A stretch of DNA of 64,000 nucleotides, taken from positions 1-64,000 of the forward strand of contig JADFXU010000001.1 of the NCBI GenBank assembly GCA_015233365.1, written 5' to 3'. This stretch comes from Nitrospirota bacterium. GTDB lineage: Bacteria > Nitrospirota > Thermodesulfovibrionia > Thermodesulfovibrionales > Dissulfurispiraceae. The first letter of the stretch is position 1. Every line of letters starts with the position of its first letter. Positions 1 through 64,000 of this stretch are shown piece by piece. The notes beneath the pieces are model-generated. The model searched no databases and was not told the DNA's origin. It saw only the letters and a program-made list of their open reading frames with translations. A program made the position numbers and the translations under genes.

Positions 1-100
1 TAAACTGCCGGCTGTTTTCCTTTTCTGGCATACCTTGTTTCTCCCTCCGTATATAGTAATCTGAATAGTTACCATATAATGTTATATTATTCGCTGTCTA

Positions 101-130
101 TTGACAATACAGTGCCCCCGGTATTAAAGT
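101..130 (+). promoter_or_regulatory. Putative sigma-70 promoter of the kimA riboswitch transcript
   Basis: A perfect -35 hexamer TTGACA lies at 101-106 and a weaker -10 candidate TAAAGT at 125-130, with an 18-base spacer. The predicted start, near 137, falls just before the first paired bases of the cyclic-di-AMP aptamer, which is where a riboswitch promoter should be. The -10 matches the consensus at four of six positions, so the call is moderate. Confidence 0.5.
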
Positions 131-142
131 ATTAATTGAAAA

Positions 143-293
143 TGCAGCCTAAATCCATTTGAAACCAGTCGGTTGAGTATGGATGCGGGGGAACCGTAGT
201 ATGGGGCGTATTTCTTTGTCAAAAGAATAAGGCACTTCCAGGCCCGAGCCCGTCAGCTAACCTCGTAGGCATTTGGAAGGGCAATAGGCAGAT
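143..293 (+). promoter_or_regulatory. Cyclic di-AMP (ydaO/yuaA) riboswitch aptamer
   Basis: The segment holds the hallmark ydaO/yuaA blocks in order: a purine-rich GCGGGGGAACC block (185-195), and the conserved CCCGTCAGCTAACCTCGTAGGC (in two parts, about 249-270), which is close to the Bacillus subtilis ydaO leader. ATCCAT (about 153-158) can pair with ATGGAT (179-184), and GCCT (about 147-150) with AGGC (287-290), closing the aptamer. It is followed by an intrinsic terminator and then by a KimA-type potassium transporter, the same gene this riboswitch class controls in Bacillus. From the family, ligand binding is expected to favour termination when c-di-AMP is high. Exact ends are estimated. 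Confidence 0.9.
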
Positions 294-299
294 GACAAG

Positions 300-327
300 A
301 CCGCCTGTGTTGCCGGCGGTTTTTTTT
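300..327 (+). terminator. Intrinsic terminator of the c-di-AMP riboswitch
   Basis: ACCGCC (300-305) pairs with GGCGGT (315-320) around a nine-base loop and is followed directly by a run of eight T (320-327). It stands between the aptamer and the ribosome-binding site of the transporter gene, so it is the expected expression platform for switching off transcription. Confidence 0.9.
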
Positions 328-359
328 GTGCTCTCCTGTGCGCGCCCAAGGAGGAATTA

Positions 360-2174
360 ATGTCACTCAAGCGATTTCTCATCGGCAACCCGATCGAATC
401 AGTCAGGGAAAAACACGAACGGCTCAACAAACTCATGGGTCTCGCCGTGTTCTCGTCGGATGCGCTCTCATCCGTGGCCTATGGGCCGGAGGAAATCCTG
501 CTGGCACTTATTGTCGGGGGAACCGCCCTGCTCCATTCCTCGATTCTTATCGCTAGCGGCATCGTCTTACTTGTAGCGATTGACGCTACCTGGTACTTTC
601 AGACGATCCATGCCTATCCGTCAGGCGGCGGCGCATACATTGTTGCAAAGGACAATCTCGGTGACTATCCGGGCGTCGTTGCAGGGGCCGCATTGCTCAT
701 CGACTATGTATTGACCGTTACTGTCAGTATCTCCGCCGGCATCGCAGCAATTACATCCGCATTTCCGGCGCTGCACAATCAAACAGTCCTGATGTGCCTG
801 CTCGCCACAGCGTTTATAATGGTAATTAACCTTAGAGGCGTTCGGGAGTCGGGACAAGTTTTTTCGATACCGGTATACATCTTTTTAGGTTGTCTGTTCC
901 TCCTTATAGCCATGAGTTTTGTAAAATCATTTACGGTCCTCCGTCCTCCCCCGGTGGCATATAAAGCGGCTGCCTCAAACACCCTCGCGCTCTTTATCAT
1001 ACTCAGGGCCTTTGCGTCCGGCTGCGCCACGCTCACAGGAATAGAGGCGGTTTCGAACGGCGTTCGGGCCTTCAGGGCCCCCGAAGCGCGCAACGCCGGA
1101 ATCACTCTTATATGGATGGCTGCATTGCTCGGCGTACTTACCATCGGCATTGCCTATTTCTCGGACTTTTACAGGATTTTGCCGAATGAGAATGAAACCG
1201 TACTGTCGCAACTTGCCAAAATGGTATTCTCGAAAGGGGTCATCTATTACACAATACAATTTGCTACATCCTTAATACTCATTCTTGCGGCCAATACTGC
1301 GTTTGCCGATTTCCCGAGGCTGTCGTCGATCATGGCAACTGACCGTTTTCTGCCCCGGCAGCTCAGCAATCGCGGTGACAGACTCGTTTTCTCCAACGGC
1401 ATAGTACTCCTCGGCTTCTTCTCCTCCATGCTCGTTGTGCTCTTCAGTGGCGATACGCATGCGTTAATCCCGCTGTACGCGGTGGGCGTTTTCACGGCGT
1501 TTACACTCTCTCAAGCAGGCATGGTGAAGCACTGGATCAAATATAAGGGATCAGGCTGGAAAAAAAACATACTGATAAATGGTCTTGGAACAGTTACCAC
1601 CGCTATTGTTCTTGTCATTATCTCGGTTGAAAAATTCTCGCACGGGGCCTGGATAGTGCTTGTCGCTATTCCCTGCCTTGTTATTTTAATGAAAAAAATC
1701 CACAGCCACTACCTCTCTGTTGCCGAACAGCTTTCAGTCACTTCTTGCGAAATTGAGCAGCCGGAATTCAAGCACCACTCTGTTATCATTCCCATATCGG
1801 GAATTCAGCAGGCAGTCATCGGCGCAGTAAAATACGCGAAGGCCCTGTCGAATGACGTGGCCGCCCTCTATGTGTGTCTCGACCCGGCGGAGACCCAAAA
1901 CATTAGGGCAAAATGGGACCAGCAATGCATGGGCGTGCCTCTGATTATCCTTGATTCGCCTTATCGTTCGATAAAGGAATCGCTTCTCGACTATATAGAC
2001 GAAGTGCAGGGGCGCTACAAGGACGGGGTCATAACGGTCGTGCTTCCCGAGTTCGTGCCGTCAAAATGGTGGCACCACCTGCTGCATAACCAGACGGCAC
2101 TATTTATAAAAGGTATTTTACTCTTTAAAAAGGGAACGGTCTCCACGAGCGTGCCCTTTCACCTGCGGCGGTAA
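360..2174 (+). CDS. kimA: KimA-type potassium importer (APC superfamily)
   Basis: Predicted inner-membrane K+:H+ symporter of the amino acid-polyamine-organocation superfamily, 604 residues, matching the length of Bacillus KimA (formerly YdaO). The N-terminus carries the family signature around SSVAYGPEEIL (residues 34-44). About twelve hydrophobic membrane segments occupy residues 30-460, and a hydrophilic C-terminal domain of about 140 residues follows, corresponding to the cytosolic regulatory domain of KimA. The start ATG has an AAGGAGG ribosome-binding site at 348-354. The c-di-AMP riboswitch in its leader strongly supports potassium uptake rather than amino-acid transport. It stands as a single gene; the next operon begins 57 bases downstream with its own promoter-like -35. 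Confidence 0.85.
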   Translation: MSLKRFLIGNPIESVREKHERLNKLMGLAVFSSDALSSVAYGPEEILLALIVGGTALLHSSILIASGIVLLVAIDATWYFQTIHAYPSGGGAYIVAKDNLGDYPGVVAGAALLIDYVLTVTVSISAGIAAITSAFPALHNQTVLMCLLATAFIMVINLRGVRESGQVFSIPVYIFLGCLFLLIAMSFVKSFTVLRPPPVAYKAAASNTLALFIILRAFASGCATLTGIEAVSNGVRAFRAPEARNAGITLIWMAALLGVLTIGIAYFSDFYRILPNENETVLSQLAKMVFSKGVIYYTIQFATSLILILAANTAFADFPRLSSIMATDRFLPRQLSNRGDRLVFSNGIVLLGFFSSMLVVLFSGDTHALIPLYAVGVFTAFTLSQAGMVKHWIKYKGSGWKKNILINGLGTVTTAIVLVIISVEKFSHGAWIVLVAIPCLVILMKKIHSHYLSVAEQLSVTSCEIEQPEFKHHSVIIPISGIQQAVIGAVKYAKALSNDVAALYVCLDPAETQNIRAKWDQQCMGVPLIILDSPYRSIKESLLDYIDEVQGRYKDGVITVVLPEFVPSKWWHHLLHNQTALFIKGILLFKKGTVSTSVPFHLRR

Positions 2175-2197
2175 TTAACCCGAAAAATGCATCCGGG

Positions 2198-2227
2198 TTG
2201 ACAATCACCTTAAAAAGCGTCAAATTA
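2198..2227 (+). promoter_or_regulatory. Possible promoter of the four-gene glycosyltransferase/deacetylase operon
   Basis: A perfect TTGACA at 2198-2203 is followed after 18 bases by AAATTA (2222-2227), a poor -10. No ribosome-binding site precedes the ATG at 2232. A start near 2234 would make the message leaderless, in line with other genes in this window. Alternatively the operon is read through from kimA. Confidence 0.35.
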
Positions 2228-2231
2228 GACT

Positions 2232-3482
2232 ATGCCGTCAAAGAAAAAGGGCTTGATCGTTCTCATGGGCTCCGGTGAACTCACAGCCACAATGGTCGAG
2301 GTCCACAAGGAAATCCTTGCGCGTTACAGCGGCTTCCCCAGGGCATTCTTTCTCGATACTCCTGCAGGGTTCCAGCTGAATGCCGACCAGTTATCTCAAA
2401 GGGCCGTAGAGTATTTCCGGCTCAATGTCGGCTATCCGATGGAGGTGATCTCGTTCAAGTCTAAAAGTGTGCCGGCCACGGAACGTGAACAGGCATTTCG
2501 CCGGCTGAAAGAGGCTGATTATGTCCTGGTCGGACCTGGGAGCCCCACATATGCCATCCGGCAGTGGCAGGAGACCCCGATTCCTGAAATACTCGAACTG
2601 CGGATCGAAGAAGGCGCATGTTTTGTCGCTGCCAGCGCTGCGGCCCTCACAATCGGGCGTTTTACTCTGCCAGTGTACGAGATATACAAAGTCGGTCAGG
2701 AGTTGCATTGGGTGGAAGGTCTCGACATTCTGGGTCATTTAGGACTGAATACCGTTGTGGTCCCTCACTGGAACAACGCCGAAGGAGGGACCCACGATAC
2801 CCGCTTCTGCTTCATGGGAGAGGGCCGCTTCAGGAAGCTTGAGTCAATGCTGCCCGAGGATGTGAGCGTACTGGGTCTCGACGAACATACGGCCTGTATT
2901 ATAGACCTCGACACGGAGGAAATATCGATAAAAGGCATCGGCTCGGTCACGTTCAGGCACCGGGCATTTGAGAGGACATTTCTCAGGGGGGAAAGGTTCC
3001 CGCTGAGGGTGCTTTCAGGGAGGGAGGGCAGCGTTATTCCGGCAGCGCAACTTATAGAGATGCCGGCGTCGGGACCAATGCCGGTCCCTGAAGAGGCAGG
3101 TTTCTGGGACTCTGTGCATGCGCTCGAAGTCGCTTACCATAAAGGCCTCGATGCTGACGCCCGCGATGCTGCAAACGCCCTTTTAAATCTCGACAGAATT
3201 ATCTGGCAGGCCCATCAGGACAAGGAGAGTCCGGAGTTCATCTCCCAGGCAAGGGAGCTTTTTCATGAATTAATTGTTATTCTCGGAGTGCGTTTGTCCT
3301 CTGCGCCGGAAAGCTGTTATAAGTGTCTCGAGCCGCTCGTGGAAGAATTGCTTGCCTCAAGGGCCTTGTACAAGGAAAATAAACAATGGCTTGAGGCGGA
3401 TGTTATCCGTGACTGTCTGAAGCGTGCTAAAATCGAAGTGGACGATACTCAAAACGGCTACCGCTGGCGGTTGAGGACATGA
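2232..3482 (+). CDS. Cyanophycinase-like (peptidase S51) domain fused to a CysRS C-terminal-like domain
   Basis: Protein of 416 residues with two parts. Residues about 6-285 resemble the S51/cyanophycinase fold: an N-terminal GLIVLMGSGEL strand, VGPGSPTYAI in place of the usual GGGN loop, a serine in AASAAA at the nucleophile-elbow position, and GLDEHTACII, the cyanophycinase-like GIDExTA motif. The usual GxSAG context is altered, so protease activity is uncertain. Residues about 300-416 resemble the DALR-like and tail region of cysteinyl-tRNA synthetase (paired helices, then LEADVIRDCLKRAKIEVDDT and GYRW). No HIGH or KMSKS catalytic domain is present. It is first in an operon and its stop overlaps the next start (ATGA). 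The function is not known; a role in a cysteine-containing product is inferred from context. Confidence 0.65.
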   Translation: MPSKKKGLIVLMGSGELTATMVEVHKEILARYSGFPRAFFLDTPAGFQLNADQLSQRAVEYFRLNVGYPMEVISFKSKSVPATEREQAFRRLKEADYVLVGPGSPTYAIRQWQETPIPEILELRIEEGACFVAASAAALTIGRFTLPVYEIYKVGQELHWVEGLDILGHLGLNTVVVPHWNNAEGGTHDTRFCFMGEGRFRKLESMLPEDVSVLGLDEHTACIIDLDTEEISIKGIGSVTFRHRAFERTFLRGERFPLRVLSGREGSVIPAAQLIEMPASGPMPVPEEAGFWDSVHALEVAYHKGLDADARDAANALLNLDRIIWQAHQDKESPEFISQARELFHELIVILGVRLSSAPESCYKCLEPLVEELLASRALYKENKQWLEADVIRDCLKRAKIEVDDTQNGYRWRLRT

Positions 3483-4495
3483 CTATAAAGATAAACAGGC
3501 CCGAAACTACACCCTCTGCGGGAACGGTAAGCGTCGAGCCGTTGCCTGGTCTGAAGCGCTACTCGCCGGATCACGGAAGCGCGCTGAAGTGGGATTGTTT
3601 GTTTATGCTTCCGCCGTGGATCGGTCCATGGTGGTCATATTTCGGAGAGGGCTCACAGACGCGCCTCTATGTTGTGAAACAGAGTGATGAGGTCCTCGGT
3701 GTGGCACCGCTTGCCGTCACCGGAGACACAGCACGCCTCATCAGCGACAGCAACCTGATTGATTACAGTGATTTCATCGTTGCGCACTCAAGGGAAATGG
3801 AGTTTTTCTCAATACTTTTTGACCATCTGAGACGTGAGGGCGTAAGCCGTTTGCAAACCGGACGGGTCCGTGCCGATTCAACAGCCTTCTCCTGTCTCCA
3901 TGCATACTCGACACCTCTCGGCTGCGATGTATCCTCTAACCCGGTGGATGTCCTTTATGAAATAGATCTTTCAGACACGTGGGAAGGATACCTCGGTATC
4001 CTGTCGGCAAAAGAGCGCCACGAAACGCGCCGCAAGTTCAGGCGTTTGGAGAGTGCGGGCCGTGTCGGACTGCGGGTCATCGAGGACAAGAAGGACGTTT
4101 TACATGCTATGGACACCTTCATATCGCTCTTTCGGTCCAACAGTACAGAAAAGGCGCTGTTCATGGCCGGCGATGTCGAGTCATTCTTCAGGTCTCTCGC
4201 AGTTGAGATGGCTGATGCCGGCCTGCTGATGCTTTTATTTCTTGACTTGAACGACAGGCCCGTAGCCGCAACAATGTGTTTCGACTACCGCTCGACGGTA
4301 TACCTTTACAACAACGGCTATGACCGGGACTTTGGCCACCTCAGTGTAGGACTTCTGAGCAAGGTCCTGAGCATACAGGAAAGCATAAAACGAGGCAGGA
4401 AAAAGTATAATTTGCTCAGAGGCAGCGAGGCGTACAAAGGCCGTGTCGGCGGCCGTCCGGTCAGGCTGTTTCACTGCGAGGCCATCCTGAAATGA
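3479..4495 (+). CDS. GNAT-superfamily acyltransferase, CelD/BioF2-like
   Basis: Protein of 338 residues resembling the CelD/BcsL-like acetyltransferase family (PF13480), a two-lobe GNAT relative of the FemAB/FemX aminoacyl transferases. Visible marks are the N-terminal WxxxFxxPxW-like stretch (about residues 38-55), a basic helix LSAKERHETRRKFRRL (about 178-193) typical of the acyl-acceptor lobe, and a C-terminal SVGLLSKVLSIQESIKRG followed by YNLLRGSEAYK that matches the family's end motif. No signal peptide is seen, so it should be cytosolic. It overlaps both neighbours by four bases (ATGA), indicating translational coupling with the S51-like protein and the glycosyltransferase. Acyl donor and acceptor cannot be read from sequence; by context the acceptor is probably an amino sugar. 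Confidence 0.7.
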   Translation: MTIKINRPETTPSAGTVSVEPLPGLKRYSPDHGSALKWDCLFMLPPWIGPWWSYFGEGSQTRLYVVKQSDEVLGVAPLAVTGDTARLISDSNLIDYSDFIVAHSREMEFFSILFDHLRREGVSRLQTGRVRADSTAFSCLHAYSTPLGCDVSSNPVDVLYEIDLSDTWEGYLGILSAKERHETRRKFRRLESAGRVGLRVIEDKKDVLHAMDTFISLFRSNSTEKALFMAGDVESFFRSLAVEMADAGLLMLLFLDLNDRPVAATMCFDYRSTVYLYNNGYDRDFGHLSVGLLSKVLSIQESIKRGRKKYNLLRGSEAYKGRVGGRPVRLFHCEAILK

Positions 4496-5793
4496 CGCCG
4501 TCTCCGGTCATCTTACCTTGCCCCCGGCTTAAAGCGCCCGGAGCACACTCTAATGTCCGGCCATTGAGAATAGCCACGCTCAGTATCCATTCGAGCCCGC
4601 TCGGTGAACTTGGGACCGAGGACACGGGCGGCATGAGCGTTTACATCCGTGAACTTTCCCGGGAATTGGGCAGGGCCGGCCACAGCATCGACATCTATAC
4701 CTGCGCCGACAGCGGAAGGCAGGACCCCAGGCTGTTCTTGTCCGACAATGTCCGCCTCATCCATCTCGGAATCGGCCACAAGGGACATATCACAAAGAGC
4801 ATGCTGTCCGGACACCTGCCGGAAGTATTTCATTCGCTGGAGGCATATATTACGAGTAACGACATCTGTTACGATCTTATCCACAGCCACTATTGGCTGT
4901 CCGGCGAAGTGGGGGGGCTTGCCCAGAACAGGTGGTACATGCCTCATGTGGTAATGTTCCACACGACCGGCATCGCAAAGAGGGTGGCCTGCAGCCAGGA
5001 AAGAGAACCCGCCCTTCGTCTGATAGCCGAAAAGAGACTGGCCCGAAAAAGCGACAGGATACTTGCAACAACCGAGAAGGAGAAAAATCTGCTTGTCAAA
5101 TACTATAAGGTGCCGGGTGAAAAGATTGGAACAGTGCCCTGCGGAGTAAACCTGGAACGGTTCCGCCCCGTGGAAAAAGATCTGGCCCGAAAAGAACTGG
5201 GTCTTCAGGAAGCCGGGTTCCTGGTCCTTTACGTCGGCAGGTTCGCCCCTGTCAAGGGGCTCAGCAGACTTGTAGCTGCAGCCGCGCATCTTCGCTCGCA
5301 GCGCAGGCTCATGTTCATGATTGTGGGTGGCGATGACAGGCAGACGCAGGCGTTTGCCGAACTCGGCCGTCTTGTACGCCGGGCCTCTGTAGGGGACATC
5401 GTCAAATTTCAGGGCAGGGTCGACCACGACCTTCTCCCCTTGTATTACAGCGCCGCCGATGTGCTCGTCGTGCCGTCTTATTACGAGAGTTTCGGCCTTG
5501 TGGCACTTGAATCGCTCGCATGCGGTACTCCTGTCATCGCCGCTCGCGTAGGCGCTATGGACACCCTTATAAGGGACGGCAAAACAGGACTTCTCGCAGA
5601 CAGCCTGAGCCCCCGTTCGCTCGCATCGAGTATCGAGAGATTAATGGCGCTTTCATCTGACGGCGGACTGTCGGTCAATGAAATACGCGCCTCTGTTCTC
5701 AGATATGGCTGGTCTAACATTGCATCAGCCGTTACCGGGGAATACGCGGCCGCCCTCAGACCTTGCGTTAAATCGCAATGTCGGGACCAATAG
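4492..5793 (+). CDS. MshA-like family 4 glycosyltransferase
   Basis: GT-B fold retaining glycosyltransferase of 433 residues. Residues about 26-50 carry the SIHSSPL...GTEDTGGMSVYI stretch and residues about 124-136 carry DLIHSHYWLSGEVG, both strikingly like mycothiol glycosyltransferase MshA (and sucrose-phosphate synthases). The C-terminal nucleotide-sugar lobe has VGRFAPVKG, then the ExFGLVALESLACGTPVIA motif near residue 335 with its EX7E acids. MshA transfers GlcNAc from UDP-GlcNAc to inositol-1-phosphate; whether this enzyme uses the same acceptor is unknown. Its stop codon is immediately followed by the ATG of an LmbE-type deacetylase, repeating the MshA/MshB or BshA/BshB pairing. No membrane segment is apparent. 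Alternative: a glycan or glycolipid glycosyltransferase. Confidence 0.8.
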   Translation: MTPSPVILPCPRLKAPGAHSNVRPLRIATLSIHSSPLGELGTEDTGGMSVYIRELSRELGRAGHSIDIYTCADSGRQDPRLFLSDNVRLIHLGIGHKGHITKSMLSGHLPEVFHSLEAYITSNDICYDLIHSHYWLSGEVGGLAQNRWYMPHVVMFHTTGIAKRVACSQEREPALRLIAEKRLARKSDRILATTEKEKNLLVKYYKVPGEKIGTVPCGVNLERFRPVEKDLARKELGLQEAGFLVLYVGRFAPVKGLSRLVAAAAHLRSQRRLMFMIVGGDDRQTQAFAELGRLVRRASVGDIVKFQGRVDHDLLPLYYSAADVLVVPSYYESFGLVALESLACGTPVIAARVGAMDTLIRDGKTGLLADSLSPRSLASSIERLMALSSDGGLSVNEIRASVLRYGWSNIASAVTGEYAAALRPCVKSQCRDQ

Positions 5794-6492
5794 ATGATGG
5801 AAGCGTTTGCCGATATACTCGTCATCGCAGCGCATCCCGACGATGCTGAATTCGGGGCTGCCGGAACGATAGCGGGCCGGATCAAAGAAGGCAGGCAGGT
5901 GGTCTACGTTGTATGCACGAGCGGAGAGAAAGGAACTTCAGACAGGACTGTCAAACCCGAGCTATTGGCCCGGATAAGGGAAAAAGAGCAGGAATCCGCT
6001 GCAAGGATACTGGGCGTAAGGGAAGTCGTCTTTCTCAGGCTCCCTGATCAGGGACTTGAAGACACTTCAGAATTCAGGAAAATGATCGTCCGGGCCATCA
6101 GGAAGTATCGTCCCGGGACCGTTGTGACATCGGATCCGTACCGCCGGTACGTCTGGCACAGGGACCACAGGATTACAGGGCAGGTCACACTCGATGCCGT
6201 ATTCCCTTTCGCAAGGGACCATCTCGCTTATCCCGACCTTCTGGAAGAGGGCCTTGAACCTCACAAGGTCACGGAGATGCTCCTCTATGGTTCAGAAGAT
6301 ATTAACTATCGCTCCGATATCACGACGACCTTCGATCTGAAAGTTGCGGCGCTCCGCTGTCACGAAAGCCAGATGAAAGAACTGGAAGTACCTGATATAG
6401 AGGCGTGGTTGCGGGAATGGTCATGTTCCATGGCCGAAGGCGTGGAGTGCGAACTCGCGGAGGCGTTTCACCGGATCGAGATCACGAGATAA
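5794..6492 (+). CDS. LmbE/PIG-L family N-acetylglucosaminyl deacetylase
   Basis: Zinc-dependent deacetylase of 232 residues, the usual size of BshB/MshB-like enzymes. The metal-binding AHPDDAEFGAAGT motif lies at residues 13-25 and the third ligand region at about 126-130 reads HRDHR, the family HxDH signature. Enzymes of this family remove the acetyl group from GlcNAc conjugates such as GlcNAc-inositol (MshB) or GlcNAc-malate (BshB). The start ATG directly abuts the stop of the glycosyltransferase, so both are almost certainly translated together. An ATG is repeated at codon 2, so the exact first residue may be the second. It is the last gene of the operon and is followed by an inverted repeat at 6538-6573. 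Confidence 0.85.
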   Translation: MMEAFADILVIAAHPDDAEFGAAGTIAGRIKEGRQVVYVVCTSGEKGTSDRTVKPELLARIREKEQESAARILGVREVVFLRLPDQGLEDTSEFRKMIVRAIRKYRPGTVVTSDPYRRYVWHRDHRITGQVTLDAVFPFARDHLAYPDLLEEGLEPHKVTEMLLYGSEDINYRSDITTTFDLKVAALRCHESQMKELEVPDIEAWLREWSCSMAEGVECELAEAFHRIEITR

Positions 6493-6537
6493 CTGTCCGA
6501 TGACAAGGTCGTTGCCGACTCCAAAACGCTACGGTTT

Positions 6538-6573
6538 AAAAGAGTTACACACATTCTGTTTTTAAACTCTTTT
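6538..6573 (+). terminator. Inverted repeat downstream of the deacetylase operon, probable terminator
   Basis: AAAAGAGTT (6538-6546) is perfectly complementary to AACTCTTTT (6565-6573) with an 18-base loop. The stem is A/T-rich and the downstream side ends in TTTT. It lies 45 bases after the operon's stop codon. The stem is weak for an intrinsic terminator. Confidence 0.4.
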
Positions 6574-7080
6574 CCGTCATGTGCATTCTCCTTTATGCTG
6601 CTTATTATATACTTTTCGGCTAAGATTATAGTCAATAGAAACCTGTTTATTTCCAGCCTTACCTTGTCTGCTTATATCAGTGAATGAGTTAATCCGGAGC
6701 TATTATTACCACTCACGTGGTGAATCGGACTTTTCAGGGTACCTCTCACTTAAATCATGAAAAATTGGTAGCGGGAATATGCAAAGGTATTTGGGCAACA
6801 GCCCGTGAAGATTTGATCCCTGACACGGTTTCTCCATTACTGAATACTCACCTTATGTTGATCACTAATTTTATCGATTGTCGGTAAAAACAAACACCGG
6901 AGAAGTAAAAGTAGACTAGATAAATGGGGTAGTAACCGAAAGGCCCTATCTCCGGCTCCCCCTCGTCAATTGGTCCCATGAAAAAAAGATTGTGACTCCT
7001 TGATAAAGTTAAATAGACTGCGGGATAAACTATGTCGGCCACGGTTACCAAGACGGAACTTCTGATCAGCGGAGTACTTA
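6574..7080. other. Long intergenic region without a supportable gene
   Basis: About 500 bases, more A/T-rich than the flanking genes, between the ends of two convergent operons. The only open stretch of any length (minus strand, 6848-7051, 67 codons) lacks a ribosome-binding site and recognisable motifs. A small palindrome ACCAC/GTGGT occurs at 6708-6721. I see no tRNA, repeat family member or promoter that can be supported. Confidence 0.5.
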
Positions 7081-7932
7081 CTATGAATTGAAGTGTTGGG
7101 CCCGCTTTATGGCATCGGCAACCCTGACAACCTTTGCCATCTCTTTGACATCATGGACACGGACAATATGCGCACCGTTAAGGACCGAGACGGCTACCGC
7201 AGCAGCTGTACCCTCCATTCGCCCGGCAGGGGGCGCGCCGTCCAACAGTTTCCCGATAAACGCCTTTCGTGATACGCCGATTGCGACCGGCCTTCCGAGC
7301 AAGGTGAACTCCTTCAGGTTCCTGATTATCTCAAGGTTATGGTCAAATGTTTTTCCAAAGCCTATGCCCGGATCAAGAATGATCCGGTCTTCAGGGATAC
7401 CGCAATCAGCGGCAAGCCTGATGCAATGACGGAAATAATCCATGACCTCCGGAATGAGCGCTTCGTAGACAGGATGCTCCTGCATATTCTTCGGCGTCCC
7501 TTTTATATGCATTATAATAGCAGGGACCCCGTATTCAGCTACAACATGGGGCATTTCAGGATCGAACCTCAGGCCGCTTATGTCATTGACTATGGATGCG
7601 CCCGCATCAAGAGCGCAACGGGCCACTTCCGCCTTACAGGTGTCAATAGAAATGGGGATATGCACAGAAGATGCAACAGCTTTGATTACCGGAATAGTCC
7701 GGGACAGCTCTTCTTCAAGGGGTACCACTGCCGCACCCGGCCTCGTAGACTCCCCGCCGATATCGAGTATGTCGGCGCCGCTCTCCACAAGGTAATGGGC
7801 ATGGCGGACCGCGCTTTCATTATCGAAAAAAAATCCGCCATCCGAAAAAGAATCAGGGGTGACATTAAGCACGCCCATGATATGGGTTTTACGGTCGAAA
7901 TCAAGCTTGAAACCGTTCCAGGAGAGAATCAC
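7081..7932 (-). CDS. folP: Dihydropteroate synthase
   Basis: Condenses 6-hydroxymethyl-7,8-dihydropterin pyrophosphate with p-aminobenzoate to make 7,8-dihydropteroate in folate synthesis. The 283-residue length is typical. Seen motifs are [15 protein letters not shown] (about residues 19-33), the pterin-binding loop; [11 protein letters not shown] (about 57-67), the second family signature; [10 protein letters not shown] (about 95-104); and the DPGIGFGK box near residue 187. The start ATG overlaps the ftsH stop by four bases (ATGA), so it is the last gene of the amidase-gerM-murI-rph-ftsH-folP minus-strand series. The cdaA/ybbR/glmM genes that often follow folP in other bacteria are not present here. 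Confidence 0.96.
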
Positions 7933-9773
7933 TCGCTACCGGCAACAGTGCCCACCGACGGGATAACGGTATCCTTCTCATCCCAGCTTCCGGATCTTAC
8001 CTTTTCGATTATTGCATCGATATCCTGGGCATCGACTGTTTCACGCTCAAGCAGGGCCTGGGCAAGGGCTTCAAGGAGATCGAGGTTTTCTTCCAGCACT
8101 TTCTTAGATATCACATAGGCGTTGGTAACAATGCCACGCACCTCTTCGTCTATGTCCTCAGCAGTTTTTTCGCTGTAATCTTTGTGCCTGGCTATTTCGC
8201 GTCCGAGGAAAATCTGCTCCTCCTTTTTGCCGAACGCAAGGGGGCCGAGTTTCTTGCTCATACCCCATTCGGTAACCATCTTTCTCGCCAGATCAGTGGC
8301 GCGCTCAATGTCGTTGCCGGCACCCGTGGTCATATGGTGCAATATAAGTTCCTCGGCAGCCCGTCCGCCCATCAGCACATTAAGGGCCTTCTCAAGATAG
8401 TCCTTTGAATATGTGTACCGGTCGTCAATAGGAAGCTGCTGGGTAACTCCCAGTGCCCTTCCCCTCGGGATAATGCTCACCTTGTGTATAGGGTCTGTGC
8501 CGGGCGTCAATTTGGCAACCAGTGCATGGCCCGCCTCATGATACGCAGTGTTTTTCTTCTCGGAATCGCTTATTACCATGCTCCGCCGTTCTACACCCAT
8601 CAATACCTTGTCTTTGGCAAACTCAAAGTCAAGCATATCGACTTTGTCTTTTACTTTCCTGGCGGCAACAAGCGCAGCCTCATTCACAAGATTCGCGAGG
8701 TCTGCGCCGGAAAATCCCGGTGTTCCCCTTGCTATCTTATCAAGATTAACGCTGTCGGCAACAGGGATGTTCTTTGTATGCACTTTAAGTATCTCAAGCC
8801 GCCCTTTCACATCAGGGGTGGGCACTACTATCTGCCTGTCAAATCTCCCGGGCCTCAGCAGCGCGGGGTCGAGGACATCAGGCCTGTTAGTTGCAGCAAT
8901 AATGATTACACCCTCGTTCCCCTCGAAACCGTCCATTTCGACGAGCAACTGGTTCAGGGTCTGTTCCCTCTCATCGTGACCGCCGCCGAGTCCTGCTCCC
9001 CTGTGCCTGCCGACAGCATCGATTTCATCAATAAATATAATACATGGAGCGTTCTTTTTGGCCTGCTCAAAGAGATCACGCACACGGGAGGCGCCTACGC
9101 CAACAAACATTTCAACAAAATCCGAACCCGAAATTGAAAAAAAAGGCACGCCCGCCTCACCCGCAATCGCCTTGGCAAGAAGAGTCTTGCCGGTTCCCGG
9201 AGAACCGACCAACAATACTCCTTTGGGAATTTTTCCGCCAAGCTTTGAAAACTTCTGAGGGTCTTTAAGAAACTCGATGATCTCCTCAACTTCGGTCTTG
9301 GCTTCTTCCACGCCGGCCACATCGGCAAAGGTGACCTTTACCGCCTTATCGGAAACCAGCTTCGCCTTTGCTTTTCCGAAAGACATGGCCTTATTGCCGC
9401 CCATTTGCATCTGTCGCATAAAGAATATCCAGACCAGGACCAGGAACAGGATCGGTCCCCAGGAAAAGAAAAAGTTGACATACCACGGATTCTGGTCAGG
9501 CGGCTTGGCCGTTATTTTAACTTCTTTCTGCCTTAATTCCTTCACCAGGTCAGGATACTCCACCGCATATGTCCGGAATTTGTTGCCGTCCTTCAGGCGC
9601 CCGGTTATATGGTTCTCCTTTATAGTGACTTCATCTACATCCCCGGCCTCCACTTTACTGATAAAGTCCGAAAATATCATTTCCTTTTCACTTTTCGGGG
9701 GGACGTTGAAAAGATTGAAAAGCAGAATCATCGCCATCCCGATGAGCAGCCACACAAACAAGCTTTTATACAT
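7929..9773 (-). CDS. ftsH: ATP-dependent zinc metalloprotease FtsH
   Basis: Membrane-anchored AAA+ protease that degrades membrane and regulatory proteins as a hexamer. With the start at 9773 it has 614 residues: an N-terminal membrane segment, a small periplasmic domain, a second membrane segment near residue 105, Walker A GSPGTGKT (about 189-196), Walker B IIFIDEID, the second region of homology ending in LLRPGRFDR, and the zinc-binding HEAGH near residue 410. I prefer the start at MYKSLF because AAGGAA lies six bases upstream; an ATG five codons earlier (9788) is also possible. It is transcribed after rph and its stop overlaps the folP start. Confidence 0.96.
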
Positions 9774-9809
9774 GTCTTTTCCTTGCATTTTCCTATTTTA
9801 CCATATTTA

Positions 9810-10520
9810 CTAAACTGTTTCCTTCTGTATATTGATCAACTCGGCAATCCCTTTCTCAGCCAGGGAGAGCATAGCGTCAAGCATTTCCCTGGAAAATGCC
9901 CCGGCCTCGGCGGTCCCTTGTATTTCAACGATCCTGCGGCTCCCTGTCATAACAACGTTCATGTCCACTTCTGCCAGGGAGTCTTCTGCATAACAGAGAT
10001 CTAGACGCGCCTCATTATCCACAATCCCTACGCTGACCGCAGCGAGATAATCCGTCAAAGGGTTACTGGATATAAGCCTGTTTCTTAACGCATACTCCAT
10101 CGCATCCCTGAAAGCTATAAATGCTCCGGTAATCGAAGCTGTCCTCGTCCCGCCGTCAGCCTGTATAACGTCACAGTCGATCCATACAGTTCTTTCGCCG
10201 AGGAGTTCCCGGTCAACTACAGCCCTCAATGACCTGCCTATCAGACGCTGTATTTCCTGCGTCCTGCCTCCTACGCGCCCGCTCGATGACTCTCTGGTCA
10301 TCCGTTGCGCCGTAGACCTGGGGAGCATGCCATATTCGGCTGTTACCCACCCCTTTTTCTGGTCCCTGAGAAATCCGGGCACCCTTTCCTCAATCGATGC
10401 AGTGCAAATCACTTTTGTATTGCCGACTTCGATTAGCACAGATCCCTCGGCAGCGGGAATAAAATTTCTGGTGATCTTTATCTTTCTCAGTTCACACTCT
10501 GTCCGTCCATCAGGCCTCAT
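9810..10520 (-). CDS. rph: Ribonuclease PH
   Basis: Phosphate-dependent 3'-5' exoribonuclease that trims the 3' ends of tRNA precursors. The 236 residues match the family length. The N-terminus [20 protein letters not shown] is typical, and the phosphate-binding [16 protein letters not shown] (about residues 85-100) and the [18 protein letters not shown] box (about 114-131) are present. A GGAGG ribosome-binding site stands just upstream of the ATG. It lies between murI and ftsH on the minus strand. Confidence 0.96.
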
Positions 10521-10587
10521 TCAACCTCCAAAGTACAAGTTAATGACTATATGAGTAAACTGGGAACAGCTATACCCGTATACTTTC

Positions 10588-11388
10588 TCACAGTTGTATT
10601 TTTTCAATCGTTCCAATTTTAGTCTCAAGGAAACGTTCTCCCACAGATATGAATTTTTCAGGGGAGTCGGTAACAAAAAATCTGCTGGTCCCTGCCGCGC
10701 TGTTCATCGCCGTCATCTTCTTCTCAACCAGCAGCTGCTTCACAGCCAGGGCTGTTTCGATAGCGGAATCAACGAGGCGCACATCACCCATTACTTCCTG
10801 TATCACCTTTTTCAAGAGGGGATAATGAGTGCACCCTAACAAAAGGGTATCCGCACCATTATCTTTTATTTCGGCCAGGTATCGTTCCACAACCATGCGG
10901 GCTATTGCGCCTTCCGTCCATCCCTCTTCCACCAACGGCACAAAAAGGGGGCATGCCACTCCGTGAACTTCTATATCATGCCCCATCGCTCTTATGGCTT
11001 TTGAATATGCGCTGCTCTTTATCGTTGTCTCAGTCCCTATTATACCTATCTTTTTATTCTTTGTAGCACTGGCAGCAGCCCTCGCACCCGGACCGATGAC
11101 CCCTGTTACCGGGATTGAAACACGCTTGCATATCTCATCCAAACTTACCGCTGAAACGGTATTACAGGCCACAACCAGAAGTTTTATACTCTGATTCAAA
11201 AGAAATTCCGTGCATTCAAAAGAATACCGCATTACAGTTTCAGGCGACCTCGTACCGTAAGGAACGCGCGCGGTGTCACCCAGGTAGATAATATTTTCAC
11301 CCGGCAACAGGCTTCTCACCTCTTTAAAAACAGTGAGCCCTCCGATCCCTGAATCAAATATGCCTATGGGTTGTTCGTGACTATTCAT
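10588..11388 (-). CDS. murI: Glutamate racemase
   Basis: Makes D-glutamate for peptidoglycan. The 266-residue protein has both catalytic cysteine motifs: VVACNTVSA (about residues 71-79) and LLGCTHYPLL (about 181-190), together with the N-terminal IGIFDSGIGGLTV signature (about 8-20). The gene follows the amidase and GerM-like genes on the minus strand and precedes rph, giving a cell-wall and RNA-processing series. No clear ribosome-binding site is seen before the ATG. Confidence 0.96.
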   Translation of the reverse strand: MNSHEQPIGIFDSGIGGLTVFKEVRSLLPGENIIYLGDTARVPYGTRSPETVMRYSFECTEFLLNQSIKLLVVACNTVSAVSLDEICKRVSIPVTGVIGPGARAAASATKNKKIGIIGTETTIKSSAYSKAIRAMGHDIEVHGVACPLFVPLVEEGWTEGAIARMVVERYLAEIKDNGADTLLLGCTHYPLLKKVIQEVMGDVRLVDSAIETALAVKQLLVEKKMTAMNSAAGTSRFFVTDSPEKFISVGERFLETKIGTIEKIQL

Positions 11389-11426
11389 ATAAAATGCGGG
11401 TAACAGGTAAACGCCCTGTTTTTTTA

Positions 11427-12044
11427 TCAGCTCTTTTTACTATTGTCGGCCGCAGGCTGCCGGCTTTCTTCTTTGACAGTATTCCCGAGGGGATACAAGG
11501 CGTCAAAGTGGCCCCCCACGCTTTCTACCTCTTTACCGTCCACCAGCACCCTCACATCCTCTGTGCCCGGGACATTCACGGTAACTGTTTCGTAGAGGGA
11601 CTTCAAAAGTGCATATTCCTGTCTGACATCGCCTGAAAACATTTTCCTGAACTCATCCGACAAGTCAATATAAATAATACTCCTCTTATCACGGTATATT
11701 CCGAGCAGTTTTGTGTCCTTCAAACCCTGTTTGAGTCCCTTCAGATATTCCATAACTACTGCCTCAGCCATTTTAACCGGGACAGGGCTGTTTTTAATAC
11801 TGCGCTCCTCAATCTTAATGCCCGCTTCGTCATCGGAAGGGAGAAATATCTTTGCAGTAATTGTGTCATCAGCCACCGTGGCGCCCACGCCGGCGTTCTC
11901 GGCAGTATCTCCATTCAGTTCGATCAATGGTTGTTTCAACTGCCGCGCCGGCAAGTGCAGGTACTTTGTTGCCAGCCACCCTGAGGCCGAAGCGACAATA
12001 AGGAGGAGCAATGCGACTAAAATAAATTTCTTATTACCCATCAT
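11427..12044 (-). CDS. GerMN-domain membrane-anchored protein
   Basis: With an ATG at 12044 the protein has 205 residues: a short basic N-terminus MMGNKKF, one membrane or signal segment (about residues 7-26, LVALLLLIVASASGWLAT), then a GerMN (sporulation/germination GerM-like) domain over about residues 60-190. Key marks are ITAKIFLPSDD, VVMEYLKGLKQG, DKRSIIYIDLSDEFRKMF and a closing VLVDGKEVESVGGHFD. The domain is widespread in non-sporulating bacteria and is often next to an N-acetylmuramoyl-L-alanine amidase, as here, suggesting a cell-envelope role. An upstream TTG start (12086) would extend into the amidase gene and is less likely. Confidence 0.8.
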   Translation of the reverse strand: MMGNKKFILVALLLLIVASASGWLATKYLHLPARQLKQPLIELNGDTAENAGVGATVADDTITAKIFLPSDDEAGIKIEERSIKNSPVPVKMAEAVVMEYLKGLKQGLKDTKLLGIYRDKRSIIYIDLSDEFRKMFSGDVRQEYALLKSLYETVTVNVPGTEDVRVLVDGKEVESVGGHFDALYPLGNTVKEESRQPAADNSKKS

Positions 12045-12051
12045 CGTCTTA

Positions 12052-13140
12052 TCATGCCTGAACCTGGCCTGAAGACGAGTAAGCAACGCCCTGCAAAATT
12101 ATCGCAATCATTCTTTCCCTGGATTTTCCATCGTAGCTGAACTTTTCCGGGCTGGGCAGTTCAATCAACACGGCGGGCACATGCACATATGCAAGCAACG
12201 CCAACGGCATCTTCTCAAGTCTTACATTAATTTTAAGAACGTTTTTAGCGCTCCGGGCAATTGCCTTTGCCACAGCCTCGCTCCTGTCCTCGCCCGGGGC
12301 TTTCACGCGCGATTCCAGGCCGGTGTATACGACAAACTCATTCCTGGAAGAAAGATGGATGCTCACCATCAGATCAGGAGATCTTTTGTTGACAATGCCC
12401 GCCCTGTCCCTGAGCGACACCACCTGGTCACCCTTCCGGGTGAGAACAACTTTCTTGCCTTTCTTGACAAGGGTGCCGGCCAGCTCTTTTGAGACAGAGA
12501 GTGCGAGATCTTTCTCAGTGATCTTTCCAAAGACAAGCCCGCTCTCGTATCCGCCATGGCCGGCGTCGATTGCGAAGGATTCAACTTTGATTTCCGAAGC
12601 GTCCGGAGCGGTCAGTGGCGCCTCGACAGCATCCTTCCTGCCCCCCTCGGACGGGGCGGCCTGACTTATGTACGCGTCTATAACGAGCCGCGACGGCGAC
12701 GATAATTTGGAAACATTTATGTCGTCAAGGTTTTCGACGAAAATAATACAGCTGCTGACATTGACCGTAATCTTGAGACCATTGTCGATCTCATAAGGCG
12801 TGCCGCTTCCGGAAGCCTGAATGTTCAGCAATGTCTTCGGAGCGCCTTTCTGCGGGACCCTGAAGGATATCGGTGTCTGAAAATCGATTTTAATTGAATT
12901 GGCGCCGGTCAGGATGACAGAAGCTTTTTGCACATAGGTTTCCGGCGTCTCAAAGACAAGCCGCACATAGTGCGCGTGCCTGCCCACGCGCAGGGTAGCC
13001 GTTGACCCCCTGCCCGACTGACTGTCGGCAGAGGTCCGGACATCATTAGCTGCAAATGTCTGGACAGCAATCAGGCCGAAGAGAATAACCGGCAAAAAAC
13101 CCTTCCTGAGCAGCATCCCTATATTGTTAAAATTGACCAT
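12052..13140 (-). CDS. N-acetylmuramoyl-L-alanine amidase (AMIN + Amidase_3)
   Basis: Secreted zinc amidase that cleaves the stem peptide from peptidoglycan, 362 residues. A signal peptide (about residues 11-30, ending QTFAA) is followed by an AMIN-type domain (about 40-155) that normally targets such enzymes to the septum, and by an Amidase_3 catalytic domain (about 185-360). Zinc ligands are visible in DAGHGG, in TEKDLAL and in SIHLSS, and the C-terminal catalytic glutamate in VLIELPSPEKF. The SIHLSS and LIELPSP stretches differ from the commoner SIHANA and ELGFLSN, so the enzyme is divergent. It heads the minus-strand series with gerM-like, murI and rph. Confidence 0.88.
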   Translation of the reverse strand: MVNFNNIGMLLRKGFLPVILFGLIAVQTFAANDVRTSADSQSGRGSTATLRVGRHAHYVRLVFETPETYVQKASVILTGANSIKIDFQTPISFRVPQKGAPKTLLNIQASGSGTPYEIDNGLKITVNVSSCIIFVENLDDINVSKLSSPSRLVIDAYISQAAPSEGGRKDAVEAPLTAPDASEIKVESFAIDAGHGGYESGLVFGKITEKDLALSVSKELAGTLVKKGKKVVLTRKGDQVVSLRDRAGIVNKRSPDLMVSIHLSSRNEFVVYTGLESRVKAPGEDRSEAVAKAIARSAKNVLKINVRLEKMPLALLAYVHVPAVLIELPSPEKFSYDGKSRERMIAIILQGVAYSSSGQVQA

Positions 13141-13188
13141 AATATAAAAGCATACTAAATACTATAAACAATAGGCAATAGGCCTAAT

Positions 13189-13257
13189 AAGGAAGGGAGC
13201 GGCAGATAAATTGAAACGCAGAGTACAGGGTGCTCCCCTTCTCCTGCCTTCCTTGTC
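13189..13257. repeat. Imperfect inverted repeat with a 17-base match to palindrome B1
   Basis: AAGGAAGGGAGCGGCAG at 13189-13205 is identical to the outer arm of palindrome B1 at 30643-30659, and a partly complementary CTCCTGCCTTCCTT lies at 13238-13257 region. The B core is absent. It may be a decayed or partial element, or a coincidental terminator-like stem between the amidase promoter region and the next gene. Confidence 0.3.
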
Positions 13258-13268
13258 AGCGCCCCCGC

Positions 13269-13299
13269 TTGACGCAGCATAGTCGCGATGCTCTATAAT
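13269..13299 (+). promoter_or_regulatory. Sigma-70-type promoter giving a predicted leaderless mRNA
   Basis: TTGACG (13269-13274) and a perfect TATAAT (13294-13299) are separated by 19 bases. The -10 box ends six bases before the ATG at 13305, so transcription should begin at or next to the start codon. No ribosome-binding site precedes that ATG, which fits a leaderless message. Confidence 0.6.
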
Positions 13300-13304
13300 T
13301 TTTA

Positions 13305-13553
13305 ATGCCGACGGCACTCATCATAGCAGCCTTTGCCTTTATCCTGAACCTCCCTTTCGGCTATATCAGAAAGCATGCCAGAAAGTATTCAGTGAAATGG
13401 TTCTTATGCATTCACATCCCTGTCCCGATGATCATTATAGCCAGGATTACAACCCACACCAATTACTTTTTTATCCCGGTTTTTATTCTTGTATCGATTG
13501 CAGGGCAGATATGCGGCGGAAAGATCAACCTCCGCCGAACGCCTCCCTGTTAA
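13305..13553 (+). CDS. Small conserved inner-membrane protein of unknown function
   Basis: Protein of 82 residues with an N-terminal membrane segment (about residues 3-20), the sequence LPFGYIRKHARKYSVKWFL, a second membrane segment around HIPVPMIIIARI, and a third ending in IAGQICGGKI. The LPFGYxRxxxRKxSxxWFLxxHxPVP pattern is one I recognise from small hypothetical membrane proteins of other bacteria, so the gene is probably real although no function is known. It has no ribosome-binding site but a TATAAT box lies at the right distance for a leaderless transcript. Its neighbours (amidase upstream, CheV downstream) are on the other strand and give no clue. Confidence 0.65.
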   Translation: MPTALIIAAFAFILNLPFGYIRKHARKYSVKWFLCIHIPVPMIIIARITTHTNYFFIPVFILVSIAGQICGGKINLRRTPPC

Positions 13554-13569
13554 GGACTTCATTGAGGAG

Positions 13570-14535
13570 TTACTTCAAAAGCCTCGCTACTTCATGCAGG
13601 AGCTTGGTGACATCGAACTTCACCATATAACCGTCCGCCCCTACCCCTTTCGCCTTTTCTTTGTTCTCATCGCCGCTGAGAGAAGTATTGATAATAACCG
13701 GTATGATTTGCAGTTTCGGATTGTTCTTCACATTTTTTGTGAAAGTAAGGCCGTCCATCTCGGGCATTTCCACATCAGAGATAATCAGCTGAACAAAATC
13801 GGTAATAGGCTTGTCCCCGATCTTTGACATAAAGTCAGTTAGTATCTGAAGGGCCTGTTTGCCGTCAATCGCGTCAATGACATGAAGACCGGCGTTTTCG
13901 AGCGTGTCTTTGAGTATTTTCCTGGCAACAGAGGAATCGTCGGCTATGAGCACAGTGCCCTTCAGCTTTTTCTTCTCGATCCTCTCGATCTCTTCGAGAG
14001 CTATCGTATGCTTGGGCGTAAACCCGCCCATTTCCGAGATAACGCTCTCAAGATCCAGGATAAGCAGCAGCGAGTCGCCTTCATCGTCTATTTTCGTCAC
14101 CCCGGTAACCCTGCCGCTGTGCTTGGCCTGCAGGAGCGCCGGAGGCGGCTTTATCTGGTCCCACTTTATCCTCCTTATGCGCTCTACCTCGTGAACAATC
14201 ATGCCTACGGTAGTACCGAGCATCTCGAGCACAATAACTTTAAGCCGGATATCCATATTTGCAGGGGGCTTCACTTTCATCCAGTTGCCGAGGTCGACGA
14301 TAGGGATCACTTCACCGCGCACTTCCGCAAGGGCCTCCGCATAGGAAGGCATATCAGGGACTTTTGTCAGGGTCGGCATGGGAATAATCTCCCTTACCTT
14401 TGCGACATTGACACCGTAATCAAGAATTTCGGGGGTCCCGTCAGGATGCGAACTGAACATTCTGAAGACAACAAGCTCCATCTCGTTAGTCCCAACCTTC
14501 AAGACCTCAGGTACCGCACCGCCATTTTGAGCCAT
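13570..14535 (-). CDS. cheV: CheV-like chemotaxis coupling protein (CheW + receiver)
   Basis: Adaptor of 321 residues linking chemoreceptors to kinase CheA. Residues about 15-170 form a CheW domain (VNVAKVREIIPMP, EVRGEVIPIVDL, GMIVHEVERIRRIKW), and about 195-321 a receiver domain with the acidic pair in IADDSSVA, the phospho-accepting aspartate in IISDVEMPEMDG, a threonine in INTSLSG and the lysine in YMVKFD. All catalytic receiver residues are intact, so phosphorylation is expected. The ATG at 14535 has a strong GGGAGGGGG site just upstream. No other chemotaxis gene lies in the window, so the coupled receptor is elsewhere. Confidence 0.92.
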   Translation of the reverse strand: MAQNGGAVPEVLKVGTNEMELVVFRMFSSHPDGTPEILDYGVNVAKVREIIPMPTLTKVPDMPSYAEALAEVRGEVIPIVDLGNWMKVKPPANMDIRLKVIVLEMLGTTVGMIVHEVERIRRIKWDQIKPPPALLQAKHSGRVTGVTKIDDEGDSLLLILDLESVISEMGGFTPKHTIALEEIERIEKKKLKGTVLIADDSSVARKILKDTLENAGLHVIDAIDGKQALQILTDFMSKIGDKPITDFVQLIISDVEMPEMDGLTFTKNVKNNPKLQIIPVIINTSLSGDENKEKAKGVGADGYMVKFDVTKLLHEVARLLK

Positions 14536-14641
14536 TATACCCCCTCCCACTTAAAGTGAAAATCAAGATATTGAATCCCTTGCGGCGCAAAACGCACTGA
14601 GATTTCATTATATATTTTCAACTCCGCTTTTGCAAGAGATT

Positions 14642-16303
14642 TTAAGCACTTCCGCTCATCGTCAGTGCCTGCCCTATGGCGGGGATAAAGTCTTTTTTCC
14701 TGGAAAGGACACGCGGGAGGATACATGTGCCGTCAGTGACCTTCACATTGAAGGCCTTCTCCACCACCCACGCCTCGCCCCTGACAAAAACACGCTCATA
14801 AGTGGCGACGAGCGGGTTCATTACAAGCAGAACAGTCATGTAATAATTATTTGCAACTCTCAGCCGCTCCAGTTCATCAAGAAGCTCCTTCTCTCTGCTG
14901 TCGATTTCCTCGCAGTCAAGCACCATTGTCTGGCTGACGCCGAGTTTATGGCCATTTATCAAAAACTCCTTGAAGTCCGCCGATATAAGTTCAGCCGCCG
15001 ATTTCCCCTTTGTATTAATGCTCGCATGGAGAAGCTCTCTTCCGTACTCTTCAAGAGAAACACCTGCAATACCGGCAAGACGCGCCGCTGCCAGACGGTC
15101 GCGCTCCGTAGTAGTGGAAAGCGTAAGAAGCAGTGTATCCGAAAGCACTCCGGACAGAAGTACACCCGCAATTTCGCCCGGAATATCTATCTGGTAAAGA
15201 AACATTACTCCGGCAACCACAGTACAGGTGCTGCCTATAGGATCGTTGTACACATAAATGGGTGCCACCGTAGATATGTCGCCGACACGGTGATGGTCTA
15301 TAATCTCCAGTATCTCGGCCTCCTCGACTCCATCGACAGCTTGCGAGATTTCATTGTGATCGACAAGAATGACTTTTTTTCTGACAGGGCCGAGCAAGTC
15401 GGTTCTGGTAATAAACCCTATCAGCCTGTTATCGCTGTCGACAACCGCTGCAGAACGGTACTCGGATTCGAGAATCCTGTTCCTAAGTTCACTGATCGGC
15501 GTATACAGGCTCACTGCAGATGGATTCGCAGTCATAATCGACGACACGGATTCGGACATTGTCATAAGTTGCACTGTTGCAAAAGCCGGGTGAGGGGATG
15601 AGATCACCAACGTGCCCTTTTCGCCCGCTGCCGCCAGAACATCGTTGCCGATAGGAATTCCATCCACTACTATAAGCGCGGAGCATCCCGAACGCACTAC
15701 CTCCAACTGGATATCATGTTGGTCCCCTATTATAACGATGTCGCCGGGGCGGGCCTTGTTTATGATCGTCGCTTTTTGCATGGTGGCGACAATAATTCTT
15801 CCGGCAAGGTGCGTCACTTTGTTCGCGTTGCTGATTACATGACCATCGACTGTCTTTAACAGAATGTCCAGGTTTATGGGTGTCTGCGATATATCTGTGA
15901 AACCGACGCTGTCCATATAATGGCGGGCGATATCTTTCAGTCCCACAATGCCGGAAAGACGTCCGCTGTCATTAACGACCGGCACTGACCGCACTCCCTC
16001 CCGGCGCATCATAAGAGCGAGTGCCTGCACAGACTCACGCTCGTGGATAGTAATGGGCCGCTTCATCCTGAGGTCGCTGACCGTAGCCGTCATACTCTCT
16101 ATTTCGTTAGGGACAGGGACCCCGAACCGCTCGAGCACAAAACGGGTCTCTTCGTTGATCGCTCCGGCACGCGCAGGGGTAAAAAGAAAACGTTTATCAG
16201 TGACGTTCTTGAAATGCGAATAGCCTATGGCAGAACAAATGGAATCGGCGTCAGGGTTCCTGTGTCCTATAACGTAAACAAGCTTTGCGTCCTCTCCGTT
16301 CAT
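14642..16303 (-). CDS. ppaC: Family II (Mn-dependent) inorganic pyrophosphatase with CBS-DRTGG insert
   Basis: DHH-superfamily pyrophosphatase of 553 residues. N-terminal VIGHRNPDADSICSAIGY (about residues 10-27) and the IDHH motif in EILEIIDHHRVGDIS are metal-binding signatures. Two CBS modules (around residues 60-125 and 240-300) flank a DRTGG-like domain (about 130-240), the arrangement of nucleotide-regulated family II enzymes; a DHHA2 domain ends the protein. In that family AMP/ADP inhibit and some nucleotides activate. The start at 16303 overlaps the secA stop as TAATG, so translation is coupled to SecA; an ATG at 16351 would lie inside secA's zinc tail and is rejected. Confidence 0.92.
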   Translation of the reverse strand: MNGEDAKLVYVIGHRNPDADSICSAIGYSHFKNVTDKRFLFTPARAGAINEETRFVLERFGVPVPNEIESMTATVSDLRMKRPITIHERESVQALALMMRREGVRSVPVVNDSGRLSGIVGLKDIARHYMDSVGFTDISQTPINLDILLKTVDGHVISNANKVTHLAGRIIVATMQKATIINKARPGDIVIIGDQHDIQLEVVRSGCSALIVVDGIPIGNDVLAAAGEKGTLVISSPHPAFATVQLMTMSESVSSIMTANPSAVSLYTPISELRNRILESEYRSAAVVDSDNRLIGFITRTDLLGPVRKKVILVDHNEISQAVDGVEEAEILEIIDHHRVGDISTVAPIYVYNDPIGSTCTVVAGVMFLYQIDIPGEIAGVLLSGVLSDTLLLTLSTTTERDRLAAARLAGIAGVSLEEYGRELLHASINTKGKSAAELISADFKEFLINGHKLGVSQTMVLDCEEIDSREKELLDELERLRVANNYYMTVLLVMNPLVATYERVFVRGEAWVVEKAFNVKVTDGTCILPRVLSRKKDFIPAIGQALTMSGSA

Positions 16304-18972
16304 TACGCCCCGCAGCATCTCTTGTATTTCTTGCCGCTGCCGCAGGGGCATGGATCATTTCTTCCAACTTTTTTGTCCTTTCGCAACGGCTGCTTTGCGC
16401 CATCACCGTCTCCCCGGTTATACACTAACTGCTCTTTCTGCGGCCGCTCTCTTATCTCTGTTTCGGCTTCGTGTTTCACCTGGATCCTGAAAAGCCGCTT
16501 GAGGACTTCACTGCTTATTCGGTCGGACATATCGGAAAACAGATTAAATGCCTCTTTCTTGTATTCCACCAGAGGGTCCTTCTGAGCATACCCGCGCAGC
16601 CCTATGCCTTCTTTTAAGTGGTCAATACCGAGAAGGTGGTCTTTCCACTGGGCGTCAATCACCTGGAGCAGAAACATCCTCTCCATATAGCGCATGACCT
16701 CGGGACCGGCTTCCTTTTCCTTGCTGTCATACTGCGCCTTTGCAGCCACGGCAATGCTGTTGCGGAGTTCGTCCGGCCCAAGCGACAGATCAGGCCGGAA
16801 GGTTATCGAAAAAGTCCCGAAGATAGCGTCTTTCAGGCCGTTCTCATCCCACTCATCGCGGCCGGCATTCTCGGGGCAGAAGATAGATACCAGAGAGTCC
16901 ACCTCGTCATCGACCATGTCCAGTATCCTGTCTTTCATGGACTCCCCCTGCAACACCTCAAGCCTGAACGAGTATATTTCCTTTCTCTGTTTGTTCATGA
17001 CATCGTCATATTCGAGCAGGTGCTTTCTTATATCGAAGTTATGCGCCTCGACCCGTTTTTGGGAATTCTCTATTGCCTTGCTCACCATCTTGTTTTCGAT
17101 GGGAATATCTTCTTCCATTTTCAGGAGGTTCATCAGCCCGCTTATCCTGTCCGAACCGAAAATTCTCATGAGATCATCTTCAAGTGACAGGTAAAAACGC
17201 GAGGATCCGGGATCTCCCTGTCTTCCGGACCTTCCCCTGAGCTGGTTGTCGATCCGCCGCGCCTCATGACGTTCTGTCCCTATAATGTGAAGCCCGCCGG
17301 CACTGATAACCTGGCGCTTCTCCTCTTCGCAAGCAGCTCTTGCCTTTTTCAGCGCCTCCCCGAAATCCTCTTCCGTGTAATCAGACTTGCTCTTCAGGAA
17401 TTCCCTCGCAACGCCGTCAGGGGTGCCGCCAAGGACAATATCCGTGCCCCTTCCAGCCATGTTCGTGGCAATGGTCACCGCGCCGACCCGGCCCGCCTGC
17501 GCAACGATTTCCGCTTCCTTCTCATGAAGCTTTGCGTTGAGCACCGAATGTTTAATTCCTTTCTTCTTAAGCAAATTGCTAAGCACTTCCGATTTCTCTA
17601 TCGATGTTGTTCCGACAAGCGCAGGCTGCCCTTTCTTATGGCACTGCTCTATCTCCTGTATCACGGCATCGAATTTGGCCTTATAAGTCTTGTAAATCAC
17701 GTCGGGAAAGTCAGGCCTTATCAGCGGCTGGTTGGTGGGTATAACCACAACTTCCAGGTTATATATCTGGGCAAACTCCGACGCCTCGGTATCGGCCGTG
17801 CCCGTCATGCCGGCCAGCTTGTTGTACATTCTGAAGAAATTCTGGAAGGTAATAGTAGCCAGTGTCTGGTTCTCGCTCGCTATCTTGACACCCTCCTTTG
17901 CCTCAATGGCCTGATGCAGCCCGTCGCTCCACCGCCTTCCGGGCATAATCCTTCCGGTAAATTCGTCGACAATAACCACCTCACCGTCTTTCACCACGTA
18001 CTCGACGTCTCTCTTGAAAAGGTGATGGGCCCTCAGCGCCTGCAACGCGTGATGCACCAGTTCGATATTCGCCGGGTCATAAAGGTTATTGACGCCGAGG
18101 AGCCTTTCGACTTTCGAGTTGCCCGATTCCGTAAGAATGACTGTCTTCAGTTTCTCGTCGATTTTGAAATCATCTTCCGGCTTGAGGCTGGGGACAATAC
18201 GGTTAAGCTTATAATATTTATCTGTAGACTCTTCAGAGGGCCCGGATATGATAAGCGGTGTCCTCGCCTCATCAATTAGAATACTGTCCACCTCGTCCAC
18301 AATTGCGTAGTTCAATTCCCGCTGACAGTAATCCGCAAAATCATATTTCATATTGTCCCTGAGGTAATCGAAGCCGAATTCGTTGTTGGTGCCGTATGTG
18401 ACATCGGCGGCATACGCTTCTTTCCGCTCGCACGGCCTCAGGTTATTGAGCCTCTTGTCCGTCGAAAGATATGCCGGGTCGAAAAGGAAAGAACCTTCGT
18501 TCTGGATGACACCGACGGACAGGCCCAGGGCATGGTAGATGGTCCCCATCCACTGTGCATCTCTTTTTGCAAGATAATCGTTGACGGTGACAACGTGCAC
18601 CCCCTTGCCGTCCAGTGCATTAAGGTAAACAGAGAGCGTGGCCACAAGGGTCTTTCCTTCACCAGTCTTCATTTCTGCAATCTTGCCCTCGTGGAGCACC
18701 ATACCGCCGATAAGCTGCACGTCGAAGTGCCTCATGTTCAGGAAGCGCTTCGACACTTCCCTGACCGTTGCAAACGCCTCATTCAGGATATCATCAAGTG
18801 ATTGGCCGCTCTCCAGGCGGCGTCTGAATTCTCCTGTTTTTTCAGCCAGTTGACTGTCGCTTAATGCGGCCATAGAGGGTTCGAAGGCATTGATTCCATC
18901 CACAAAGGCAAAGAGCCGTTTGATTTCCCTGTCATTCTTTGTTCCAAATATCTTTTTTATAAAATTAACCAT
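16303..18972 (-). CDS. secA: Preprotein translocase ATPase SecA
   Basis: Motor ATPase of Sec protein export, 889 residues, complete. Seen are Walker [15 protein letters not shown] (about residues 98-111), the [19 protein letters not shown] box (about 207-225), [10 protein letters not shown], and the second ATPase domain ending in [12 protein letters not shown]. The C-terminus carries the SEC-C zinc motif [16 protein letters not shown], used for SecB and phospholipid contact. The stop codon overlaps the start of the pyrophosphatase. It is divergent from pilT over a 128-base region. Confidence 0.98.
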
Positions 18973-19023
18973 TGTCTTTTATAGTAACAAGAGCATCCGA
19001 TTTCTGCAACCACTTCCACTTTC

Positions 19024-19053
19024 TTGACAAAGCCGGCCTCGGTTTGATATAAG
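19024..19053 (+). promoter_or_regulatory. Sigma-70-type promoter of pilT
   Basis: TTGACA (19024-19029) and TATAAG (19048-19053) are separated by 18 bases. Predicted start near 19060, giving a leader of about 40 bases that contains the ACAGGAG ribosome-binding site of the GTG start at 19101. Confidence 0.65.
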
Positions 19054-19100
19054 TGACCTGAGCACTTCAGTTCATAAATTCCTGATACAGGAGCTACATA

Positions 19101-20174
19101 GTGGCAAAAATCGATGCTTTTTTCAATCTGATGCATAAACAGGGCGCCTCTGACCTGCACCTCGTTTCCGGCTCCCAGCCCATACTCCGCATCCGCGGTG
19201 AAATGCAAAGAGTCGAGTATAAAGTCCTGGAAAATGACGAGCTGAAAGCAATGCTCTATGAGATTGCGCCTGAAGAAAAGGTAAAAGTATTCGAAGAGAC
19301 GGGTGACGTGGATTTCGGCTATGAAATACCATCACTGGCACGATATCGCGCCAATTTTTTCCGCCAGAAATACGGCGTCGGGGCGGTCTTCAGAGAAATC
19401 CCCAGTGATATACTGACCATTGAGCAACTAGGTCTTCCGCCGGTATGCAAAAAGTTTGCGATGTTGCAGAAAGGGCTGGTATTGGTTACAGGCCCTACGG
19501 GAAGCGGAAAATCCACCACGCTGGCGTCAATCATAGACTACGCGAATAAGATGCGGAAAGACCACATTATAACAGTCGAGGACCCCATCGAATTCGTCCA
19601 TAAAAGCCAGGGATGCGTCGTCAACCACCGCGAAATCGGTACCCACACAAAATCGTTTGCCGCTGCCCTCAGAGGTGCGCTGCGCGAAGACCCCGACATC
19701 ATACTTGTCGGCGAGATGAGAGACCTCGAAACAATCCAGCTTGCGCTTGAAGCAGCGTCAACAGGGCATCTTGTTTTCGGCACACTGCACACTACAAGCG
19801 CGCCAAAGACTGTGGACAGGGTCGTTGATGTATTTCCCGCCAACCAGCAGGCCCAGATCCGCACCACGCTTTCGGAGTCATTAAAGGGGGTAGTAGCGCA
19901 AAACCTGTTTAAGCGGATCGATATAAAGAGCCGGTGCGCCGCGCTCGAAATACTGATAGTAACTTATGCTGTCTCCAACCTTATCAGGGAAGCCAAGACC
20001 CACCAGCTTCCGTCAGCCATGCAGACCGGAAGAAAATTCGGCATGCAGACCCTCGACGATGCAATAATGGAACTCCTGCTCAAGAAATGGATAAGCCCTG
20101 AAGACGCATACGATAAATCCATAGATAAACAGAAATTCGCGCAGTACCTGAAGGAACCGCCTCCGGATTTTTAA
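19101..20174 (+). CDS. pilT: Type IV pilus retraction ATPase PilT
   Basis: Hexameric GspE-superfamily ATPase of 357 residues that powers pilus retraction. The N-terminal domain opens with the family-typical QGASDLHLVSGSQPILRIRG; Walker A is GPTGSGKSTT (about residues 131-140), the Asp box DPIEFVHKSQ, Walker B ILVGEMRD, and the His box GHLVFGTLHT. The characteristic PilT C-terminal region AIREG/AGM-like stretch is present as GRKFGMQTLDDAIMELL. The start is GTG with ACAGGAG eight bases upstream and a good promoter. It lies upstream of a second PilT-like ATPase, the usual pilT-pilU arrangement. No pilin genes are in the window. Confidence 0.93.
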   Translation: MAKIDAFFNLMHKQGASDLHLVSGSQPILRIRGEMQRVEYKVLENDELKAMLYEIAPEEKVKVFEETGDVDFGYEIPSLARYRANFFRQKYGVGAVFREIPSDILTIEQLGLPPVCKKFAMLQKGLVLVTGPTGSGKSTTLASIIDYANKMRKDHIITVEDPIEFVHKSQGCVVNHREIGTHTKSFAAALRGALREDPDIILVGEMRDLETIQLALEAASTGHLVFGTLHTTSAPKTVDRVVDVFPANQQAQIRTTLSESLKGVVAQNLFKRIDIKSRCAALEILIVTYAVSNLIREAKTHQLPSAMQTGRKFGMQTLDDAIMELLLKKWISPEDAYDKSIDKQKFAQYLKEPPPDF

Positions 20175-20204
20175 GGCAGGCAAGGATAGAGGCAGACGGG
20201 TTTA

Positions 20205-21386
20205 ATGAGAAAAGCGGAACTTGATTACATTCTTAACGCCATGCTGTACAGCCATCCCAGTGTATCCGACCTTAACTTTACGGTAGGGAGGCCGCCCCAG
20301 GTGGAAGCGGCAGGCCAGATGGCAGCAGTTGCTTTTCCGGGCCTTTCACTGGACAACCTTACTCCCTTTCAGACCGAAGTCCTGGCGATGAACCTCATAA
20401 ACTCGGACCGGCGCCTTATCGAGACGCTCATCAGGGAAGGCTCATGCGACCTCTCTTATGCATTAGCCGAAAAAGCTCGTTTCAGGGTGAATGTATTCTC
20501 TCAGCGCGGCTCGTATTCCATAGTGCTCAGAAGGCTGTCGACCACGATCCCCACAATTGCCGAGCTGAAAGTGCCTGAAGTCCTGGCCCAGATTGCCGGG
20601 GAGAAAAACGGTCTGGTGCTGATAACCGGCGCAACGGGAAGCGGCAAATCAACAACGCTTGCCGCCATTCTGAGGCTGATCAACGAAACAGAGGCCGTGC
20701 ATGTCATAACGCTCGAAGACCCTGTCGAATTTTCTCATCCGCACATAAAGGCCACTTTTAACCAGAGGGAGATGGGGGTCGACTTCGACACCTTTGCCAA
20801 CGGGTTGAGAGCAGCCCTCCGTCAGGCCCCCAAGGTTATCCTGGTCGGTGAAATGAGAGACAGGGAAACTGTTGAGATAGGCCTCTCAGCCGCGGAAACA
20901 GGTCACCTGGTACTCTCGACTCTCCATACGATAGATGCGGGACAGACCATCAACAGGATTGTGGGAATGTTTGATCAGGAGGAGGAGAAACAAGTACGCA
21001 CCCGCCTTGCCGACACTATAAGATGGGTGGTCAGCCAGAGACTCCTTCCCAAAGTAGGCGGCGGCAGGATAGCGGTCGTGGAAATCATGAAGCACAACTT
21101 AAGAGTCAAAGAGTCTGTCGTCAATGGCGAGTCTGAGGGAAAGACATTCTATGAAATCATCGATTCGGGCGAGGCCTACGGTATGCAAACCTTTGATAAG
21201 GCAATTATAAAGCTATACAGGGAAGGGATGATAACAGAAGAAACCGCCATGACATATGCATCAAGAAAACCGGTTGTGGGAAGAGGCATCGATATGATCA
21301 AGAGTTCCAAAGGTGAAAAGACCACTGACATTGAGGGACTGAGACTCGATAAGGATTATGATAAACGGATCAAAAACCCGTTATAG
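20205..21386 (+). CDS. PilT/PilU-like twitching motility ATPase
   Basis: Second GspE-superfamily ATPase, 393 residues, 30 bases after pilT and clearly paralogous. It has SDLNFTVGRPPQVEAAG at the N-terminus, Walker A GATGSGKSTT (about residues 143-152), an Asp box EDPVEFSHP, Walker B ILVGEMRDRET, and a His box GHLVLSTLHTIDAG. It differs from PilT in an extended polar C-terminal tail of about 40 residues. By position it is the PilU-like partner that assists retraction, although PilU identity cannot be separated from a second PilT by motif alone. Confidence 0.82.
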   Translation: MRKAELDYILNAMLYSHPSVSDLNFTVGRPPQVEAAGQMAAVAFPGLSLDNLTPFQTEVLAMNLINSDRRLIETLIREGSCDLSYALAEKARFRVNVFSQRGSYSIVLRRLSTTIPTIAELKVPEVLAQIAGEKNGLVLITGATGSGKSTTLAAILRLINETEAVHVITLEDPVEFSHPHIKATFNQREMGVDFDTFANGLRAALRQAPKVILVGEMRDRETVEIGLSAAETGHLVLSTLHTIDAGQTINRIVGMFDQEEEKQVRTRLADTIRWVVSQRLLPKVGGGRIAVVEIMKHNLRVKESVVNGESEGKTFYEIIDSGEAYGMQTFDKAIIKLYREGMITEETAMTYASRKPVVGRGIDMIKSSKGEKTTDIEGLRLDKDYDKRIKNPL

Positions 21387-21407
21387 CGTTACGGAACATT
21401 AAAAAAT

Positions 21408-21878
21408 ATGGAAACGTATACCCCGGACACTGAAGAATATGAAGAAGAATTGCGAAGCGCACTTATATGCGAGGACAATACCGCATTGAAAAGCAGTGTA
21501 AGCGCAGCGATTGAAGGGCTTAAATACAACGTCGAGTTTGCAGCGGATGCGGAAGATGGATTTCAAAAACTGAAGTTCAACCAGTACGGACTTCTCGTCC
21601 TGGACGAGCGGTTTGGTGGAAGCACCCCGGAAAGCAGCGGAATATATAAACTCCTGTTGACCATGCCCATGTCGACGCGGCGGAACATCTTTTTCGTCCT
21701 GATTGGAAAGAACTTAAAAACAGCCGACAGTATGACCGCTTTTTCAAAAAGCGCAAACCTGGTTGTAAATGAAAAGGACATTGCGAACCTGAAGACAATA
21801 CTCAAAAAAGCCGTTGCCGACAACGATCAGTTTTATAAGGTATTCCGGGAACGCCTTCGAAAAAAAGGGCAACAATAA
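21408..21878 (+). CDS. Receiver-like (CheY-fold) protein, degenerate
   Basis: Protein of 156 residues with a CheY-like layout: an acidic pair in LICEDNTAL (about residues 19-27), a possible phosphorylation aspartate in LLVLDERFGG (about 63-72), and a later strand FFVLIGKN. At the position of the conserved lysine the sequence reads VVNEKD, so the receiver chemistry is probably altered. A charged tail KVFRERLRKKGQQ follows. It comes 22 bases after the PilU-like gene and is likely in the same transcript, suggesting a regulator or adaptor for pilus retraction. No output domain is present. Confidence 0.65.
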   Translation: METYTPDTEEYEEELRSALICEDNTALKSSVSAAIEGLKYNVEFAADAEDGFQKLKFNQYGLLVLDERFGGSTPESSGIYKLLLTMPMSTRRNIFFVLIGKNLKTADSMTAFSKSANLVVNEKDIANLKTILKKAVADNDQFYKVFRERLRKKGQQ

Positions 21879-21929
21879 AGGCAATTAGTTAATAAGTCAT
21901 TTGTCAATTGAGAATCATTATCCGTATAA

Positions 21930-21972
21930 GTCAGTATTTACGTTCACGACGTTTGTAAACGCAAATGCTGAC
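21930..21972. terminator. Stem-loop after the pilT-pilU-receiver group
   Basis: GTCAGTATTTACGTT (21930-21944) pairs with AACGCAAATGCTGAC (21958-21972), with two positions that become G-U pairs in RNA. It sits between the receiver-like gene and the next operon. There is no T-run, so it may be a processing or stability hairpin rather than an intrinsic terminator. Confidence 0.4.
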
Positions 21973-22040
21973 TGTCATTCCCGGCAACTCAGGGACCCTT
22001 TGAATGAGCTTTAAGCCTGTATAGACAAGGAGCATTTTTT

Positions 22041-23597
22041 ATGAATCGGAAATTGCCTTTTTTGGATTTTGATGCCCAGAGTTCAAGCCCGCAGTACCTT
22101 GAGAACCTGGCGACCGGATACTGGTTTTCTGAAGTTCTTTTTACATCAGTTGAAATGGACCTCTTCTCACAACTCGAACCGGATGGGGCTGCTCTTGAAG
22201 ATCTCGCTGCTTCTCTCGACGTAAATCCCGCAGCTCTCTATCGTTTCCTTCACGCCCTCGTCTCAGTGGGGCTCATCACGAGGCACAATGACCGTTATTT
22301 CAATGCCGGGATATCGCATGACTACCTGGTGCCCGGTAAAGAACACTATCAGGGCAACGCTATCTTGTGGAAGAAATATTTACGGACACACTGGGAAGGG
22401 CTGACAGACTGTCTCAAGTCAGGAGGAAGAACCAATTATTCAAATCAGGATGACTCTGTGGTGAGATCCGGGCGAATAAGAAAATATATCAGTGCAATGG
22501 ACTGTATTGCCAGGACCAAAGGGCAAGAGATTCTCAGGTTCTTTGAAGGTCTGTCCATAAAAGGCAACCTCATAGATATTGGTGCCGGTTCAGGCGCCAT
22601 AGCAGCGGCCTTTCTGATGCAGTATCCGGACCTGAGCGGAACTTTCCTGGACCTGCCCGAAGTCCTGGATTATACAAAAATATTCATGAGAGAAAAAGCA
22701 TTCAACAGCAAAGCGCATTACTGCGCCGGCAATATCCTGGAGACATGGCCGGTAAAGATGGGCTCGTTTGATCTGGTTATTCTGTCGAATATCATCCACG
22801 CATATTCAGAAAAGGAGTTGCCTCATATCATTGCGATGGCCGTTAATGCCCTTAATAAAGAAGGCATTCTCCTGATTCACGATTTCTTTTTTGAACATTA
22901 CCCCGAAAAGGCAGCACTAAGTGATCTGAATATGTTCATAAATACTTTCAACGGTAAGGTCTTTTCCGGGGCCGCCATTCAGGAGAGATTGCATGGCCTC
23001 GGCCTCTCCAACACCACGCTGATACCGCTGGAAACAGACACCGCCATAATAGTTGCGTCGGGGAACGCCTCAGCTATCAGATCATTGCATGTCGATCCTG
23101 TGAGCCGTCTCATTTCGAAGACGCAGACAATGGGTTTCAGTAAGGTCCGCCTGCTGAAGACAGAAGACATAACAGTTGCTGAATGGGCAGCCCTGAAATG
23201 CAGGTACGGATGCGATCGTTACGGGAGCCCGAGCTGCCCTCCGAACAGTCCTGAACCGGAGAAGACGAGGTCGATCTTAAAAGAATACAGGCATGCACTG
23301 CTCCTTGAAGGACAGCCTCCCACCAGAGATTTTCAGCAGCGGGTCCTGCAGGTTGAGAAGGAGGCTTTCGTGAGTGGATTCCCCAAAGCCTTCTCTTTCT
23401 GGGCAGGACCCTGTTCTCTTTGTGATCCTTGTGTCGGCGCTGGGGGGAAGTGCAGGAATATTGCCGATGCCAGACCTTCCATGGAAGGCGCAGGCATAGA
23501 TGTGTTTGAGACTGCGAGACTTGCCGGTGCAAGGCTGAGAACATTGAAGAACAAAACGGACTTTATAAAATACTATGGATTAATATTACTGGAGTGA
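22041..23597 (+). CDS. SAM-dependent O-methyltransferase fused to DUF2284 metal-binding domain
   Basis: Fusion of 518 residues. Residues about 15-100 are a winged-helix dimerisation domain of the acetylserotonin/caffeate O-methyltransferase type, followed by a Rossmann methyltransferase domain with LIDIGAGSGAIAAAFL (about 175-190) as SAM-binding glycine loop and SNIIHAYSEKELPHI later. Residues about 365-518 match DUF2284, with clustered cysteines CRYGCDRYGSPSCPP and FWAGPCSLCDPC...CRN, a pattern expected to bind metal or an iron-sulfur cluster. AAGGAG lies 8 bases before the ATG. The stop overlaps a radical SAM gene, so the three genes 22041-26444 likely form one pathway. Confidence 0.82.
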   Translation: MNRKLPFLDFDAQSSSPQYLENLATGYWFSEVLFTSVEMDLFSQLEPDGAALEDLAASLDVNPAALYRFLHALVSVGLITRHNDRYFNAGISHDYLVPGKEHYQGNAILWKKYLRTHWEGLTDCLKSGGRTNYSNQDDSVVRSGRIRKYISAMDCIARTKGQEILRFFEGLSIKGNLIDIGAGSGAIAAAFLMQYPDLSGTFLDLPEVLDYTKIFMREKAFNSKAHYCAGNILETWPVKMGSFDLVILSNIIHAYSEKELPHIIAMAVNALNKEGILLIHDFFFEHYPEKAALSDLNMFINTFNGKVFSGAAIQERLHGLGLSNTTLIPLETDTAIIVASGNASAIRSLHVDPVSRLISKTQTMGFSKVRLLKTEDITVAEWAALKCRYGCDRYGSPSCPPNSPEPEKTRSILKEYRHALLLEGQPPTRDFQQRVLQVEKEAFVSGFPKAFSFWAGPCSLCDPCVGAGGKCRNIADARPSMEGAGIDVFETARLAGARLRTLKNKTDFIKYYGLILLE

Positions 23598-23602
23598 ACA
23601 TA

Positions 23603-24925
23603 ATGCGGGTTCTTTTTGTGCAGTCTCCTTCGGTTGAAGGCAATTGTCAGGAAAAGGTCTATCCACTCGGGATTGTGCTCCTTGCCGGGTGCCTGAAGGA
23701 GACAGGGCATCAGGTGGACATCATCGACATGAATATAGAGACGGACCCCTATGGGGCGCTCAAATCCAGGCTTATGAGCTATAAGCCCGAGGTCGTGGGA
23801 TTGTCATTAAGGAACATTGACCCGCTCGGAAATAAAACTGCTTCCCTTATCCCGCCTTTTCTTGTGACTGTGAGATTGGTGGCTTCTGTCGTGCCCGAAG
23901 CCCGGCTTATTGTCGGAGGCACAGGCTTCTCTCTTTTCCCTGAAAGGTTAATGCAGGAGGCTCCGGAGATCCGCTTTGGCATCGTCGGTGAGGCGGAGAA
24001 TTCGCTGCCGCTTCTCCTTGCATCTCTCGAAAACCCGCCTTCAGTGCCGGGCCTGTGTCTGCGCCGGGGCGGCGAAATACAAGTTCTGAGTCCCTCCGGG
24101 TCCGTTGACATGACATGCTACGCGACGCCTCAAAGAGATTTCCTCGACCCTTCTTTGTTCAGTGGTATTAACAGTTATATGCCTTCCATCGGGATTGAGT
24201 CGAAACGCGGGTGTTCTTTCAACTGTGTTTATTGCGTATATCCGAAAATACAAGGGAAGCGTATACGTTGCCGGTTACCGCGATCAGTAGTTGATGAAAT
24301 GGAACGCGTGAACATAGACTATGGAATTAACAGGTTCCATTTCACTGATCCGATCGTCAACTTTCCTGAGGGCCACCTGGAAGACATATGCAGAGAGATA
24401 CTCGCCAGACGATTGAAGATCAAATGGGATGGGTTCATGAGGGAGGACCACTTTACCGAGAAAAACGCGTCCCTGTACGAAAAGGCGGGGTGTGAATGCT
24501 TTTCTTTCTCGCCTGATGGCCTTTGTCAGGAATCTCTGGATACCCTCGACAAAAGACTGAGTGAGAAGGATGTCATAAATGCTGCCGGCATAGCTGCAAG
24601 GACCGACGTTATGAGCGTATACCACTTCATGGTCAATGTACCGGGAGAGACAAAGCTGACTTGCGAGAGGTCATCGCGGTTTCTGGAAAAAATATATGAT
24701 ATGCATGCCAGTAAAAAGAATCTGGGCACCGTTGTGCTCAATAACATCCGTATTCTGCCCGGGACCCCCATGGAGACACTGGCCAGAGAGGCCGGAGTGA
24801 CAGGGCCTGACACGGACCTTCTCTATCCGACATACTATAACCCGAAGCCGTTTGAGACTTTCCGGTACCGCCTGGAAACGTTGCACCTTTGCAGGAACGT
24901 GTTCATGTGGCAGGGAGTGAGGTAG
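23603..24925 (+). CDS. B12-binding-domain radical SAM protein
   Basis: Protein of 440 residues with the BchE/P-methylase-like layout: an N-terminal cobalamin-binding-like domain (about residues 2-140; PLGIVLLAGCLKETGHQVDIIDM, then VVGLSLRN and IVGGTGFS) and a radical SAM barrel with the cluster motif CSFNCVYC (about 209-216). The classical DxHxxG cobalamin ligand is not obvious, so corrinoid binding is uncertain. The ATG at 23603 has TGGAG at the right distance; a GTG at 23594 would overlap the previous stop. Between the methyltransferase fusion and a second radical SAM gene, it probably acts on the same substrate. Confidence 0.8.
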   Translation: MRVLFVQSPSVEGNCQEKVYPLGIVLLAGCLKETGHQVDIIDMNIETDPYGALKSRLMSYKPEVVGLSLRNIDPLGNKTASLIPPFLVTVRLVASVVPEARLIVGGTGFSLFPERLMQEAPEIRFGIVGEAENSLPLLLASLENPPSVPGLCLRRGGEIQVLSPSGSVDMTCYATPQRDFLDPSLFSGINSYMPSIGIESKRGCSFNCVYCVYPKIQGKRIRCRLPRSVVDEMERVNIDYGINRFHFTDPIVNFPEGHLEDICREILARRLKIKWDGFMREDHFTEKNASLYEKAGCECFSFSPDGLCQESLDTLDKRLSEKDVINAAGIAARTDVMSVYHFMVNVPGETKLTCERSSRFLEKIYDMHASKKNLGTVVLNNIRILPGTPMETLAREAGVTGPDTDLLYPTYYNPKPFETFRYRLETLHLCRNVFMWQGVR

Positions 24926-24929
24926 ACTG

Positions 24930-26444
24930 GTGAAAATAATCTTGCTTGAGCACCCGCGAAGCATAACTCCTGAACGGTGCAACGATATTGCTAATACACC
25001 GCTTTCCTCCTGTCTCATCAGCGGATATGCAGCAGGTATGCTGAAAAAGTGCGGTCATGATGTAGAGATCATTGAAGGATATCTGGACAGACTCACTTAT
25101 GGAGAGATAGAGAACGAAATAAGGTCGATAAAGCCGGACATTCTTGGTGTGCACATGGTCTATCATTGGAGGCAGGACCATGAGCTTTTCGGATTTCTGG
25201 AAAATCTGAAAGACAGGAGACTGGCGTCTACCATAACAGCCTATGGCTTTTATGCCACGATCGCAGCAGATAACATTTTGAAGCAATCCACTGCCGTCGA
25301 TTCCGTGATCAGCGGGGAGACCGAGATGACTTTCCCTGCGCTTGCCGAAGCTGCATCAACAGGGCTATTTACCCCCTTTCTTCCAGGCCTGTCGGTCAGG
25401 TATCAGGAGGGTATCCGGTGCACAAGGCGCAGACCTGTCAAAGATCTCGATGAAATCCCATTCCCCGTCCGCACTGAGGCGCAGTATCGTCTGCCTGAAG
25501 TTAATATCCTCGGGAGCCGGGGCTGCTACGGGCGATGCACGTTCTGTTACATCAACTCATTTTACGGCACCGGGGTCCCATGGCGTGGACGCAGTCCTGA
25601 AAATATAGCATCCGAGATTGCCGCTATCAACGCGGAACGACGTGCCGGGAGGTTCTATTTCACAGACCCGAACTTTTTTGGGCCGGGGCTGAAGGGACAG
25701 GAAAGGGCACTGAAGATTGCCGCTCTTCTGAAGCCCATGAATATTTTTTTCGGCATTGAGGGAAGAGTCAACGACATCCATGACAAAACCATCGGAAGGC
25801 TTGTTGATGCGGGCCTCCGGCATATTCTTGTCGGACTCGAAAGCGGAAGGGACGAATCCCTGAAACGAATGAACAAGATGACCACAGTGGACCAGAACGA
25901 GCAGGCATTGCGCGTTCTCAGGAGACATGGGATAGAGCCGAATGTAGGGTTTATCATGTTTGAACCGGATTCCTCCCTGGAAGATATCCGCATCAATTTC
26001 GAGTTCCTCAAGAGAAACGATCTGCTTGCCAATCTTCCTGTTACAGCGAATGTTCTCTACCATCACCAGATCGTACTGGAAGGGACCGAAGCCTATCATA
26101 TGCTCAAGCGGGAAGGACGGCTCCAGCTTCGGGATTCCTCATACGAAGGCAATACCTGCCTGAAGACCCCTGGAGTTGCCGCTCTTGCAAACATCATGAG
26201 GGGTGTGACCAATGTACTTTTCAGCCGCATGGCCGCTATATGGAGCGGCAAAATTGCCGAGACACCTGACACAAGAAGGCAAAATGCAGAAATTAATCGA
26301 ATCCTCGTCGATACTTTTGAGAATTGTCTATGTCAGCTTGAAGCTGGAGAACAGTTCGATGACAAGCACATACGTATAATGGCGCAGAATGCCGAGAGAG
26401 AGATCAATGGCAGCTTAAATAAATCATATGGATCAGACGATTGA
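24930..26444 (+). CDS. B12-binding-domain radical SAM protein
   Basis: Protein of 504 residues, likely GTG start with GAGGT upstream and only four bases after the preceding gene. The N-terminal Rossmann-like region (about residues 1-140) resembles the cobalamin-binding domain of this class without a clear DxHxxG. The radical SAM motif is CYGRCTFC (about 196-203), preceded by NILGSRG, and followed by RFYFTDPNFFGPG and LVGLESGRDESLKRMNK, both typical. A C-terminal helical extension of about 130 residues is of unknown function. Substrate unknown; with its neighbours it looks like a dedicated small biosynthetic pathway (methylation, oxidation or cyclisation). Confidence 0.8.
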   Translation: MKIILLEHPRSITPERCNDIANTPLSSCLISGYAAGMLKKCGHDVEIIEGYLDRLTYGEIENEIRSIKPDILGVHMVYHWRQDHELFGFLENLKDRRLASTITAYGFYATIAADNILKQSTAVDSVISGETEMTFPALAEAASTGLFTPFLPGLSVRYQEGIRCTRRRPVKDLDEIPFPVRTEAQYRLPEVNILGSRGCYGRCTFCYINSFYGTGVPWRGRSPENIASEIAAINAERRAGRFYFTDPNFFGPGLKGQERALKIAALLKPMNIFFGIEGRVNDIHDKTIGRLVDAGLRHILVGLESGRDESLKRMNKMTTVDQNEQALRVLRRHGIEPNVGFIMFEPDSSLEDIRINFEFLKRNDLLANLPVTANVLYHHQIVLEGTEAYHMLKREGRLQLRDSSYEGNTCLKTPGVAALANIMRGVTNVLFSRMAAIWSGKIAETPDTRRQNAEINRILVDTFENCLCQLEAGEQFDDKHIRIMAQNAEREINGSLNKSYGSDD

Positions 26445-26463
26445 AATGAGATCCTGATAAATA

Positions 26464-28677
26464 TTACCCAGTTACCTTTTCCGGTTTGAGCACGAGCACG
26501 GACAGGGGCGGCAGGATCAGCTTGAGAGAAAACGGGAAGTTCGGGTGAGAAACTACTTTGTCCGCATCCACTCCACCGCCGTTTCCTATGTTTCCGCCCC
26601 AGTATAATGACGAATCGCTGTTGAGAATCTCCCTGTAAAAACCGCCCCGCGGTACCCCTATTCGGTAGCCGAAACGGGGCACGGGAGTAAGGTTGAATAC
26701 AAAAACGAGAAAATCCTCAGGGTCTTTTGCCTTCCTGATAAAAGCGACAACGCTGTTATCGGTATCGTGAAAATCGATCCATTCAAAACCATGCCAATCG
26801 AAACATACCTCGTAGAGAGAGGGTTCGCTCATGTAAAGTGAATTCAGGTCGGCAACGTATTTCAGCAATTTCCGGTGGGGATCGTTCTTAAGCAGGTCCC
26901 AGTCGAGGCCCTTATCAAAATTCCATTCATTCCACTGGCCGAACTCAGATCCCATCACCAGGAGCTTCTTGCCGGGATGTCCGTACATATAGCCGTACAG
27001 CGCTCTCAGATTGGCGAATTTCTGCCACATATCTCCCGGCATTTTGTTGAGCAGTGAACGCTTGCCGTACACCACCTCGTCATGTGAAAAAGGAAGGATG
27101 AAATTCTCGGAAAAAGCATAAATCATGCTGAAAGTGAGTTCATTCATATGGAACTTTCTGTGGACCGGTTCCTGGGAGAAAAACTTGAGCGTGTCATGCA
27201 TCCAGCCCATATTCCATTTCATGCTGAAACCGAGGCCGCCGAGGTAAGTCGGCCTGGAGACACCCGACCACGAAGTAGATTCTTCAGCGATCGTCAGAAC
27301 GCCCGGATAATACCGGTGCACCACTTCATTAAACGTCTTAATAAAATCTATTGCCTCCAGGTTCTCGTTGCCGCCGTACATATTCGGTATCCATTCGCCC
27401 TGATTCCTGGAATAATCGAGATAGAGCATGGAGGCCACCGCATCGACCCTGAGACCGTCGATGTGATAACGGTCAAGCCAGAAAAGCGCGTTGGAGATGA
27501 GATAGTTCCTCACTTCATTGCGTCCGTAATTGAACACAAGAGTGCCCCATTCCTTGTGTTCTCCTTTACGGGGGTCTGCATGCTCGTAAAGAGCTGTGCC
27601 GTCAAAAAAAGCGAGCCCGTGGGCGTCTTTGGGAAAATGGGCAGGGACCCAGTCAACTATAACCCCTATGCCGTTTTGATGGCAGCAGTCGACAAAATAC
27701 ATAAAGTCTGCCGGTTTGCCGAACCTGCTTGTAGGGGCGTAATACCCGACCGGCTGATACCCCCATGATGCATCGAGGGGGTGCTCCGCAATCGGCAGGA
27801 ACTCTATGTGCGTATATCCAAGCTCTTTGACATGCGGTATCAGATTATCCGCCAATTCCCTGTATGTGAGAAAGCGGGAACCTTCCTCAGACACGCGCAT
27901 CCATGAGCCCGGATGCACCTCGTAGATGGCAACCGGGGATTCGAACCAGTTCTTCGCGCCGCGCGAAGAAAGCCATGACGCATCATTCCATTCGTGTTTG
28001 GTCGTGATGTCGTAGACAATAGCAGCGGATTTCGGCCGCACTTCAAAAAAGAACCCGAACGGATCGACCTTCTGTTCCCTGTGCCGGTTATAGACTGATA
28101 AAATATCGAATTTATATAATGTCCCCTCTTCAAGTCCGGGGATAAAAAGCTCCCATATACCCGAAACACCCCTGAACCGCAGGGGATGCCGTCTGCCGTC
28201 CCACTGGTTGAAGTCGCCGATAACGCTTACCCGCCGGGCATTGGGGGCCCAGACAGCAAAATGGACCCCGCTAATGCCCTTAATTTTCCGTATATGGGCG
28301 CCGAGCTTTTCATAGTTCCTGTAATGTTTCCCCTCCCCGATCAGGTGCAGATCATAATCCGTCAGCACCTGCTCAAAACAATAGGGATCATAAAATTCCC
28401 GGATCTCGTCCCAAAGGGTAGTTATCCTGATCTTATACTTGACAGGACCTGACGCCTGCTCCAGAGTTGCCCGGAACAAACCCGCATTATGGACTTTCGT
28501 CATCTTGACGAGACGTTGTTTTGCAGGTTTCTTGTAATACATGACCCAGGCATCTTTTGCCTCCGGCAAAAAGGCTGTGACACATACCCTGCCTCCCGAC
28601 AGGTGCACTCCCAGAATGGAAAAAGGATCTCCGGATTCTCCTTTCAGAAGCGCCTTTATCTCTTTGTCTATCTTCAT
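26464..28677 (-). CDS. glgB: 1,4-alpha-glucan branching enzyme (GH13_9)
   Basis: Adds alpha-1,6 branches to glycogen; 737 residues. Starts MKIDKEIKALLKGESGDPFSILGVH, the usual GlgB N-terminus, followed by two N-terminal beta-sandwich modules (N2 and CBM48, FAVWAPNARRVSVIGDFNQWDG) and the barrel. Catalytic residues are visible: the nucleophile aspartate in GLRVDAVASMLY, the acid glutamate in TIAEESTSW, and the transition-state aspartate in FSHDEVVYGK. A C-terminal beta domain ends the protein. No other glycogen genes are in the window. The ATG at 28677 lacks a ribosome-binding site and lies about twelve bases from a -10 box. Confidence 0.95.
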   Translation of the reverse strand: MKIDKEIKALLKGESGDPFSILGVHLSGGRVCVTAFLPEAKDAWVMYYKKPAKQRLVKMTKVHNAGLFRATLEQASGPVKYKIRITTLWDEIREFYDPYCFEQVLTDYDLHLIGEGKHYRNYEKLGAHIRKIKGISGVHFAVWAPNARRVSVIGDFNQWDGRRHPLRFRGVSGIWELFIPGLEEGTLYKFDILSVYNRHREQKVDPFGFFFEVRPKSAAIVYDITTKHEWNDASWLSSRGAKNWFESPVAIYEVHPGSWMRVSEEGSRFLTYRELADNLIPHVKELGYTHIEFLPIAEHPLDASWGYQPVGYYAPTSRFGKPADFMYFVDCCHQNGIGVIVDWVPAHFPKDAHGLAFFDGTALYEHADPRKGEHKEWGTLVFNYGRNEVRNYLISNALFWLDRYHIDGLRVDAVASMLYLDYSRNQGEWIPNMYGGNENLEAIDFIKTFNEVVHRYYPGVLTIAEESTSWSGVSRPTYLGGLGFSMKWNMGWMHDTLKFFSQEPVHRKFHMNELTFSMIYAFSENFILPFSHDEVVYGKRSLLNKMPGDMWQKFANLRALYGYMYGHPGKKLLVMGSEFGQWNEWNFDKGLDWDLLKNDPHRKLLKYVADLNSLYMSEPSLYEVCFDWHGFEWIDFHDTDNSVVAFIRKAKDPEDFLVFVFNLTPVPRFGYRIGVPRGGFYREILNSDSSLYWGGNIGNGGGVDADKVVSHPNFPFSLKLILPPLSVLVLKPEKVTG

Positions 28678-28689
28678 GACCGCTATTCT

Positions 28690-28717
28690 ATCATAAATAC
28701 CAGGGCCTCTCAATCAA
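28690..28717 (-). promoter_or_regulatory. Promoter of glgB, near-leaderless
   Basis: On the minus strand TTGATT (28717-28712) and TATGAT (28695-28690) are separated by 16 bases. The predicted start lies about five bases before the ATG at 28677, so the 5' leader is almost absent. The -35 box is only three bases from the target duplication of the small element at 28721-28790. Confidence 0.5.
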
Positions 28718-28720
28718 CAA

Positions 28721-28790
28721 GATAATACGGTAGTGTCTCAGTTTGTTTTTACTCTGTATCAATCAGCCACTGAGACACTACCGATAATAC
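28721..28790. mobile_element. 54-bp miniature inverted-repeat element with 8-bp target duplication
   Basis: GGTAGTGTCTCAGT (28729-28742) and its exact reverse complement ACTGAGACACTACC (28769-28782) bound a 54-base element. It is flanked by a perfect 8-base direct repeat GATAATAC at 28721-28728 and 28783-28790, the hallmark of target-site duplication. It has no coding capacity. Eight-base duplications and GG-starting termini are known in families such as IS1595 and ISL3; the parental element is not in this window, so the family is inferred only. As an inverted repeat it may also act as a terminator between the acyl-CoA synthetase and glgB. Confidence 0.75.
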
Positions 28791-28869
28791 ATTCCTGTTT
28801 TACATCTTATTTGTTTTATTTGGCGGTGGTCATTTGATTAAGGCGGTACAAATGAGATATTGAAAGGTC

Positions 28870-30522
28870 TTAGCGCTGTCTCTCCCGGATCTCGACCCTC
28901 CGGATCTTGCCGCTGATCGTTTTAGGCAGTTCGTTTACAAACTCAATTATTCTCGGACATTTATAAGACGCCGTCACTTTCTTCACATGTTCCTGCAGCT
29001 CCCTTGCAAGACCACGGCTCGCGGAGTATCCCTTTGCCAGAACAACCGATGCCTTGACAGCGTGGCCCCTTGAAGCATCGGGAACAGCTGTAATCGCGCA
29101 TTCCAGAACTGCCGGATGCTCCATAAGGGCGCTCTCGACCTCGAAAGGCCCGATCCGGTACCCGGAACTCTTAATGAGATCGTCGGCCCTTCCCACGAAC
29201 CAGTAATATCCGTCTTTATCGCGCCAGGCCATATCTCCCGTGCAATAAATTCCGTTCTGCCAAACACTGGCCGTGCGGTCAGGCTCCCGGTAGTATCCGT
29301 CAAAAATTCCAACCGGCATTCTTTTTCCGGTCCGGATCACGATCTGTCCTGCCTCTCCGATGCCGCAGGAATTGCCTTTGTCGTCAAGAATGTCGATGTC
29401 ATACCACGGTGACGGTTTGCCCATCGAGCCGGGCCTGGGCTCCACCCATGCGAAGGTGCCTATAGAGACAGTCGTCTCAGTCTGCCCGTAACCTTCAATA
29501 AGTTTGATACCCGTGGCCTTGAGGAACTGGGAATAGACCTCGGGATTCAGCGGCTCTCCCGCAACTGTGCAGTAATTAAGCTTGTCCAAATTATATCTGG
29601 AAAGGTCTTCCTTGATCAGGAAACGGTAAACAGTGGGCGGAGCACAGAAAGAAGTGATGCCGTACTTTACCAGTACATCAAGAAGCCTGTGGGGATGGAA
29701 TTTGTCATAGTCATGAACGAAAACCGCACATCCGGCAATCCACTGGCCGTAGATTTTTCCCCAGGCAGCCTTTGCCCAGCCGGTGTCTGCCAGGGTGAAG
29801 TGCAGACCTCCCTCCCGCACGTTCTGCCAGTATTTCGCAGTCAGTATGTGGCCGAGAGGATATGCAAAGTTATGCTGCACCATCTTGGGCATCCCCGTAG
29901 TGCCGGAGGTGAAATAGATCAGCAGGATATCGCTGTTTGAAGTAGCAGCATTGCCGCGCGGGCGATCAAAAGTCGGCGTCGCACGCTCCATTTCAGCGTT
30001 AAAGTCGAGCCAGCCGTCCCGGCTTGCGCCGACAAGGACCTTCAAAAAAAGCGAGGGTGATTGAGCTTGGGATTCCTCGATATGAGCAATGACATCGGCA
30101 TCCGCCACGCTGACAATCATCCTGATGTCCGCAGCGTTATTCCGGTACACAATGTCTTTTGCAGTAAGCAGATGCGTCGCCGGTACAGCTATAGCGCCGA
30201 GTTTATGGAGAGCAAGGATGCAGATCCAGAACTCGAAACGCCTCTTGAGGATGAGCATCACCGGGTCGCCTTTCCGTATCCCCCTTGACGAGAATAAATT
30301 TGCCGCCCTGTCACTATATTCTTTTAATTGACCAAAGGTGAACGTTGCTTCTCCGCCTTTATCGTCACACCATACCAGCGCGACTTTGCCGGGATGCCGC
30401 AGCGCCAACGCATCGACTACATCATAAGCGAAGTTGAAGTTCTCCGGTACGACAATACGGAAGTTTTCGACAAAGTCTTCATATGACGTGAAATCCACCT
30501 TTGAAACAAATCGTTCAAGCAT
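28870..30522 (-). CDS. AMP-forming acyl-CoA synthetase, medium-chain (MACS)-like
   Basis: ANL-superfamily adenylating enzyme of 550 residues that activates a carboxylic acid to acyl-AMP and then acyl-CoA. Seen: the AMP-binding P-loop [15 protein letters not shown] (about residues 204-218), EGYGQTETT (about 339-347), [34 protein letters not shown] (in parts, about 420-455) and the C-terminal catalytic lysine in [10 protein letters not shown]. The WxKxxWGxxYGQW-like stretch in the acyl pocket is characteristic of medium-chain acyl-CoA synthetases rather than acetyl-CoA synthetase. The exact acid is unknown. It stands alone upstream of the inverted-repeat element and glgB. Confidence 0.88.
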
Positions 30523-30641
30523 CCTATATCATCAATCCCGCTATTTCTATCAAATTGCAAATCCCCGGTCCGCTTTGCCGAATCCAGCCACGCATCCGGA
30601 AAAATTATCATTAATTGCACAAAAAAAGCAATAGAAGTCCC

Positions 30642-30877
30642 AAAGGAAGGGAGCGGCAGGGGCAGACTGTTTCTCGGAGCGATAGCACGGGTGTACTGGA
30701 GCAGGGGCGAGCACCGGTCCGGAAAAAATCTTTGATTTTTTGCGGACGCGAACGGTAAGTGAGCCGAGCCCCAGCCGAGAATGTGCACGAATAGTGCAAT
30801 TTCAACAAACTTTGCGTTGGTTAGACACGTAGTTTTATCGAGCCGAGAAACAGTCTGCCCCCGCCGCTCCCTTCCTT
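30642..30877. repeat. Large palindrome, family B copy 1
   Basis: Outer arms 30642-30677 and 30843-30877 are complementary over about 35 bases with one mismatch. The interior holds TAGCACGGGTGTACTGGAGC (30683-30702) and GCCGAGCCCCAGCCGAGAAT (30762-30781), and GTGCACGAATAGTGCAA (30783-30799), all shared nearly unchanged with copy B2 at 49281-49455. The arms are recognisably related to those of B2 but differ at many positions, each change being matched in the opposite arm. It fills the gap between the acyl-CoA synthetase start and the stop codon of the next gene. No protein-coding signal is seen; small reading frames across it are by-products. Confidence 0.85.
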
Positions 30878-31237
30878 TTAATCGGCGAAGAATTCTATGA
30901 ACTTATATCCCATCATGTCAGGAATGTCCCGTTTTTTTGATTCCAGTCTTTCTTTGTATATATTTATCTCCTCTTCCGTGTCTCTCTTTGCTTCCACGAG
31001 AAAAAATCTTGCATATCCTTCACTGCTTTGCAGACGGATGCCGCTAAGACGTTCTTTCATGGTGAGAAAAAAGCAGTAGTGAAAAAGGTCCTCGTCTGCC
31101 GGATAACCCTTCACGGCAATCGCCTCTTCAGCCCTTTTCAGAAAAAAAAGCTTTTCAGAAGGAGTAAATTCCCTCTTGAATTTCTCTTTCAGTTCCTTAC
31201 TAAGCGGCAGGGCGTTTTGCCGGTCGGGCTGTGTCAT
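30878..31237 (-). CDS. Hypothetical protein, 119 residues
   Basis: A soluble, highly charged protein with no signal peptide or membrane segment. It is mostly helical: KELKEKFKREFTPSEKLFFLKRAEEAIAV at the start, DEDLFHYCFFLTMKERLSGIRL in the middle, and a charged helix RDTEEEINIYKERLESKKRD before the end MGYKFIEFFAD. I do not recognise the family. No ribosome-binding site precedes the ATG, while a TATACT/TATATT stretch lies just upstream, so a very short leader is possible. The stop codon directly touches palindrome B1. Confidence 0.6.
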   Translation of the reverse strand: MTQPDRQNALPLSKELKEKFKREFTPSEKLFFLKRAEEAIAVKGYPADEDLFHYCFFLTMKERLSGIRLQSSEGYARFFLVEAKRDTEEEINIYKERLESKKRDIPDMMGYKFIEFFAD

Positions 31238-31288
31238 AATATAAAGAGTATATTTACGATACCCTGAGCCTTTGCTGTATCTTGGCGT

Positions 31289-32245
31289 TCAAGGCCTGGA
31301 TGGCGCAACGAGCCGAAAGCCGCCGAGAACATAAGGGCGTCCAGGATCAAAGCCGGCCCGGCTAGCCGTGCGAAGGGACTTAGGTCCGTTGAACCACGAC
31401 CCTCCCCGAAGTATTTTGTCCTGTCCGTCCGGCGGGCCCGCCGGATTGGTCACAGGGCTGGTGCTGTAATAACTCTCGCCATACCAGTCCTGGCACCACT
31501 CCCAAACGTTTCCGCTCATATCATACAATCCCAGGCCATTCGGCTTCCTTTTCCCTACAGGATGAGTCTTTTCTTCCGAATTGTTATCGAACCACGCATA
31601 CTTACCGAGTTCGGCTTCGCTGCCGGTGCCCGACCACTTCTCTTTCTTCCCTCCACTCCTCGCAGCATACTCCCACTCCGCCTCTGTAGGCAACCGATAA
31701 TTCTTGCCCGTTTTCCGGTTCAACTTCCTGATAAACTCCTGTATATCGTTCCAGCTCACTTTATCAACAGGGCAATTATCACCGCAATCGCTGAAAAGTG
31801 ACGGCTCATCGCCCATAATGTCTTTCCATTGATGCTGTGTCACCATATACTTCCCCATATAAAAATCATTGATACAGACTTCATGAGCAGGTTTTTCGTC
31901 TCCGTTTCCGTCACCAAACACATCGCCCATCTTATAACAGCCGCCCTTTACAAAAACAAATTCCATGGGGGTCAAGGCGTTGCTGCGGGAAGGCTTTACC
32001 GGCTTCCTGACTTTATGACCCTTTGCAGGGGCGGATGCCCGCACAGGCGGACAGAAAACAAAAGACAGAACACAGAAAACGGAACACAGGGCAAGGATAA
32101 CGAAAGACAAAGACCTGAGCGCAGAGGACTGATTTCCCCGCACAGATCCCCGCCGGAAGCTGGTCACCGTGAAGGGACGCCTCACCTGAGAACCGCTTCC
32201 GCTGTCTTCCGGATTTTGTCTTCCGTCTTCCGAAATGAGATTCAC
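31289..32245 (-). CDS. SUMF1/formylglycine-generating-enzyme-fold protein, exported
   Basis: Protein of 318 residues from a GTG start with AAGGA upstream. A 40-residue basic N-terminus precedes one hydrophobic segment (about residues 45-66), so it is either exported or anchored. Residues about 88-318 form an FGE-sulfatase (SUMF1) domain: FVKGGCYKMGD, PAHEVCINDFYMGKYMVT, YRLPTEAEWEYAAR, GLYDMSGNVWEWCQDWY and ILRGGSWFNG. The catalytic cysteine pair of true formylglycine-generating enzyme is not present after GGSW, so a sulfatase-activating role is unlikely; many bacterial relatives are binding or regulatory domains. DNA before the hydrophobic segment is rich in CTTCCG repeats. Confidence 0.78.
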   Translation of the reverse strand: MNLISEDGRQNPEDSGSGSQVRRPFTVTSFRRGSVRGNQSSALRSLSFVILALCSVFCVLSFVFCPPVRASAPAKGHKVRKPVKPSRSNALTPMEFVFVKGGCYKMGDVFGDGNGDEKPAHEVCINDFYMGKYMVTQHQWKDIMGDEPSLFSDCGDNCPVDKVSWNDIQEFIRKLNRKTGKNYRLPTEAEWEYAARSGGKKEKWSGTGSEAELGKYAWFDNNSEEKTHPVGKRKPNGLGLYDMSGNVWEWCQDWYGESYYSTSPVTNPAGPPDGQDKILRGGSWFNGPKSLRTASRAGFDPGRPYVLGGFRLVAPSRP

Positions 32246-32352
32246 AACGTCCTTATTTATTCAGATAACTGCGCCAGAAATCAGGGCTAACAGATCAGAT
32301 CCCCCCGCTAACTTTTATATTATAAGAAGTGGACTTGTCTTTATCAACCTTC

Positions 32353-32545
32353 TGCAATTCAGACACTGGATAAGTTTCTGAAGCGAATCGCGGAGTCTTG
32401 GTAACAGTTCTCGGCGAGTAAGCGTATAGCAGGCGCGAAACTGAAGCCCGAAGGGCTGAATTTTGCGCCTGTAGCGTGACGAGCCGTTAGAACTGTCAAG
32501 ACGCAGCGTCTGAGCGTAAGAGACTTATCCAGTGTCTGAATTGCA
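32353..32545. repeat. Large palindrome, family A copy 1
   Basis: Perfect 23-base arms at 32353-32375 and 32523-32545 enclose a 147-base core. Inside, GTCTTGGTAACAGTTCT (32394-32410) pairs with AGAACTGTCAAGAC (32489-32502), and an inner hairpin AAGCCCGAAGGGCT (about 32444-32457) sits within GGCGC/GCGCC. The core is about nine-tenths identical to copy A2 at 45414-45599, which lies in the opposite orientation. The outermost bases of the arms differ entirely between the copies. ATCAACC occurs on both sides (32343-32349 and 32547-32553), a possible target duplication. It lies between the SUMF1-like gene and aroC, in opposite directions. Confidence 0.85.
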
Positions 32546-32563
32546 AATCAACCGTTACGGCAA

Positions 32564-32593
32564 TTGACGCTAGGCCCTGATTCGCGTTATCTT
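32564..32593 (+). promoter_or_regulatory. Promoter of aroC, predicted leaderless
   Basis: TTGACG (32564-32569) and TATCTT (32588-32593) are separated by 18 bases. The -10 box ends six bases before the ATG at 32600, and there is no ribosome-binding site, so the transcript should begin at the start codon. Confidence 0.55.
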
Positions 32594-32599
32594 ACAACT

Positions 32600-33811
32600 A
32601 TGAATATCCTCAAACTCATTACAGCCGGGGAATCCCATGGCAAGGCGCTCATCGGTATCCTCGAGAAAATTCCCTCCGGCCTCGGCATATCGACCGATGA
32701 CATTGATGCGGAACTCAAGAGAAGGCAGTCGGGTTACGGACGCGGCGGCAGGATGAAGATAGAGCAGGACCGTGCGCAGATACTGTCGGGTGTGCGATGG
32801 GGGAAGACCCTCGGCTCGCCCATAGCCCTGCTTATCGAGAACAGGGACTGGAACAATTGGCGTCAAGGCATGTCGGAAGAAAGCGGTCATAAAGGGTCCA
32901 TCCCTCCGGTCACAAGACCGCGTCCCGGCCATGCAGATCTCTGCGGAGCGCTGAAATATGATCAGCATGATATAAGAAATATCCTTGAGCGCTCCAGCGC
33001 AAGAGAAACGGCAATGAAAGTCGCCTTGGGAGCCGTGGCAAAAAAATTCCTGTCTGAGTTTTCGATTCATATAGGAAGTCATGTGACCCAGATCGGCAGC
33101 GTCCGTGTTTCAGAAACCCGGCTGAGAGAATTCAGAGATGCATTTGTCGTACGCGATCATCTCCAAAAAATCGATGCCTCCCCTGTCAGGTGTCCCGAGG
33201 AGGACACTGCCCGCGCCATGATGGCGCTCATCGATAAAGCGGTAAAGGATGGGGATACGCTCGGCGGCAGGTTCGAGGTAATAGCTACCGGACTGCCAAC
33301 AGGCCTGGGCAGCCACGTCCAGTGGGACCGGCGGCTGGACGGTGTCCTTTCACAGGCATTCATGGGAATTCAGGCCATTAAAGGAGTTGAAATCGGTGAT
33401 GGATTTGCTTACGCCGACAAATTCGGCTCCGAAGTAATGGATGAAATCTTCTACCAGTGCCCGAACCCGGACCAGGCTGAGGACAATCCCGGTTTTTACA
33501 GGAGGACAAATCACGCCGGCGGGATCGAAGGAGGTATGACCAACGGAATGCCTGTCATTGTCAAAGCAGTCATGAAGCCCATCCCTACGCTGAGAAAGCC
33601 GCTGAGATCAGTAGATATTGTGTCCAAAGAACCCTTCGAAGCTGCGTACGAGCGTTCAGACACCTGCGCAGTGCCTGCTGCGGCAGTGATCGGCGAAGCA
33701 ATGGCTGCACTGGTAATTGCCGATGCATTACTCGAAAAGTTTGGAGGAGACAGCCTCGATGAGACAAAAAGGAACTATGATTCATTCCTGGATTATATCA
33801 AAAAATTCTGA
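32600..33811 (+). CDS. aroC: Chorismate synthase
   Basis: Last step of the shikimate pathway: converts 5-enolpyruvylshikimate-3-phosphate to chorismate with reduced FMN. The 403-residue protein starts MNILKLITAGESHGKALIGIL, the family N-terminal signature, and contains GYGRGGRMKIE, RPGHADLCGALKY, and RSSARETAMKVALGAVAKKFL, which are the other conserved blocks, plus NHAGGIEGGMTNG near residue 310. An upstream TTG (32564) is inside the promoter and rejected as start. The end overlaps the start region of the lytic transglycosylase gene by 35 bases. Confidence 0.97.
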   Translation: MNILKLITAGESHGKALIGILEKIPSGLGISTDDIDAELKRRQSGYGRGGRMKIEQDRAQILSGVRWGKTLGSPIALLIENRDWNNWRQGMSEESGHKGSIPPVTRPRPGHADLCGALKYDQHDIRNILERSSARETAMKVALGAVAKKFLSEFSIHIGSHVTQIGSVRVSETRLREFRDAFVVRDHLQKIDASPVRCPEEDTARAMMALIDKAVKDGDTLGGRFEVIATGLPTGLGSHVQWDRRLDGVLSQAFMGIQAIKGVEIGDGFAYADKFGSEVMDEIFYQCPNPDQAEDNPGFYRRTNHAGGIEGGMTNGMPVIVKAVMKPIPTLRKPLRSVDIVSKEPFEAAYERSDTCAVPAAAVIGEAMAALVIADALLEKFGGDSLDETKRNYDSFLDYIKKF

Positions 33812-35762
33812 CCGGCTTTATCGCCGGCTATTCTGTTCCTTTCTGCTGCTTTTTTGCCTGGTCCCGTGTTTTGCACCGCCATTTCTTTCAGCATCCGAGG
33901 CGCTGCCAGACGGCGCTCAATCACTCCTGAACGGCAAACGCAGTCTGGAAAGCAGTAATTATCAAAAAGCGATTGCGCTGCTGACTGCCGCCTGTGAGAA
34001 ATTACCGGTGTTAGGTGATTATGCGCTCCAGTGGCGCGCCAGGGCTTATGAAGAGGAGGGAAATATTGACCGTTCTCTTGCTGATCTAAGGACTCTTAAA
34101 GAGAGATATAAAGAATCGCCGCTTATTATGAAGGCAAGGCTGAAAGAGATAGAATTATTGGAAAAGAAGGGCGATCCGTCGGTGGGCAGGTTGCTCGAGG
34201 ACATGACCAAAGACAACCCCTCGAATATGGACATAAAATATGCCTATGCGCGCTGGCTTAAGGACAATAATGACCCGCAGAGAGCCAGGGAACTCCTCAG
34301 GGAAGTGTTTATATCTGCTTGTCCGCTCTCAGCCAGAGCATCAAATGAACTACCGCCATTTTATATTACTGCCGATGACCTTCTGAAAAAGGGAAAAACA
34401 CTGAATGCAGCATGGCGGTTCGAAGAAGCTGAAAAAGTCCTGCGGGAGGCTCTTGCACACAACACAGGCCATTTCACAAACGAAATAACAGACGCCCTGG
34501 CCTATTCCCTGTTCAGGCAGAAAAGATATAAGGATGCGGCAGATTTATATAAAGAAACAAAAAACATCTTCTGGAGGGCGCGGTCAATTTTCAGGGCCGG
34601 CAATGATGCCGCCTTTCAATCCGAACTGCCTGAATACAGCAACTCCGCCGATACCAGGGTCGCCACAGTGCTGATTGCATATGGCGAAATGACAAGACGG
34701 CAAGGCGATATTAAAGGGGCTTTCAAAATTTTCGACACCGTTCTTTCGAGTTATCCCTCCGCTAAAGAAGAAGTCTTATGGGCCAGCGGGTGGACGTATT
34801 ACTTGTCCGGAGATTACAGGAATGCATCCGGGATATTCTCAAAGCTGGCAGCGACCTTCGGGGACCCCAAATATCTTTACTGGAGCAGAAAGTGCAGGGT
34901 AATGCTGGGCTATAAAGACCCTTCAAAGCCTGCCGGAGACAGGGAAAACAGTCATGATTTTTATGCCTACTTGACCTGTCTGAAAAATCAACAGGTACTT
35001 TCGCCTGTCAGCAGTAAGCACTTGAAAACGTCATTGAATCCTCTTGCTTCCGAAAGAGTCGGCATACTGGTGAAACTCGGACTGAAGGACGAGGCAGCGG
35101 CTGAACTGCTCTCCTTATCCAGAAAAAATCCAACTCCGTCCGATCTTGTTTCTATCAGCTCATATCTTAAAGAACTGGGCCGCTTCAAAAACGCCATAGC
35201 TCTCGTTTCAAAGGTCCCATACAGCGAAGACCTGCACGACCTGTATTATCCGCGTGCCTTCTGGCCTGAAGTGGAGGAGGCCTCCAGGGCTACCTCGCTC
35301 GATCCTTATCTGATACTGTCCGTAATGCGCGAGGAATCGCGCTTCGAGCCCGAAGCACGGTCTATTGCGGGTGCAATCGGACTGATGCAGTTGATGCCGG
35401 CGACCGCCGGACAATGCAATAAAAATTCCAAAGGGCGCCTTAAGAATGGCGGGGTGCCGTCCCCTGTCAGATTGGCCGATCCCCGGACCAATATACTGCT
35501 CGGAAGCAGTTATCTCAAACAATTGCTCAGGAAATTCAACTCTGTTCCCATTGCCATTGCTTCCTACAATGCGGGTGAGGACGCAGTCAGCGACTGGTTG
35601 AAAAAGGGAAAATACAGGACGATCGACGAGTTTATAGAGGACATCCCATATGATGAGACGAGAAATTACGTGAAGAAAGTTATGACAGCTTATTTCGAGT
35701 ATTTACGCTCGAATCGCGACGGCGATTTAAGCATTGCGCATGTCAAAATCGGAGATTTATAG
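33777..35762 (+). CDS. slt: Soluble lytic murein transglycosylase (Slt70-like)
   Basis: Periplasmic enzyme cleaving peptidoglycan glycan strands with 1,6-anhydro product. With an ATG at 33777 (AAGGA upstream) it has 661 residues: a signal peptide (about residues 15-43), a long helical superhelix with TPR-like repeats (about 50-480), and a C-terminal SLT domain (about 500-640). Catalytic glutamate lies in MREESRFEP; AGAIGLMQLMPATA and ASYNAGEDAVSDWL are family motifs. Earlier ATG codons at 33717 and 33759 would extend into aroC; the signal peptide argues for the later start. Translation may be coupled to aroC by overlap. Confidence 0.92.
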   Translation: MIHSWIISKNSDRLYRRLFCSFLLLFCLVPCFAPPFLSASEALPDGAQSLLNGKRSLESSNYQKAIALLTAACEKLPVLGDYALQWRARAYEEEGNIDRSLADLRTLKERYKESPLIMKARLKEIELLEKKGDPSVGRLLEDMTKDNPSNMDIKYAYARWLKDNNDPQRARELLREVFISACPLSARASNELPPFYITADDLLKKGKTLNAAWRFEEAEKVLREALAHNTGHFTNEITDALAYSLFRQKRYKDAADLYKETKNIFWRARSIFRAGNDAAFQSELPEYSNSADTRVATVLIAYGEMTRRQGDIKGAFKIFDTVLSSYPSAKEEVLWASGWTYYLSGDYRNASGIFSKLAATFGDPKYLYWSRKCRVMLGYKDPSKPAGDRENSHDFYAYLTCLKNQQVLSPVSSKHLKTSLNPLASERVGILVKLGLKDEAAAELLSLSRKNPTPSDLVSISSYLKELGRFKNAIALVSKVPYSEDLHDLYYPRAFWPEVEEASRATSLDPYLILSVMREESRFEPEARSIAGAIGLMQLMPATAGQCNKNSKGRLKNGGVPSPVRLADPRTNILLGSSYLKQLLRKFNSVPIAIASYNAGEDAVSDWLKKGKYRTIDEFIEDIPYDETRNYVKKVMTAYFEYLRSNRDGDLSIAHVKIGDL

Positions 35763-35878
35763 CGCACATCCTCCGGTAACGCCGGACTCTGTACGCTGCG
35801 CGATATTTTATGTTATTATTTTAGCGACCTATACGCAGGTATTTTCTGCGTTCAGATGCGAAAGCAAGGGAGGGGTTC

Positions 35879-36109
35879 ATGGATATGCTGAAAACTTTTG
35901 AAGAAAAGATAACCTATGCAGTCGAAAAGATCAAGATACTGAAAGAAGAAAAAAACAATCTCGACAAACGGATAGAAGAGCTTGAGGATATGCTGAGAAT
36001 GAAAGAGCAGGAAGTGGACAAATTGATGGTCGAGAAAGCCGCGATCAAGACCCAGATAGAGGACTTATTCAACGAACTGGATTCAATCGAACTCGAAAAG
36101 CGTAATTAA
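35879..36109 (+). CDS. zapB: ZapB-like coiled-coil division protein
   Basis: A 76-residue protein that is almost one continuous coiled coil, with heptads through EKIKILKEEKNNLDKRIEELEDMLRMK and onward, and no membrane segment. Size and composition match cell-division factor ZapB, which links ZapA to the Ter region and FtsZ ring. A GGGAGGGG ribosome-binding site precedes the ATG. Its neighbour 26 bases downstream is zapA, which strengthens the call; the coiled coil alone would not be specific. Confidence 0.75.
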   Translation: MDMLKTFEEKITYAVEKIKILKEEKNNLDKRIEELEDMLRMKEQEVDKLMVEKAAIKTQIEDLFNELDSIELEKRN

Positions 36110-36114
36110 TCCGC

Positions 36115-36130
36115 AATGCGTGATGAGTAA
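36115..36130 (+). repeat. Single arm of the AATGCGTGATGAGTAA repeat
   Basis: AATGCGTGATGAGTAA lies between zapB and zapA and is identical to each arm of the hairpin at 41194-41233; a variant is at 41896-41929. Here there is no complementary arm. Confidence 0.6.
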
Positions 36131-36135
36131 GAATA

Positions 36136-36414
36136 ATGGGGAATGTGGAAGTACATATTCTGGGACAAAAGTATATAATCAAAGGCGACAATGAATCGCC
36201 CGAATACCTGATGCAGCTGGCCGCCTACGTAGATCAAAAACTCAGAGAAGTATACGAGACTGCTCCGCGGATAACTCCGCTTAAAGCCTCTATCCTCGCG
36301 GCCCTGAACATCGCCGATGAACTGCACAAGATAAAGAAAGATCACAAGTCCATATCCCAAAGCATCAAAAGCATCGAAGATAAGGCAGACTCGATAATAA
36401 AGCTCTTTGATTAA
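36136..36414 (+). CDS. zapA: Cell division protein ZapA
   Basis: FtsZ-ring stabilising protein of 92 residues. The N-terminal half NVEVHILGQKYIIKGDNESPEYLMQLAAYVDQKLREV is the ZapA signature (globular head), and residues 46-92 form the dimerising coiled coil, with ILAALNIADELHKIKKDHKSI. It follows zapB closely and the pair is probably one transcript. The short interval holds one copy of the AATGCGTGATGAGTAA repeat. Confidence 0.92.
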   Translation: MGNVEVHILGQKYIIKGDNESPEYLMQLAAYVDQKLREVYETAPRITPLKASILAALNIADELHKIKKDHKSISQSIKSIEDKADSIIKLFD

Positions 36415-36515
36415 TAAGACTCTACTGCAACACCTCTCACTGCCGGGGCATATGTATACCATCGGAATCTGTTACGATGGAAATAGCCATTCGCAGCCCT
36501 GGATGACAGACACAC

Positions 36516-37361
36516 ATGACATATAACAGACAGGAAATCATCGGCATGGTTGAGCAAATGCCCGCTTTCCCCCGGAGCGTGTATCGGGTGATGGAACTCG
36601 CCTCGGACATCAATTGCGACCCCAAAGAACTTGTGGAGGTCATTGAACATGACCCGGTCCTGATATTGAAAATCCTCAAAGTGGTGAATTCCCCCTATTT
36701 CAGTCTCGGCCAGAAAATCACTTCCGTAAATCACGCAGTGGTCTATATAGGATTGAATACGGTCAAGAACCTTGCCATGAGCACTGCCACCATCGGCGCG
36801 CTGCCCCGTAAGAACAAGGCGGGCTTCGACATGGATGCTTTTCTGCTGCACTCCCTCGCTACGGCCACGATAGCCAGGTTGTTTGCCAGAGAGTTGGGCG
36901 TTCCAGTCAAGGAGTCATTCGATTATTTTGTGTCGGGCCTCCTGCACGATTTCGGCAAGGCAGTCCTTGCCCATTTCACCCCGGACGAGTTTCAGATGGC
37001 ACTGACGATCGCCAAGGAGAGGCAGGTTCCTTTATATATGGCTGAAAACGAAATATTTGATATCGACCATTCCCTGATCGGCTCGCTTCTCGGCGAAAGG
37101 TGGCGGTTGCCGGCGAACCTCGTGGCGTCGCTGAAGGGGCATCATTGTCTGGAAGGCGATCGTCTGCCCCTTACAAGCGTTGTTGCAGCAGCCAATCAAG
37201 TCAGCAAGTGGCTGCAGATCGGAGACAGCGGCAATCCCATACTGGAAAAGATGCCCGATGCGATAGCGGAACAGTTCGGCGAAGATTTTGGGACCATTGT
37301 CGAAAGGCTTGGCGGCGTAACAGACGAAATAGAAAAAGCAAAAGTATTCATTCAGGGATAA
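36516..37361 (+). CDS. HDOD-domain protein
   Basis: Single-domain HDOD protein of 281 residues, cytosolic. The family core is clear: LPAFP-like MPAFPRSVYRVMELASD, EHDPVLILKILKVVNSPYF, ITSVNHAVVYIGLNTVKNL, and YFVSGLLHDFGKAVLAHF followed by HHCLEGD. HDOD proteins are usually adaptors in signalling, motility or c-di-GMP circuits; the HD phosphohydrolase residues are partly retained (HDFGK) but activity is not assured. It is 100 bases after zapA and 11 bases before a metallo-beta-lactamase gene, likely co-transcribed with the latter. Confidence 0.88.
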   Translation: MTYNRQEIIGMVEQMPAFPRSVYRVMELASDINCDPKELVEVIEHDPVLILKILKVVNSPYFSLGQKITSVNHAVVYIGLNTVKNLAMSTATIGALPRKNKAGFDMDAFLLHSLATATIARLFARELGVPVKESFDYFVSGLLHDFGKAVLAHFTPDEFQMALTIAKERQVPLYMAENEIFDIDHSLIGSLLGERWRLPANLVASLKGHHCLEGDRLPLTSVVAAANQVSKWLQIGDSGNPILEKMPDAIAEQFGEDFGTIVERLGGVTDEIEKAKVFIQG

Positions 37362-37371
37362 GGGAGCAGTT

Positions 37372-38259
37372 TTGAAGATAACATTCTGGGGCGTGCGGGG
37401 TTCCCTTCCTTCTCCGGGAACGGGGACCGTTCGCTACGGCGGCAACACGACCTGCATTTCGGTAGAAACAGACGATGGGCAGCTCATCGTCCTGGACGCG
37501 GGGACCGGCATCTATAAGCTCTCACAAGCCCTTCTCGGGCGTCTGCCGGTCTCATGCTCGCTTTTCATTACGCATACCCACTGGGACCACATCCAGGGTC
37601 TGCCTTTTTTTATTCCTCTTTTCATTCCAGGCAACCGCATACAAATTTACGGGGCTTTCGATCCAATTTCAGGCAAATCGATAAAAGACGTGCTCAGCGG
37701 ACAGATGGAGTACTGCTATTTCCCGGTGCGGCAGGATGAACTGAGGGCCGAAATACATTATATGACTCTGCACGAGAAGCAAACCGTGGAAATAGGTCAG
37801 GCAAAGGTCACCACTATCCTGATGAACCATCCGGTCCTCAATTTCGGCTACAAGATCGAATGTGGCGGGAAAAGCGTCTTTTTCACCGGGGACAACGAAC
37901 CGCTGTACAATATTTACAGCCCCGGCGACGATTTCCACCAGGAATACGGGAGCCTTATCTCATCGAAAGACGCCACGCTTCTGGACTTTATCCACGGCAT
38001 CGATGTCCTCATAGCCGACTCCGCATTTACTGCCGATGAATATCCGGCAAAGAAGGGATGGGGACACGGTACTTTCGATTCCTGCATCGCCATGGCAAGA
38101 AAGGCCGGGGCAAACAAACTGTATTTTACCCATCATGAACCTCTGAGGAGGGACGAAGACCTCGATGCCATAGAGCGCCGGCTCAGGGAGCACTATCCCG
38201 CCGGGGAGGGAATGCCTTCATTCACAATAGCCTACGAAGGACTCGAAATTCTGCTGTAG
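37372..38259 (+). CDS. Metallo-beta-lactamase-fold hydrolase
   Basis: Cytosolic hydrolase of 295 residues from a TTG start with AAGGGA upstream. The N-terminus KITFWGVRGSLPSPG and the zinc motif THTHWDHIQGLPFF (about residues 64-77) with later HPVLNFGYKIE, FTGDNE and ADSAFTADEY define an MBL class often found with HDOD and receiver proteins in signalling operons. No nucleic-acid-processing beta-CASP extension is seen. It may hydrolyse a phosphodiester signal, but substrate is unknown. It converges with the GGDEF gene, with 13 bases between the stops. Confidence 0.85.
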   Translation: MKITFWGVRGSLPSPGTGTVRYGGNTTCISVETDDGQLIVLDAGTGIYKLSQALLGRLPVSCSLFITHTHWDHIQGLPFFIPLFIPGNRIQIYGAFDPISGKSIKDVLSGQMEYCYFPVRQDELRAEIHYMTLHEKQTVEIGQAKVTTILMNHPVLNFGYKIECGGKSVFFTGDNEPLYNIYSPGDDFHQEYGSLISSKDATLLDFIHGIDVLIADSAFTADEYPAKKGWGHGTFDSCIAMARKAGANKLYFTHHEPLRRDEDLDAIERRLREHYPAGEGMPSFTIAYEGLEILL

Positions 38260-38272
38260 GGTCAACTGCACT

Positions 38273-39196
38273 TCATTGCCGCAGGTCCATCTTCACACAA
38301 CTTCCACTGACCGTTTTGGCAAACTTTTTGACTTCAGACGCAATTTCAGCCATTGCTCCATAGTGAGTGAACTGTTTCTTCATGTTATGGGCAATGCCGA
38401 TTGAGAGGCTTATGATGGGGTATTCCCTTTTTTTCTCCTCCCTGTCCACTGATTCTATGTGCCCCCTTGTCCTGTCGTCCATATCGTAAAAAGTGGGGAT
38501 AATCGCGTCGAAATACTCGACAATGCTGCAGGAAGTCTCTTCAACGACATCGCAATCCATAATAAATACAAAATCGTCTCCGCCCACGTGACCGACAAAA
38601 CTGCCGTGATACTGCCTCTCTTTGACGGTATTGCGTATAAGCCTGCCGAGCATCTTCAGGACTTCATCGCCCCTGCTGAATCCGTAGCGGTCGTTGTATG
38701 GCTTAAAATGGTCAAGGTCGGCATAAGCCAGTGCGAATTGGTCCCCTGCATCAAGCCGCCTTTGTATCTGTTTTATTATCTGAATATTCCCGGGCAAGCC
38801 GGTCAGGGGGTTGACTTCGATCATGCGCTCAGCCCTTTGTATGCACAATTCGACCCTCGACTGTATTTCTGCTTCCAGCAATGACCGCTTGATGTAATCA
38901 TCGACAAGAAGATAATCCCAGTGAGAACCCGAGAAGTCATCGTCCAAAACAGCAAGCACGGAGAGGTGGCCCAAAACAGGATCATTTTTTAAATCGTTCA
39001 GCATCGCCACCGTGGCCGGGTCGTCGGATATCATGTCAATGAGCAACACATCGGGACTCATACTATATATAAAATCCAGCGACGACGGGAGGGAGGGAAA
39101 CTCGATTACACGGCAGAACTGTCCGACAAAATGGCTGACTATGCCGGTCAGCACAGGGTCCCTGGATACAACAACAACCGTCTTTGGATCACTCAT
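38273..39196 (-). CDS. GGDEF diguanylate cyclase with receiver-like N-terminus
   Basis: Protein of 307 residues. Residues about 1-120 form a CheY-like fold (KTVVVVSRDPVLTGIVSHFV, DVLLIDMISDDP) with the possible phosphoacceptor aspartate in LLIDM. Residues about 140-300 form a GGDEF domain: NPLTGLPGN, YADLDHFKPYNDRYGFSRGDEVL and the active-site loop HVGGDDFVFI (GGDDF). The conserved aspartate of the DLDxFK motif is present, so c-di-GMP synthesis is likely. An insertion with charged stretch RGHIESVDREEKKREYP precedes SLSIGIA. The ATG at 39196 overlaps the preceding HDOD gene by eight bases. Confidence 0.9.
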   Translation of the reverse strand: MSDPKTVVVVSRDPVLTGIVSHFVGQFCRVIEFPSLPSSLDFIYSMSPDVLLIDMISDDPATVAMLNDLKNDPVLGHLSVLAVLDDDFSGSHWDYLLVDDYIKRSLLEAEIQSRVELCIQRAERMIEVNPLTGLPGNIQIIKQIQRRLDAGDQFALAYADLDHFKPYNDRYGFSRGDEVLKMLGRLIRNTVKERQYHGSFVGHVGGDDFVFIMDCDVVEETSCSIVEYFDAIIPTFYDMDDRTRGHIESVDREEKKREYPIISLSIGIAHNMKKQFTHYGAMAEIASEVKKFAKTVSGSCVKMDLRQ

Positions 39197-40025
39197 CGGA
39201 AAACATGAAGTCCCCGGCCTGGCCCAATGCATCTTCAAATTCGGATACTATTTCCTTCAAATCGTCTTCGGAAAGGTCGAGCAATTGCCAGACCGAAGGA
39301 TGCACTGCCGGGACAAAGTAATCGCCGGCAAAACCAAAACCCTTGGCTCGGGTCAATATATCTGCAAAATGGACTATCGCGGTCTGCATAGGGACCATTC
39401 GCGAGAGGTGCGGCTTGTGGTGATATTCAATCGGCTCAACCAGATTCATGGGGAAGTTCCATTTCTTGGCAATCCATCCACCGGCATCGGCATGATTTAT
39501 GTTGAGTATTTTTTTCTCGGATTCGAAGATAAAGTTCCCTTCATTTTCGGCATCGGTCATTATCTGACGGTATTCCTCAGGAAATTTGAGGCCCAGCACA
39601 ACCTTTCCGATATCATGCAGCAAGGCGGCAACAGAGACTTCTTCAGGCTCTTTCACTCCCTTTCTCTTTGCAATAATGCGCGATGCAATTGCACATCCGA
39701 GTGAATGCTCCCAGAGTCCGATCATCGTTTTTTGCATAGCCTCGAAAACGGAAACGCCGAGCAGCATGCCCCTGACTACATTAAGCCCGAGCAATATCAA
39801 AGCCTGATTCAAAGAAGATATTCTGCCCGGAAAACCGTAAATCGGCGAATTCACGACTTTCAGAACCCTGGACGTAAGCACAGGATCATTGGAAATAAAA
39901 CCGCCGATCTCGCTGATCGAGACCTTAGGCCTCTCGATAACAGCCAGGAGTTTTCTCAAAACGCCGGGTATTGTCGGGAGAGTATCAATCTTCTCAATCT
40001 GACTTCTCAGGTCCCGTATATCCAT
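39189..40025 (-). CDS. HDOD-domain protein
   Basis: HDOD protein of 278 residues: IDTLPTIPGVLRKLLAVIE, FISNDPVLTSRVLKVVNSPIYG, ISSLNQALILLGLNVVRGM, and AALLHDIGKVVLGL, with a later NHADAGGWIAKKWNFP and IEYHHKP. The HD motif reads HDIGK, so metal binding could be intact. It follows a small protein related to HD-GYP accessory domains and overlaps the GGDEF gene downstream, making a three-gene signalling operon on the minus strand that may control c-di-GMP. Confidence 0.9.
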   Translation of the reverse strand: MDIRDLRSQIEKIDTLPTIPGVLRKLLAVIERPKVSISEIGGFISNDPVLTSRVLKVVNSPIYGFPGRISSLNQALILLGLNVVRGMLLGVSVFEAMQKTMIGLWEHSLGCAIASRIIAKRKGVKEPEEVSVAALLHDIGKVVLGLKFPEEYRQIMTDAENEGNFIFESEKKILNINHADAGGWIAKKWNFPMNLVEPIEYHHKPHLSRMVPMQTAIVHFADILTRAKGFGFAGDYFVPAVHPSVWQLLDLSEDDLKEIVSEFEDALGQAGDFMFSDE

Positions 40026-40026
40026 A

Positions 40027-40323
40027 TCAGACGCTCATACCTTCTATTTGTTCTCTCAGTATTCTTTTGAGTATCGGCATATACGGCTCTTCTCCTGTTT
40101 TTTTGAACCGGGCATCCAGCTCGGCCAGCAGCTCGTCTTTGCTTTTTGCGGGTCCCGCCGTCCCCTCGATAAACACGGTGTTTATGCTCATATTATGCAG
40201 CCGTTCTATATGTACGTCCGATAGTACCGTCCCTTCACCAATGATAATCATGCCGCTGTCATTGATTACAGGCTTCGCCAGTTTAACTCCGGGTTTCAGG
40301 GTCTCCACAGAGACTTTTTTCAA
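40027..40323 (-). CDS. Small HD-GYP-associated (DUF3391-like) domain protein
   Basis: Protein of 98 residues. The first sixty residues, KKVSVETLKPGVKLAKPVIN then GMIIIGEGTVLSDVHIERLHNMSINTVFI, match the short beta-rich domain usually found at the N-terminus of HD-GYP phosphodiesterases, here standing alone. The remainder is helical (KSKDELLAELDARFKK). It ends two bases before the HDOD gene, so both are translated from one message. Confidence 0.75.
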   Translation of the reverse strand: MKKVSVETLKPGVKLAKPVINDSGMIIIGEGTVLSDVHIERLHNMSINTVFIEGTAGPAKSKDELLAELDARFKKTGEEPYMPILKRILREQIEGMSV

Positions 40324-40559
40324 AGATTGCCTCCCCTTTCACGATACGGGCCACAGCATTCACCACTTATTACTCAGCCCGGTAAAAAACACAAATTATC
40401 CATAATCATTATAACACAGCAGGAGAAAATTTCCTGATGCGGATGAGCGATAGGAAAATATTGCCGTAAAAGAAAAGGTAGAAGGCCAAAGGTGAACGGA
40501 AAAGATAAAGAATCTAATATCCAGTAATTATTTTCTATTAACTTTCATATTGCCTTTAG

Positions 40560-40575
40560 TGGCACAGAAATTGCA
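40560..40575 (+). promoter_or_regulatory. Sigma-54 (RpoN) promoter
   Basis: TGGCACAGAAATTGCA matches the -24/-12 consensus TGGCAC-R-N4-TTGC-W at every fixed position. The predicted start is about 12 bases downstream, near 40587, leaving a leader of about 33 bases with a strong AAGGAGGTGA ribosome-binding site (40605-40614) before the ATG at 40620. I found no second site of this quality in the window. Confidence 0.85.
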
Positions 40576-40619
40576 CAACCGAATCGGGTATATATTGATG
40601 TTAAAAGGAGGTGAAAGCA

Positions 40620-41156
40620 ATGACGATTCAATCAATCAGCGGCATCAGTCAGACTCAGAATTCCATGCGTACGGACTTCATAAACCTTGTGCAAAGCATG
40701 AAAGCTGTTCAGGATGCAGAGAATTCCGGGAACCAGGACCAGGTCGCATTATCGCAAAACGCCCTGGCCCAGGCAGCGGCCCAGGTCAAGAATGACATGT
40801 CCGCTGTTACAAAGGGACAACAGGCCGGCAGCGGCAGCCAGGTTCAGGCATCCGGTAACGGCAGGATGCAGAATCTTCAAAATGATCTTCAAACCCTCCA
40901 GAGCGCATTGAATTCAGCCAGTCAAAACCAGGGCGGGTCGCAAGGCACCATCGACAATGCCATGAGCAGGGTTTCAGACGACATCTCGGCACTTCATAAG
41001 GGCCATGGATTTCGTCATCGGCTTGCCAATATGATGAACGCATCCAATCCCGGCAATAAAGCCAATAGCAGCGACACTATTTCCTCGCTGGCTGCTCTCT
41101 TTGGGGTCGGGACCTCGAGTCAATCCGGCACAGGTACTTTGAATGTGACGACATAA
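40620..41156 (+). CDS. Ser/Asn/Gln-rich protein under sigma-54 control
   Basis: Protein of 178 residues, unusually rich in S, N, Q, G and A and without cysteine. It has no signal peptide. Two helical segments of related pattern are seen (about residues 15-60 and 80-125, the second LQNDLQTLQSALNSASQN), separated by a GSGSQVQASGNG linker; the C-terminus is low complexity and ends GTGTLNVTT. It resembles a loosely defined set of small bacterial proteins with repeated LQxAL-type helices; I cannot name the family. A very strong ribosome-binding site and a sigma-54 promoter imply high, regulated expression. The function is unknown; surface or secreted material is a possibility. Confidence 0.7.
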   Translation: MTIQSISGISQTQNSMRTDFINLVQSMKAVQDAENSGNQDQVALSQNALAQAAAQVKNDMSAVTKGQQAGSGSQVQASGNGRMQNLQNDLQTLQSALNSASQNQGGSQGTIDNAMSRVSDDISALHKGHGFRHRLANMMNASNPGNKANSSDTISSLAALFGVGTSSQSGTGTLNVTT

Positions 41157-41193
41157 GATGCGTGATGTGTAATGAGTAATGTTTGAAAAAAGT

Positions 41194-41233
41194 AATGCGT
41201 GATGAGTAAACAGCAGATTACTCATCACGCATT
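41194..41233. terminator. Perfect 16-bp hairpin between convergent genes (AATGCGTGATGAGTAA repeat)
   Basis: AATGCGTGATGAGTAA (41194-41209) is perfectly complementary to TTACTCATCACGCATT (41218-41233), with an 8-base loop. It lies between the stop at 41156 (plus) and the stop at 41243 (minus), so it likely terminates transcription from both sides. A degenerate extra copy precedes it at about 41158-41180. Confidence 0.65.
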
Positions 41234-41242
41234 GTGGTCTTA

Positions 41243-41860
41243 TCAGGTTTTGTCGGACCCTTCTACCTGCTTTTTCTTCAGCCTCTTGACAAGTTCTTCA
41301 TATGAACCCGACACAATTATTTTATTGAACTGGTTTCTGTAATTATTTACAAGGCTCACTCCCTCGATAATCACATCGTAGACGACCCAATTGCCGCTCT
41401 TTTTTTCCATCCTGTATTCAACAGGTATATCTACGTTCCTTTTTGTAACAATCTTAGTCTTGACTATAGCATAAACAGAGTCGCTGCTCTCTTCTCCATA
41501 CGTGATTTTTTCATCCGAATAGCTCTCAACCTTTCTTATATAAGTGCGTTCGAGAAGATCTGCGTACAACACAACAAACTCTTTCCTTTCTTCCGGCGTC
41601 CTTTGCCTCCAGTACTGGGCAAGAGAACGCTTCGCCATCTCCTCGAAATCAAAGTGCTCGCTGACTACTTTTCGTATTGCGGCCCTGCGTTCTTTTGTTT
41701 TCTCAGCCCTCCGCAACTCCTTGTTCTTCAGAATGTCGATCACCCTATCGGTTGTCTGCCTGGCTATGTCGGTAGGCTCGCCAGCATAGCCATATGCGGC
41801 CATCAGCAATACTATCAGGCATGCCGCAAAAATTGTTTCCGGAAAACTTCTCCCCTTCAT
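41243..41860 (-). CDS. mlaC: MlaC-like periplasmic phospholipid-binding protein
   Basis: Protein of 205 residues with a signal peptide (about residues 8-26, ending YGYAGEP) and a Tol-Tgt2/MlaC domain: FEEMAKRSLAQYWRQRTPEERKEF is the family's central stretch, then FVVLYADLLERTYIRK and a VEYRMEKKSGNWVVYDVIIEGVSLVNNYR end motif. MlaC ferries phospholipid between outer membrane and the MlaFEDB complex. It is last in the minus-strand mlaE-F-D-C set, after a hairpin repeat. No mlaA lipoprotein is in this window. Confidence 0.9.
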   Translation of the reverse strand: MKGRSFPETIFAACLIVLLMAAYGYAGEPTDIARQTTDRVIDILKNKELRRAEKTKERRAAIRKVVSEHFDFEEMAKRSLAQYWRQRTPEERKEFVVLYADLLERTYIRKVESYSDEKITYGEESSDSVYAIVKTKIVTKRNVDIPVEYRMEKKSGNWVVYDVIIEGVSLVNNYRNQFNKIIVSGSYEELVKRLKKKQVEGSDKT

Positions 41861-41895
41861 ACCCCCCCCTCCTTTATTTGGTAATTGAAAATGAG

Positions 41896-41929
41896 AATGC
41901 GCAATGAGTTTTTTTACTCATCACGCATT
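41896..41929. repeat. Variant AATGCG...CGCATT hairpin between mlaD and mlaC
   Basis: AATGCGCAATGAGT (41896-41909) pairs with ACTCATCACGCATT (41916-41929) with two mismatches and a T-rich loop. It is a degenerate version of the hairpin at 41194-41233 and may cap the mlaEFD message or act as a stability element before mlaC. Confidence 0.5.
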
Positions 41930-41937
41930 ACGGTCTT

Positions 41938-42381
41938 TTACACTTTTCCGTAGATATACTTCGATATAACCTCTTCAAGATCGATGGGGGCCTCGGTTTC
42001 CCTCAATCTCTCGCCATTTTGCAGAGTTTTATCCGACCCTCCCGGGGTTATCTCCACATACTTTTCACCTATAAGCCCCTTCGTCTTTATAGATGCAATG
42101 GCATCTTCCTGAATCTTGACCTTATCGTTGATGATGAATTCTATCATCGCCTCATAATTCTTGTCCAGGCGCACGCTCTTGACCTTGCCGACCTCAACTC
42201 CTGCGATCTCGACAGCAGCGCCGTTCTTCACGCCGCCGGCCTTCTGAAACTCAGCATACACAGCATATCCTCCGCCGCCAAGTACTTCCAGTTTCCCCAG
42301 CTTTATCGAAATAAATGCAAGCGCAAAAATGCCGAGCAGCAGAAAAAGCCCCGCAGACAGTTCCGCATCAAATTTTCTCAT
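41938..42381 (-). CDS. mlaD: MlaD-like MCE-domain protein
   Basis: Protein of 147 residues: an N-terminal membrane anchor (about residues 9-27, GLFLLLGIFALAFISIKLG) and one MCE domain (about 40-120) with VYAEFQKAGGVKNGAAVEIAGVEVGKVKSV. The C-terminus IDLEEVISKYIYGK is short and typical of MlaD. It forms the hexameric ring of the Mla phospholipid transporter in the periplasm. It is in order after mlaE and mlaF. Confidence 0.94.
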   Translation of the reverse strand: MRKFDAELSAGLFLLLGIFALAFISIKLGKLEVLGGGGYAVYAEFQKAGGVKNGAAVEIAGVEVGKVKSVRLDKNYEAMIEFIINDKVKIQEDAIASIKTKGLIGEKYVEITPGGSDKTLQNGERLRETEAPIDLEEVISKYIYGKV

Positions 42382-42433
42382 TGCCGACCTCCGGTATTTC
42401 CTTAATATAACTTATTTATCAGACATCAATGAA

Positions 42434-43162
42434 TTAATCACACGACGCCCCTACGAACTGCTTAACGACAGGGTCATTTTCGCTCTTTATCTCATCAGGC
42501 GTGCCCGACGCCACAATACGGCCGCCGTAAAGCATTGCCACTTTATCGGCAACAGCAAATATCTCCGGTATTTCATGACTGATGATTATTCCGGTAAAAC
42601 CATATTTTTTGTGTGTATTGATGATAAGACGGTGGATGGAATTCAGAATAATAGGATCGAGGCCGGTAGTAGGCTCGTCAAAAAAGATGGTGGTCGGCTC
42701 CAGGATCAGCGCCCGCGCAAGGGCCACCCGCCGCTTCATACCACCGCTTATCTCCGAGGGGTATTTTTCGTCAACACCCTTAAGGCCGACATCCTCAAGC
42801 GCGCGTCTTCCCTTGTCCAAAATGTCACTTTCAGCATAATCAGTTTTTTCCCTTAATGGAAATACGACATTCTCAAATATCGTCATCGAATCAAAGAGCG
42901 CACTCCCCTGAAATACGATTCCGAACCTGTCTCTCACCTTATCGAGTTCTCCCTTGCTCATCTTCAACATATCGGCTCCGTCCACCATTATGCTCCCTTT
43001 GTCCGGCTTCATGAGCCCTATCATGTGCCTCAGAAGCACGGTCTTGCCGCCGCCGCTCTCACCGATAATGGCCACGACTTCCCTGTCTGCTATGGTCATG
43101 TTTACCCCTTGCAGCACCTTTTGACCGTCAAAAGATTTTTCAAGGCCGATAATCTGGATCAT
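42434..43162 (-). CDS. mlaF: MlaF-like ABC transporter ATPase
   Basis: ATP-binding subunit of the Mla phospholipid transporter, 242 residues. Walker A GESGGGKTVLL (about residues 35-45), signature SEISGGMKRRVALARAL (about 134-150), Walker B TTIFFDEPTTGLDP (about 155-168) and the switch histidine in IIISHEIPE are all present. The MlaF-specific C-terminus GTPDEIKSENDPVVKQFV follows. No STAS-domain MlaB is encoded next to it. Confidence 0.95.
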   Translation of the reverse strand: MIQIIGLEKSFDGQKVLQGVNMTIADREVVAIIGESGGGKTVLLRHMIGLMKPDKGSIMVDGADMLKMSKGELDKVRDRFGIVFQGSALFDSMTIFENVVFPLREKTDYAESDILDKGRRALEDVGLKGVDEKYPSEISGGMKRRVALARALILEPTTIFFDEPTTGLDPIILNSIHRLIINTHKKYGFTGIIISHEIPEIFAVADKVAMLYGGRIVASGTPDEIKSENDPVVKQFVGASCD

Positions 43163-43175
43163 TACGTTTTTCCCT

Positions 43176-43955
43176 TTATACCAAAACAGAGCCTATAAAA
43201 TAGTCCCATATAAGAATCAGCACAGAGGCCATGACCACGGCCTCTGTAGTCGACTTGCTCACTCCCTCGGCGCCGTAGCCGCTCTCATTCGTATAAAAAC
43301 CTTTAAAACATGACACCCATGAGACAATTACACCGAAGCTGACGGATTTATAAATACCCATTCTGATATCCGACATTTCGACAAAATGCTCCATCTGGGA
43401 GAAGTAAGTCCCTGAGCTCATGCCCAGAAGTTTCACACCCACAAGATATCCTCCGTAAATTCCTATCACATCATAAACAGCAGCCAGGAGGGGGAATGCA
43501 ATTACGGCCGCCAAAATGTTCGGTACGCTCAGGTACCTGAGCGGGTTGAGCGCCATGGTCGTTAATGCATCGATCTGCTCCGATATCCTCATAATACCGA
43601 TCTCCGCCGTGAGAGAGGATCCCGCCCTGCCCGTTATCATTAATGCGGAAAGCACAGGTCCCAATTCGCGTATCAGGGCCAGCGCAACGGCTGGACCCAG
43701 CAATGCGTCGGAACCGAATTTCCTCAGCGTATAAAAGAGCTGAATTGCAAGGACCATCCCGGTGAATGCTCCTGTCAGTAATATGACCATTAAAGATTTT
43801 GTGCCGAAAAACCTGATCTGGCGAAAAAGATAACGAAACTTGAAGGGAGGCACAACGATAAGATAGAGAGATTCGGCAAGGAAGATAACCATTTTCCCCA
43901 TTGTCCGCAGGGTGCCTAAGGCCCGGGAACCGAGTATCCTGATAAACTTTTCCAT
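43176..43955 (-). CDS. mlaE: MlaE-like ABC transporter permease
   Basis: Inner-membrane permease of the Mla phospholipid system, 259 residues with about five to six membrane segments. The family marks RELGPVLSALMITGRAGSSLTAEIG (about residues 94-118, in two parts) and MALNPLRYLSVP (about 133-144) are clear, as is KSVSFGVIVSWVSCFKGF near residue 204. It is the first gene of the minus-strand mlaE-F-D-C operon. Transport direction (retrograde or anterograde) cannot be read from sequence. Confidence 0.94.
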   Translation of the reverse strand: MEKFIRILGSRALGTLRTMGKMVIFLAESLYLIVVPPFKFRYLFRQIRFFGTKSLMVILLTGAFTGMVLAIQLFYTLRKFGSDALLGPAVALALIRELGPVLSALMITGRAGSSLTAEIGIMRISEQIDALTTMALNPLRYLSVPNILAAVIAFPLLAAVYDVIGIYGGYLVGVKLLGMSSGTYFSQMEHFVEMSDIRMGIYKSVSFGVIVSWVSCFKGFYTNESGYGAEGVSKSTTEAVVMASVLILIWDYFIGSVLV

Positions 43956-44071
43956 TAATCCTTTTCAAAACCCCTGAGTACTACGGTATCGCTGATTACC
44001 ACATAGCTCATTAAAATATAAGGCTACTATTATAATAGTTGTGACGCTATTTGTCACGTCTGTAATGAGAG

Positions 44072-45394
44072 TCAAGACAGCCGGGGACCATTGTATGCTT
44101 TAACCTGGAGCTTCAGCGACTGCACCGCCTGCAAATCATAGCCCGAATAAAGAAAAGCGAAAACCGTATTGTTGGTAAGCAGAGGGTCCAGTGCATCATC
44201 TATCGTGCCATCCCGCACCAGTTCGTTCCATGCCCGCGTTCCCCTGACCGGCGAGAATTCCGCAAGATATATTTTGACGGCAAGGGCCTTCAGGAATTCG
44301 ATGCCTTCCATGACTTCAGACAGTTCCTGACCCGGCAGTCCGTACATAAGGTAAACACCTATTTCATTTTTTGTAAAACCGCACCGCCTGAACAGCGCCA
44401 CCGCTTTTTCGAGATCGCTGTTGGTCACTTTGGCCCCGGTGTCTTCCTGTCTATCCCCGTCTGTCGTCTCAAGGCTCAATCTTACAGTTTTAAAGTTTGT
44501 CCGCTGCATTAACCTTGCAACCTCTTCATCAACAAAACGCGCGTGAAGGCCGTTCGGCGTATGAAATCTTACCGGCAGCCCTGCATCGGCAATGCCTCTC
44601 AATATAGGCTTGATATGGTTATCGGCATCATAAAGCAGGGCGTCATCATAAAAGGCATAATCCCTGACACCTTGCCCGACACTCTGATAATACAGCTCTG
44701 AAACCTCCTTCAATACCTCGTCAGGTGTACGTCTGCAGCACTTTCCGCCCGAAAGGAGTTCAGATGCGCAATACGCGCACCGGAACGGACAGCCTGTCGA
44801 GGTCAGGAGCGGCGCAAAACGGCAATCACTGTAGAGATTGAGCCGGTAATAAGGGATTTCCTCTCTTTTCCTTTTTAGTTTGAAACCGAAGGTGGCGAGA
44901 GCAAAATTAAGGCCCCCGGCCAGGGGTCCCCTGAACACAAAATCAGCACCGGAGGCTTTTATCCCATGCTCCGGGTAGAGGGTGGCATAAATACCGCCAA
45001 GAATCACAGGCACATCGCCCGCCAACTCCCTTATCATCTCCACCGCCGCTTGCACTCCGGGATACCAGTAGCTCATTACCGAGGTCATCATAACAGCGTC
45101 AAAAGGCATCGCAGCTCTTACCTGCCGGGCAAACTCATCGGTCCCGATGCCATACCGCTTGAATCTCCTCGGGACGGCTTGCAGGATATCCGGCTTCGGT
45201 ATATCTTCTGTCCGGTATTTCCCTGCCCCGAAGCGACCGGCTGTGCACGAATCAGTGCAATCGATGAAGAGAAGTTCGACATCAAAGGAACTGAGATATT
45301 CGGCAACCCTTAACAGGCCGAGCGGCTTTGCCCACAGGTTAAAAGCGGCGAAATCGTAGATCCATGGATTGATGAGGAGTATTCTAAGACGCAT
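44072..45394 (-). CDS. B12-binding-type radical SAM protein
   Basis: Protein of 440 residues with a cobalamin-binding-like N-terminal domain (about 1-165: LRILLINPWIYDFAAFNLWAKP, VMMTSVMSYWYPG, VILGGIYATLYPEHG) and a radical SAM domain with CPFRCAYC (about 200-207), followed by a second cysteine group CASELLSGGKCC. The stretch IGVYLMYGLPGQE is typical of the class. Substrate unknown. It stands alone between the mla operon and a double-palindrome region; the AUG is preceded by no evident ribosome-binding site. Confidence 0.8.
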   Translation of the reverse strand: MRLRILLINPWIYDFAAFNLWAKPLGLLRVAEYLSSFDVELLFIDCTDSCTAGRFGAGKYRTEDIPKPDILQAVPRRFKRYGIGTDEFARQVRAAMPFDAVMMTSVMSYWYPGVQAAVEMIRELAGDVPVILGGIYATLYPEHGIKASGADFVFRGPLAGGLNFALATFGFKLKRKREEIPYYRLNLYSDCRFAPLLTSTGCPFRCAYCASELLSGGKCCRRTPDEVLKEVSELYYQSVGQGVRDYAFYDDALLYDADNHIKPILRGIADAGLPVRFHTPNGLHARFVDEEVARLMQRTNFKTVRLSLETTDGDRQEDTGAKVTNSDLEKAVALFRRCGFTKNEIGVYLMYGLPGQELSEVMEGIEFLKALAVKIYLAEFSPVRGTRAWNELVRDGTIDDALDPLLTNNTVFAFLYSGYDLQAVQSLKLQVKAYNGPRLS

Positions 45395-45413
45395 AAACTA
45401 ATCCGGCCCAAAC

Positions 45414-45599
45414 AGTGTAATGAAGAATATGTCTCCTCCGCTCAGGCGCTACGTCTTGGACAGTTCTAACGCCTCGTTTCGCTACAGGCGCAAAATTCAG
45501 CCCTTCGGGCTTCAGTTTCGCGCCTGCTTTACGCTCTCTCGCCGAGAACTGTTGCCAAGACTCCGCGATTCGCTCCAGAGACATATTCTTCATTACACT
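45414..45599. repeat. Large palindrome, family A copy 2 (opposite orientation)
   Basis: Perfect 22-base arms at 45414-45435 and 45578-45599 enclose the A core, which in reverse complement runs nearly the same as copy A1 (32353-32545), including GTCTTGGCAACAGTTCTCGG and CCCGAAGGGCTGAATTTTGC. The inner arm bases covary with A1 (ATGT/ACAT here, AAGT/ACTT there). The outer thirteen or so bases have no resemblance to those of A1 yet are fully self-complementary. It lies directly upstream of the radical SAM gene start (minus strand) and beside palindrome C. Confidence 0.85.
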
Positions 45600-45629
45600 T
45601 ATCCCATATTATTCATAAACTTTATCCAA

Positions 45630-45790
45630 GAGCAGGCTGGACATTGTGTCGTAGCGGGCGTCGGCAGCACGCGACGCCATGGATGGCTGAACGGGCTGCC
45701 GTCGCCTTCGAGCAAGTCTGGATGCCTTCGCACCCCAAAAGTCGAGACTTTTGGGGACCCCGCCGCCGAGACACTGTGTCCAGCCTGCTC
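45630..45790. repeat. Large palindrome, family C
   Basis: Outer arms 45630-45650 and 45770-45790 are complementary over 21 bases with two mismatches. Inside, GGCGTCGGCAGC (45657-45668) pairs with GCTGCCGTCGCC (45695-45706) except at one position, and a perfect hairpin CCCCAAAAGTC/GACTTTTGGGG spans 45733-45756. The whole could form a branched structure. No second copy is in the window. It is 30 bases from palindrome A2, in the gap before prmA. Confidence 0.75.
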
Positions 45791-45874
45791 GACACCGCAT
45801 GAATAAGGTAGGTTATGTGTTATTTGTAAGATAACTCCCGTAATAGTTTATAGTAAATAGTTGAGAGTTGGCAA

Positions 45875-46717
45875 ATGGGATATTATGAATTCACCATAAC
45901 CCTGGCAGATGAATCGCGCGATGCTGTTATGCAGAGGCTTTCGGCATCCGGCTGCCTAGGGTTTATTGAGTATGAAAAGAGCATTGTCGCATATTTCCAT
46001 GATGTGACAGGTATCAATAACATAATCCCTGAGGTGGTGGCATGCAAGACACTCCTTGAGAATGACGGCCTCGAACTCGAAATATCCTTCGATTACGTTT
46101 ATATTTCCGAGCGCGACTGGAATGAGTCGTGGAAAAAAAAATTCAAACCTGTAGACGCAGGGGAGCGCTTTTCGGTCCTTCCACCCTGGGAAGACCCGAA
46201 AAAAGACCGCATCAACCTGATCATAGATCCGGGCATGGCTTTCGGCACCGGGCACCACGAAACAACCAGGACCTGTCTGATGCTTATAGAACGCTTCTCC
46301 CGCAATTGCGCCAAAGACAGCTTTCTCGACGTCGGCACCGGCACCGGCATTCTTGCGATAGCTGCCTCCAGGCTCGGTGTTAAGCGCGTGGCCGGCGTGG
46401 ACATCGACCCCAATGCAATCGATGCGGCACGGAGGAATGCGAAGTTAAACAACCTTGACAATATCCTGATTCAGGAAGGTACAGCCGCACCCGCGCTAGG
46501 CACATTCGACTTTGTCGCAGCCAACCTGATGTCGGAAATACTCATCAGGATAGCCCCGGACCTGGCCCCCTGCCTTGAAAAAGGAGGCATTGCCCTCCTG
46601 TCCGGCATGCTCGCGGGACAGGAAGACGGGGTAATAGCCGCAATGCAGCAGCAGGGACTCGAATTCATGGAAAAACATGTCGACGGCCGCTGGGTATCGC
46701 TTGTAATGACACGCTGA
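45875..46717 (+). CDS. prmA: Ribosomal protein L11 methyltransferase
   Basis: SAM-dependent enzyme of 280 residues that trimethylates L11. The N-terminal L11-recognition domain precedes YISERDWNESWKKKFKPV (about residues 74-91), the PrmA linker; the catalytic part starts LIIDPGMAFGTGHHETTRTCL (in parts, about 111-131), has the SAM loop DVGTGTGILAIAA, and the FVAANLMSEIL motif IV. All are characteristic of PrmA. A GAGAG site lies before the ATG. It converges on ychF with 19 bases between stops and a short hairpin there. Confidence 0.95.
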   Translation: MGYYEFTITLADESRDAVMQRLSASGCLGFIEYEKSIVAYFHDVTGINNIIPEVVACKTLLENDGLELEISFDYVYISERDWNESWKKKFKPVDAGERFSVLPPWEDPKKDRINLIIDPGMAFGTGHHETTRTCLMLIERFSRNCAKDSFLDVGTGTGILAIAASRLGVKRVAGVDIDPNAIDAARRNAKLNNLDNILIQEGTAAPALGTFDFVAANLMSEILIRIAPDLAPCLEKGGIALLSGMLAGQEDGVIAAMQQQGLEFMEKHVDGRWVSLVMTR

Positions 46718-46740
46718 CAGACGGTTTGCGAGACCGTCAG
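46714..46740. terminator. Short hairpin between prmA and ychF
   Basis: GACGGT (46720-46725) pairs with ACCGTC (46733-46738), extended by CTGAC/CAG flanks around one bulge. It overlaps the last codons of both convergent genes. No T-run is present, so a terminator role is weakly supported. Confidence 0.35.
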
Positions 46741-47834
46741 ACGTTGAACCTGAAATTGATGATGTCCCCATCCATGACTTTATAAGTCTTGCCTTCAAGC
46801 CTGAGGTGGCCCTTGTCCCTGGCAGCCGACATTCCCCCGTCGGCAACGAACTCGTCATAACTTACCAGTTCAGCACGAATAAAACCGCGCTCTATATCCG
46901 AATGTATCTTCCCCGCAGCTTTCTGCGCTTCGGTCCCTTTTTCTATCGTCCAGGCCCTCACCTCGTCCTCTCCTGCGGTGAGAAACGAAATAAGACCCAA
47001 TAAATCGTAGCTGACTTTTATGAGCTTGTTAAGTGCCGGTTCCTCTATCCCCAGATCATCCAGAAAAGCCTTTGCTTCATCCGCGGAAAGCTGCCCTATT
47101 TCCATCTCTATCTTCCCGCATAACGTTACTACCTTTGTCGTTTCCGCAATGCCCTTTTCAGTGACGTAGCCGGTTACAGACGACTGGAGTGCGTTTGCCT
47201 TGCCGCTGTTCAAATCACCTTCAGCGGTGTTTATCACTATAACTTCCGGTTTAGTCGAAATAAACTGGAGCGGCCTCATCAGTTTTTGCTCCTCATCGTC
47301 GAACCGGATGCTCCTCAGGGGAATTTCCTTTTCAAGGGCAGCCTTGCATTTGAGAAGGAGTTTCTTCTCGGCCTCGTTGGGTTTTTTCCCTTTTTTCGAC
47401 CCCTCTTCCATGCGTTCGAGTCTTTTATCAACAAATTCCAGATCCCCGAAAACCAGCTCAAGTTCCAGGGTCTCTATATCTCTAAGAGGATTCACTTCAT
47501 TCATGGGATGCGAAACAGCATCGTCCTCAAAAGCCCTGGCAACATGAACAATGGCGTCCACGTCCTTGATAAGATCGAAGACCTTCCTGTTCTGTGCCAC
47601 GTCACCTCTGGTAAGGCCTATATAGTCAATATATTCGACTGTGGCGTAGGTGACTTTTTTAGGCTTGTAGATTTCCGCAAGCTTGTTGATCCTTTGATCA
47701 GGGACTTTGACCACTCCGAAATTCGGCTCACCGCTTATTGTCGGATAGACCGTTGTATCCAGGCTCTGTCCTGTAAGGGCATTAAAAACAGTTGTCTTCC
47801 CCGCGTTCGACAATCCTACAATTGCAAGTTTCAT
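46737..47834 (-). CDS. ychF: Obg-like ATPase YchF
   Basis: P-loop ATPase of 365 residues in the TRAFAC class, the conserved ribosome-associated protein YchF/OLA1. G1 GLSNAGKTTVFNALTG (about residues 7-22), G2 and YPT-like TVYPTISGEPN, and G3 as VEYIDYIGLTRG are seen; the last differs from the common DIAGLVKGA, so this is a divergent YchF subtype. A helical insertion and C-terminal TGS domain (about 280-365, ending GDIINFRFNV) follow. The TGS end KVMDGDIINFRFNV matches the family. It is downstream of the HSDR_N-like gene on the same strand. Confidence 0.9.
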   Translation of the reverse strand: MKLAIVGLSNAGKTTVFNALTGQSLDTTVYPTISGEPNFGVVKVPDQRINKLAEIYKPKKVTYATVEYIDYIGLTRGDVAQNRKVFDLIKDVDAIVHVARAFEDDAVSHPMNEVNPLRDIETLELELVFGDLEFVDKRLERMEEGSKKGKKPNEAEKKLLLKCKAALEKEIPLRSIRFDDEEQKLMRPLQFISTKPEVIVINTAEGDLNSGKANALQSSVTGYVTEKGIAETTKVVTLCGKIEMEIGQLSADEAKAFLDDLGIEEPALNKLIKVSYDLLGLISFLTAGEDEVRAWTIEKGTEAQKAAGKIHSDIERGFIRAELVSYDEFVADGGMSAARDKGHLRLEGKTYKVMDGDIINFRFNV

Positions 47835-47921
47835 CGCACTCCAGTTAATTAGTATATGATTTATTTGGGCGTATGGGTAAATGAGTAAGTGGGTGTATGG
47901 CTGAGTGCTTTACTCATATAC

Positions 47922-48491
47922 TCATTCACTGATATTTGGGCATTTGACGGCTTCAAAGGCATAGAGGATTCTTTTCTCCTTTTCGGCCTTCTGTGAAATA
48001 CATATTTTGAAATCCGTCTCTCCGAGAAGACGTTCAGCCTCGCGCCTGGACGGAATAGCATCAAGACCTTCTGCGAATACCGTAGCGTCAGCCGCATTGA
48101 GCATTTTTGCATGCTCGCTGTCACTTATTACCGCATAGGGAATCAGGCATTGATCGGCAACGCGGCAAAACGCCACTGCGTGCCGCTCCCAGGATTCCAG
48201 AGAACTCTCCGCGCACTTAATGGATATAAGGCGCCTGCCCTGTATATTGATGATAATATCGGCGCTGACAGTAAAAGTGCACTCCGGCAATTGAACGGTG
48301 AAACCCCTGTTAATCTCCAGGTCACTCTTGTCATAGCCCTTGCGAAAAATCAGAAACTCAACCATTACCTTTTGTATGTGATTAAGCCTGAGGCTTGCGA
48401 TGTATTCTTCCGCCTGCACCTTTTGGGACAGCAGCAACGCTCTTTCCTCAGGGCTTTCCGGTGCTTTACCTAATGGAATATAGTCAGGCAT
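47922..48491 (-). CDS. HSDR_N-like (type I restriction R subunit N-terminal) domain protein
   Basis: Protein of 189 residues starting MPDYIPLGKAPESPEERALLLSQKVQ, with a GGAGG site before the ATG at 48491. The region FLIFRKGYDKSDLEIN and FTVSADIIINIQGRRLISIKCAESS resembles the nuclease-like N-terminal HSDR_N_2 domain, where the lysine in IKC and acidic D...SADI residues would be catalytic. Unlike type I R subunits it has no helicase part. It is a stand-alone protein, conserved by my recollection in related bacteria; whether it cuts DNA is unknown. It lies between a DUF2155 lipoprotein and ychF. An upstream start (48590) overlaps the lipoprotein gene and is rejected. Confidence 0.7.
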   Translation of the reverse strand: MPDYIPLGKAPESPEERALLLSQKVQAEEYIASLRLNHIQKVMVEFLIFRKGYDKSDLEINRGFTVQLPECTFTVSADIIINIQGRRLISIKCAESSLESWERHAVAFCRVADQCLIPYAVISDSEHAKMLNAADATVFAEGLDAIPSRREAERLLGETDFKICISQKAEKEKRILYAFEAVKCPNISE

Positions 48492-48505
48492 TGTCCTCCA
48501 CGGTT

Positions 48506-49060
48506 TTAACTTTTTATGCTTTTCTTGAGCATTATGGCATATTTCGGATGATTGAACGGATGTATGGAAGGAAATTTTTCGTACAGCCATCCCTTGAATA
48601 CGCTTTTATCTTTCTCAAAAATCTCGACCCGTACAGCCGGATTTATTAGTTCGTTGCTTCCGGATGTAATAGTGTCCTCAGTCATCTTGAAATCGGGAAG
48701 AAACTCGCGTACGGCTATTTTAAGATCACTGCCGGGTATCTTAAACTCAGACTTGAGATTCACTGTATATTCATCTGTTTTGCCCGAGCCTTTGTCCTCT
48801 ACAGCCAGTATCACTTTGCTCCATTTCCCTTTAACCGAATCGGGAACTACAATGGCTTTCTCGACCTTTGGGCCCATTCCGGCACCGTCGCCATGAGGCG
48901 ACATCAGCGGCTGAGCAGGCACCTGTCCCATCGGAGTCTGGAGAGGAACAGCCGGTATCTCCCCGGCCTTGGGAGTAATCTGCTCTTCCTTCTTTTTGCA
49001 GCCCGTGTTCAAACCTGCAATCAGAAACATGATCAGCACCACTCCAGCAACTCTTCTCAT
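48506..49060 (-). CDS. DUF2155 lipoprotein
   Basis: Protein of 184 residues with a strong GGGAGGTC site before the ATG at 49060. A signal sequence (about residues 1-21) ends in a lipobox-like LNTGC, so the cysteine at about 22 should be lipidated. A proline-rich linker is followed by a DUF2155 domain (about 80-184): KWSKVILAVEDKGSGKTDEY, FKIPGSDLKIAVREFLPDFKM, and FKGWLYEKFPSIHPFNHPKYA. The family is exported and of unknown function. Its stop is 14 bases from the HSDR_N-like start. Confidence 0.85.
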   Translation of the reverse strand: MRRVAGVVLIMFLIAGLNTGCKKKEEQITPKAGEIPAVPLQTPMGQVPAQPLMSPHGDGAGMGPKVEKAIVVPDSVKGKWSKVILAVEDKGSGKTDEYTVNLKSEFKIPGSDLKIAVREFLPDFKMTEDTITSGSNELINPAVRVEIFEKDKSVFKGWLYEKFPSIHPFNHPKYAIMLKKSIKS

Positions 49061-49115
49061 AAGTGACCTCCCATAAGTAAGCAGCAAGTATCAAGTAGTA
49101 CTTGTCTTTTTTAAA

Positions 49116-49208
49116 TGGCGGAGAGGCAGGGATTCGAACCCTGGGTGGGGTGTTACCCCCACAACCGCTTAGCAGGCGGCTGCCTTCGACCGGCTCGGCC
49201 ACCTCTCC
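49116..49208 (-). tRNA. tRNA-Ser (anticodon GCT)
   Basis: On the minus strand the gene starts GGAGAGGTGGCCGAG and ends CCTCTCC, discriminator G, then an encoded CCA (49118-49116). The anticodon arm is AGCCGC-CTGCTAA-GCGGTT with anticodon GCT, and a long variable arm GTGGGGGTAACACCCCAC marks it as class II. The T arm GGTTCGAATCC is standard. Anticodon GCT reads AGC/AGU serine codons. Confidence 0.97.
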
Positions 49209-49280
49209 ATTTAAGCTTGATCTTAATATTATCAATTAAAGTAGGGAATTGTAAACCTGCGTACGAATATATCCGCAAAG

Positions 49281-49455
49281 AGAGCGACAGGCGGAGGCTG
49301 TTTTTTGGCCCGTAGCACGGGTGTACTGTAGCAGGGGTGAGTAACGCCGAGCCCCAGCCGAGAATGTGCACGAATAGCGCAACTTTAAAATAGTAATGAT
49401 GCGGCAAAGCAAGTAGTTTAAAAAGCGCCAAAAAACAGCCTCCCCCTGTCGCTCT
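49281..49455. repeat. Large palindrome, family B copy 2
   Basis: Arms 49281-49309 and 49427-49455 are complementary over 29 bases with one mismatch. The core repeats that of B1: TAGCACGGGTGTACTGTAGC (49313-49332) and GCCGAGCCCCAGCCGAGAAT (49346-49365), GTGCACGAATAGCGCAA (49367-49383). Between the core and right arm this copy is about sixty bases shorter overall than B1. Arms align loosely with B1 but with paired substitutions. It lies between tRNA-Ser and the tilS promoter. Confidence 0.85.
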
Positions 49456-49495
49456 CGCAACGCACTGACTAATCCAGCAATTGCTAAAGGTAGGC

Positions 49496-49501
49496 TATAA
49501 T
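49496..49501 (+). promoter_or_regulatory. -10 box of tilS, predicted leaderless
   Basis: A perfect TATAAT at 49496-49501 ends six bases before the ATG at 49508, and no ribosome-binding site is present. The expected start of transcription coincides with the ATG. No good -35 hexamer is seen at the usual spacing. Confidence 0.5.
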
Positions 49502-49507
49502 AAACAG

Positions 49508-50890
49508 ATGGATATAACTGCGAAAGTTAAGAATACAATATCGAAATATTCCATGCTCGCACACGGAGACAGGGTACTTGTCGGACTTTCCGGCGGGCCG
49601 GACTCTGTCTGCCTTTTGGTGGCCCTTGAACGTCTGAGACAAAACTTCGGGATCAGTTTGTTTGCCGTTTATGTGGACCATGGACTCAGACCGGACGAGA
49701 CGCCGAATGAAATTGTTTTCTGCGAGAGATTATGCCTTTCGTTGGATATCCCTTTTTCAGCGGAATCAGTCGACGTTAAATCTTTTGCTAAAGCACATAA
49801 GCTGAGCAAACAGGAAGCTGCGAGGGAACTGCGCTATAATGCCCTCGCCGGGGCCGCGCAGGCCGCTGGAGCCGGCAAGATCGCCCTGGGTCATACTGCC
49901 GATGACCAGGCCGAGACCGTGATAATGCGGCTTGTCAGAGGAGCCGGGACTTTAGGGCTTTCTGGCATCCCTCCCGTAAGACAGAATATAATCAGACCTC
50001 TTATCGGCACGGAAAGAAAAGACATTGAACGCTTTCTTGAAACCGAGCAAATCGGCTTTATAATCGATTCATCGAACCGTGAAGACAAATATATGAGGAA
50101 CAAAATCCGGCACACAGTGATGCCTGCATTAAATAATCTCGATGTTGATGCAATCACGACTATTTCAAGGACAGCCGATATTTTGAGAGAAGAGGACAAC
50201 TACCTTGAATTCCAGGTAACGAAGTCCCTGATGAAATTAATCGGCAGAAAGACCGCTACCACCCTTGAACTGTTGTATCTGCCCCTGGAAAAAACGGACC
50301 CGGCACTCGTGAGAAGGATTCTGAGGAGGGCACTGGGCGCTGCCAAAGGTCTCCGTGGAATCGCTTTTATACATATCGAGGAACTTATAGATCTGATAAA
50401 AAAAGGCAAGCCTGGCGACAGAATTTCCATGCCCGGCGGTATACGCGCAATAAAGGGATACTCAACCCTCATCATCACGTCCGATCGCCCCGCTGCTCTT
50501 GAAACATATGTGCTTGAGAGCCCGGGCAATCTTGTGATTAAAGAAGCGTCTATGGTACTCGTATGCACACCGCTCGATACCCGGGAACCGACCCCTCTAT
50601 ATTCACCGCTCAAGGCTGTCTTCGATGCTGCCAAACTGCGTTTCCCCCTTCACGTCCGTTCAAGGAAACCGGGAGACTATTTCTATCCCGCCGGGTTCGG
50701 GAAAAAGAAGAAACTTCAGGACTATTTCGTGGACGAAAAAGTACCGAGAGATCAGCGGGACAGCATCCCCCTGCTTATAAGTGACAACGATATTGTGTGG
50801 ATTATCGGGTACCGTATGGATGAGCGTTACCGGATTGATAAATGTACGGAAAAGGGATTACAATTTGAAGTGAGATCATTAAAAACCTGA
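49508..50890 (+). CDS. tilS: tRNA(Ile)-lysidine synthase
   Basis: ATP-pyrophosphatase of 460 residues that converts C34 of tRNA-Ile(CAU) to lysidine. The P-loop LVGLSGGPDSVCLL (about residues 25-38) and the family blocks YVDHGLR, LGHTADDQAETVIMRLVRGAG and MRNKIRHTVMP are visible. TilS N-terminal and C-terminal domains (about 250-460, including KSRKPGDYF-like VRSRKPGDYFYPAG near residue 390) are complete. The ATG at 49508 is preferred over an in-frame ATG at 49481, since the family starts at this point and the -10 box would lie inside the longer form. Confidence 0.93.
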   Translation: MDITAKVKNTISKYSMLAHGDRVLVGLSGGPDSVCLLVALERLRQNFGISLFAVYVDHGLRPDETPNEIVFCERLCLSLDIPFSAESVDVKSFAKAHKLSKQEAARELRYNALAGAAQAAGAGKIALGHTADDQAETVIMRLVRGAGTLGLSGIPPVRQNIIRPLIGTERKDIERFLETEQIGFIIDSSNREDKYMRNKIRHTVMPALNNLDVDAITTISRTADILREEDNYLEFQVTKSLMKLIGRKTATTLELLYLPLEKTDPALVRRILRRALGAAKGLRGIAFIHIEELIDLIKKGKPGDRISMPGGIRAIKGYSTLIITSDRPAALETYVLESPGNLVIKEASMVLVCTPLDTREPTPLYSPLKAVFDAAKLRFPLHVRSRKPGDYFYPAGFGKKKKLQDYFVDEKVPRDQRDSIPLLISDNDIVWIIGYRMDERYRIDKCTEKGLQFEVRSLKT

Positions 50891-50905
50891 TACGGAGGAA
50901 ATTTC

Positions 50906-52366
50906 ATGCAATACATATTACTTTCCGCAAAAACACGATATAAGGCTTTGGCAGCGCCTGTTTCATTTGTGCTGCTTTTCCTGTTCTTGGCCCTTGTGCT
51001 CCCCCTTCCCGCAAGAGGAGATATATCGGACAACGAAGCGACGGAACTGCTGACAAAATTTGGAGACGCAATGGCGAAAGTCGCGGAAAAGGCCACGCCC
51101 GCTGTGGTCAATATCGCGACTACCAGAACAATCAAGACTCCCAGGAACCCTCTTTTCGAAGACCCATTTTTCAGGAAGTTCTTCGGTGAAGGTCCGGAAG
51201 GAATTCAGAAGAGAAAGGCTATGAGTCTCGGGTCAGGCTTCATAGCAAAGTCTGACGGTTATATCATTACAAACAACCATGTTATCGAAGGCGCTGAGGA
51301 TATCGTCGTCAAACTCGCTGATAACAGGGAGTACAAGGGCAAGGTTGTCGGTATCGATTCGCGGAGTGATGTTGCAGTAATAAAGATAAATGAAAAAAAC
51401 CTTCCCATCATTCCCTGGGGGAACTCCGACAAATTAAGGGTTGGCGAATTGATACTTGCAGTAGGCAACCCCTATGGCCTCAGCCATACTGTTACTTCGG
51501 GGATCATAAGCGCTCTCGGCAGGATGGGTATAGGCATCACCGATTATGAGGATTTCATACAGACCGATGCGGCGATTAACCCGGGCAACTCCGGCGGCCC
51601 GCTGGTGAATGTCAGGGGTGAAGTGATAGGTGTCACCAACGCGATATTCAGCACTAGCGGCGGCTATCAGGGTATCGGGTTCGCTATTCCTTCAAATATG
51701 GTGAAAAATGTGATGGACAGCATCATCAGCCAGGGCAAAGTGGTCCGCGGCTGGCTCGGCGTGCAGATTCAGCCGCTCACCCCTGACCTGTCCAGGCAAT
51801 TCAACTTGAAAGATGAAAACGGCGTCCTGCTGGTCGATACCATTGAAGGGGGGCCGGCAGACAGGGGTGGTCTGAAGAGGGGTGATGTTATTGTCGAATA
51901 CGACGGCAAAAAAATCAACGATCCCTTCCATTTCAAAAACATGGTCGCTGAAACCAAACCCGGCAAATCAGTGATTCTCACCATAATCAGGGATGGCAGC
52001 CTTATGAAAAAGAATATCGCTATCGGCGAACTGCCTGGAGAGTCTAAGGTAATCACCGGTGTTGTGTCCGATAATGCGTTAAAGGGAGTTGCAGTGAATG
52101 AACTCACCGACGAATATCGTCAGAAAATGAATATCGGCGGAAAGGAAAAAGGCGTCGTTATCGTTAACATCGCTGAGGATAGCCCTGCCCTTGGGGTCCT
52201 GACAAAGGGAGATATCATCCTCGAAATAGACAGGAAGCCTGTAATCAGCGCTAAGGAATACGAGGATATAGTGTCCGGGATAGCGAGCAATAAGAATGTT
52301 CTTGTGCTGATCGTGAGGGGCGGCGTCCGGCAATACATAACGATACCGGCAAAAGCCGCGAAGTAA
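50906..52366 (+). CDS. degP: HtrA/DegP-type periplasmic serine protease
   Basis: Protein of 486 residues: signal peptide (about residues 15-42, ending PARGD), trypsin-like domain with catalytic triad in ITNNHVIEGA (His), RSDVAVIKI (Asp) and AINPGNSGGPLVNVRG (Ser), and two PDZ domains (about 285-365 and 395-475; GWLGVQIQPLTPDL, KGVVIVNIAEDSPA). It degrades or chaperones misfolded envelope proteins. It begins 15 bases after tilS, with ACGGAGGAAA upstream, so both may be one transcript. It converges on hemW with seven bases between stops. Confidence 0.95.
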   Translation: MQYILLSAKTRYKALAAPVSFVLLFLFLALVLPLPARGDISDNEATELLTKFGDAMAKVAEKATPAVVNIATTRTIKTPRNPLFEDPFFRKFFGEGPEGIQKRKAMSLGSGFIAKSDGYIITNNHVIEGAEDIVVKLADNREYKGKVVGIDSRSDVAVIKINEKNLPIIPWGNSDKLRVGELILAVGNPYGLSHTVTSGIISALGRMGIGITDYEDFIQTDAAINPGNSGGPLVNVRGEVIGVTNAIFSTSGGYQGIGFAIPSNMVKNVMDSIISQGKVVRGWLGVQIQPLTPDLSRQFNLKDENGVLLVDTIEGGPADRGGLKRGDVIVEYDGKKINDPFHFKNMVAETKPGKSVILTIIRDGSLMKKNIAIGELPGESKVITGVVSDNALKGVAVNELTDEYRQKMNIGGKEKGVVIVNIAEDSPALGVLTKGDIILEIDRKPVISAKEYEDIVSGIASNKNVLVLIVRGGVRQYITIPAKAAK

Positions 52367-52373
52367 GACACTT

Positions 52374-53504
52374 TTATGGTTGATTCAGGATTCGGACCAT
52401 TACTTCGGTGCTGAGCACAAGACCTTTTGCTGTAAGTCGAAGATACTGGTCTTTGATTTCGATAAGGCCGTGGTGAATGAGGTCATCCACGGCCTTGTTT
52501 GTCAGCAGTTTACCGCTTTCAGGCATAAGGCGGAGATCGATCCCCTCAATCTTCCTGAGTCCGAGGAATATCATTTCCTTGAATTCATCCTGTTCAGTAA
52601 TATTCACTTCCTCATCCACAGGTACGGTTCCGCCCTCTATCGATTCCACATAACGGGCGAGATCACGCAGGGTGCCTGAACGTTTGCCGTCAAAATACGA
52701 GTGAGCGCCTGCGCCGATTCCCAGGTATTCCCCCCGGTTCCAGTAGTTCAGATTATGCGCACATTCGTATGCCGGTTTCGCAAAGTTCGATATTTCATAA
52801 TGAAGATAGCCGTATTTCTTCATTTTCTCAATCACGGCATAATACATTTCAGTTACAAGCAATTCGTCGGGCAGGGCATAAACGCCTTCTGCCAGCTCGA
52901 CCTGAAGAGGGGTGCTTTCCTCGGGCGTAAGTTCGTATGCCGACACATGCTCCGGGGACAGATCGAGAGCACTGCTGACTGTGTTTTCCCATGCATCCAT
53001 GGACTGGCCAGGAATTCCGTATATTAAATCAAGCGAAATATTATCAAAGCCGGCACTCCTTGCAGCCCTGAAAGCGGCAAAAGCATCCTTCACCTTATGA
53101 CGTCTGCCGAGGACGCAAAGCTCATGATCGGCGAGTGATTGCACCCCGATACTGATACGGTTGACGCCGGATTCCCTGAAGGCAGCCAGTTGCGCCTCGG
53201 AAACCGTGCCGGGATTCGCCTCAATACTGATTTCGGCCCGGGGAACCAAAGCAAAAATTTCCCTTGCTCCCGATAAAATATCAGCCACCTGGCTCCCGGA
53301 AAGAAGTGTGGGGGTGCCGCCGCCCAGATATACCGTTTTGAGATTGCCTGCACTACCCTCCCTGAGTTTCATTTCCTTCAAGAGAGTCCTTACATATTTT
53401 CCGGTAGCATCCGGCCCGGCATTTTCAACAGGAACAGAATAAAAATCGCAGTAGTGGCATTTCGCAATGCAGAAAGGGACATGGATATAAAGATAATTGA
53501 CCAT
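52374..53504 (-). CDS. hemW: Radical SAM heme chaperone HemW
   Basis: Protein of 376 residues. The cluster motif CIAKCHYCDFYS (about residues 12-23) is of the CxxxCxxC type and followed by TVYLGGGTPTLL (about 57-68), typical of the HemN/HemW family; the tail region EYLGIGAGAHSYFDG (about 263-277) and KLTAKGL-like RLTAKGLVLSTEVMVRIL end the protein. HemW carries heme to respiratory enzymes; it lacks the N-terminal extension of true HemN. A GAGGT site precedes the ATG. Confidence 0.92.
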   Translation of the reverse strand: MVNYLYIHVPFCIAKCHYCDFYSVPVENAGPDATGKYVRTLLKEMKLREGSAGNLKTVYLGGGTPTLLSGSQVADILSGAREIFALVPRAEISIEANPGTVSEAQLAAFRESGVNRISIGVQSLADHELCVLGRRHKVKDAFAAFRAARSAGFDNISLDLIYGIPGQSMDAWENTVSSALDLSPEHVSAYELTPEESTPLQVELAEGVYALPDELLVTEMYYAVIEKMKKYGYLHYEISNFAKPAYECAHNLNYWNRGEYLGIGAGAHSYFDGKRSGTLRDLARYVESIEGGTVPVDEEVNITEQDEFKEMIFLGLRKIEGIDLRLMPESGKLLTNKAVDDLIHHGLIEIKDQYLRLTAKGLVLSTEVMVRILNQP

Positions 53505-53566
53505 AAGGTAACCTCTGTATTATAAATTGTTTTATAATTACTTATCTCGCATACAGGAGGACTGTC

Positions 53567-54136
53567 ATGGAAAGAAAGGTTGTGTATTTCGAAATACCCG
53601 GCAAGGAGAATACCGACGCGTGTCTTCAAATCGTAAAAGATGCGATAAGAGACTTCCGGTATAAGCATATCATCGTTGCATCGACCGGCGGATATTGCGG
53701 GAAATTATTTTCAGAAGCGCTGAAAGGCAGCGGCATCAATCTTGCAATAGTCACTCATTGCGCAGGATTCAAAGAGCCCAATACCAGTGAATTATCAGCT
53801 GAGATGCGGCAAAGCATAATAGCTGACGGCGCAAAGGTATATACGGGCACCATGATCACTCACAGTCTTGAAACAGCCTTCGCGTCAAAATTCAACGGCG
53901 TTTATCCGGCACTTATCGTCGCCCAGACACTGAGGATGTTCGGACAGGGGACAAAAGTCTGCTGTGAGATGGTCATGATGGCGGCTGATGCAGGGCTCAT
54001 ACCTGAAGGAGAAGACATCCTTGCCGTGGCAGGCACAGGCAGGGGCGCCGATACGGTGCTGGTCATAAAATCAGCGGTCTCGAAACGGTTTCTAGATCTG
54101 CGCGTACTCGAAGTGCTGGCTAAGCCGAGGGGCTGA
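53567..54136 (+). CDS. Stand-alone pyruvate-kinase C-terminal-like domain protein
   Basis: A 189-residue cytosolic protein matching the pyruvate kinase C-terminal (alpha/beta) domain family as a free-standing unit: KYKHIIVASTGGYCGKLFSEAL (about residues 27-48, in parts), IVTHCAGF, and TGRGADTVLVIKSA near the end. Catalytic pyruvate kinase parts are missing, so it is not a pyruvate kinase. A strong GGAGG site precedes the ATG. The protein after it, AsmA-like, starts one base beyond the stop, so they are co-transcribed though functionally unconnected by known biology. Confidence 0.8.
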   Translation: MERKVVYFEIPGKENTDACLQIVKDAIRDFRYKHIIVASTGGYCGKLFSEALKGSGINLAIVTHCAGFKEPNTSELSAEMRQSIIADGAKVYTGTMITHSLETAFASKFNGVYPALIVAQTLRMFGQGTKVCCEMVMMAADAGLIPEGEDILAVAGTGRGADTVLVIKSAVSKRFLDLRVLEVLAKPRG

Positions 54137-54137
54137 G

Positions 54138-55568
54138 ATGCGCAGAAAGGTCCTTTTAGTCCTTGGCGGGGGTGCCGCAGCCCTTATTCTTGCAGTTATC
54201 ATTTTCGCCCTCGCCTTCGACATAAATTCCTACAGTCACCGCATCGAGTCCGCTACCTCGGGGGCGACCGGCCTGGAGGTCAGGATCAATGGTAAGATGG
54301 GGCTCTCTTTTTACCCCCTTGGCGTATCGGCCAAGGATATCCACGTCGCCAACAAGGGAGGTGAAATCATTTCCATCGAAACCCTCAGGCTGGGGGCTGA
54401 GTTGATGCCTCTGCTGAAGAAGCAACTCAAAGTCACAGGTTGCGAGCTCATCAAACCGGCTTTCACTATAGTGAAGAGCGCCGACGGGAAATATAACTTT
54501 GAAAACACTGAAAAGAAATCCACTAAAGAGAGTCCTCGAACAGCCTTCAGTCTGGATGAGTTGAAGTTGTCCAAAGGGGCAATAGTCTATCTCGACAACA
54601 AGACGAGGGAAAAGACGGAGTTTAAAGATTTCAATCTGGCTATAAGAGACCTTTCGGTAGTTGATACTTCAGGGGAAATCATAAAGAACATCGCATTCAC
54701 GGGAAACCTGGACTGCAAGGAGGTACGGAAAAAGGACCTCAATATCTACAACGTCAGGAGTCCCGTAAAAGCGGCTAAGGGAGTAATCCACCTCATACCA
54801 CTTACCATGGATATCTTCGGATCAAAGGGTGAAGGAGATGTCACGGTAGACAATTCGGGAGCCGATGCTGAGTACAAAATCAATCTGAAGGTATCAAAGC
54901 TGGACTTCGCAAAACTTGAAGAGTCTTTCGGCACAAAAAGGATCATCGGAGGAAAGGGTGATCTATATGCTTCCCTGAATATGAAAGAAAGGGGAAACCG
55001 CAATCTGATGAGCAGCATGGAGGGCACCTTTTCTCTCCGGGGTGCCAATCTCGTCATTTATACCATGGACCTCGACAAAATTCTTTCTTCGTATGAAGCA
55101 AGCCAGCAGTTCAATCTGGTCGACCTCGGCACTTTCTTCATAGCCGGCCCTCTCAGTACCATTGCGATCAAGGGGTACCGTTATGGTGACGTTTACAGCC
55201 AGACCCGCGGAGGGCACGGCACTATCACACAATTCATCTCCCACTGGAAGATCAGGGGCGGGGTGGCGGACGCTACGGACTGCGCCCTCGCGACGCGGCA
55301 TAATCGCGTTGCACTTAAGGGCAAGCTCGATCTCGTAGGCGAACGATATAATAATGTAATAGTGGCGCTTCTCGATGACAAGGGATGCGCAAAATTCAAA
55401 CAAAACATCAGCGGCCCCTTCGGCAGACCCCAGGTCAGCACGGTAAACACCGCCGAATCACTTGCCGGTCCCATCCTTAATCTCTTCAGGAAGGCGAAGA
55501 GTTTTATTCAGGGCGGCAAATGCGAGGTCTTCTACAGCGGCTCTGTGCATCCGGTGCAAAGGGATTAA
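54138..55568 (+). CDS. AsmA family protein
   Basis: Protein of 476 residues with an N-terminal membrane anchor (about residues 6-27, LLVLGGGAAALILAVIIFALAF), the AsmA start DINSYSHRIESATSGATGLEVRINGKMGLSFYPL, and a long periplasmic beta-groove-like region ending near residue 470. The C-terminal segment resembles the AsmA_2 region (NLMSSMEGTFSLRGANLVIYTMDLDK). Such proteins are thought to bridge membranes for lipid transport. Complete; co-transcribed with the preceding gene. Confidence 0.88.
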   Translation: MRRKVLLVLGGGAAALILAVIIFALAFDINSYSHRIESATSGATGLEVRINGKMGLSFYPLGVSAKDIHVANKGGEIISIETLRLGAELMPLLKKQLKVTGCELIKPAFTIVKSADGKYNFENTEKKSTKESPRTAFSLDELKLSKGAIVYLDNKTREKTEFKDFNLAIRDLSVVDTSGEIIKNIAFTGNLDCKEVRKKDLNIYNVRSPVKAAKGVIHLIPLTMDIFGSKGEGDVTVDNSGADAEYKINLKVSKLDFAKLEESFGTKRIIGGKGDLYASLNMKERGNRNLMSSMEGTFSLRGANLVIYTMDLDKILSSYEASQQFNLVDLGTFFIAGPLSTIAIKGYRYGDVYSQTRGGHGTITQFISHWKIRGGVADATDCALATRHNRVALKGKLDLVGERYNNVIVALLDDKGCAKFKQNISGPFGRPQVSTVNTAESLAGPILNLFRKAKSFIQGGKCEVFYSGSVHPVQRD

Positions 55569-55624
55569 CGGCAACCGCCGGATAATCCAGCACTTCCGGG
55601 AAAGGCAATCAACGAGCCGAATTT

Positions 55625-56164
55625 TCAATCACGCCCTCTGTGGCCTTCGTCATGCCCTTCTCCACGCCCCTCTCTATGCCCTTCTCCATGTTCGCCTTTC
55701 TCTCTGTGCTCCATGCCTTCTCTATGCTCCGGACCTCCGTGCCGTTCCCTCTCAATGCGTGCATTCCAGTAACGGTCTCTCTCCCATCCGCGCCAGTTTT
55801 GTCTGACCTGGCCGTATGGAACGCGCTCATGCCACACTCTCCGCCTGTAATCAGGAGGGAGATTTATAATAGAAACAGGCACCCGTCCGCGGACTATAAA
55901 GCTCCATGGTCCGTTATAGTTTCCCGACCGGTACCAGCGTCCTCCGTAGGGCCGATACCAATAGCCGTGATAAAAAAAGACATCGTAGTCGGGAACGACG
56001 TATACAGACGTGTCAGGGAAGACAACAAGCTCCGGAGGCGCTGAGAAGACCGGGATACCAATCCCGATGTTGACCTCGACCCTGGCCGAAGTCGCTGCCG
56101 GATAGCCCACCCCCACCATTAGAAGCATTGTAAGGACAAACAGTATTCTAATCAGCGTTTTCAT
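55625..56164 (-). CDS. Exported protein with His/Glu/Arg-rich tail
   Basis: Protein of 179 residues with AAAGGAG before the ATG at 56164. A signal peptide (about residues 1-26, ending AATSA) precedes an aromatic-rich region FFYHGYWYRPYGGRWYRSGNYNG (about 60-85, in parts), resembling the YXWGXW-like proteins of the envelope, and then a tail of about 45 residues made of HREG, EHGEG and HDEGH repeats. The tail could bind metal ions. Family function is not known. It is divergent from mscS. Confidence 0.7.
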   Translation of the reverse strand: MKTLIRILFVLTMLLMVGVGYPAATSARVEVNIGIGIPVFSAPPELVVFPDTSVYVVPDYDVFFYHGYWYRPYGGRWYRSGNYNGPWSFIVRGRVPVSIINLPPDYRRRVWHERVPYGQVRQNWRGWERDRYWNARIERERHGGPEHREGMEHREKGEHGEGHREGRGEGHDEGHRGRD

Positions 56165-56351
56165 ATCGCATGTCTCCTTTCCGATGCCTGAAGGGCCATC
56201 GTTCAAAGTTCCTGATTTATTATAACTCCTGTGGATTTACGCATCAATACTTTGCAGGTGGAAAAAATAATACTACCGACATCGGATATCTAAAGTGCAA
56301 AACCGATATTCTAAGCATTGACATGGGATTCGAAGCTCGTATAATTGAATG

Positions 56352-56406
56352 AAAGAGGTGACCGCTTGTGATTCTTCAAGGTAAAGCAAGTTATGAACTT
56401 TTTTGA
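56352..56406 (+). promoter_or_regulatory. 17-base leader repeat with a short upstream reading frame before mscS
   Basis: AAAGAGGTGACCGCTTG at 56352-56368 is identical to 60431-60447. It contains a ribosome-binding site (AGAGGTGA). A GTG at 56368-56370 starts a 12-codon frame, MILQGKASYELF, ending at the TGA 56404-56406, which overlaps the mscS start. Alternatively the TTG at 56366 forms a start-stop pair with the next TGA. A regulatory role is inferred. Confidence 0.5.
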
Positions 56407-57463
56407 CGACTGGGGAATTCCGATGATTGTCCTGGCGGTCTGGATTGTATTCATCCTTACCGCCATCCCGTCTTTAGTTAACTATTTGATGAAAAGGGCG
56501 GAGCAGCGCCAGCGCGCTTTTAGCGCGCTCCTCCTCTCTGCTTTAGGAACGCCTCTGGTCTTATTCCTTTTTGTCATAGGGCTGAACTTATTCATCGATA
56601 TAATCCCCTCCGTTCCTGCAAAATGGGACAAATACCTTAATACCTCGATCTTTATTCTCTTCGTCCTGGCCGGTTATCTCTTTCTGGACAGGTTGATGAT
56701 TAGAGTAATCAGGCGATACAGCAAAACCGTTGACGTCGTTGCATCGGCAGCCGGCGTAACAACAACGCTTTACAGAATCATCATTATCGCATTTGCGGTA
56801 TTTATAATCCTGGACCACCTCAAAATCACAATTACCCCGTTTCTGGCTTCACTGGGAATCGGGGGATTAGTCGTGGCCCTTGCACTTCAGGACACACTTT
56901 CCAATTTCTTTTCCGGAATCTACCTCTCTTTTGACAAGGCCATCAGGATAGGGGATTACATCCGGCTCGAATGGGGAGAGGAAGGCTACGTGACCGAGGT
57001 GGGTTGGCACAGCACGAGAATTCAGACGCTTTCCAATAATACGGTCATAGTCTCTAATGCCAAACTTGCCGGCAGCCGCATCACTAACTTCTATCTTCCG
57101 GGTAAGGAGATACCCGTTGGGGTCAGTTTGGGCGTGACATATGAGAGCGACCTGGAAAAGGTGGAGAACGTGACAGTCGATGTGGCACGAGAAGTACTCA
57201 AAGATACTATCGGGGGTGTCAAGGAGTTCGAACCCTCAATAGTTTATAGCAGCTTCGGTGACTCGGGCATCCACTTTTCGGTCAACCTTCGCGCAACAGA
57301 GTATGCTAATCAGTATTTGATCATCCACGAATTCATCAAACGTCTTCACCGGCGCTATGAAACAGAGGGAATCGAGATCACGTCACCGGTCCGGAACGTA
57401 TATATAAGAAAAGGCGCTTCTGAAACGGAGCATGCAGATGACCCGGAAAAGGGGCCGCGATAA
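56393..57463 (+). CDS. mscS: Mechanosensitive channel, MscS family
   Basis: Small-conductance channel of 356 residues. Four or so membrane segments occupy about residues 8-165, the last being the pore helix FLASLGIGGLVVALALQDTLSNFFSGIYL (about 147-175, in parts); the soluble middle-beta domain follows with GDYIRLEWGEEGYVTEVGWHSTRI, then the C-terminal alpha/beta vestibule. Tail is charged. It protects against hypo-osmotic stress. The weak ribosome-binding site may be helped by the upstream leader frame. Confidence 0.9.
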   Translation: MNFFDDWGIPMIVLAVWIVFILTAIPSLVNYLMKRAEQRQRAFSALLLSALGTPLVLFLFVIGLNLFIDIIPSVPAKWDKYLNTSIFILFVLAGYLFLDRLMIRVIRRYSKTVDVVASAAGVTTTLYRIIIIAFAVFIILDHLKITITPFLASLGIGGLVVALALQDTLSNFFSGIYLSFDKAIRIGDYIRLEWGEEGYVTEVGWHSTRIQTLSNNTVIVSNAKLAGSRITNFYLPGKEIPVGVSLGVTYESDLEKVENVTVDVAREVLKDTIGGVKEFEPSIVYSSFGDSGIHFSVNLRATEYANQYLIIHEFIKRLHRRYETEGIEITSPVRNVYIRKGASETEHADDPEKGPR

Positions 57464-57590
57464 GCCGGAATGGGTGTCCTCAATAAAGATTAATGCGTTC
57501 GCTACCTGTTTTGCAATCACACCTTTTTTTAATTACTATTACAATATCGGACTATTTACAGAGTTTTGAAGGAATAAACAGGAGGTGTAT

Positions 57591-58961
57591 ATGGAATTGA
57601 AGCAGGGTAAATACTATTTGCGGCAAGCGCGGTTACTGCAGCTTCTCTTTTTGAGTCTGATTCTGACAGGGGCTATTTGGGGACCGGGAATTGTGGCTGC
57701 CAGGGCTGAAGATGGTACGCCGGCCGCCCCCCAGGACAAATTGCAGCCATTGCTGCAACCTGACAATCCTGCTTATCGCACCCCTAGAGCCGGTGAAGGC
57801 TTCAAGACTGAATTGTTCGGACGGGAAATTGCGGTGCAGCCCGAAAACAGGCGTTCGGTTACAGCGATAGATCTGGGTGTGGCTGTTAATACACCTGGTG
57901 CAGACAATAAGGCGGCCCTTCCTTTTGGCGCCCTTTATCTGTGGCGTCATCCGAATGACCAGAGCCTCCTTCGGGCCGACATCGTAGGAGTATACAATGA
58001 TATCTTTTGGGCAGGTTCCTCCCCGATTCTGGGACCTTTCGAATGGGTGCTTACATTTAACAGCTACACCCTGCCATTTGGACAATATGAACTGATAGAC
58101 GGCAAGGCCGACAAAGCCGAGGAGTTGGTCTGGGGATACGTCAGACCGGGATTCGGTCTCGGTTACCGCAAGAACGTGTCTCCAGGCCACCAGGACAATA
58201 TGTTTGCCATTGACCTGACTATCGAGCCTGGTTTTCTTTTCTTTGGGAAAAATTCAAACGCTGCCTCTAATTTTGTCTTGCCCGAAAACACTTTCGAGCT
58301 TCGAGAGCATTTACAGGTGAGATTGGATGCCTTTGAGCGCAACCTGTTGTCCTTGCCTCATAGTGGCTTTGCTGCCGGCGCCGATCTGATCAACGGCAAC
58401 CGCACCAATTGGCGAAACTGGGGGTTGAGCGGTTCACAGACAGACGGGCGGGAGTACCTTTCGGCCAGCGGTTATTTATTGGGTGCAGGAGGAGTTCCGG
58501 GTGTCGACAGCGACCGCCACCGGCTTCTCGGCTCCTTGCACGGCGGGGTCGGCAGCAATCTCGACAGGTTCTCCGCGACCCGTATCGGCGGCGGGGTCAT
58601 GACCATGGGCGAAGAATATGGCTCCACCTGGCGGCCGATCCTTCCAGGCTCGATCATCCAGGAATACTTTCCAAAACACTACCTGGTGGCTGTCGGTGAG
58701 TACCGTTGGGAAGCCCTCTTTTTCACATATCTGAGTTTCAACGCTTCTGCCGGCTGGCTTGACCGTTTCCGGCAAACCGGACCGGCTTTAACCGATACGA
58801 CTTTAAAAAACGACGTCTTCACATCTTTGGGAGGCCGCGTGACTACGGGGTTTTTCTTTGATACTCGTATGCAGCTCTCCTATAATTACAATTTCTCAGA
58901 GATCCGGGACGGCAGGCGCGGCGGGCACGAAAGCGTGCTGCATTTTTCGCGCGATTTTTGA
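57591..58961 (+). CDS. Putative outer-membrane beta-barrel protein
   Basis: Protein of 456 residues, strong AGGAGGTG site before the ATG at 57591. A long signal peptide (about residues 14-40) leads to a polar region, then many alternating hydrophobic-aromatic strands (for example GFGLGYRKNVSPG, FTYLSFNASAGWLDRF, TGFFFDTRMQLSYNYNF) ending in the outer-membrane sorting phenylalanine of LHFSRDF. I do not recognise a named family. Together with MscS and the following stress proteins it may be part of an envelope-response group. Confidence 0.7.
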   Translation: MELKQGKYYLRQARLLQLLFLSLILTGAIWGPGIVAARAEDGTPAAPQDKLQPLLQPDNPAYRTPRAGEGFKTELFGREIAVQPENRRSVTAIDLGVAVNTPGADNKAALPFGALYLWRHPNDQSLLRADIVGVYNDIFWAGSSPILGPFEWVLTFNSYTLPFGQYELIDGKADKAEELVWGYVRPGFGLGYRKNVSPGHQDNMFAIDLTIEPGFLFFGKNSNAASNFVLPENTFELREHLQVRLDAFERNLLSLPHSGFAAGADLINGNRTNWRNWGLSGSQTDGREYLSASGYLLGAGGVPGVDSDRHRLLGSLHGGVGSNLDRFSATRIGGGVMTMGEEYGSTWRPILPGSIIQEYFPKHYLVAVGEYRWEALFFTYLSFNASAGWLDRFRQTGPALTDTTLKNDVFTSLGGRVTTGFFFDTRMQLSYNYNFSEIRDGRRGGHESVLHFSRDF

Positions 58962-59152
58962 GGTCGGTCAGAATTGTCTCTTTCTATCTTACTGGAAAGC
59001 ATCAAGCGCAAAGTCATTCCACTGGAATATGAAAGTCTCTTTTCTGTAGCCCTGCACAGGACCGGATTGAAGTGTTCCGGTGTTCAGCAGACTCTGCTAT
59101 AATGTCAAATAGCACAATCATGGACATCAGACGCCCTGTGAACTGAGACGAT

Positions 59153-59647
59153 ATGAGACAGTGTATGTTTATAGTTTTTGCGAGCGCATTGCTGGTTTCA
59201 GGCTTTGCCTTTGCCGCGGGGCCGGACGATATTCTGGGGTTGTGGAATACCGAGGAAAGAGACGCAAAGATAGAAATCTATAAATGCGGCTCAAAATACT
59301 GCGGCAAAATAGCCTGGCTGAAGGAACCGACTTATCCTGCCGGTTCCAAAGAAGGGGTGCCGGGCACGCCGATACTCGATCATAGCAACCCGAACCCTAA
59401 ATTGAGGGAAAGACCTCTCATCGGACTGCCGATCCTTATTGACTTCTTGTTCGCCGGTGATAATTTATGGAATAACGGGAAAATATACAACTCGGACAAC
59501 GGCAAGATATACAGCGGCAAAATGACGCTCATTTCACCTGACCAATTAAATGTGAGGGGTTTCATCGGCATATCGCTCATCGGAGGCACAACGAAGTGGA
59601 CGCGCGCGAAAGCTGGAACCCGGCGCGAGGATACAGAACATCTTTAA
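59153..59647 (+). CDS. DUF2147 exported protein
   Basis: Protein of 164 residues with a signal peptide (about residues 1-21, ending FAFAA) and a DUF2147 domain: DILGLWNTEERDAKIEIYKCGSKYCGKIAWLKEP is the family's opening, with the paired cysteines, then GLPILIDFLFAGDNLWNNGKIYN and SGKMTLISPDQLNVRGFIG. Function unknown; usually secreted. It precedes a SYLF lipoprotein, likely unlinked by transcript (50 bases, with its own strong ribosome site). Confidence 0.85.
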   Translation: MRQCMFIVFASALLVSGFAFAAGPDDILGLWNTEERDAKIEIYKCGSKYCGKIAWLKEPTYPAGSKEGVPGTPILDHSNPNPKLRERPLIGLPILIDFLFAGDNLWNNGKIYNSDNGKIYSGKMTLISPDQLNVRGFIGISLIGGTTKWTRAKAGTRREDTEHL

Positions 59648-59696
59648 GAAAACGACAATAATGCAAACAGGAAACTCACAAAAAGGGAGGACAGCA

Positions 59697-60395
59697 ATGA
59701 ACCATGGGCTGAAAAAGATGAATATTATTTTGCTTGGTATTACAGTGCTGATCTTTATGGTATCTTGTGCCACTACTGAACCGACTTCCAGGACTTCCTC
59801 CGAGGCACAGGGACTCGTTGACAGGGCACGGGTCACATTCGGGGATTTCATGAGGGATGAGCAATACACATGGTTCCACGATCACCTCAAGGAAGCATAT
59901 GGTCTCCTGATTTATCCGCAGATAATCAAGGGCGGATTTTTCATCGGGGGTTCGGGCGGGACCGGCGTCCTGGTAGTAAGGGGAACAGGGACTTCGGACT
60001 GGAGCCAGCCGGCATTCTATACAATAGGGTCAGTCACTTTTGGTCTCCAGATTGGCGGCGAAGCGGCACAAGTGATCGTGATGGCAATGAGCCGGAAAGC
60101 GGTAGATTCTCTGCTATCGTCATCGGTCAAACTTGGCGGAGACACTTCAGTGGCGCTTGGCCCGATTGGAATAGGGGCTAAAGGCAATATAACCGCAGAT
60201 TTCATCTCTTTTGCAAAAAGCAAAGGCCTCTATGCCGGCATCAACCTGGAAGGCTCTGTAGTCAATGTGCGAGACAGTTTAAATGCGGCTTATTACGGCA
60301 GGAATGTAACCCCTGCAGATATAGTTGTAAAAAGGACAGTCAGCAACGAAGGTTCGGCAGAACTGAGGTCTGCAGTTGGCCTGGCAGTGAAATAG
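59697..60395 (+). CDS. SYLF-domain (Ysc84) lipoprotein
   Basis: Protein of 232 residues with an AAAGGGAGGAC site before the ATG at 59697. Signal sequence (about 1-21) ends in a lipobox-type FMVSC. The SYLF/Ysc84 domain follows: DHLKEAYGLLIYPQIIKGGFFIGGSGGTGVLVVR (about 60-95, in parts), FGLQIGGEAAQVIVMAMSRKAVDSLL, and LGPIGIGAKGNI with AGINLEGSVVNVR at the end. This domain binds phosphoinositides in eukaryotes; the bacterial role is unknown. Confidence 0.88.
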   Translation: MNHGLKKMNIILLGITVLIFMVSCATTEPTSRTSSEAQGLVDRARVTFGDFMRDEQYTWFHDHLKEAYGLLIYPQIIKGGFFIGGSGGTGVLVVRGTGTSDWSQPAFYTIGSVTFGLQIGGEAAQVIVMAMSRKAVDSLLSSSVKLGGDTSVALGPIGIGAKGNITADFISFAKSKGLYAGINLEGSVVNVRDSLNAAYYGRNVTPADIVVKRTVSNEGSAELRSAVGLAVK

Positions 60396-60430
60396 TCCGC
60401 TAATATAAGGTCGGCGGCTATGCGGCGATT

Positions 60431-60483
60431 AAAGAGGTGACCGCTTGACGTGCCTGAGATTACTTATATTCTATGAATTATGA
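60431..60483 (+). promoter_or_regulatory. 17-base leader repeat with a short upstream reading frame before the CAP gene
   Basis: AAAGAGGTGACCGCTTG at 60431-60447 is identical to the one before mscS. Its TTG (60445) starts a 12-codon frame MTCLRLLIFYEL whose TGA (60481-60483) overlaps the ATG of the CAP gene (ATGA). The CAP gene itself has no ribosome-binding site, so coupling to this frame is a plausible route to translation. Confidence 0.55.
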
Positions 60484-60917
60484 AGATTCAGGCATTTCTT
60501 GTCATATCCGTTTTTATTGTTTCATGCGTTTTTGTTCCGGTTATCAGCAGTGAAAGACCGGTCAAAGAATACCCGAACTATTCAAAGGATCTTCTTGACC
60601 TCATAAACCAATACAGGATAGGCAACAGGCTCTATGCGCTTTATTACGATAAGAAATTGGCTGCCTTCGCAGAAGACCACAGTACTTACATGTACCGTCG
60701 CAATGTTTTGAACCATGACAATTTCCATGAGCGGTTTGTTCAATCCGGAAGCGACCTCTGTGTCGAGAATGTGGGCTGGAACTATTCTACTCCTGGAGAC
60801 GTGTTTAACTCCTGGAGAAAGTCTGATGAGCACAATAAAAACATGCTGGACCGGAACATCCGAAAGGCCGGTATTTCAAAAGTAGGGGCTTACGTCACGT
60901 TTATTGCCTGCAGTTAA
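60480..60917 (+). CDS. CAP/SCP-domain secreted protein
   Basis: Protein of 145 residues with a signal peptide (about residues 1-22, ending VISS) and a short bacterial CAP domain: LDLINQYRIGNRLYALYYDKKLAAFAEDHSTYMYRRNVLNHDNF (in parts, 38-80), SDLCVENVGWNY, and FNSWRKSDEHNKNMLDRNI. The histidines and glutamate of the CAP cavity (H in EDHS, H in NHDN, E in VENVG, H in DEHNK) are present. The role of bacterial CAP proteins is not settled. Its start is overlapped by a short upstream frame. Confidence 0.85.
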   Translation: MKIQAFLVISVFIVSCVFVPVISSERPVKEYPNYSKDLLDLINQYRIGNRLYALYYDKKLAAFAEDHSTYMYRRNVLNHDNFHERFVQSGSDLCVENVGWNYSTPGDVFNSWRKSDEHNKNMLDRNIRKAGISKVGAYVTFIACS

Positions 60918-61000
60918 TCAGTCCTTTGGGGGGAAAGCCGGGTTCCTGCTTCTCCATGCGTGATAAAAGATTCCCTGCGACGATCTTTGGCGCTATAACT

Positions 61001-62152
61001 CTATACGTTGTTTATATACCCTTCGACCAGTATATCCTCGCCAATTTTTCGTACCTGCATATCACTGACCCTGTAAGCGTCTTCAAGTTTCCTGAAGACG
61101 CTTCCGCCTATGGCTGGAAGCGAGTGCTTGCCGCCTATTATCTTTGGAGCGATAAAGAAGGCCACTTTATCGACTATGCCTTCTGTCAATGCATACGCGC
61201 CCAAAGAAGAGCCGCCTTCTATCATGACGGATGTAATGCCGCACTCGCCCAGCTTTCTCATAAGCCATTCGAGATCCACCCGATCTCCTTCGTATTCGAT
61301 AATTTCCACACCCTTGTCGAGCAAGAGCTGACGTTTCCCCGGTCTTTCCGCCGACTGACGGTCATTCGACGCTGTCCTCTTTGCGACCAGTATTGTTTTG
61401 GGCGGAAGACTGAGGATGTTGTAGTGCAGCGGCGTTTCGAGACGCGGATCTATTACGATCCTTTCAGGCTGGTGTACTGGGTTCCGGCCTGCCGGAGACT
61501 TGTGGGTCCTGGCAGTAAGCATGGGGTTATCGGCCTTAACAGTGCCTATAGCTGTGAGGATGGCATCCACACTGCTCCGCATACGGTGGACGAGGCGCCT
61601 TGATTGCTCGCCGGTTATCCACTTGGACTGCCTGTCAGGAGTTGCAATCTTTCCGTCGAGCGTCATGGCAACTTTCAAAACAACAAAAGGCTTGCCCGTA
61701 GTAATGTATTTTACATATGCCTCATTGAGTTTTTGCGCCTCAGGCTTCAGGAACCCCTCAACGACTTCCACCCGGTGCCGTTTTAATTCATCCGCCCCTT
61801 TGCCCGACACTTTGGGGTTGGGGTCTTCCATCCCGATAATGACCCGGCTTATGCCTGCATCGATTATCGATTTCGTGCATGGAGGGGTCCTTTTATCGAG
61901 ATGGCAGCAGGGCTCCAGCGTCACATAAAGTGTGGAGCCTTTGGCCTTATCTCCAGCCCTGAGAATTGCAAGCGCTTCGGCATGTAGTTCTCCGGCCTTC
62001 CTGTGGTAATCTTCGGCAATGATGCGGCCGTTTTTTACTATTACAGCCCCGACCATCGGGTTAGGGCTGGTCATGCCTCTGGCACGTGCAGCAAGCCGCA
62101 AGGCCCGCCTCATAAAGATTTTATCTTTGTCTAAAATCCGTACTCCTTCCAT
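61001..62152 (-). CDS. ribD: Bifunctional riboflavin deaminase-reductase RibD
   Basis: Protein of 383 residues. The N-terminal deaminase domain has MRRALRLAARARGMTSPNPMVG (about 14-35, in parts), the zinc residues in HAEALAIL and PCCHLDKRTPPC. The C-terminal RibD reductase domain runs about 155-380 with KPFVVLKVAMTLDGKIAT and TSVMIEGGSSLGAYAL. Reactions: deamination of 2,5-diamino-6-ribosylamino-pyrimidinone phosphate, then side-chain reduction. It overlaps the end of ubiD by 22 bases. Start at 62152 (ATG); downstream ATG at 62113 would truncate the domain. No other rib gene is here. Confidence 0.95.
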   Translation of the reverse strand: MEGVRILDKDKIFMRRALRLAARARGMTSPNPMVGAVIVKNGRIIAEDYHRKAGELHAEALAILRAGDKAKGSTLYVTLEPCCHLDKRTPPCTKSIIDAGISRVIIGMEDPNPKVSGKGADELKRHRVEVVEGFLKPEAQKLNEAYVKYITTGKPFVVLKVAMTLDGKIATPDRQSKWITGEQSRRLVHRMRSSVDAILTAIGTVKADNPMLTARTHKSPAGRNPVHQPERIVIDPRLETPLHYNILSLPPKTILVAKRTASNDRQSAERPGKRQLLLDKGVEIIEYEGDRVDLEWLMRKLGECGITSVMIEGGSSLGAYALTEGIVDKVAFFIAPKIIGGKHSLPAIGGSVFRKLEDAYRVSDMQVRKIGEDILVEGYINNV

Positions 62153-63594
62153 CGGTTATCGACGAGTCTCTTTATCTCTTCCGCCATGAACAGCTCCTGG
62201 GGCCACTCCCTCATCATGCCCTCTTCCTTTGTCTTTCTTGTCGCATCGACGCCCATTTTTGACCCGTACCTGGGCCAGTTGGCAGCGTGATCAAGATCGT
62301 CGAGAGGGCCGTCCGCAACAACCACGTCCCGTTTCCAGTCCACATTATTAAGGACACGCCAGGCAGTATAGGAAATATTCTGCACGTCCACATCCTCATC
62401 CACAATCACGAGGAGCTTCGCAAACATCATCTGGCCTTTGCCCCATAATCCATGTATTATCTTCTTTGCGTGTCCGGGGTAGCTCTTCCTGATGGAAATC
62501 AATGCAGCATTATGAAAAACGCCCTCCATAGGGAGGTTGATGTCCCTTATTTCAGGAAAATCGAGCTTCATAAGCGGAAGGAAGATGCGTTCCGTTGCTT
62601 TGCCCATATAACAGTCTTCCATTGGGGGCTTCCCGACTACAGTGGCGGGGTACACTAAATCTTTTCTGTGGGTAATACATTCAACATGAAACACCGGATA
62701 GTAGTCGGCAGCCGAGTAGAAACCCGTATGGTCGCCGAACGGCCCTTCAGTGCGCATTTCTCCCGGCTGAAGATAACCCTCTATAACCAGTTCACTGTTT
62801 GCAGGCACCTCTATATCGGAAGTAATGCATTTCACCATCTCTACAGGAGACCTGCGAAGGAACCCTGCAAAAAGCATCTCATCAACAGATTCCGGAAGCG
62901 GCGCACTTGCCGCATATATCACTGCCGGGTCGCTTCCGACTGCTATAGCGGCCTGCATCCTCTTCTCCGCATCCTTATACCTGTCATAGTGGCGGGCCCC
63001 GTCCTTATGAATATGCCAGTGCATGCCGGTGGTAGTTTTATCATATACATGTATTCGGTACATCCCGCAATTCCGGCGGCCTGTAAGTGGGTCTCTCGTA
63101 AACACCATCGGCAACGTAATAAACCGCCCCTCATCAGTGGGCTGCCCATCGCCGGGCCAGCACTTGATTATGGGGAATTTGCCCAGGTCGGGATTGTCTC
63201 TTTCCACAATCTCCTGGCAGGCGGCGTTCCTTGCCGTCCTGGGAAGGTATTTTGAGAATTCGAGTAGTTTCGGAAGCATCGACAGCTTTTCAAACAGCGT
63301 CTTCGGAGGCGCCTGGTTCAGCATCTCTTCTATACGCACAGCCACATCATCGAGTCGATTTACCTCGAGTGCAAGGCACATCCGCTCAAAGGAACCGAAC
63401 ATATTGGTAACAACGGGATATGAAGAGCCTTTTACTTTCTCGAAATAAAGGGCCTTCCCTCCCTTCGGGCTCTTGCACATCCTGTCCGTAATCTCAGCGA
63501 TTTCAAGGACTGGATCCACCTCCACCTTTATTCTATGGAGCAGCCCCTTCTTATCCAGCGTCCCGATGAAATCCCTTAAATCTCTATATGCCAT
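62131..63594 (-). CDS. ubiD: UbiD-family decarboxylase
   Basis: Prenylated-FMN-dependent decarboxylase of 487 residues, the length of UbiD. Seen are MAYRDLRDFIGTLDKKGLLHRIKVEVDPVLEIAEI (start), PVVTNMFGSFERMCLALEV, GMYRIHVYDKTTTGMHWHIHKDGARHY (metal and cofactor residues), the EGPFGDHTGFY box (about 277-287), and the end WKRDVVVADGPLDDLDHAANWPRYGSKMGVDATRK. In quinone synthesis it removes the carboxylate of the polyprenyl benzoate; other substrates are known. The UbiX partner is not in the window. Confidence 0.92.
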   Translation of the reverse strand: MAYRDLRDFIGTLDKKGLLHRIKVEVDPVLEIAEITDRMCKSPKGGKALYFEKVKGSSYPVVTNMFGSFERMCLALEVNRLDDVAVRIEEMLNQAPPKTLFEKLSMLPKLLEFSKYLPRTARNAACQEIVERDNPDLGKFPIIKCWPGDGQPTDEGRFITLPMVFTRDPLTGRRNCGMYRIHVYDKTTTGMHWHIHKDGARHYDRYKDAEKRMQAAIAVGSDPAVIYAASAPLPESVDEMLFAGFLRRSPVEMVKCITSDIEVPANSELVIEGYLQPGEMRTEGPFGDHTGFYSAADYYPVFHVECITHRKDLVYPATVVGKPPMEDCYMGKATERIFLPLMKLDFPEIRDINLPMEGVFHNAALISIRKSYPGHAKKIIHGLWGKGQMMFAKLLVIVDEDVDVQNISYTAWRVLNNVDWKRDVVVADGPLDDLDHAANWPRYGSKMGVDATRKTKEEGMMREWPQELFMAEEIKRLVDNRWKEYGF

Positions 63595-63634
63595 AATTGA
63601 TCTGCATGTCCGCCTTTAGAATAACACGTTGTCC

Positions 63635-64000
63635 TCACTCCGCACTATTATTGATGAGGTACTTGGCAGCCACCGCTTCGAGAGTGCATGGCGAAGGCGA
63701 CCCCTTATACAATAACTGCAGCGCTTCCAAATCAGACTTCCATACAACATCTCCTGGAGCAAGCAAACAGATGCTCCCCGGCTCATAGCTCGTATAAAGC
63801 CTGTTATCCTTGAAATAATAATGCCCGTTGCTTACTTCGGTGGGATAAATGCGCATTAATGGCGGAATATCGTTGGGTTTGAACCAAAGATTTATTTCCC
63901 TTTCGGCTTCACCCTTTGTAGCCGATGCATGTATGAGATTGTCCATGCGGTCGCCCACGACATTGCCCTCAGGGTCTTTTACCGGCACAATCGCGCCAAG
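63635..64000 (-). CDS. Nucleoside-diphosphate-kinase-like protein, partial at window edge
   Basis: C-terminal part, at least 120 residues, still open at the window's right end. DNLIHASATKGEAEREINLWFKPNDIP (in parts) matches the NDK C-terminal motif around the active-site histidine (H in IHAS), but the remaining 60 residues (MRIYPTEVSNGHYYFKDNRLYTSYEPGSICLL and beyond) extend past the normal NDK end. It therefore looks like a longer NDK-domain protein rather than a plain nucleoside diphosphate kinase. The N-terminal part is outside the window, so substrate cannot be judged. Confidence 0.6.
   Translation of the reverse strand, partial: LGAIVPVKDPEGNVVGDRMDNLIHASATKGEAEREINLWFKPNDIPPLMRIYPTEVSNGHYYFKDNRLYTSYEPGSICLLAPGDVVWKSDLEALQLLYKGSPSPCTLEAVAAKYLINNSAE

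Follow-up and report, generated by a model that had tools for sequence, protein, structure and literature searches.

A conserved four-gene operon in anaerobic Nitrospirota and Desulfobacterota points to a possible mycothiol-like pathway with a tRNA-dependent cysteine step

The window analysed in the present work is a stretch of 64,000 nucleotides (positions 1 to 64,000 of contig JADFXU010000001.1) from a Nitrospirota MAG of 2.18 Mb that is 81% complete. According to the ORF calls, four genes, all on the forward strand, occupy positions 2232-6492 and are joined by two 4-bp overlaps and one abutting junction. The first (2232-3482) encodes an S51 serine-hydrolase domain fused to the C-terminal domain of cysteinyl-tRNA synthetase, here called S51-CysRS. 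It is overlapped by 4 bp by the gene of a double-GNAT, FemAB-like transferase (3479-4495), which in turn is overlapped by 4 bp by that of a GT4 glycosyltransferase of the MshA type (4492-5793). A PIG-L/LmbE zinc deacetylase gene (5794-6492) abuts the latter. An earlier note on this DNA had described four overlapping or abutting genes of just these types, namely an MshA-like glycosyltransferase, an LmbE/PIG-L deacetylase, a FemAB-related GNAT protein and the fusion, and both the ORF coordinates and the domain searches given below agree with that description.

The surroundings of the operon in the window consist of housekeeping genes, those of FtsH and dihydropteroate synthase (names assigned from sequence), SecA, chorismate synthase, GlgB, TilS and UbiD, and no polysaccharide locus was found within the window. 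An MlaE permease is also encoded there, consistent with a diderm host, and the most closely related loci place the MAG in the Nitrospirota. The upstream APC permease gene (360-2174) was considered as a further operon member and rejected, being matched in no related locus.

The GT4 protein matches the MshA model TIGR03449 at 5.2e-92 with 309 bits, below the equivalog cut-off of 462.5, and the other NCBIfam models score far lower, the next one at 117 bits and BshA at 93 bits. MshA in the PDB is matched at 8.6e-61. In C. glutamicum MshA, we take K78, Y110, T134 and R154 to be the residues that bind inositol phosphate. The K78 equivalent is kept by 28 of the 32 GT4s from operons and by 28 of the 30 from Chloroflexota, while those of Y110, T134 and R154 are each present in every sequence of both sets (32/32 and 30/30), so that the predicted inositol-phosphate site appears intact. 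The Asn25 of MshA is found in 23/30 Chloroflexota GT4s and is Ser in most operon copies, and the Met24 position distinguishes the GT4s from the sucrose-phosphate synthase 6kih, where Gln is found. The enzyme is predicted to join UDP-GlcNAc to inositol phosphate.

Myo-inositol-1-phosphate synthases of two non-orthologous types adjoin the operon. Profile searches count 15 such loci and clustering 16, compared to about 0.5 expected in 975 ORFs, a comparison for which the kinship among the genomes makes the probability only indicative. Such a synthase was also found in locus L188, and none was found in the operon-bearing genome G046, a MAG that is 97% complete. Per-genome co-occurrence of the synthase was dropped as evidence, because 51 of 60 relatives have it and its presence at the genome level is therefore uninformative.

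The deacetylase matches PF02585 at 7e-34, and its AHPDD and HRDH motifs are invariant. The best NCBIfam model is BshB1 (3.3e-31, 109 bits, cut-off 182.5), the MshB model TIGR03445 giving 45.6 bits against a cut-off of 224, and the nearest solved relatives are diacetylchitobiose deacetylases, BshB1 and MshB. The BshB1 score and the diacetylchitobiose deacetylase matches place the protein nearer to those enzymes than to MshB. Its predicted function is that of a GlcNAc-inositol de-N-acetylase.

The GNAT protein is matched by Acetyltransf_6 in Pfam (5.1e-29), and 39 of 41 family members match FemAB_like, with one matching Acetyltransf_1. It has no MshD match in NCBIfam. A sequence search of the PDB returned no relative, and matches were obtained only by fold search. 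In the AF2 model (pLDDT 94.6), the chain forms a double GNAT fold, for which Foldseek gives Sbb17 and Sba18 as the closest structures, followed by FemA, MprF, A-PGS and FemX. Ranks 1-9 all belong to the aminoacyl-tRNA-dependent class or its close kin, and tandem GNATs that use acetyl-CoA follow with lower TM-scores. The best matches thus fall in the FemABX-like class. The double fold is shared with FemX/FemA, MprF/A-PGS, Sbb17/Sba18 and BD-12 Orf11, although the structural alignment with these enzymes shows an identity of no more than about 13%. The structures of Sbb17 and Sba18 are aminoacyl-tRNA-dependent peptide synthases with bound streptothrisamine; Sbb17 acts on an amino-sugar antibiotic precursor, and Sbb17 and Orf11 have an amino-sugar acceptor, as predicted for the operon enzyme. 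These fold matches favour an aminoacyl-tRNA-dependent transferase with an amino-sugar acceptor, the activity required to take the place of MshC, with the reservation that the fold is common to a wider superfamily including proteins of polysaccharide loci. A review of aminoacyl-tRNA-dependent GNATs describes examples from natural-product pathways; the known members of the class have Ala, Gly, Ser, Lys or Leu as donors, and no case with cysteine or a redox thiol is listed (PMC12945691).

In the fusion protein, Peptidase_S51 is matched at 6.5e-6, over the Pfam cut-off, and spans residues 7-258 approximately. The CysRS model TIGR00435 is matched at 5.8e-6 over profile positions 360-464 of 466, that is, in its C-terminal part only, and the corresponding helical and anticodon-binding region lies at about residues 291-416. 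With a profile of 52 homologues, this tail was confirmed against PDB CysRS at 6.8e-13 in an alignment of some 120 residues. The AF2 model has a pLDDT of 87.7, and its Foldseek matches are S51 peptidases/cyanophycinase and the CysRS-tRNA-Cys structure 1u0b. Ser135, His179 and Glu218 are invariant in all 52 homologues. The protein thus has the fold and the Ser-His-Glu catalytic residues of the S51 peptidases (cyanophycinase, PepE, 6nqc), from which it differs by the extra C-terminal CysRS domain. No cyanophycin synthetase was found among the recurrent neighbours of the operon loci.

In E. coli CysRS, G34 of tRNA-Cys is contacted by R423, R427, W432 and D436 (PMC12684709). These residues and D451 correspond to R377, R381, W386, D390 and D405 of the tail. 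The homologues have Arg at the R423 position in 52/52 and at the R427 position in 51/52 cases, the single exception being the window's own protein with K381. The W432 position is aromatic and the D436 position Asp throughout (52/52 each), to be compared with an average of 0.52 for the majority fraction across tail positions. D451, matched by D405, also takes part in reading the tRNA-Cys anticodon. The tail accordingly retains the residues that read G34 and A36, with K381 in the window copy. Given these contacts and the invariant Ser-His-Glu triad, S51-CysRS is most likely a tRNA-Cys binder and at the same time an active enzyme, either a serine hydrolase or an acyl transferase, for which delivery of Cys-tRNA, proofreading, transfer or product turnover are possible roles.

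Across the GTDB genomes scanned, the S51 protein was found at 78 loci. Of these, 66 belong to the Nitrospirota, the Desulfobacterota or MAGs carrying the label Syntrophomonadaceae and form the non-Chloroflexota set, in which 39 loci have at least 7.5 kb of downstream sequence. In 27 of these 39, the GNAT, GT4 and PIG-L genes all lie near the S51-CysRS gene, and most of the others have one or two of the partners. Order and strand are identical in the 27 full loci except for L030, where the trio is inverted. When the S51 gene stands alone, the trio is often located elsewhere in the same genome. Among the carriers of all four genes is Desulfatitalea alkaliphila (L063), which is available in culture. 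That the set occurs in dozens of genomes is far beyond chance. Among 396 Nitrospirota genomes, S51-CysRS was found in 7, and a GNAT above 440 bits in exactly the same 7, the next best scoring 182 bits; as the genes are neighbours, this co-occurrence shows transfer and retention as a unit and not an independent coupling. The surroundings of the genes in the window, in the related loci and in the Chloroflexota triads discussed below are not polysaccharide or lipid loci. The four families thus recur together, in nearly always the same order, at sites that are not polysaccharide loci.

It is in the Chloroflexota that the fusion and the other three genes part. In 400 genomes, the GNAT (at least 150 bits) was found in 120, a tailed S51 in 29 and a tail-less S51 in 71. 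Only one of the 29 genomes with a tailed S51 has the GNAT, compared to 36 of the 71 with a tail-less one; the remaining 28 lack a strong GNAT, and their weak GNATs adjoin GT4s of another type. In the best 30 Chloroflexota GNAT loci, an MshA-like GT4 is directly adjacent in all 30, in many followed by PIG-L, and the flanks of these triads are variable and of non-polysaccharide nature, e.g. ribosomal-protein operons. S51-CysRS was therefore rejected as a universal partner, and this distribution makes the GNAT-GT4-PIG-L triad, as judged from gene content, the core of the pathway, with S51-CysRS as a partner in two phyla and a separable function in Chloroflexota.

Concerning other enzymes that might attach cysteine, BshC (PF10079) is absent from 18 of 18 genomes, while control genomes were positive. 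The operon encodes no CysRS-paralogue ligase, and the operon-bearing Nitrospirota genomes G034, G046, G062, G064 and G065 have one canonical CysRS each and no second CysRS or MshC candidate. The host MAG (G000) does, however, encode a CysRS-like protein of 410 aa on a different contig. This protein lacks the C-terminal domain and scores 180 bits to MshC (cut-off 485) and 283 to CysRS (cut-off 340). It is thus closer to CysRS than to MshC and below both cut-offs, its gene adjoins that of a MATE transporter, and it could be an MshC. MshC-like proteins occur in some Chloroflexota, and G073 and G074 have ones of 406 and 369 bits. Several Desulfobacterota possess an additional CysRS, which in G068 at least is a CysM-CysRS fusion. 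The claim of the earlier note that both a CysRS catalytic domain and BshC are lacking is hence correct for the operon, but as regards the CysRS domain it does not extend to the rest of the host MAG.

We now compare the operon with the known thiol pathways. With actinobacterial mycothiol synthesis (MshA-MshD), it shares an MshA-like GT4 with a predicted inositol-phosphate site, a deacetylase of the LmbE family, a GNAT of tandem build, a domain derived from CysRS and a nearby inositol-1-phosphate synthase. It differs in that CysRS is represented by its anticodon-binding tail instead of its catalytic half, the GNAT resembles FemAB proteins, and the GT4 falls below the MshA cut-off with Asn25 mostly replaced by Ser; having neither MshC nor MshD, it does not qualify as a mycothiol operon. 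The GT4 and PIG-L pair is also shared with bacillithiol synthesis (BshA, BshB, BshC), the latter protein being closest to BshB1 by NCBIfam score, but BshC is missing and the GT4 is far nearer to MshA than to BshA. Literature searches for this four-gene system found nothing.

The enzyme classes, the conserved operon, the acceptor-site residues, the inositol-phosphate synthase neighbours, the GNAT fold and the tail residues are supported by the sequence comparisons and models. On this basis, we consider the chances about even that the four genes belong to a pathway for a mycothiol-like thiol of low molecular weight, with the cysteine step replaced by transfer from Cys-tRNA through the GNAT. In such a pathway, the GT4 would join GlcNAc and inositol phosphate, a phosphatase from outside the operon would dephosphorylate the product, and PIG-L would then deacetylate it, freeing the glucosamine amine. 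MshC activates free cysteine with ATP; here, the FemX-like double GNAT would instead use aminoacyl-tRNA as donor and place its amino acid (most likely cysteine) on this amine, yielding Cys-GlcN-Ins or a close relative. S51-CysRS would bind tRNA-Cys through its anticodon domain and assist by delivery of the charged tRNA, proofreading, or product turnover by the Ser-His-Glu triad. We infer the donor, the use of Cys-tRNA, the product and all details of the assisting step. The earlier note had read the operon as delivering cysteine from Cys-tRNA to a glucosamine conjugate, and this gains support from acceptor chemistry, deacetylase, aminoacyl-tRNA-type transferase and tRNA-Cys reader coming together in one operon. 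Its suggestion that the S51-CysRS fusion replaces the ligase is probably wrong, because the Chloroflexota core does not require the fusion and is mostly uncoupled from it, and the tail-less CysRS-like protein of the host, the GT4 scores below the MshA cut-off and the missing synthase of G046 also weigh against the mycothiol-like reading.

Three other explanations were considered. A PIG-A-like GT4 followed by PIG-L also opens GPI-type chemistry, and the product might be a glucosaminyl-inositol lipid or glycan without a thiol, resembling the early GPI steps, with the GNAT attaching to the amine either an amino acid other than cysteine or a fatty acid. Acetyltransf_6 proteins are known in polysaccharide systems (BspF and TIGR03019 are among the profile matches), and enzymes of MprF-type lipid aminoacylation are among the structural matches of the GNAT. 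We nevertheless regard this scenario as unlikely, if worth keeping in mind, as neither the window nor the related loci and Chloroflexota triads lie in polysaccharide or lipid loci, no CDP-alcohol phosphotransferase was found among the recurrent neighbours, the phosphate-binding residues of MshA are retained, and the tRNA-Cys anticodon domain is left unexplained.

The two remaining options lead to mycothiol-type products by other enzymes. S51-CysRS might itself attach cysteine, passing it from Cys-tRNA via a cysteinyl-serine intermediate to GlcN-Ins, with the GNAT acting like MshD, which is a tandem GNAT too, and ordinary mycothiol as product. The invariant triad, the retained anticodon contacts and the presence of acetyl-CoA tandem GNATs lower in the Foldseek list agree with this, but known S51 enzymes are hydrolases, the GNAT is more like the aminoacyl-tRNA-dependent than the acetyl-CoA enzymes, and in the Chloroflexota triads without any tailed S51 the amine would have no ligase, which makes the option distinctly improbable. 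Alternatively, cysteine could be added by an unlinked, tail-less, MshC-like CysRS paralogue, the operon providing only the remaining steps together with a hydrolase for turnover. While candidates of this kind exist in G000, G073 and G074, the five operon-bearing Nitrospirota with a single canonical CysRS and the low MshC score and MATE-adjoining gene of the G000 protein leave very little probability for it.

Transfer by the FemX-like GNAT of cysteine from Cys-tRNA to glucosaminyl-inositol is the reading that we favour. As a general tRNA-dependent thiol route of anaerobic Nitrospirota, Desulfobacterota and Chloroflexota, with S51-CysRS helping in the first two, we propose it tentatively, at somewhat less than even chances. 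Little has been established about which small thiol protects anaerobes among the sulfate reducers, Nitrospirota and Chloroflexota, and the predicted attachment would be a previously undescribed thiol route for anaerobes. If true, it would put names on thiol-synthesis genes across three phyla, link thiol synthesis to charged tRNA, and add to the glutathione ligases, MshC and BshC a fourth enzymatic means of incorporating cysteine into a thiol cofactor. The triad is a simple marker for cultured hosts.

Finally, most Desulfobacterota operons carry two extra internal genes, a ThuA-Gfo/Idh fusion (28 loci) and a second Gfo/Idh oxidoreductase (25 loci). The operon edges repeatedly contain phosphatases (His_Phos and HAD) and an MBL hydrolase resembling glyoxalase II, and a second S51 gene is located directly upstream in 14 loci.

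A second, stand-alone S51 peptidase gene (e.g. L013:9212-9937) lies immediately upstream of the S51-CysRS gene in 14 loci, and since S51 enzymes are commonly dimers, a hetero-oligomer of the two proteins is possible. Relatives from the S51 subfamily of the fusion protein that lack the CysRS tail (e.g. L082:10001-10771) were found in about 70 of the 400 Chloroflexota genomes scanned, around half of which also have the GNAT-GT4-PIG-L triad.

Among Desulfobacterota, the operon itself contains a ThuA-Gfo/Idh fusion and a second Gfo/Idh oxidoreductase at L012 (11389-14044) and at 24 other loci. Because trehalose is the substrate of ThuA/ThuB-type enzymes, these oxidoreductases may act on inositol or on the predicted pseudo-disaccharide. 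A glyoxalase-II-like MBL hydrolase adjoins the operon in L012 (17155-17793) and at least 10 other loci, and is possibly its thiol-dependent partner.

We now turn to CysRS-like proteins encoded outside the operon. The host genome has one of 410 residues without an anticodon-binding domain (L114, G000:C6, 9749-10981), whose profile scores reach neither the CysRS nor the MshC cut-off, and whose gene is immediately preceded by that of a MATE transporter; amide ligase is a possible role. The operon-bearing Desulfobacterota genome G068 encodes a fusion of CysM (cysteine synthase) with CysRS (L111), and the second CysRS of ca 770-790 residues in several further genomes of this kind may be the same fusion.

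Elsewhere in the window, a 458-residue ORF (57585-58961) had no Pfam match at 1e-8. A three-gene row (22041-26444) encodes an O-methyltransferase-DUF2284 fusion and two radical SAM proteins, one of them B12-binding.
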